NCBI GenBank assembly: GCA_015493405.1
Contig: WGDF01000186.1
Coordinates: 1 to 17,637, forward strand
DNA from: Flavobacteriaceae bacterium
GTDB lineage: Bacteria; Bacteroidota; Bacteroidia; Flavobacteriales; Flavobacteriaceae
Reading direction: 5' to 3'
Length of the DNA stretch: 17,637 nucleotides
In this document: piece by piece, positions 1 to 17,637 of the stretch
Numbering within the stretch: the first letter of the stretch is position 1
Layout: the number at the start of each line of letters is the position of its first letter
Position numbers and translations under genes: made by a program
The notes under the pieces: model-generated
Database searches by the model: none
Told to the model about the DNA's origin: nothing
The model's input: only the letters and a program-made list of their open reading frames with translations

Positions 1-903
1 GGCGACGGTATAGGAATGGCCTACCGTGCCAAAGCCCGCTTAACGGATATGGAATTTATCCAATTTCATCCCACGGCTCTTTATAATCCGGGTGAAAGTC
101 CCGCTTTTTTGATTTCGGAAGCCGTTCGAGGATTCGGGGCCTATCTACGAAATGATAAAGGCGAACGTTTTATGAAAAAATATGATAAGCGTTTGGAATT
201 AGCACCTCGCGATATCGTGGCTAGAGCTATTGATACGGAAATGAAATTACAAGGGAGTAAAAATGTTTATCTGGATGTTACTCATTTAGATTACAATGCT
301 TTTATCAAACATTTTCCTAATATTACAAAAAAATGTGCTAGTTTGAATATAGACATTCGGAAAGATTATATTCCTGTTGCACCGGCAGCTCATTATATGA
401 TGGGAGGTGTGGTTGTTGATAAAAAAGCCCGAACTTCTATCAAAAATTTATATGCCAGCGGTGAAGTCAGTCGCACCGGATTGCATGGCGCCAATCGATT
501 GGCATCCAACTCACTTTTAGAAGCTTTGGTCTATTCTCATAATGCCGTAAATGACATCGCTCAAAATTATGACGAAAATTACAAACTACCCTCCATTCCT
601 CAATGGATTGATACCAGTACTGACCGGACTATGGAGAAAATTCTCATCACCCACGACCGAAATGAAGTCAAAACTATTATGAGTAACTATGTCGGGATTG
701 TGCGGTCAAATGAACGCTTATTACGGGCTTTGCGCCGTTTGTATGTATTATATCAAGATAATAAACGCTTATATGATCATGCTGAAATCAGTACGGATTT
801 ATTAGAATTGCGAAATTTGATTACCACGGCTTACCTCATTGTGGAATTCTCAAGAAAAAGAACTGAAAATAAAGGCGGATTTTATAGTAAAGATTTTAAC
901 TAG
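1..903 (+). CDS. nadB: L-aspartate oxidase, C-terminal part (5' end outside window)
   Basis: L-aspartate oxidase is the FAD enzyme that oxidises L-aspartate to iminoaspartate, the first step of de novo NAD synthesis in the cytoplasm; iminoaspartate passes to quinolinate synthase NadA. The frame is open from base 1, so the gene is cut by the left edge; 300 residues remain of a protein usually near 520-540. Visible family signatures are MEFIQFHPTAL, the SEAVRGFGAYL segment with a substrate-region Arg, HYMMGGVVVD with the conserved His, and the FAD-binding SGEVSRTGLHGANRLASNSL segment. The helical C-terminal domain follows (RRLYVLYQDNKRLY). The same fold occurs in succinate dehydrogenase and fumarate reductase flavoproteins, but the TGLHGANRLASNSLLEALV stretch is NadB-like. 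The ATG at 16 is internal and not the true start. The gene ends at TAG, then a hairpin terminator shared with the convergent LysM gene. Confidence 0.95.
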   Translation, partial: GDGIGMAYRAKARLTDMEFIQFHPTALYNPGESPAFLISEAVRGFGAYLRNDKGERFMKKYDKRLELAPRDIVARAIDTEMKLQGSKNVYLDVTHLDYNAFIKHFPNITKKCASLNIDIRKDYIPVAPAAHYMMGGVVVDKKARTSIKNLYASGEVSRTGLHGANRLASNSLLEALVYSHNAVNDIAQNYDENYKLPSIPQWIDTSTDRTMEKILITHDRNEVKTIMSNYVGIVRSNERLLRALRRLYVLYQDNKRLYDHAEISTDLLELRNLITTAYLIVEFSRKRTENKGGFYSKDFN

Positions 904-967
904 GGCCACTGAAAAATCCTAAAGATATTAATAATCTATTTTATATATCTGAACTTTTCAGCGGGCC
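903..967. repeat. Imperfect inverted repeat just after nadB
   Basis: Bases 903-915 (GGGCCACTGAAAA) can pair with 955-967 (TTTTCAGCGGGCC) with two mismatches, enclosing about 39 AT-rich bases. It begins inside the nadB stop codon and lies upstream of the compact terminator at 977-1008. It has no U tract of its own, so it is not a simple terminator. It may be an RNA-processing or 3'-end protection hairpin, or a decayed palindromic repeat. Confidence 0.45.
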
Positions 968-976
968 TAAAATAAG

Positions 977-1008
977 AAAACTTCGATAAAAAATATCGAA
1001 GTTTTTTT
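977..1008. terminator. Bidirectional intrinsic terminator between nadB and the LysM gene
   Basis: The arms AAAACTTCGATA (977-988) and TATCGAAGTTTT (994-1005) pair perfectly around a 5-base A loop, followed by T residues on the + strand and preceded by A residues that become a T tract on the - strand. It lies between two convergent genes and can serve both. Confidence 0.85.
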
Positions 1009-1028
1009 GAAAGTTTATATCATTAGAC

Positions 1029-3047
1029 TTATTCAACCTTGTGCAAGCCAAGATCTGTCCCAATTTTTAAAATAATGCTACCTTGGTTAACAAAACCGGT
1101 GTTAGGCCTGTGACGGTACAAATAAACTTTGGAAGTTTGTTCGGTGCGCCCTATTTTTTGTAAACCTTCAAACAAATTATCGGCATTAGCTGCCCTGACC
1201 AATAAATCAAAAGTGGTGTCAAAACCATTAATAGCCGTAAAATCAGGCAAAGTTTGGTATCTTTTTTTGTAACTTTTAGCAAAATCAGCATCGACCAAAC
1301 GCATCATTTTTGAAGGAAAATGGTAGTTCAAATTAGCCAAAAAGACATTCATACGGTCATTGGCATCATCTTCATAAAGTTTTTTGTCATCAAGTGTGAA
1401 CAATGTGATATTTTTATGCTGATTTAGAGAATTTAAGGTCGATAAAACCGAAAAAATAAAAGAATCATCGTCAGACAATAATATAACATAATTTTCTTTA
1501 TGCCGGTCTAAGGCTTTTTTGATATCATCTGCATAAATAGAATAACCCTTTTTAGTTTTCTTACCGGCAATTTTTACCGTTGGAAAGCCAAGGCTAATCG
1601 CCAAAGTGTCTGCCAAATTTTTCTTACGGGGATCATATATAATATTAACAACTTTTCCGGCAGCATTTTCCTTGATATATTGTAACATATGATTTTCCAA
1701 ATCGGTATTTCGAGAAGTCGTTACTACTAAATTTCTAAATTTTTGCTCCCCTTTATAATGGTGCACAGCGATTGGGGTATTATCATATTCTAAAACATGA
1801 GCTACCTTTTCTATATTGTCTTTTTTAACCGGCCCTATGACAAAATCATAATCGGACAAATCGGTTACTTCTAATATTTTTCCGGTGACATAAGCTGAAG
1901 CTTGGGTATCAAAAACATCATAATGCACCTTTAAACCCAATTGTTTTAAAGAGTCTATGGCAAATTTAATACCGGAATAATAATTTAAAATTTTATCGCC
2001 GGTCAAATCTTTGCATACATCGGATGTATTAAGCATCATTGATTTTAATTTGAAAGGTAATAAAATAGCGATCCGATAAGATTTTTCCAATCTAAGACTA
2101 TCTAATAAATTAATTTTTAAAGGTTTATTAGAAGACAAGCTATCAACTTTCAAAGGTATATCCGTTTTGGTCAGCCCCTCTATTTTTTTGTCGAAATCAC
2201 TAATTTTATGTGTCGTTTCTTCACCTGTCTCGTTGGGCAACTTCGGAATTTTGATGGTTTGACCGAATTTTAATCCCTCAGCTAATTCCTCAGGATTGGC
2301 ATTTTTGATATCTTCAATGGTAACATTGTATTGTTTTGATAAACTATACAGGGTTTCTTTAGGTTGCACTTCGTGATAAAAATAATGCTTCTCATCCCGT
2401 ACCGGTTCTTGGCTCACTATAAATTTAGGAACCACAAGCTTCTGCCCTATTTTTAAGGTTTCTTCTTTGATTTCCGGATTTAAACGTTCCAATTCGTCAA
2501 TGGTTATGCCGTGATCGTAAGCTACACGCCATTTTCCTTGTTTGGGTTGCACCTCGTAATAAGTATATTTGAGTGTGTCGATAACTTTAGGCGCATTTTT
2601 ATCAACAAAAATCGGGATAATTAAAATTTGTCCTAATTTGATATCATAACCTTCGACATTATTCAATTTAACAATATCTTCTATTTTGGAATGGTATAAT
2701 TTTGATAGACTGAACAACGTTTCATTTTCACCTACGGTATGGTATTTATAATCAATGGGCTTCTCTGCTAACTTAAGAGAGTCAACTTGTTGTATATCAA
2801 TAGTTTGTTTTGGAATCAACAACTTCTGCCCTTCTGTTAGTTTGGTCCCCGAACTGAGCTCTGCATTGACCTTTATGATATCGGAAGGCGCCACTTGATA
2901 TATTTTGGCAATATCGCGTAACGTTTCTCCTTTCTGTACTTTATGAATGGTATAATTTTGAGCATTTGCCGGCAAAATCAGCACCATAAACAAGAAAATC
3001 AAGCTTATTTTAAAAATAATATGGTGTCGTTCGGAAATTTTAATCAT
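1029..3047 (-). CDS. Exported LysM-repeat protein with C-terminal periplasmic-binding-like domain
   Basis: A 672-residue secreted protein. Residues 1-30 form a signal peptide ending in ANAQ. Three clear LysM peptidoglycan-binding modules are at about 31-80, 100-146 and 224-271, each with the GETL..(I/L)(A/S)K.Y...(I/V).(D/E)I...N....L..GQ.L.IP pattern. A more divergent fourth is near 162-209, where the GETL turn has become KQGKWRVAY. From about residue 325 (RIAILLPFKL) the protein resembles type 1 periplasmic-binding proteins of the amino-acid ABC transporter or receptor family (YYSGIKFAIDSLKQLG, FVIGPVKKDNIEKVA). This combination is common in Bacteroidota and is often annotated as an amino-acid ABC transporter substrate-binding protein, although no permease or ATPase is nearby. 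A structural or cell-wall sensing role is as likely as transport. It starts 17 bases after clpS and is probably co-transcribed with it. Confidence 0.85.
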   Translation of the reverse strand: MIKISERHHIIFKISLIFLFMVLILPANAQNYTIHKVQKGETLRDIAKIYQVAPSDIIKVNAELSSGTKLTEGQKLLIPKQTIDIQQVDSLKLAEKPIDYKYHTVGENETLFSLSKLYHSKIEDIVKLNNVEGYDIKLGQILIIPIFVDKNAPKVIDTLKYTYYEVQPKQGKWRVAYDHGITIDELERLNPEIKEETLKIGQKLVVPKFIVSQEPVRDEKHYFYHEVQPKETLYSLSKQYNVTIEDIKNANPEELAEGLKFGQTIKIPKLPNETGEETTHKISDFDKKIEGLTKTDIPLKVDSLSSNKPLKINLLDSLRLEKSYRIAILLPFKLKSMMLNTSDVCKDLTGDKILNYYSGIKFAIDSLKQLGLKVHYDVFDTQASAYVTGKILEVTDLSDYDFVIGPVKKDNIEKVAHVLEYDNTPIAVHHYKGEQKFRNLVVTTSRNTDLENHMLQYIKENAAGKVVNIIYDPRKKNLADTLAISLGFPTVKIAGKKTKKGYSIYADDIKKALDRHKENYVILLSDDDSFIFSVLSTLNSLNQHKNITLFTLDDKKLYEDDANDRMNVFLANLNYHFPSKMMRLVDADFAKSYKKRYQTLPDFTAINGFDTTFDLLVRAANADNLFEGLQKIGRTEQTSKVYLYRHRPNTGFVNQGSIILKIGTDLGLHKVE

Positions 3048-3064
3048 AAAAGAATCTAAATTTG

Positions 3065-3334
3065 TTATTCAATTTCAACACTCAATCCATGTTCCAATAA
3101 GACTGAAGCTATCGGTTCCAGTTTCTTGTAGGTGCCTTTTTTTATCACACTTTTCCCTTTAAAATGTGTAATCATAGCACATTGCTCTGCTTGATGCTGT
3201 GTGTGTTTACAATAGCGCATAAGCATATCAATGACAAAATCAAAAGAATTCACATCATCATTATACAAAACCATTTTGAACAATTCAGTTTCTATTTCAT
3301 GATGTTTTTGTTCGGGTGAATGCTTCTCAGTCAT
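3065..3334 (-). CDS. clpS: ATP-dependent Clp protease adaptor ClpS
   Basis: ClpS is a small cytoplasmic adaptor that binds the N-terminal domain of ClpA-type unfoldases and delivers substrates bearing N-degron residues to ClpAP. The 89-residue length is normal. The substrate-pocket signature is present: YNDDVNSFDFVIDML (Asn25-Asp26-Asp27) and His57 in MITHFKGKSVIKKGTY, matching the NDD and His pocket residues known from E. coli ClpS. The first 18 residues are the usual flexible, charged N-terminal extension. It follows prmA after a 150-base gap and precedes the LysM gene by 17 bases; prmA next to clpS is a familiar arrangement in flavobacterial genomes. The unfoldase partner is not in this window. 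Confidence 0.95.
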   Translation of the reverse strand: MTEKHSPEQKHHEIETELFKMVLYNDDVNSFDFVIDMLMRYCKHTQHQAEQCAMITHFKGKSVIKKGTYKKLEPIASVLLEHGLSVEIE

Positions 3335-3484
3335 AACACAATATTTTAGAATTTAAAAATAAATATTTTTTTTGAATAATTGCCACGTTCATTCAAAAAC
3401 TTGAATTAAGTTATTTTTAGAGTTCTGTATCCTTTATTTAATCCTCATATTTATATCCTAAATAAACAAGGCTGACAATCGTTC
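3335..3484. other. Intergenic region between prmA and clpS
   Basis: A 150-base AT-rich gap. The only structure I see is an AT-only inverted repeat, TTTATTTA (3433-3440) with TAAATAAA (3459-3466), too weak to call a terminator. I found no TAnnTTTG promoter box on the minus strand for clpS, so transcription may read through from prmA or use a promoter I cannot recognise. Confidence 0.4.
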
Positions 3485-4312
3485 TTATTTCTGAACTGAT
3501 TTTATAAATCTTAAACCTGTCCAATTATTTTTTACCATTTCACTTTCAAATACCATACCGCAATCTTCGGCAACTTCTCGAATCAAAGGAATATCCTCGG
3601 TATAAAAACCACTTAAAACCAAATCTCCACCGTCTTTTATATTTTGAACGTATGCCGGAATATCTCGACTTAAAATATTTCGATTGATATTGGCCAAAAA
3701 TATATCAACAGCCGGCAATTGCTTAAGGGTATCAGCTGCGCCATAATAAGCCTTTATCCGGTGCATTTGATTATTTTCAAAATTTTCAAGCATATTTTCA
3801 TAGGCCCAACGGTCGTTATCAACAGCATAAATTTCATGCGCACCCAGCTGTTCCGATAAAATAGACAAAACGCCAGTTCCCGAACCCATATCAATGACTG
3901 ATTTGTTTTTAAAATCCATAGCCAACATATGTCGAATCATCAAGTAAGTCGTTTCGTGATGACCGGTTCCAAAACTCATTTTAGGATCAATGGTAATGAC
4001 AAATGGATAATCCTTTTTAGGATGGAATGATGTCTTGATATAAATTTGATCCGCAATGATTAAAGGTTTGATTTGAGCCTCCCAGCTTTTGTTCCAATTT
4101 TCCTCTTTGACTATTTTTTCCTCATAATGATAAGAAATCAACAACCCGTGCAATATGCTTTTGGGTTTGAGTGCTTGATTGGTATAGGCCAAAAAACCAT
4201 CAGCTGTCTCCACAAAACCTTCAAAGCCGGCTTGTGCCAATAAAGCAATGAAAATATCACGATTGCTTTCGGGTTGTTCCAAGTGAAAATTATATTCTTT
4301 ATAATCAGCCAT
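3485..4312 (-). CDS. prmA: Ribosomal protein L11 methyltransferase
   Basis: PrmA is a cytoplasmic SAM-dependent methyltransferase that trimethylates amino groups of ribosomal protein L11. At 275 residues it is slightly shorter than the E. coli enzyme (about 293). The N-terminal substrate-recognition part covers about residues 1-90. The Rossmann-type methyltransferase domain follows, with FGTGHHETTYLM, motif I VIDMGSGTGVLSI, the acidic loop AVDND, and LANINRNIL in place of the family's NIL(A)xxL active-site segment. The ATG at 4312 lies inside the end of the upstream membrane-protein gene, an 8-base overlap that points to translational coupling. A real start further upstream is unlikely because the N-terminus MADYKEYNFHL fits Bacteroidota PrmA. 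Confidence 0.95.
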   Translation of the reverse strand: MADYKEYNFHLEQPESNRDIFIALLAQAGFEGFVETADGFLAYTNQALKPKSILHGLLISYHYEEKIVKEENWNKSWEAQIKPLIIADQIYIKTSFHPKKDYPFVITIDPKMSFGTGHHETTYLMIRHMLAMDFKNKSVIDMGSGTGVLSILSEQLGAHEIYAVDNDRWAYENMLENFENNQMHRIKAYYGAADTLKQLPAVDIFLANINRNILSRDIPAYVQNIKDGGDLVLSGFYTEDIPLIREVAEDCGMVFESEMVKNNWTGLRFIKSVQK

Positions 4313-5510
4313 GCTGCTTGTTTTTAAAGAAAGTTAAAGACCAAATACCGATGACCATCCAAAAAGTAAAGATAAATAACAGCCAATTGAATAAATCAGA
4401 TGTTACCCCAACTTTAAACCAATTAAGTATGGCTCTGATAAAAATCAGCGTCTCCGTGATTAAAAAACCGCTGTAAAAAATATAAAAAAATGATTTTTTG
4501 AGTTTGATAAAATCCAATTCGTATGCCAAAATAAGTAAGAAAGGCGTGAAAATACCCAACATAATCAAGTGTAAATAGCCAATAATAAAATCACGGATAC
4601 CATAACTTAAATCGGCATAATACTGAAATGAACCCATAAATTGCAATACGGCTTTAAACATAAATGTCAATAAAACGACCAGCAATATTTTAAAAGAAAA
4701 ATCTGAAATAATATGTTGTAGATAATGATGATAGCGCTTTAAAATCAATAGTAGGACAAAAAATGCTGCAATTTCCGCTGATGCGCCAATCAGAGATAAA
4801 ACATTGAAAACAAGTCCGGGATGTGCCCAAAGCGTATTGGAAAAATAACCAAAAAAGACCGCTACCAACATTAATTGATACAGCCTGTTTACTTGGCTTT
4901 TTGGTAAAGTTATGTTGCGACGTTCCAACAAATATAGTGTTAAACCTATCAAAGCAAATAAAAACCAGCCATTGTATTGAAAATGCAGATAGTAAAAAAT
5001 GTCATATTTATAAAAATTGGATTGCTTTCCCAAAATTTTAATGATGGGGCCCAAAGACCAAGGACTGATACTCGATAAAATTTGCAACCAAATTCCGGCT
5101 CTAACAAAACGGTAAGTCGCCGGATATTTATCTGTATTGGTTTTATGTTTAAAAAAATAGAAATCAAATAAATAAGTCCCGATCAAAAAGAGAGATAAGA
5201 ATAATATGGAAAAGAATTTATATCCTTGAATGGGAAATGAAAAATACATCCCCACAATATTTAATATGGTAAACCAATAAATAAATTTGAAAAACTTTGT
5301 TTGAAGGCGATCCTTTAAAAATATATAGGACACAAAACTGATAAATGCGCCATGGAGCCATCCCAAAAAAGCGACATGCGAATGGGCATGCAAAAAATTA
5401 CTGTATTTAATATCCAAAGGAAAAACCGGCACCGTTCGCAAAATTAATCCTAATAAAGCGATGGCTGAAAAAAAATATAAAGCTATTTTAAATTGGGCTT
5501 TGGCATTCAT
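4305..5510 (-). CDS. Polytopic membrane protein with haem-copper-oxidase-like histidine pattern
   Basis: A very hydrophobic protein of 401 residues with about 11-12 predicted membrane helices. Histidines sit within or beside helices in HAHSHVAFLGWLHG (near residue 42), YLHFQYNGWF (near 176) and GYLHLIMLG (near 312). The H.H.H....GW, HF..NGW and LH...LG pattern resembles the helix-embedded haem and Cu ligands of subunit I of cbb3/NO-reductase-type haem-copper oxidases and related proteins. From sequence alone I cannot say whether it binds haem, and the protein is shorter than a true CcoN. I chose ATG at 5510 over the TTG at 5516 because it gives a normal start; both are in frame. Its end overlaps the prmA start by 8 bases. 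No other oxidase or reductase subunit is adjacent, so its role is unknown. Confidence 0.7.
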   Translation of the reverse strand: MNAKAQFKIALYFFSAIALLGLILRTVPVFPLDIKYSNFLHAHSHVAFLGWLHGAFISFVSYIFLKDRLQTKFFKFIYWFTILNIVGMYFSFPIQGYKFFSILFLSLFLIGTYLFDFYFFKHKTNTDKYPATYRFVRAGIWLQILSSISPWSLGPIIKILGKQSNFYKYDIFYYLHFQYNGWFLFALIGLTLYLLERRNITLPKSQVNRLYQLMLVAVFFGYFSNTLWAHPGLVFNVLSLIGASAEIAAFFVLLLILKRYHHYLQHIISDFSFKILLVVLLTFMFKAVLQFMGSFQYYADLSYGIRDFIIGYLHLIMLGIFTPFLLILAYELDFIKLKKSFFYIFYSGFLITETLIFIRAILNWFKVGVTSDLFNWLLFIFTFWMVIGIWSLTFFKNKQHG

Positions 5511-5536
5511 AAGCAAAAAATCTAAGGTAAAAATGT

Positions 5537-5562
5537 GTAGAGACGCAACGTTGCGCCTCTAC
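5537..5562. repeat. 26-bp near-perfect palindrome (GTAGAG...CTCTAC)
   Basis: The left half GTAGAGACGCAAC (5537-5549) and right half GTTGCGCCTCTAC (5550-5562) are reverse complements except at one position. The element is GC-rich against an AT-rich background and sits in the 72-base gap between the DUF1573 gene and the membrane-protein gene, both on the minus strand. From memory, similar GTAGAGACGC..GCGTCTCTAC palindromes are dispersed intergenic repeats in several bacterial genomes, so this may be a REP-like element. On the transcript it would form a strong hairpin and could attenuate or process the operon mRNA. Eleven bases of its right end (CGCCTCTACTT) recur at 15344-15354. Confidence 0.7.
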
Positions 5563-5582
5563 TTTTATAAAACTTATCCAAA

Positions 5583-6113
5583 TTATTTGGTGAGACCCAG
5601 TTTTTTCGGATCCATTTTGTTTTGCAGTATTTTATTAACCGTGTTCAATTTTTCTTTACCTTGTTTGTCTTGCGGAATATTATAAGATTTGATTTTAATC
5701 ACTTCCGTCAAATTCTTGGTATTGGCATGGATCGTAATGGTTTTAGACTGTTTACCAGGTTTGTGATGGGTATTGAATTTGACTTTAATAACATCAGAAG
5801 CACCGGGTTGAATCGGTTTTTTGGGCCAATAAGGTGTCGTGCAACCACAACTTGTTTTGACATTGGTAATTACCAATGGTACTTCTCCGGTGTTTTTAAA
5901 CCTGAAAACTGTATCTAAAATTTCCCCTTCTTTATGCGTCCCGAAGTCAATTTCACGTGTGTTAAATTCCATTTTTGGAAATTTGTTCATCTCGGCCATT
6001 TTTTCTTGTGTTTTTTTCACATTTTCATCTTTAATTTTTGAAGCCGGATTGTCATTGTTACACGCCGTTAAAAATAAAGCGGTAACCGCGAATAAAAAAA
6101 ACATTTTTTTCAT
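5583..6113 (-). CDS. DUF1573 lipoprotein (Ig-like fold)
   Basis: A 176-residue exported lipoprotein. The signal peptide ends in the lipobox LTAC with Cys18 as the lipidated residue, followed by an Asn/Asp-rich start. The DUF1573 domain spans about residues 50-140: FGTHKEGEILDTVFRFKNTG, then the hallmark NVKTSCGCTTPYW and VKVKFNTHH-like strands typical of an Ig-like/ASPM-SPD-2-Hydin-related beta sandwich. Proteins of this family are abundant in Bacteroidota and their molecular role is not established. It starts 10 bases after the nusB stop, so the two are probably co-transcribed. In many Bacteroidota this gene is followed by yajC; here the next gene is instead the polytopic membrane protein. 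The C-terminal 35 residues are polar and basic. Confidence 0.88.
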   Translation of the reverse strand: MKKMFFLFAVTALFLTACNNDNPASKIKDENVKKTQEKMAEMNKFPKMEFNTREIDFGTHKEGEILDTVFRFKNTGEVPLVITNVKTSCGCTTPYWPKKPIQPGASDVIKVKFNTHHKPGKQSKTITIHANTKNLTEVIKIKSYNIPQDKQGKEKLNTVNKILQNKMDPKKLGLTK

Positions 6114-6123
6114 AATTATTGTT

Positions 6124-7071
6124 TTAAAAATTAATACTTCCTCTTGCGTTTTTATTGAGTTTATTTTGCGCTTTTAATTCTTTGACCACTTGATGCAAAA
6201 CACCATTGATAAAAACATTACTTTTAGGTGTCGAAAATTCTTTGGCTATTTCGACATATTCATTTATGGTTACATTAGTCGGAATAGAAGGGAAAAACAA
6301 AAATTCGGCTATCGCCATTTTCATAATTAATTTATCTATTTCCGAAATACGATCATATTCCCAGTTTGGGGTCTTTCCTTCCAATAATTGTCTCAATTGT
6401 TGGTCGTTAAGAATAACTTTTCTAAAAAGATCAATCCCGTAAGCCCGATCCATTTCATCTTTAAACAATGGCGGTAAATGATCAAAGGTATCTCCTTCTT
6501 TCAATCCTGATATTGTTTTCATTACCAGCGTATTAGCTATAGCGATATCATCAGCCCATTGACTGTCATCCGCTTCAAAAGATTCGTGCAATTTGATTTC
6601 GGGGGCAATAAAATTTTTATACAATTCTAAAATAAATTCTTTATCCTCTTGAAAAGAATTCCCCGGATGTGCCATATAATTTTTATAGAATTTGGAAGCC
6701 TTGATTTTACGCCAAATATAATGAACCAATTCTTTGTCCAACACCCATTTGTCTAATCTGTATTTTTCCTTAAAAGCTTTTATAAATGCATTGTTTTCAA
6801 GCATTTGCAAAACCTTATTATGAACCAATTTATAATTAGGATTTAAGTCGGCTTCAGTCGGAAAATTCTTATGCAACCCAATCTCTATTTCTTCAGCAGC
6901 TTTCTGTTTTAAAGCGATCAACAATAATAGTTGCGTTACATAAAGCTTAAAAATATTATTAAAACTTTGGGTCAACAATTTTTCCTGATTGGGCAAATTG
7001 TCAGAGCCCGATTGTTGCATCGCAAAAGCCGCCTGCATTACCTTAGAACGTATATTCCTTCTGTTTAACAT
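6124..7071 (-). CDS. nusB: Transcription antitermination factor NusB (long Bacteroidota form)
   Basis: NusB binds boxA RNA together with ribosomal protein S10 and supports antitermination, notably of rRNA operons, in the cytoplasm. The classical NusB fold lies in the C-terminal third, about residues 190-300: RISEIDKLIMKMAIAEFLFFP, NVTINEYVEIAKEF and NVFINGVLHQVVKEL match the family core. The protein has 315 residues against about 140 in E. coli. The extra N-terminal 190 residues are helical and include MLNRRNIRSKVMQAAFAM, which resembles the start of ordinary NusB (R..AR..A.QAL), so the N-terminal region probably interrupts or duplicates helical segments as in other Bacteroidota. It is the first gene of the leftward cluster and has a recognisable promoter at 7094-7126. 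Confidence 0.93.
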   Translation of the reverse strand: MLNRRNIRSKVMQAAFAMQQSGSDNLPNQEKLLTQSFNNIFKLYVTQLLLLIALKQKAAEEIEIGLHKNFPTEADLNPNYKLVHNKVLQMLENNAFIKAFKEKYRLDKWVLDKELVHYIWRKIKASKFYKNYMAHPGNSFQEDKEFILELYKNFIAPEIKLHESFEADDSQWADDIAIANTLVMKTISGLKEGDTFDHLPPLFKDEMDRAYGIDLFRKVILNDQQLRQLLEGKTPNWEYDRISEIDKLIMKMAIAEFLFFPSIPTNVTINEYVEIAKEFSTPKSNVFINGVLHQVVKELKAQNKLNKNARGSINF

Positions 7072-7093
7072 ATGACATCATTAATATGATTTG

Positions 7094-7126
7094 CAAATTT
7101 ACTTTATAATTTGACAAAATTCCAAA
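7094..7126 (-). promoter_or_regulatory. Putative Bacteroidota-type promoter for nusB
   Basis: On the minus strand TAAATTTG (7101-7094) matches the -7 consensus TAnnTTTG exactly. A TTTG (7126-7123) lies 21 bases upstream as the -33 element, and another at 7118-7115 is only 13 bases away. The nusB ATG starts 22 bases downstream of the -7 box. Confidence 0.6.
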
Positions 7127-7136
7127 AAAATTATTT

Positions 7137-7166
7137 TTTGTTTGAATTATTTTTTTATTAGATTTG
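7137..7166 (+). promoter_or_regulatory. Putative Bacteroidota-type promoter for the PUR-like gene
   Basis: TTTG (7137-7140) and TAGATTTG (7159-7166) are separated by 18 bases and match the -33 TTTG and -7 TAnnTTTG elements used by the Bacteroidota primary sigma factor. The predicted transcript would begin near 7173, about 25 bases before the ATG at 7198. It is divergent from the nusB promoter. Confidence 0.65.
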
Positions 7167-7197
7167 TAGCATAAAAATTCTAAAAGATAGTTGGAAA

Positions 7198-7608
7198 ATG
7201 AGTGAAAAAGAATACAACAAGCCAGAAGAAATCTTCTCTAAAGTATTTAGAGCAGGTCGTAGAACTTATTTCTTTGATGTCAGAGAAACGAAAGCCGGTG
7301 ATTACTATTTGACCATCACCGAAAGCAAAAAGAATATGAATGAGGACGGAACTTTTAACTACAGAAAACACAAAATTTATCTTTATAAAGAAGATTTTGG
7401 TAAGTTTAAAGAACTTTTAAATGAGGTTACCGATTTCATTATCAAAGAAAAAGGCGAAGAAGTCATTTCCGAAAGACATCAAAAAGACTTTAAACCTGTT
7501 GAAGAAGAAGCGGCCAAAGAAAATGAAGTGGCAAAAGATGACGCCGGAAAACAAGAAGAAAATCTCTCTACTGATGATTTCACGGATGTCAGTTTTGATG
7601 ATATTTAA
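7198..7608 (+). CDS. PUR-alpha-like nucleic-acid-binding protein (DUF3276)
   Basis: A 136-residue cytoplasmic protein. Residues 1-95 match the DUF3276 family, the bacterial counterpart of the eukaryotic PUR-alpha repeat: IFSKVFRAGRRTYFFDVRETKAGDYYLTITESKK, then FNYRKHKIYLYKEDFGKFKELLNEVTDFI. These form a beta-strand-rich half with aromatic and basic residues plus a helix, known in relatives to bind single-stranded DNA and RNA. From about residue 100 the chain is a low-complexity acidic tail (EEEAAKENEVAKDDAGKQEEN, ending DDFTDVSFDDI). The gene is monocistronic, with a perfect TAnnTTTG box upstream and a strong terminator downstream. Its Lys/Arg-rich core and acidic tail suggest an abundant nucleic-acid chaperone or regulator; its targets are unknown. 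Confidence 0.88.
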   Translation: MSEKEYNKPEEIFSKVFRAGRRTYFFDVRETKAGDYYLTITESKKNMNEDGTFNYRKHKIYLYKEDFGKFKELLNEVTDFIIKEKGEEVISERHQKDFKPVEEEAAKENEVAKDDAGKQEENLSTDDFTDVSFDDI

Positions 7609-7628
7609 AATACTATGAAATACTATAA

Positions 7629-7664
7629 AAAAAGGGGTTAAACGCTGATGTTTAATCCCTTTTT
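7629..7664. terminator. Strong bidirectional terminator after the PUR-like gene
   Basis: AAAAAGGGGTTAAAC (7629-7643) pairs with GTTTAATCCCTTTTT (7650-7664) with one G-T wobble and a 6-base loop. T residues follow on the + strand and A residues precede, so it can terminate both the PUR-like gene and the convergent cytochrome gene. Confidence 0.88.
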
Positions 7665-7685
7665 ATTTCAAAATTAAACTAAAAT

Positions 7686-8144
7686 TTATTTTATACGATA
7701 AGAACGATGACAGATGACACAATTCTGCGTCAAGTCGGCCAATTGTCTTTGCGTAGTTGCCGGATTAAAATGCAATCGAGCTGAATCTGCAATAGCTTGA
7801 AACAAATGATGGCCTTTAAAACCCATTTTTTTACAAGCTAAAGGTGATAATTTTAACAAGCGTTTTGGTGTATCCAATAAAGACGCATTGCCTTGTCGCT
7901 CTGCAGCAACTATAATCTTATTCGGATCATTTTCTGCCAAGCCGGTATTGATGTCATGTATCACTTCCAAGTAATCTCGCATTTCGGATAACACCAAGGC
8001 CTTCAAATCATCGGGATAAGCTACTACATTTCTATTATCTCGGGCTTTGGTAACCGGAACAGTTCCTGCAAATATCAAAATATACAACAATATCAAAGTT
8101 GTTCCTAAAAATAAGATATTTCCGATTATAAGTAATTTTTTCAT
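7686..8144 (-). CDS. Membrane-anchored c-type cytochrome resembling cytochrome c'
   Basis: A 152-residue protein with a hydrophobic N-terminus (about residues 3-27), which may be an uncleaved anchor or a signal peptide, followed by a helical periplasmic domain. The single c-type haem motif CVICH (Cys142, Cys145, His146) is only six residues from the C-terminus, in the context CVICHRSYR. A C-terminal CxxCHxxYR/F motif on a four-helix bundle is the hallmark of the cytochrome c' family, which bind NO or CO or transfer electrons. I infer membership from motif placement, length and helical character; overall similarity cannot be scored here. Cys123 (in LACKKMGF) is an extra cysteine. It has its own TAnnTTTG promoter and is divergent from the S46 peptidase. 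Confidence 0.75.
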   Translation of the reverse strand: MKKLLIIGNILFLGTTLILLYILIFAGTVPVTKARDNRNVVAYPDDLKALVLSEMRDYLEVIHDINTGLAENDPNKIIVAAERQGNASLLDTPKRLLKLSPLACKKMGFKGHHLFQAIADSARLHFNPATTQRQLADLTQNCVICHRSYRIK

Positions 8145-8170
8145 TCTCTTGTTTTTTGCTTTTAAAGCGG

Positions 8171-8201
8171 CAAATATAATACTATTTAGAATTGTTCCAA
8201 A
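8171..8201 (-). promoter_or_regulatory. Putative promoter for the cytochrome c'-like gene
   Basis: On the minus strand TTTG (8201-8198) and TATATTTG (8178-8171, followed by C) are 19 bases apart. This is an excellent match to the Bacteroidota -33/-7 consensus including the trailing C. The ATG follows 26 bases after the -7 box. Confidence 0.68.
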
Positions 8202-8278
8202 TAATAAAACGAATTATTTTAAATAAAACCAGTTTCATAATAAATCGTTAAAAATAATTTAGAGAAATATAATATTTG

Positions 8279-8286
8279 TAAATTTG
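8279..8286 (+). promoter_or_regulatory. Putative -7 box for the S46 peptidase gene
   Basis: TAAATTTG matches TAnnTTTG exactly, 27 bases before the ATG at 8314. The -33 element is weak: TTTAG at 8258-8262 is the best candidate at a suitable distance. Confidence 0.5.
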
Positions 8287-8313
8287 AGTATTAAATCATT
8301 AAAATAAAAAAGA

Positions 8314-10548
8314 ATGAAGAAAATAAGTTTATTACTACTGCTGTTTATAGCCTTAACCACTCAGGCTCAAAAAGGTGAAGGTGGTATGTGGATGCCCAAT
8401 ACCATCAAGCAGGTTGAAAATGACATGCAAAATATGGGCTTAAAAATTACAGCTGAAGATATTTGGAACAATCAAATGCCGAGTATTAAAGATGCCGTAG
8501 TACAATTAGGCAACGGCTGCACCGCCGAAGTTATGTCTGACAAAGGTTTGGTCTTTACCAACCACCACTGTGGCTATGATGCTATACAAAAACTTTCTAC
8601 TATAGAACACAATTATTTGAAAGACGGTTTTTGGGCCCATTCTTTTAAAGAAGAACAACCTGCCGAAGGTTTAACGGTTACTTTTATCAATGACATCATT
8701 GATATTACCGATCAAGTTTTGAAAGGCACCAATGCACAAATGACGGCTAAAGAACGGCAATCCATTGTGGATGAAAATATTGCTTCAATCAAGAAAAACA
8801 CGCCTCAAGACCGTTTTCATAATATCAAAATTAAGCCATTCTTCAAAGGCAATAAATACTTTATGATCAAACGCACCACTTTTTATGATATTCGATTGGT
8901 AGGCACGCCTCCGGCCAGTATCGGCAAATTTGGTGGCGATACCGACAATTGGATGTGGCCCCGTCATACTATTGATTTTTCAATCTTTAGAATCTATGCC
9001 GACAAAAACAACCAACCGGCTATGTATTCGCCTGACAACAAGCCCTATAAACCCAAAAAATTCTTAAAAATATCTCTAGAAGACTTAAAACCGGATGATT
9101 TTACTATGGTAATCGGTTTCCCGGGCAGAACAACCGAATATTTGACCTCTTACGCCGTGCAACAAAAACAGGACTTAAGAGACCCTGCACGCGTAGCCGT
9201 TCGCGAAATCAGCTTGAGAATTATGGACCAACATATGTCCAGAAATAAAGCCGTGAATCTGAAATTGGCAGCCAAACATGCCTCACTGGCTAACTATTGG
9301 AAATTTTGGATTGGCGAAAGTCAAGGCTTAAAAAAGTTTAAAGCCGTTGCCGCCAAACAAAAATTTGAACGTGAATTTACCAAACGACTCAATGCCCATC
9401 CGGAACTCAAAGCGCAATACAGTCAAGTATTGCCCCAACTGAAAAAACTATATGCCCAACTCGAACCCTATGCCGTTGTGCAAGATTATACCGGTGAGAT
9501 TTTTGGCCGCAATATAGATTTACCGACGATTGCCCTAATTGCCGGTATGCTTGAAAAACAAAGTAAAGAGCGTGGTGATACGTTTTACAAAATGATTAAA
9601 GACCGGTATAAAAATTATTTGGAAAAAAATGTGCTTCAAGATTTTGATCCGGCTACAGACAAAGCCATTTTTGCTGCTTTAATAGATTTTTACACCAAAA
9701 AAGTTGATCCTAAATATATCAGCCCCGAATTGAAAGAAGCGCTTAAAAATCAAAGCCCGCAACAACTGGCCGATGCCCTCTATTCTAAATCGATATTGGT
9801 CAGTAAAGCCGGAATTGACAAATTATTTGCCGCCAAAGATTCAAAAGAATACGACGCCTTATTAAATCAAGATCCTGCTTTTAAATTATTAAGTGCTCAA
9901 CAAAAATGGATTGATGAAAAAGTCAGTAAACCCGTAGCCAAAATCAATGAAGAAATTAATGATTTAATGGGAAAATATATGAAAGCACAAATGTTACTTT
10001 TCCCGGACAAATTATTCTACCCCGATGCCAATTTTACGATGCGTGTTGCTTATGGCAAAATAAAAGGATTTGAACCAAGAGATGCTGTTTTTTATAAACC
10101 GTTTTCTCACTTATATGGTGCTATTGAAAAATATAAACCCAATGATCCCGAGTTCGATTTACCTCAAAAACTCATTGATTTATATGAAAAACACGATTAT
10201 GGTCGCTATGCCGACAAAAAAGACGGCACTTTGGTTACCGATTTCTTGGCTACCAATCATATAACCGGTGGTAACTCAGGCAGTCCTATTCTCAATGCCC
10301 GCGGCGAGCACATCGGTTTAGCTTTTGACGGCGTTTGGGAAGGTGTGATGGAAGATGTTTATTACCGTCCCGAAATATCCCGTAGTATTCATGTTACAGA
10401 CCGCGCTGTCTTATTTATTATTGATAAGTTTGCCAACTGTCAGCATATCATGAAAGAGTTGACTATTGTAGACCACAGCCAAGACCAACCGGTCAAACCG
10501 AAAAAGAAAAAACGTAAAAGGTTTTTAGGAATTTTCTATAATAAATGA
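8314..10548 (+). CDS. S46-family dipeptidyl-peptidase (DPP7/DPP11 type, Gly specificity residue)
   Basis: An exported 744-residue serine exopeptidase that should release dipeptides from the N-terminus of oligopeptides in the periplasm. Residues 1-18 are a signal peptide (ending TTQA). The chymotrypsin-like triad is visible: His85 in FTNHHCGYDAI, Asp221 in RHTIDFSIFR and Ser655 in GGNSGSPIL. Cys69 and Cys86 flank the first active-site region and could form the family disulfide, and NW in DTDNWMWP is the N-terminus-binding segment. The residue 18 after the catalytic Ser is Gly673 (FDGVWEG), as in DPP7, not the Arg that gives P. gingivalis DPP11 its Asp/Glu preference; hydrophobic or neutral P1 residues are therefore predicted. 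The protein is longer than those enzymes (712-720) and ends in a Lys/Arg-rich extension, KPKKKKRKRF, near residues 733-742. It is monocistronic, with a terminator at 10560-10589. Confidence 0.93.
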   Translation: MKKISLLLLLFIALTTQAQKGEGGMWMPNTIKQVENDMQNMGLKITAEDIWNNQMPSIKDAVVQLGNGCTAEVMSDKGLVFTNHHCGYDAIQKLSTIEHNYLKDGFWAHSFKEEQPAEGLTVTFINDIIDITDQVLKGTNAQMTAKERQSIVDENIASIKKNTPQDRFHNIKIKPFFKGNKYFMIKRTTFYDIRLVGTPPASIGKFGGDTDNWMWPRHTIDFSIFRIYADKNNQPAMYSPDNKPYKPKKFLKISLEDLKPDDFTMVIGFPGRTTEYLTSYAVQQKQDLRDPARVAVREISLRIMDQHMSRNKAVNLKLAAKHASLANYWKFWIGESQGLKKFKAVAAKQKFEREFTKRLNAHPELKAQYSQVLPQLKKLYAQLEPYAVVQDYTGEIFGRNIDLPTIALIAGMLEKQSKERGDTFYKMIKDRYKNYLEKNVLQDFDPATDKAIFAALIDFYTKKVDPKYISPELKEALKNQSPQQLADALYSKSILVSKAGIDKLFAAKDSKEYDALLNQDPAFKLLSAQQKWIDEKVSKPVAKINEEINDLMGKYMKAQMLLFPDKLFYPDANFTMRVAYGKIKGFEPRDAVFYKPFSHLYGAIEKYKPNDPEFDLPQKLIDLYEKHDYGRYADKKDGTLVTDFLATNHITGGNSGSPILNARGEHIGLAFDGVWEGVMEDVYYRPEISRSIHVTDRAVLFIIDKFANCQHIMKELTIVDHSQDQPVKPKKKKRKRFLGIFYNK

Positions 10549-10559
10549 TTTTATCTATG

Positions 10560-10592
10560 AAATAGAGGCTGTTTTTTCAGTCTCTATTTTTT
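10560..10592 (+). terminator. Intrinsic terminator after the S46 peptidase
   Basis: AAATAGAGGCTG (10560-10571) pairs with CAGTCTCTATTT (10578-10589) with one G-T wobble and a 6-base T loop, and is followed by a run of T to 10594. Confidence 0.85.
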
Positions 10593-10610
10593 TTAATTGA
10601 TTTTTGTTTA

Positions 10611-10618
10611 TAATTTTG
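10611..10618 (+). promoter_or_regulatory. Possible -7 box for the DUF486 gene
   Basis: TAATTTTG followed by C matches TAnnTTTGC, 19 bases before the ATG at 10638. No convincing -33 TTTG exists at the normal distance because that region is the T tract of the preceding terminator, so the call is tentative. Confidence 0.4.
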
Positions 10619-10637
10619 CTCAATTATTTTTATTATT

Positions 10638-11012
10638 ATGAAAAATAAGGCTTTAATAACCATTGGCTTATTGATTTTATCCAATACTTTTATGACGATT
10701 GCTTGGTATGGCCATTTAAAATTTTCCGAATGGAAATGGTTTCAAAAATTGCCCTTAATTGCCATTATTTTATTGAGTTGGGGCATTGCTTTATTTGAAT
10801 ATGTCTTTCAAGTGCCGGCCAACAGAATCGGATTCGATGAAAACGGCGGCCCCTTTTCACTGGTACAACTCAAAGTGATCCAGGAAGTTATCACGCTTAT
10901 CATTTTCTCTATATTTACTATTGTTGTTTTTAAAAACGAAAGTCTAAAATGGAATCATATTGTTGCCTTTTTTTTACTTATATTAGCTGTCTATTTTATG
11001 TTTAAAAAATAA
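10638..11012 (+). CDS. DMT-family small membrane protein (DUF486)
   Basis: A 124-residue inner-membrane protein with four predicted helices, at about residues 5-22, 37-55, 76-97 and 103-121. The signatures are the DUF486 ones: SNTFMTIAWYGHLKF near the N-terminus, WGIALFEYVFQVPANRIG in the middle, and FSLVQLKVIQEVITLIIF, followed by a short Lys tail. DUF486 belongs to the drug/metabolite transporter superfamily (EamA/SMR-like half-size proteins). The substrate is unknown and dimerisation is expected from its size. The next gene begins 33 bases downstream on the same strand, so the two may share a transcript; no terminator is seen between them. Confidence 0.85.
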   Translation: MKNKALITIGLLILSNTFMTIAWYGHLKFSEWKWFQKLPLIAIILLSWGIALFEYVFQVPANRIGFDENGGPFSLVQLKVIQEVITLIIFSIFTIVVFKNESLKWNHIVAFFLLILAVYFMFKK

Positions 11013-11045
11013 TTTTTTTATAATTCAAATAGTAAGCTTAAATTT

Positions 11046-11684
11046 ATGAACAACAAAAAAAATTATATGAGACGCATCTTGATATTTTTTTTCATTGTAA
11101 TCGTTCAACTGAATAGTTACAGTCAGATTAAATTACGCTATGGCGTTACAGCCGGTTTAAATATTTCAACAGCCATCTTACCCGATTTACAACTCAATAC
11201 CAATATCAATTCTATTTTACGGGGCGATGATGATTTGATTCAAGGTACACCTCAATTAGCCGATTTCGTTACAATGTATAAAGCCGGTATTTTTTTTCGT
11301 GTGGATGGCGGTATTTTATCTGCCAAATTGAACTTGAATTACGACAAGACTAAAATTCATAAAGAAATTGATGCTACCATATTTACGGCTAATGCTTTAA
11401 ATATAGATTTGAGTTATTTAGATCTGGATATGACGCTTGATCTCAATCTTTTTAAACATTTTTATATTTCAGCCGGCTACGTACCCGCTTTCTTACTGCA
11501 ACATCAAGGCAATTTGAATGTCAATACATTTGATCAGCGATTTTTAACCGGCATTGGTTTTAGATTTAACAACGGCACAACACTGGATTTTGATGCCGTT
11601 ATCGGCCTATCGGAAGTCATAGACGGCTCTTATATTCACAATGTTATGATTCCCATCACTTTAAACATTCCCCTTAATAAATAA
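11046..11684 (+). CDS. Outer-membrane beta-barrel protein (PorT-like size class)
   Basis: A protein of 212 residues, or 205 from the alternative ATG at 11067. The second start gives a cleaner signal peptide, MRRILIFFFIVIVQLNSYSQ, cleaved after Gln27 or close to it. The mature part has alternating hydrophobic and polar strands with Gly/Asn turns (LRYGVTAGLNIST, FFRVDGGILSAKLNLNYDK, FYISAGYVPAFLLQHQG, FLTGIGFRFNNGTTLDFDAVIGL, IPITLNIPLNK), typical of small 8-strand outer-membrane barrels annotated as outer-membrane beta-barrel or PorT-family proteins in Bacteroidota. No cysteine is present after the signal peptide. Its TAA overlaps the next ATG by one base (TAATG), so translation of the SprT-like gene is probably coupled to it. 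No specific function can be assigned. Confidence 0.72.
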   Translation: MNNKKNYMRRILIFFFIVIVQLNSYSQIKLRYGVTAGLNISTAILPDLQLNTNINSILRGDDDLIQGTPQLADFVTMYKAGIFFRVDGGILSAKLNLNYDKTKIHKEIDATIFTANALNIDLSYLDLDMTLDLNLFKHFYISAGYVPAFLLQHQGNLNVNTFDQRFLTGIGFRFNNGTTLDFDAVIGLSEVIDGSYIHNVMIPITLNIPLNK

Positions 11685-12313
11685 TGGAAGAAGCCCGAAC
11701 GGTTCTCATAAAATATATCCCTGAAAATGCTGTAGAAGATGTGGTGGAAATTTTATTTACCTATAAAGAATTGCGTTTAAAAATTACCAAAGCCCGTTCT
11801 ACAAAATTAGGAGATTATAAAAAATTAAACCGCTATCAACATCAAATTAGCGTCAATAATAATTTAAATCCCTATCAATTTTTAATCACTTTATTACACG
11901 AAATTGCCCATTTTTTGACTTATAAACATTTTGGTCCTAAAATAAAACCACACGGTCCGGAATGGAAACAAACTTTCGGCACTTTATTACAAGCATTCAT
12001 CCGCCCCGATATTTTTCCGGAAGACTTGATTGAAGATTTAAGTTTATATGCCCAAAATCCCAAAGCCTCTACGGCCGGTGATGGCGCTTTATATCTCAAA
12101 TTGTCAAAATATGATGAAAAAAAGACGGATAAAGGCTTTAAATATATTTTTGAGTTAGAAAAAGGACAAATTTTTTCTTTACCGAACGGTATTGTTTACC
12201 TGTTACAAGAAAAACGCCGTACCCGTTATAAATGTATGCGTCTGTCCAATAAAAAAACATATTTAATCCACCAAAATGCCGAAGTCTATCCTATAAATCC
12301 TCAAGACTTATGA
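11684..12313 (+). CDS. SprT-like zinc metalloprotease-fold protein
   Basis: A cytoplasmic protein of 209 residues. The zincin motif HEIAHF places zinc ligands at His72 and His76 with catalytic Glu73. A third His, His90, is in KPHGPEWK, the same spacing as the H.E..H...KHFG...PHG.EW pattern of the SprT/Spartan family. The N-terminal part (LRLKITKARSTKLGDYKK, HQISVNNNLNPYQFLITLLHE) also matches SprT-like domains. Eukaryotic Spartan cleaves DNA-protein crosslinks; bacterial SprT proteins are little characterised and this function should not be assumed. No Cys4 zinc ribbon is obvious; the C-terminal 100 residues are a beta-rich region ending in IHQNAEVYPI. It is sandwiched between the outer-membrane gene (TAATG) and the Dph6-like gene (ATGA), indicating translational coupling of three unlike proteins. 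Confidence 0.87.
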   Translation: MEEARTVLIKYIPENAVEDVVEILFTYKELRLKITKARSTKLGDYKKLNRYQHQISVNNNLNPYQFLITLLHEIAHFLTYKHFGPKIKPHGPEWKQTFGTLLQAFIRPDIFPEDLIEDLSLYAQNPKASTAGDGALYLKLSKYDEKKTDKGFKYIFELEKGQIFSLPNGIVYLLQEKRRTRYKCMRLSNKKTYLIHQNAEVYPINPQDL

Positions 12314-13035
12314 AAACCATTCTCAGCTGGAGCAGCGGAAAAGATGCCGCTTATACCCTACACCGGCTTATTCAAAATCAACAAAAACCAGACTTATTAT
12401 TAACGACTGTCAATCAAGATTTTGAGCGTGTTTCAATGCATGGCTTACGTATTGAATTGTTAGAAAAACAAGCTGAAGCTTTACAAATTCCGTTACATAA
12501 AATTCCACTCAAAAAAGATGTGGATATGGCCACTTATAACCAAATTATGAAGCGACATTTGGAAAATTTGAAACAACAAGGTCATGATAAAGTCCTTTTT
12601 GGAGATATATTTTTGGAAGATTTAAAAAAATACCGCATTCAACAAATGGAATTGGTCCATATGCAAACCGGTTTTCCTATCTGGGGACATACTACCAAAG
12701 AATTAGCAATAAAAATAATTGAATCAAGCATTAAAGCTATAGTCGTCAGTACAAATGCCAAAGTTTTAGATGAAAGTTTTGTCGGAAGATTATACGACAA
12801 AAATTTTCTTAATGATCTGCCTACCGGTGTAGATTGGTGCGGTGAAAATGGTGAATTTCATACTTTTGTTTATGACAGCCCTGATTTTAAGCAGCCTATT
12901 GCTTTCAAACTAGGTGACAAAACTTATAAAACATACAAACCTTGTAGTAAGAAAGATGAGAATCATTACAAGAAAAATGTTAAAAATACAGCTTGGGATA
13001 CCGGTTTTTGGTATATAGATATTTTGGCATTATAA
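12310..13035 (+). CDS. Dph6-like adenine-nucleotide alpha hydrolase (ATP pyrophosphatase)
   Basis: A 241-residue cytoplasmic protein of the Dph6/MJ0570 ATP-PPase family. The P-loop is at residues 6-12 (SWSSGKDA, a variant of SGGKDS), followed by TLHRLI. Residues about 38-48 (RVSMHGLRIELLEKQAEALQIP) and the later GVDWCGENGEFHTFVYDSP (near 175) are family hallmarks; the latter is the GEGGEYHT-type motif of diphthine-ammonia ligases. In eukaryotes and archaea Dph6 amidates diphthine on elongation factor 2. Bacteria lack diphthamide, so the substrate here is unknown. An adenylating amidation or thiolation of another acid is a reasonable guess from family chemistry. ATGA overlap with the SprT-like gene indicates an operon. 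Confidence 0.88.
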   Translation: MKTILSWSSGKDAAYTLHRLIQNQQKPDLLLTTVNQDFERVSMHGLRIELLEKQAEALQIPLHKIPLKKDVDMATYNQIMKRHLENLKQQGHDKVLFGDIFLEDLKKYRIQQMELVHMQTGFPIWGHTTKELAIKIIESSIKAIVVSTNAKVLDESFVGRLYDKNFLNDLPTGVDWCGENGEFHTFVYDSPDFKQPIAFKLGDKTYKTYKPCSKKDENHYKKNVKNTAWDTGFWYIDILAL

Positions 13036-13076
13036 TTTTTTATACTTTTACATTTCAATCACAAACAAAATAAATT

Positions 13077-13247
13077 ATGAATTACAAATTCGCCCTCCTT
13101 TCAATCCTTGCTTTTAGTTTCTTTTTATTATCAAGCTGTTCCCCAAAATCCAGCCAACCTTGCCCTCATGTTTATAAAGTAACAAAAAACACCAACCATA
13201 CGGCTTTGGCTCAAAATTTTTCAATTCAGGAAAAACGCCTAAAATAA
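13077..13247 (+). CDS. Small putative lipoprotein, 56 residues
   Basis: The ATG at 13077 opens a 56-codon frame. It encodes a short basic N-terminus (MNYK), a hydrophobic stretch (FALLSILAFSFFLL), a lipobox LSSC with Cys21, and a Ser/Pro-rich linker with a second Cys (Cys29 in QPCPH). A polar end (SIQEKRLK) precedes the TAA, which lies directly in the stem of a terminator. The signal-peptide architecture and the abutting terminator make a real gene likely. It resembles no family I recognise. It lies 41 bases after the Dph6-like gene and could be the last gene of that transcript. Confidence 0.6.
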   Translation: MNYKFALLSILAFSFFLLSSCSPKSSQPCPHVYKVTKNTNHTALAQNFSIQEKRLK

Positions 13248-13278
13248 AGAAACGAACCCTATTCGGATTCGTTTCTTT
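13246..13278. terminator. Bidirectional terminator between the small lipoprotein and the rhodanese operon
   Basis: AAAGAAACGAACCC (13246-13259) pairs with GGATTCGTTTCTTT (13265-13278) with one mismatch, leaving a loop of about five bases. The + strand ends in TTT and the - strand reading has its own T-rich end, as expected between convergent genes. Confidence 0.8.
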
Positions 13279-13328
13279 AAACATAAAACAACTTGATTTA
13301 ATCAAATCAAATATTAAAATTTTATAGA

Positions 13329-14501
13329 CTAACCACAACCGCCGGTTACTGCTTTTTTCTTATGTTTTGCAATCGGCGCTTTAGGCGCACCTACTTTCTT
13401 GGGAGCCGCAGCTACTACTTTATTATTGGTGCGTTTCTTACCTTCAACAACCGGATAGTCATTGATCAAAGCTGAAACATCAGGCATCCAATTATTCTTT
13501 TTCCAAATACTATACATAAATCCATTGGCGCCAAACATTAAATTATGTGCTTTATAACCCAACATATTTAAATAAGCGGTTGCATTTCCGGCTGTATGAC
13601 CGGTTTTACAATAAATCACAACCGGTTTATCCGCGGGAATATCGGTCAAACGTGCATTCAATCCTAAATCTTTACGAGGCGTAAATTGATGAGAGCCTTT
13701 GACATGAGCCGCATAATATTTTGGTTTTTGAATATAAAAGATGCTATAATAAGCGTTGATATCTTTTTTAATTGCCGGAAAAAATTCATCATCTTTCAAC
13801 AAAAATGAAGGACGAGATTGTTGCAGTAAAGCCTGTGCTCTTTCTTTGATTAATAAAGAAGGCAATTTTTGAGGCAACTTAGGCAATTTACTCAAATCGA
13901 TACCCTTATGCACTGCTTCTGTTTTCGGTTCAGTAGAAATGGCTTCTGTTTTATCGGTATCTTTGACTAGCATCTCAGGATAACGGTCTCCAAAACCTTT
14001 TTTCAAAATGCCCGAAAATTGGCTGTTCCAACTTGCCATACCGAAAAGCATCACATAAGTATTGTCAAAACCGGCATAACGGGTGATGCCCGTTACATAA
14101 GAAGCCATTTGTCCCGAATAGCAAATAAAAACAATCTTAGGATAAGCTGCGGCATGCTTTTTATGGCTTAGAAAATCCAAGACTTTATCTTTTGGCACAT
14201 TGTAAGCACCATTGATATGGCCTGCTTCATAAGCATCAGGATTTCTGATATCAATCAGAAGCCAGTTTTTACCATTTTCCAAAACTGCTGCTGCACTGAT
14301 TACAGGCGGAAATTGCTTGGTATTGATAAAATTACCATGTTCAGTATATATTTCTGCTAAAGTTTTAGGTTGTCCTTTCCGAATTAAATTTTCAAAATTG
14401 ACATCCTTTTTACCTACCATTGGACCATGATAGAGTACCGGCCCCTTCTGACAAGAAATTAGCCCGATAAGCAATATTGTTATTAAAAATAATTTTTTCA
14501 T
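13329..14501 (-). CDS. Rhodanese-like lipoprotein A: two rhodanese domains, both catalytic Cys present, GGCG tail
   Basis: A periplasm-facing lipoprotein of 390 residues. Lipobox LISC with Cys17. Two rhodanese domains: the first at about 65-165 (WLLIDIRNPDAYEAGHINGAYNVP and the active-site loop CYSGQMA, Cys127), the second at about 230-345 (CKTGHTAGNATAYLNMLGY, Cys298), joined by a charged, Lys/Thr/Glu-rich linker (about 165-215). Rhodaneses transfer sulfane sulfur through a Cys persulfide in this loop. After residue 355 a Lys/Ala/Pro-rich segment leads to KHKKKAVTGGCG with Cys389 next to last. That tail is shared with the two rhodanese-like proteins upstream. This is the last gene of a probable sulfur operon, 135 bases after gene B, convergent with the small lipoprotein. 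It is the only one of the three with intact catalytic sites. Confidence 0.88.
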   Translation of the reverse strand: MKKLFLITILLIGLISCQKGPVLYHGPMVGKKDVNFENLIRKGQPKTLAEIYTEHGNFINTKQFPPVISAAAVLENGKNWLLIDIRNPDAYEAGHINGAYNVPKDKVLDFLSHKKHAAAYPKIVFICYSGQMASYVTGITRYAGFDNTYVMLFGMASWNSQFSGILKKGFGDRYPEMLVKDTDKTEAISTEPKTEAVHKGIDLSKLPKLPQKLPSLLIKERAQALLQQSRPSFLLKDDEFFPAIKKDINAYYSIFYIQKPKYYAAHVKGSHQFTPRKDLGLNARLTDIPADKPVVIYCKTGHTAGNATAYLNMLGYKAHNLMFGANGFMYSIWKKNNWMPDVSALINDYPVVEGKKRTNNKVVAAAPKKVGAPKAPIAKHKKKAVTGGCG

Positions 14502-14636
14502 TTTTTTATAATTTGCGTGCCCCGATTCTCGACGGGGATGATATGATTATTTGATTATATAATTAATGATATATGATTTGAGATCCTGCTATTAGGTTCA
14601 CTACTCATATTTGGCATTAAGCACTTCCACTAATGA
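14502..14636. other. Spacer between rhodanese genes B and A
   Basis: A 135-base gap inside the presumed operon. It holds a small hairpin, CCCCG (14520-14524) with CGGGG (14533-14537), and an AT-rich, loosely repetitive tract of ATGATT-like words (about 14538-14580). No TAnnTTTG box is visible on the minus strand, so gene A is presumably read through from upstream. Confidence 0.45.
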
Positions 14637-15230
14637 CTAGCCACAGCCCCCGCTCACTTCTTTTTTCTTACGTTTGACTATGGGCTTTCCGGCAGCCGCA
14701 GGTTTCGCTTTTGGTGCAGCACTTCCTCCACCGGAACGACTCTTAATTTCGTTAATGGCTTCCTGAAAATCAACTAGAGGCTTTTCATCATCATACAAAC
14801 CGGAATAGATGCCGTAATTGTCCATGATTTTCGACTGAATATAATCATAGCCTCCTAAGGCCACATTAAAATTTCCTTTTTTAAAGTGTCCACTCATCAA
14901 AGCCATTAATCTAGGCGTTGAGGCATCTTCACCATATAAAATTAGGACATCATCCTTATTAATTTTTGAAAAATAATTCTTATTAAAGAAATTTTTCATC
15001 GGTACATTGATGGCACCCGGTAAATGACTGATGGCATATTTATGAGGCGTTCTGATATCAATAAATTGAACACCGTTAACCCCTTTGCTATATAATAAAT
15101 CAGCCAACTGTTCATTGCTAATGGCATTTGCCTTACAATTTTGATTGGTTTCTCCTTGACGTATCCCCATTTGATGGTTACATGAAGTCATCAATAAAAA
15201 ACCTGCTAATAGAATTAATATTTTTTTCAT
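14637..15230 (-). CDS. Rhodanese-like lipoprotein B: catalytic Cys replaced by Tyr, GGCG tail
   Basis: A lipoprotein of 197 residues with lipobox MTSC (Cys17) and one rhodanese-fold domain at about 38-135 (VQFIDIRTPHKYAISHLPGAINVP). At the active-site position, where gene A has Cys127, this protein reads LILYGEDAST, so Tyr99 occupies the Cys position and the CxxGxxA loop is lost. Classical sulfurtransferase chemistry in this domain is therefore unlikely. The remaining cysteines are Cys32 (near the lipid anchor) and Cys196 in the tail. A Gly/Ala/Pro-rich linker (about 166-182) leads to GKPIVKRKKKEVSGGCG, identical over 17 residues to the tail of gene C. It probably binds or presents a partner rather than catalysing transfer itself. 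Confidence 0.85.
   Translation of the reverse strand: MKKILILLAGFLLMTSCNHQMGIRQGETNQNCKANAISNEQLADLLYSKGVNGVQFIDIRTPHKYAISHLPGAINVPMKNFFNKNYFSKINKDDVLILYGEDASTPRLMALMSGHFKKGNFNVALGGYDYIQSKIMDNYGIYSGLYDDEKPLVDFQEAINEIKSRSGGGSAAPKAKPAAAGKPIVKRKKKEVSGGCG
14656..14681. repeat. 26-base exact direct repeat, copy 1 (tail coding)
   Basis: These 26 bases, coding for part of the Lys-rich tail of rhodanese B, are identical to 15401-15426 in rhodanese C. The flanking codons differ between the two genes. This suggests recent duplication, gene conversion or strong constraint on the tail-coding sequence. Confidence 0.85.
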
Positions 15231-15381
15231 TATTATTATATTTTGTCAGATATCAGATATCAGATGTCGGATATTTTCTCCGAAGACCGATAACCCTTAT
15301 CCGATGTTTTATTCTTTTTAAATTTTCTGACGTTTTGAGAAAACGCCTCTACTTACAACTTTATGAACTTTCAACTTAGGT
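15231..15381. other. Spacer between rhodanese genes C and B, with repeats
   Basis: A 151-base gap in the presumed operon. It holds four near-identical heptamers (15246-15273), an inverted repeat TCGGATA (15267-15273) with TATCCGA (15298-15304), and a small hairpin CGTTTT (15331-15336) with AAACG (15341-15345). Next to the hairpin is CGCCTCTACTT, also found in the 5537-5562 palindrome region. No promoter box was recognised. Confidence 0.5.
15246..15273. repeat. Heptamer tandem repeat (TCAGATA x4, imperfect)
   Basis: The units TCAGATA, TCAGATA, TCAGATG and TCGGATA follow each other without a break. Too short to be a CRISPR or a coding repeat; possibly a slippage-derived tract or a remnant of a degenerate intergenic repeat. 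Confidence 0.8.
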
Positions 15382-16014
15382 TTACCCGCATCCGCCACTG
15401 ACTTCTTTTTTCTTACGTTTGACTATCGGTTTGCCTGAGGCTTTAGGTTTAGATGTTGGTGCAGCACTGCTTACAGGTGTAGCCCCCGTAAAATAAATTT
15501 GTGCACCTTTTCTAAACAGATAAGCTTGCTTTGCTTCTGCCGTCAAATGATCATCAGCCGGTTTTTGCGGATTGATAATAGTTTTGTACCATTGATTTAA
15601 ACCGCCTTTCATCACTTTATTGCCTTTATAATCATAGCTACGCAAAGTTAACCAAGCTTGATCGGCTAAACTTGTCCCATTAGAAAATAATACCGTTGTA
15701 TAAACATCTTGATTAAAATAATCGACGTTTGCTTTATCTAATATTTTATCAAAAGGAATATTAATCGCACCATCTATAGTATATTTTGCGTATTCTTTAG
15801 GTGATCTGATATCGATTAATAACAAACTCGGATCACTTTCCATAATCATTTTAGCAACCGCATCCGTATTGACATAACGACCTTGTTTATTCACTTCATA
15901 CAACAGCTGCTTTGCCCCGATGATGTGTTTATGTGGCTTTACATTAGGTAAAAATATTGTTATAAAACTACCTACTAACAGTAAAGCCATTATTAAAATT
16001 TCTCTTCTTTTCAT
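15382..16014 (-). CDS. Rhodanese-like membrane-anchored protein C: catalytic Cys replaced by Ser, GGCG tail
   Basis: A protein of 210 residues with an N-terminal hydrophobic segment (about 6-23) and no lipobox, so it is probably held as a signal anchor with the rest outside the cytoplasm. One rhodanese-fold domain at about 45-145 (LLLIDIRSPKEYAKYTIDGAINIP). The catalytic loop reads VLFSNGTS, placing Ser111 where gene A has its catalytic Cys. The only cysteine in the whole protein is Cys209 in the C-terminal GKPIVKRKKKEVSGGCG, which follows a Ser/Ala/Pro-rich flexible stretch (about 178-193). It is the first rhodanese gene after the two DUF395 transporters, 74 bases downstream. If the tail Cys carries sulfur, this protein would be the simplest case; that is inference only. 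Confidence 0.85.
   Translation of the reverse strand: MKRREILIMALLLVGSFITIFLPNVKPHKHIIGAKQLLYEVNKQGRYVNTDAVAKMIMESDPSLLLIDIRSPKEYAKYTIDGAINIPFDKILDKANVDYFNQDVYTTVLFSNGTSLADQAWLTLRSYDYKGNKVMKGGLNQWYKTIINPQKPADDHLTAEAKQAYLFRKGAQIYFTGATPVSSAAPTSKPKASGKPIVKRKKKEVSGGCG
15401..15426. repeat. 26-base exact direct repeat, copy 2 (tail coding)
   Basis: Identical to 14656-14681, coding for the Lys-rich tail of rhodanese C. See copy 1. Confidence 0.85.
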
Positions 16015-16088
16015 TGTTATAATTTTTTAGTAAAAAGTAAATTAATTCAAGCTCTGAATATGAGCAAACTCACACATACTTTTTATCA

Positions 16089-16709
16089 TTAAATACCTAA
16101 ATCATCAACATCTTTTTGGTCCATCTTTCTTTTCCAGCTATCTTGCCATTTTTGAAAAACAATAAAGGTTATAATCGCAATAACCGTAAACAAAAAGATA
16201 AATAAACCTTCTTTCATACCAATCCAATCGGCGATGTTAACACGTCCCATTTTACCGGATTTACGCAAGGCCTCCCAAGCGGTATCATAAGTAAAAATGA
16301 AGCCGAAAATTCCAAGTAAAACACCGATTATAAAGACGATACCGTCAATTTTACCCGATGCTGCTGCAGATAGACTGGTGCCAGGGCAAAAACCGCCAAT
16401 AATAAAGCCTAATCCCATAATAGCCCCTCCAATTAAGGTCGGAATCCAAAATGTTTTAGGATAAAAAGTTAAAGTTATATCAATCCAGCCCATATAGTGA
16501 AGGAAAAATAAACCGATTAAAGCTGTTAAAGCAGCGGTGAAAAACACTTTAATAACAGTTGCATCATAGCCGTAAAAAATACCGGCTAATTTACGCGTGT
16601 TGGTAAATCCTGAAGCTTCTAATAAAAAGCCGAAACCTACACCGATTAAGGCGCCAATCAGAAGATTATATTGAGGATTTAGTAATAATTGTGGATATAA
16701 TGGTCCCAT
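16089..16709 (-). CDS. YeeE/YedE-family (DUF395) sulfur-compound transporter, half-size, second subunit
   Basis: An inner-membrane protein of 206 residues with about five to six helices. The hallmark GFGFLLEASGFTNTRKLAGIFYGYD (about residues 24-49) is the typical YeeE/YedE start. The central motif is IGGFCPGTSLSAAASGKIDG with Cys108, the only cysteine. Full-length relatives such as the thiosulfate transporter TsuA carry several such Cys-containing repeats in one chain; here two half-size proteins (this one and the next upstream gene) probably assemble into one transporter, as in the PmpA/PmpB pairs linked to BigR operons. Six bases separate its ATG from the upstream stop. The C-terminus is cytoplasmic, charged and rich in Lys/Asp. 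Transport of thiosulfate, polysulfide or another sulfane species is inferred, direction unknown. Confidence 0.88.
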   Translation of the reverse strand: MGPLYPQLLLNPQYNLLIGALIGVGFGFLLEASGFTNTRKLAGIFYGYDATVIKVFFTAALTALIGLFFLHYMGWIDITLTFYPKTFWIPTLIGGAIMGLGFIIGGFCPGTSLSAAASGKIDGIVFIIGVLLGIFGFIFTYDTAWEALRKSGKMGRVNIADWIGMKEGLFIFLFTVIAIITFIVFQKWQDSWKRKMDQKDVDDLGI

Positions 16710-16715
16710 AATTTA

Positions 16716-17243
16716 TTAATTTTTTTTGATCCATAAACGTTTGAAAAAATAGGCGAAGATAAAACCAAACCCGAAAATAGCGACCAAGCCGATATATCCC
16801 GATAAGGAATTAACTGCCATACCTGACAACACCAAACCAGAGGTGCAACCACGGCCAAGTTGTGTGCCTATACCCCACAAAATACCACCGGCTAAAGCCA
16901 AATATAAGCGTTTTTTGTTGGTTATATGAGGTGCCTTCCCGACCATAAATTTTAAACGACCGAAAATAGCAGCCGATATAATGGCTCCGAAAATAACCCC
17001 GAGCAATTCAAAAACCAACCAAGTTTGCATCGGCCCTTCTTCACCTGAAACGTGAGGGGCTACAAAACTGTTAGCTTTGGCATAAGCAGGTGAAACTTTA
17101 TCTATAATTCCAATGGCAACATCTCTGTAACCACCACTGGAACCTAAACCTTCTCCTGCAAAATAATATGCGATAATGATAAGAAGTCCCATTAAAAAAC
17201 CACCTACATATGCATTGATATATTTATTTTTATTTGTATTCAT
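16716..17243 (-). CDS. YeeE/YedE-family (DUF395) sulfur-compound transporter, half-size, first subunit
   Basis: An inner-membrane protein of 175 residues when read from ATG at 17243. An earlier in-frame ATG at 17288 would overlap the end of the upstream gene by 32 bases and adds MQVKYLIIHSKNLIE, which lacks family character; 17243 leaves a 13-base gap and gives MNTNKNKYINAYVGGFLMG, as expected. The DUF395 signature is LAGGILWGIGTQLGRGCTSG with Cys133 (the only cysteine), followed by GLVLSGMAVNSLSGYIGL. A periplasmic loop around residues 31-72 carries GSSGGYRD and PHVSGEEG. With the neighbouring half-size gene it should form the complete sulfur-compound channel. Confidence 0.87.
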   Translation of the reverse strand: MNTNKNKYINAYVGGFLMGLLIIIAYYFAGEGLGSSGGYRDVAIGIIDKVSPAYAKANSFVAPHVSGEEGPMQTWLVFELLGVIFGAIISAAIFGRLKFMVGKAPHITNKKRLYLALAGGILWGIGTQLGRGCTSGLVLSGMAVNSLSGYIGLVAIFGFGFIFAYFFKRLWIKKN

Positions 17244-17256
17244 TTCAATTAAATTT

Positions 17257-17637
17257 TTAGAATGGATAATCAGATATTTGACCTGCAACTACCATAATGA
17301 TTCGGAATAAAAAGCCGCCTATTAAGACTAATAAAGCCGGTAAAGCCGGGGGAATATGTTTGCCCTTCAATTCCATAGCTTCCAGAATAAAAGGTAATAC
17401 TAAACCAAAACCGACAAAAATAACCCAAAAGATAACTGTAAACTCACCCCCTAAAAATAGATGTGCAGCTTGCTTATAAGCTTCAGGCCCGGCTTGCATA
17501 CCCATAATCATATGGATAATGAAAAATATTTCGGTGGCAATCAAAGCCATATCTATGGTGGACATCAATTTACGTTCCTTTTTATTATTGCTCAACCACA
17601 TGACAAAAGCTGATCCTGTAGAAACCCCTGAGGTTAA
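17257..17637 (-). CDS. NrfD/PsrC-type membrane subunit, C-terminal part (5' end outside window)
   Basis: The frame runs without a stop to the right edge: codons before the ATG at 17601 read LTSGVSTGSAFV, typical NrfD sequence, so this ATG is internal and at least 127 residues of the C-terminal end are visible. Features are a helix around IDMALIATEIFFIIHMIMG, a polar segment (AGPEAYKQAAHLFLGGEF), a helix FWVIFVGFGLVLPFILEAM, then GKHIPPALPALLVLIGGFLFRIIMVVAGQ with a conserved Arg, all characteristic of NrfD/PsrC. These proteins are quinol-oxidising or quinone-reducing membrane anchors of polysulfide/thiosulfate/nitrite reductase complexes or of alternative complex III. The sulfur context favours a polysulfide or thiosulfate-type complex, but the catalytic subunits lie outside this window. 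It is 13 bases upstream of the first DUF395 gene. Confidence 0.85.
   Translation of the reverse strand, partial: LTSGVSTGSAFVMWLSNNKKERKLMSTIDMALIATEIFFIIHMIMGMQAGPEAYKQAAHLFLGGEFTVIFWVIFVGFGLVLPFILEAMELKGKHIPPALPALLVLIGGFLFRIIMVVAGQISDYPF

What the first reader, a model, noticed from the sequence alone, without database searches (positions are those of the whole stretch)
13329..16014. Three rhodanese-family proteins share a Lys-rich C-terminal tail ending in [ST]GGCG
Rhodanese proteins A, B and C end in KHKKKAVTGGCG, KRKKKEVSGGCG and KRKKKEVSGGCG. In B and C the last 17 residues are identical although the domains are otherwise divergent. Each tail follows a flexible Ala/Pro/Ser/Lys-rich linker, is at the extreme C-terminus and places a Cys next to last. 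A shared, conserved, cysteine-bearing tail on three exported proteins of one operon looks like a functional module: a swinging persulfide arm, a metal or partner docking peptide, or a sorting/processing signal. I do not recognise it as a named C-terminal sorting family.
Basis: partly seen in the sequence, partly recalled or inferred. Interest (0 to 1): 0.8.

Follow-up and report, generated by a model that had tools for sequence, protein, structure and literature searches.

The report
Cysteine-tipped tail serving a sulfur transporter
Three exported proteins in this bacterium end in the same flexible tail tipped with one cysteine, and in related bacteria that tail sits beside, or is fused to, a sulfur-transport membrane protein, so it is probably an arm that carries sulfur to or from the transporter; this has not been tested at the bench.

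Summary
Confirmed. A, B and C end in KHKKKAVTGGCG, KRKKKEVSGGCG and KRKKKEVSGGCG. In relatives the operon is PsrA-like, Fe-S, NrfD, YeeE/YedE halves Y1 and Y2, C, then B and A (70 of 81 sources intact). B and C lack the rhodanese catalytic cysteine; 114 of 120 listed C relatives have the tail, and in 109 of these 114 its cysteine is the only one. A keeps two catalytic cysteines and the tail. Tails within a locus are 90-95% identical between paralogues but 57-66% between loci, with many synonymous differences, so this is no recent duplication artefact. Of 40 regions picked by a Y2 profile, 39 hold a tailed protein next to or fused to Y2; one has a broken C gene. In 19, YedE half and inactive rhodanese are one protein ending in the tail; 17 of these lack PsrABC and have an octaheme-type cytochrome upstream. 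Best reading: a SoxY-like sulfur-carrier arm on an inactive rhodanese, dedicated to a split YeeE/YedE transporter. Sulfur loading and direction are inferred. Ten library searches showed no description of it.

The parts
13329..14501 (-). A: lipoprotein with two rhodanese domains, both with catalytic-type Cys, linker and C-terminal Cys tail
   Evidence: ORF; PF00581, two stretches; ICYSGQM, YCKTGHT loops
13332..13367 (-). A tail KHKKKAVTGGCG; the Cys codon is 13335-13337
14637..15230 (-). B: lipoprotein with one rhodanese domain lacking the catalytic Cys, linker and tail
   Evidence: (PF00581, E 1.6e-8)
14640..14675 (-). B tail KRKKKEVSGGCG; the Cys codon is 14643-14645
15382..16014 (-). C: membrane-anchored rhodanese domain lacking the catalytic Cys; the tail Cys is its only cysteine
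   Evidence: (PF00581, E 1.4e-12), (rhodanese fold; end disordered)
15385..15420 (-). C tail KRKKKEVSGGCG; the Cys codon is 15388-15390
16089..16709 (-). Y2: N-terminal-half-like YeeE/YedE protein (PmpB-like) with Cys108 in GGFCPGT; the half that is fused to a tailed rhodanese in other genomes
   Evidence: (PF04143 positions 4-160), (Cys motif in 77 of 77; fusions)
16716..17243 (-). Y1: C-terminal-half-like YeeE/YedE protein (PmpA-like) with Cys133 in GRGCTSG; ATG start chosen, the listed ORF begins at a TTG at 17288
   Evidence: PF04143 positions 175-306; Cys motif in 78 of 79
17257..17637 (-). N: C-terminal part of an NrfD/PsrC-type membrane subunit, cut by the contig end; PsrA- and PsrB-like genes lie upstream in relatives
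   Evidence: (PF03916)

Best explanation
The tail is a C-terminal cysteine arm that carries sulfur. It is mounted on exported rhodanese-fold proteins, of which B and C have lost their own catalytic cysteine, and it works with the split YeeE/YedE transporter Y1-Y2. Proposed cycle: sulfane sulfur arises or is consumed in the periplasm at an operon-encoded redox enzyme (PsrABC-type molybdoenzyme here; an octaheme-type cytochrome in most fused versions) or is mobilised by the catalytic rhodanese A; it is held on the tail cysteine as a persulfide or S-thiosulfonate; the disordered linker lets the cysteine reach the channel entrance, where sulfur passes to the conserved cysteines of Y2 (Cys108, equivalent by position to TsuA Cys91) and Y1 (Cys133, equivalent to TsuA Cys293). 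SHOWN by sequence: tail conservation, sole-cysteine status, missing catalytic cysteines, synteny, natural fusion, predicted disorder. INFERRED: sulfur loading, swinging, hand-over to Y1-Y2, residue equivalences, and direction (import is the default from TsuA/SoxT precedent; export is not excluded).
For: Sole cysteine: 109 of 114 tailed C homologues among 120 listed; of the best 120 fused homologues listed (6244 hits; the profile was built from five tailed fusions, so this set leans towards tails) all 120 have the tail Cys and 106 have no other Cys between residue 221 and the tail. Missing catalytic Cys: in C the only column with Cys in a majority is the tail (81 of 81 rows, one row being the B of L030), in B likewise (72 of 74); A keeps the two catalytic Cys in 37 and 36 of 39. 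Partner: a Y2 profile, blind to tails, gave 75 places in 66 of 395 genomes; of the 40 regions I read, 39 have a tailed protein next to or fused to Y2 and 1 has a broken C gene. 19 of the 40 are single-frame fusions; two were tested by Pfam and are Sulf_transp plus Rhodanese, and the 120 listed database fusions carry both domains. The module also occurs without PsrABC: 17 fusions have no PsrABC in the region and an 8-heme cytochrome upstream; the one cytochrome tested is TIGR04315, tetrathionate reductase family, 560.5 bits against a cut-off of 375. Channel cysteines: 78 of 79 Y1 and 77 of 77 Y2. Shared site: paralogue tails within a locus 90-95% identical against 57-66% for the same protein between loci, with synonymous codons differing at 35-44% of matched residues. 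Precedent: the SoxY GGCGG cysteine binds sulfur substrate (PMC6067878, passage); SoxY tails in this phylum read ..KVTIGGCGG; [quoted passage not shown] Flexibility: pLDDT of C is 45, 51 and 42 in the blocks 181-190, 191-200 and 201-210, and 80-95 over the domain.
Against: No biochemistry. TusA, the cytosolic partner of YeeE in known systems, exceeds its cut-off in only 3 of 11 carrier genomes (5 of 11 at E 0.001), so the far-side acceptor is unknown and import is unproven. AlphaFold gave low confidence for the YedE half of the fusion, so no docking of the tail on the channel was seen. The SoxT authors themselves call direct Cys-to-Cys transfer questionable because the channel cysteines are about 7 A apart. 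Tails are missing in 6 of 120 C homologues and 34 of 119 A homologues (14 of the 99 closest and all of the 20 most distant). The 80 loci are the best of 203, fetched by similarity to C. My 40 Y2 regions are about half of the 75 places, picked by hand to include split and fused forms. The neighbours of the Cys vary (EEEE before GGC in some lineages), so basic residues right next to it are not strictly needed.
Confidence: 0.7

Rival explanations
1. The arm serves the PsrABC-type molybdoenzyme: persulfide on the tail is a substrate or product carrier for the PsrA-like subunit, and YeeE/YedE is incidental.
For: A PsrA-like gene (best PDB match 2vpw, E 4.9e-177), Fe-S and NrfD genes precede Y1-Y2-C in 70 of 81 sources; a Psr operon with a secreted three-domain rhodanese is described in Desulfurivibrio (PMC12142623, passage).
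Against: The tail persists where no PsrABC gene was found in the region: 17 fused loci, four further Y2-C loci (L151, L152, L153, L155) and a Y1-Y2-C set in L136. The fusions seen join the tail to Y2.
Confidence: 0.17
2. Sulfane-sulfur sensor: the tail reports periplasmic sulfur through YeeE/YedE to a regulator, as proposed for SoxT1B, rather than carrying flux.
For: SoxT1B acts in signalling (PMC11582611, Discussion); a cluster that I read as Crp-like (cl7) occurs in 15 of 81 sources.
Against: Two or three tailed proteins per operon plus redox enzymes suggest flux; 66 of 81 sources show no cl7 gene, though loci are short.
Confidence: 0.07
3. Metal-binding or partner-docking peptide with no sulfur carried.
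For: Disordered, mostly basic, alike between paralogues within a locus.
Against: One Cys and no second conserved ligand; the Cys is kept while the rest of the tail varies between lineages.
Confidence: 0.05
4. Sorting or processing signal (GlyGly-CTERM-like), or a GG-CF-type precursor trimmed to a Gly-Gly end for thiocarboxylation, as recalled for QbsE.
For: Gly-Gly next to the C terminus; basic residues.
Against: No hydrophobic segment before the tail; the tail also ends Y2 fusions; Gly-Gly is not constant (EGC, MGC, DGC) while Cys is; the proteins are exported, away from ATP-dependent E1 enzymes.
Confidence: 0.04

Closest known systems
SoxY (PF13501), sulfur carrier of the Sox system
   Same: Extracytoplasmic carrier with the functional Cys in a Gly-rich C-terminal tail (GGCGG; here GGCG, GGC, EGC) and few other cysteines
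   Different: Scaffold is a rhodanese fold, not the SoxY domain; long disordered, mostly basic linker; tied to YeeE/YedE by operon or fusion; no SoxY match in the 16 carrier genomes
YeeE/YedE family: TsuA, SoxT, split PmpAB / YedE1E2
   Same: Y1 and Y2 match the C- and N-terminal halves of Sulf_transp and keep cysteines at the positions I equate with TsuA Cys293 and Cys91
   Different: Accompanied by, or fused to, an inactive rhodanese with a Cys arm; TusA partner over its cut-off in only 3 of 11 genomes
PsrABC / PhsABC polysulfide or thiosulfate reductase
   Same: PsrA-like subunit is a full-length homologue of PDB 2vpw (deposited as thiosulfate reductase; recalled as Thermus PsrA), with Fe-S and NrfD genes
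   Different: Operon adds split YeeE/YedE and tailed rhodaneses; substrate unknown
Rhodanese / periplasmic sulfurtransferases
   Same: Rhodanese fold by Pfam, AlphaFold and Foldseek; A has catalytic-type loops
   Different: B and C lack the catalytic Cys; the reactive Cys is on a flexible tail
DsrC/TusE (TIGR03342)
   Same: Sulfur carrier with next-to-last Cys on a C-terminal arm (function recalled; family match)
   Different: Unrelated family without signal peptide; a separate gene in 11 of the 81 sources

Membership tests
SoxY | SoxY domain PF13501 | tested here: not met
   only PF00581 on A, B, C; PF13501 in 0 of 16 carrier genomes (none of that call's controls rang); the same search rings in 47 of 395 genomes of the phylum, 45 over the cut-off
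SoxY | C-terminal GGCGG with sulfur-binding Cys | tested here: inconclusive
   Tail is GGCG, GGC or EGC; resembles SoxY tails; sulfur binding not testable here
SoxY | SoxZ partner and soxXAB genes | not tested
   Only SoxY was searched for in the genomes
Catalytic rhodanese sulfurtransferase | Rhodanese fold | tested here: met
   C model, Foldseek hits to rhodaneses with E down to 5.5e-6, probability 1.00
Catalytic rhodanese sulfurtransferase | Active-site Cys in the loop | tested here: not met
   B and C: no Cys in the loop. For A it is met: 37 and 36 of 39 rows
YeeE/YedE (Sulf_transp) for Y1, Y2 | PF04143 match above cut-off and conserved channel cysteines | tested here: met
   (63.1 bits Y1, 58.5 bits Y2, cut-off 27); TsuA residue numbers from PMC11582611 section 6
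PsrABC-type enzyme | PsrA-like catalytic subunit with Fe-S and NrfD subunits | tested here: met
   on relatives; in the window only the NrfD end is present. NCBIfam PhsA scores 453.7 bits, below its 694 cut-off, so it is not PhsA proper
C-terminal sorting signals (GlyGly-CTERM, PEP-CTERM and the like) | Transmembrane helix just before the C-terminal basic cluster (recalled) | tested here: not met
   the tail follows a disordered Ala/Pro/Ser/Lys linker
ThiS/QbsE-type thiocarboxylate carriers | Ubiquitin-like fold (recalled) | tested here: not met
   Rhodanese fold; exported

The most novel reading that the evidence does not exclude
A phylum-wide class of sulfur transporters with a built-in carrier arm: an inactive rhodanese tethered to, or fused with, one half of a split YeeE/YedE channel presents protein-bound sulfur on a flexible C-terminal cysteine directly to the channel cysteines, so that toxic sulfane sulfur crosses the membrane without being released. 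The same arm-channel unit is plugged into two unrelated redox enzymes, a polysulfide-reductase-type molybdoenzyme and an octaheme cytochrome.
Probability: 0.45. Interest if true: 0.88.

Novelty: new variant of a known kind. Interest (0 to 1): 0.76.

Why it matters
How external sulfur is presented to YeeE-type transporters is treated as open in the SoxT paper (PMC11582611, Discussion read). Here nature has joined a candidate carrier arm to the transporter in one chain, which makes the question testable with one protein pair and one point mutation. It also offers a marker (YedE half plus rhodanese plus terminal Gly-Cys) for sulfur metabolism in Bacteroidota and Ignavibacteria, where the names given by sources include rhodanese-related sulfurtransferase, YeeE/YedE thiosulfate transporter and hypothetical protein.

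Tried and rejected
Local duplication artefact: rejected; synonymous codons differ at 35-44% of matched tail positions within loci against 44-54% between loci. Recent gene conversion would give much lower values; old conversion events are not excluded.

Sorting signal, thiocarboxylate precursor and metal peptide: see rivals. SoxY homology: no SoxY domain; the similarity of tails looks convergent.

PsrA as the obligatory partner: first favoured from synteny, then dropped when fusions without PsrABC appeared. Import to TusA: weakened.

Structure of the fusion: YedE half pLDDT mostly below 50, so it said nothing about docking. Plasmid search: one record, 28% identity over half of C, not followed. 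Extension beyond the phylum was not settled: L076 and L083 are titled Candidatus Neomarinimicrobiota but may be misbinned.

Limits of my scripts: the simple gene caller missed Y2 and the true C of L030 (C ends GGCG), so one 'C' row is that locus's B; L052 was also misread near Y2; genes in GC-rich L165 and L156 were missed. as scripted reports 35 of 40; L139, L152 and L155 were picked wrongly there and show tails; L156 shows a frame ending ..IKVANEGC (not tested for a rhodanese domain) and L148 a broken C gene. Relatedness of loci was not corrected for in the pairing test.
Full report
CHECKING THE OBSERVATION. The three reading frames are as described, the tails are exact, and the 17 identical residues of B and C are exact. 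GGCG followed by a stop-like triplet occurs four times in the whole genome, three of them here; the fourth follows a stop by four residues.

ANATOMY. A (390 aa) is a lipoprotein with two rhodanese domains, each with a catalytic-type Cys loop; B (197 aa) is a lipoprotein and C (210 aa) has an N-terminal helix; both carry one rhodanese domain without the catalytic Cys. The C model shows a helix at 3-20, a confident domain and a low-confidence end, with 181-192 and 201-210 below pLDDT 50; the closest solved structures are rhodaneses. Upstream on the same strand lie two YeeE/YedE halves, Y2 (16089-16709) and Y1 (16716-17243), and the end of an NrfD gene where the contig stops.

CONSERVATION. Protein searches gave 119 relatives of A at E 1e-10 and 197 of C at E 1e-5, 120 of the latter listed. 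Tails are present in 85 of 119 A hits (85 of the closest 99, none of the 20 most distant) and in 114 of 120 listed C hits; in 109 of those 114 there is no other Cys. A scan of GTDB species genomes gave 80 loci, the best of 203 relatives, with titles naming Flavobacteriales, Saprospiraceae, Bacteroidales, Chlorobiota and Candidatus Neomarinimicrobiota among others. With the window these are 81 sources: 70 show PsrA-like, Fe-S, NrfD, Y1, Y2 and at least one rhodanese in that order; of the other 11, nine (window included) are cut within the operon by the end of the stored DNA, L030 was misread by my caller, and L052 is not resolved. The tail Cys column is filled in 81 of 81 C rows, 72 of 74 B rows and 35 of 39 A rows (one C row is really the B of L030). 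The four A rows without tails (L046, L067, L080, L088) and the second A-type genes beside them look like a distinct tail-less type. Rhodanese-cluster genes end in GC or GCx in 188 of 201 complete genes, other genes in 2 of 963. In a sample of 395 genomes of the phylum, 15 had a match to C at E 1e-15, six of them (window included) below E 1e-37 or close to it (weakest 1.2e-37).

COVARIATION OF THE TAILS. Within a locus, paralogue tails are 91% (B-C, 71 loci), 90% (A-C, 35) and 95% (A-B, 33) identical, while the 20 residues before are 34-40% identical; between loci the same protein's tails are 57-66% identical, and 2000 random pairings never reached the observed means. Relatedness of loci was not corrected for. 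Matched residues use different codons in 35-44% of cases within loci and 44-54% between loci. I read this as selection on the protein holding the tails of one cell alike, as expected if they visit the same site.

WHICH PARTNER. I searched 395 genomes of the phylum with a profile of Y2, which knows nothing of tails: 75 places in 66 genomes. I read 40 of these regions, picked to include split and fused forms. In 39, a protein with a mostly basic end closing in GC or GCx (one GLCS) is the next gene or part of the Y2 protein; in one (L148) the C gene is broken and the tail is encoded in a shifted frame. Five further Y2 places lie in regions fetched, all five with tails. In 19 of the 40, Y2 and C are one continuous frame of about 400 residues. 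Two fusions tested by Pfam show Sulf_transp then Rhodanese. The best 120 of 6244 database hits to the fused profile all end in a Gly-Cys tail, and in a 55-row alignment of them Cys107 of the channel half and Cys398 of the tail are invariant; that profile was built from tailed fusions. Of the 19 fusions, 17 have no PsrABC gene in the region and an 8-heme cytochrome upstream, L165 could not be read with my caller, and L158 is a PsrABC locus; in two of the 17 (L164, L168) Y1 was not recognised. The one cytochrome tested is TIGR04315, tetrathionate reductase family octaheme. Draconibacterium (L136) also has a Y1-Y2-C set with no PsrABC gene beside it. So the constant unit appears to be Y1-Y2-C with the tail, and the redox enzyme exchangeable. 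In nine carrier genomes with 107 rhodanese matches I read the ends at 29: two belong to this operon and have the tail; of the other 27, one has a tail-like end (L118, PGCE).

MECHANISM. The SoxY precedent is a Cys in a GGCGG end that binds sulfur substrate (PMC6067878, passage). The SoxT paper (PMC11582611, sections read) describes split PmpAB halves whose cysteines match TsuA Cys91 and Cys293, and calls transfer from the SoxY cysteine along channel cysteines conceivable, but doubts direct transfer because of spacing. Split YedE1E2 is reported as a zero-valent sulfur transporter (PMC10812762, title and passages). SoxY gave no match in 16 carrier genomes; the family rings in 47 of 395 genomes of the phylum, none of them one of the six clear carriers. 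I therefore propose that tailed B and C are carriers, A loads or unloads them, and Y1-Y2 takes or gives the sulfur. Direction is open: TusA exceeds its cut-off in only 3 of 11 genomes. DsrC/TusE-type genes occur in 11 of 81 sources, and L133 has ATP sulfurylase and an APS-reductase beta subunit near the operon, which points to energy metabolism with sulfur.

WHAT IS IN PRINT. Ten searches of the held library, passages of six papers (PMC11582611, PMC12142623, PMC6067878, PMC13047784, PMC10812762, PMC12998232) and two sections of the first showed no mention of the tail, of rhodanese-YedE fusions with a terminal Cys, or of this operon in Bacteroidota. I read none of these papers whole, and subscription papers are mostly not in that library.

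VERDICT. A real, widely conserved module; best read as a SoxY-like sulfur-carrier arm on an inactive rhodanese, dedicated to split YeeE/YedE transporters. Known parts in a new arrangement, with the chemistry still to be shown.

Noticed in passing
L159, L161-L164, L166-L177: A second operon type in the phylum: 8-heme cytochrome (TIGR04315 in L170), usually cytochrome b561-like and Y1 genes, and a YedE half fused to a tailed inactive rhodanese.
   Followed up: partly
   Followed up: partly
L045:378-689, L080:19103-19414 and nine more of the 81 sources: DsrC/TusE-like genes with a next-to-last Cys and, in some loci, DsrE-like genes close to the operon; candidates for the cytosolic side.
   Followed up: partly
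P0088 and P0221 (longest contigs both 8451 bases): An A without tail and without catalytic cysteines, and a C without tail and without any Cys; possibly the same contig, which would be a joint loss of all the thiol chemistry.
   Followed up: no
L061:1352-1870: A further small rhodanese-cluster protein with a GGC end (..ADADIGGC) upstream of the operon, without the basic stretch.
   Followed up: no
L046, L067, L080, L088, L135: Two consecutive tail-less two-domain-sized rhodaneses downstream of the tailed pair; A-like but of a distinct type.
   Followed up: no
window 4305-5516: A 403-residue ORF, by eye a membrane protein, with no Pfam match at E 1e-5.
   Followed up: no
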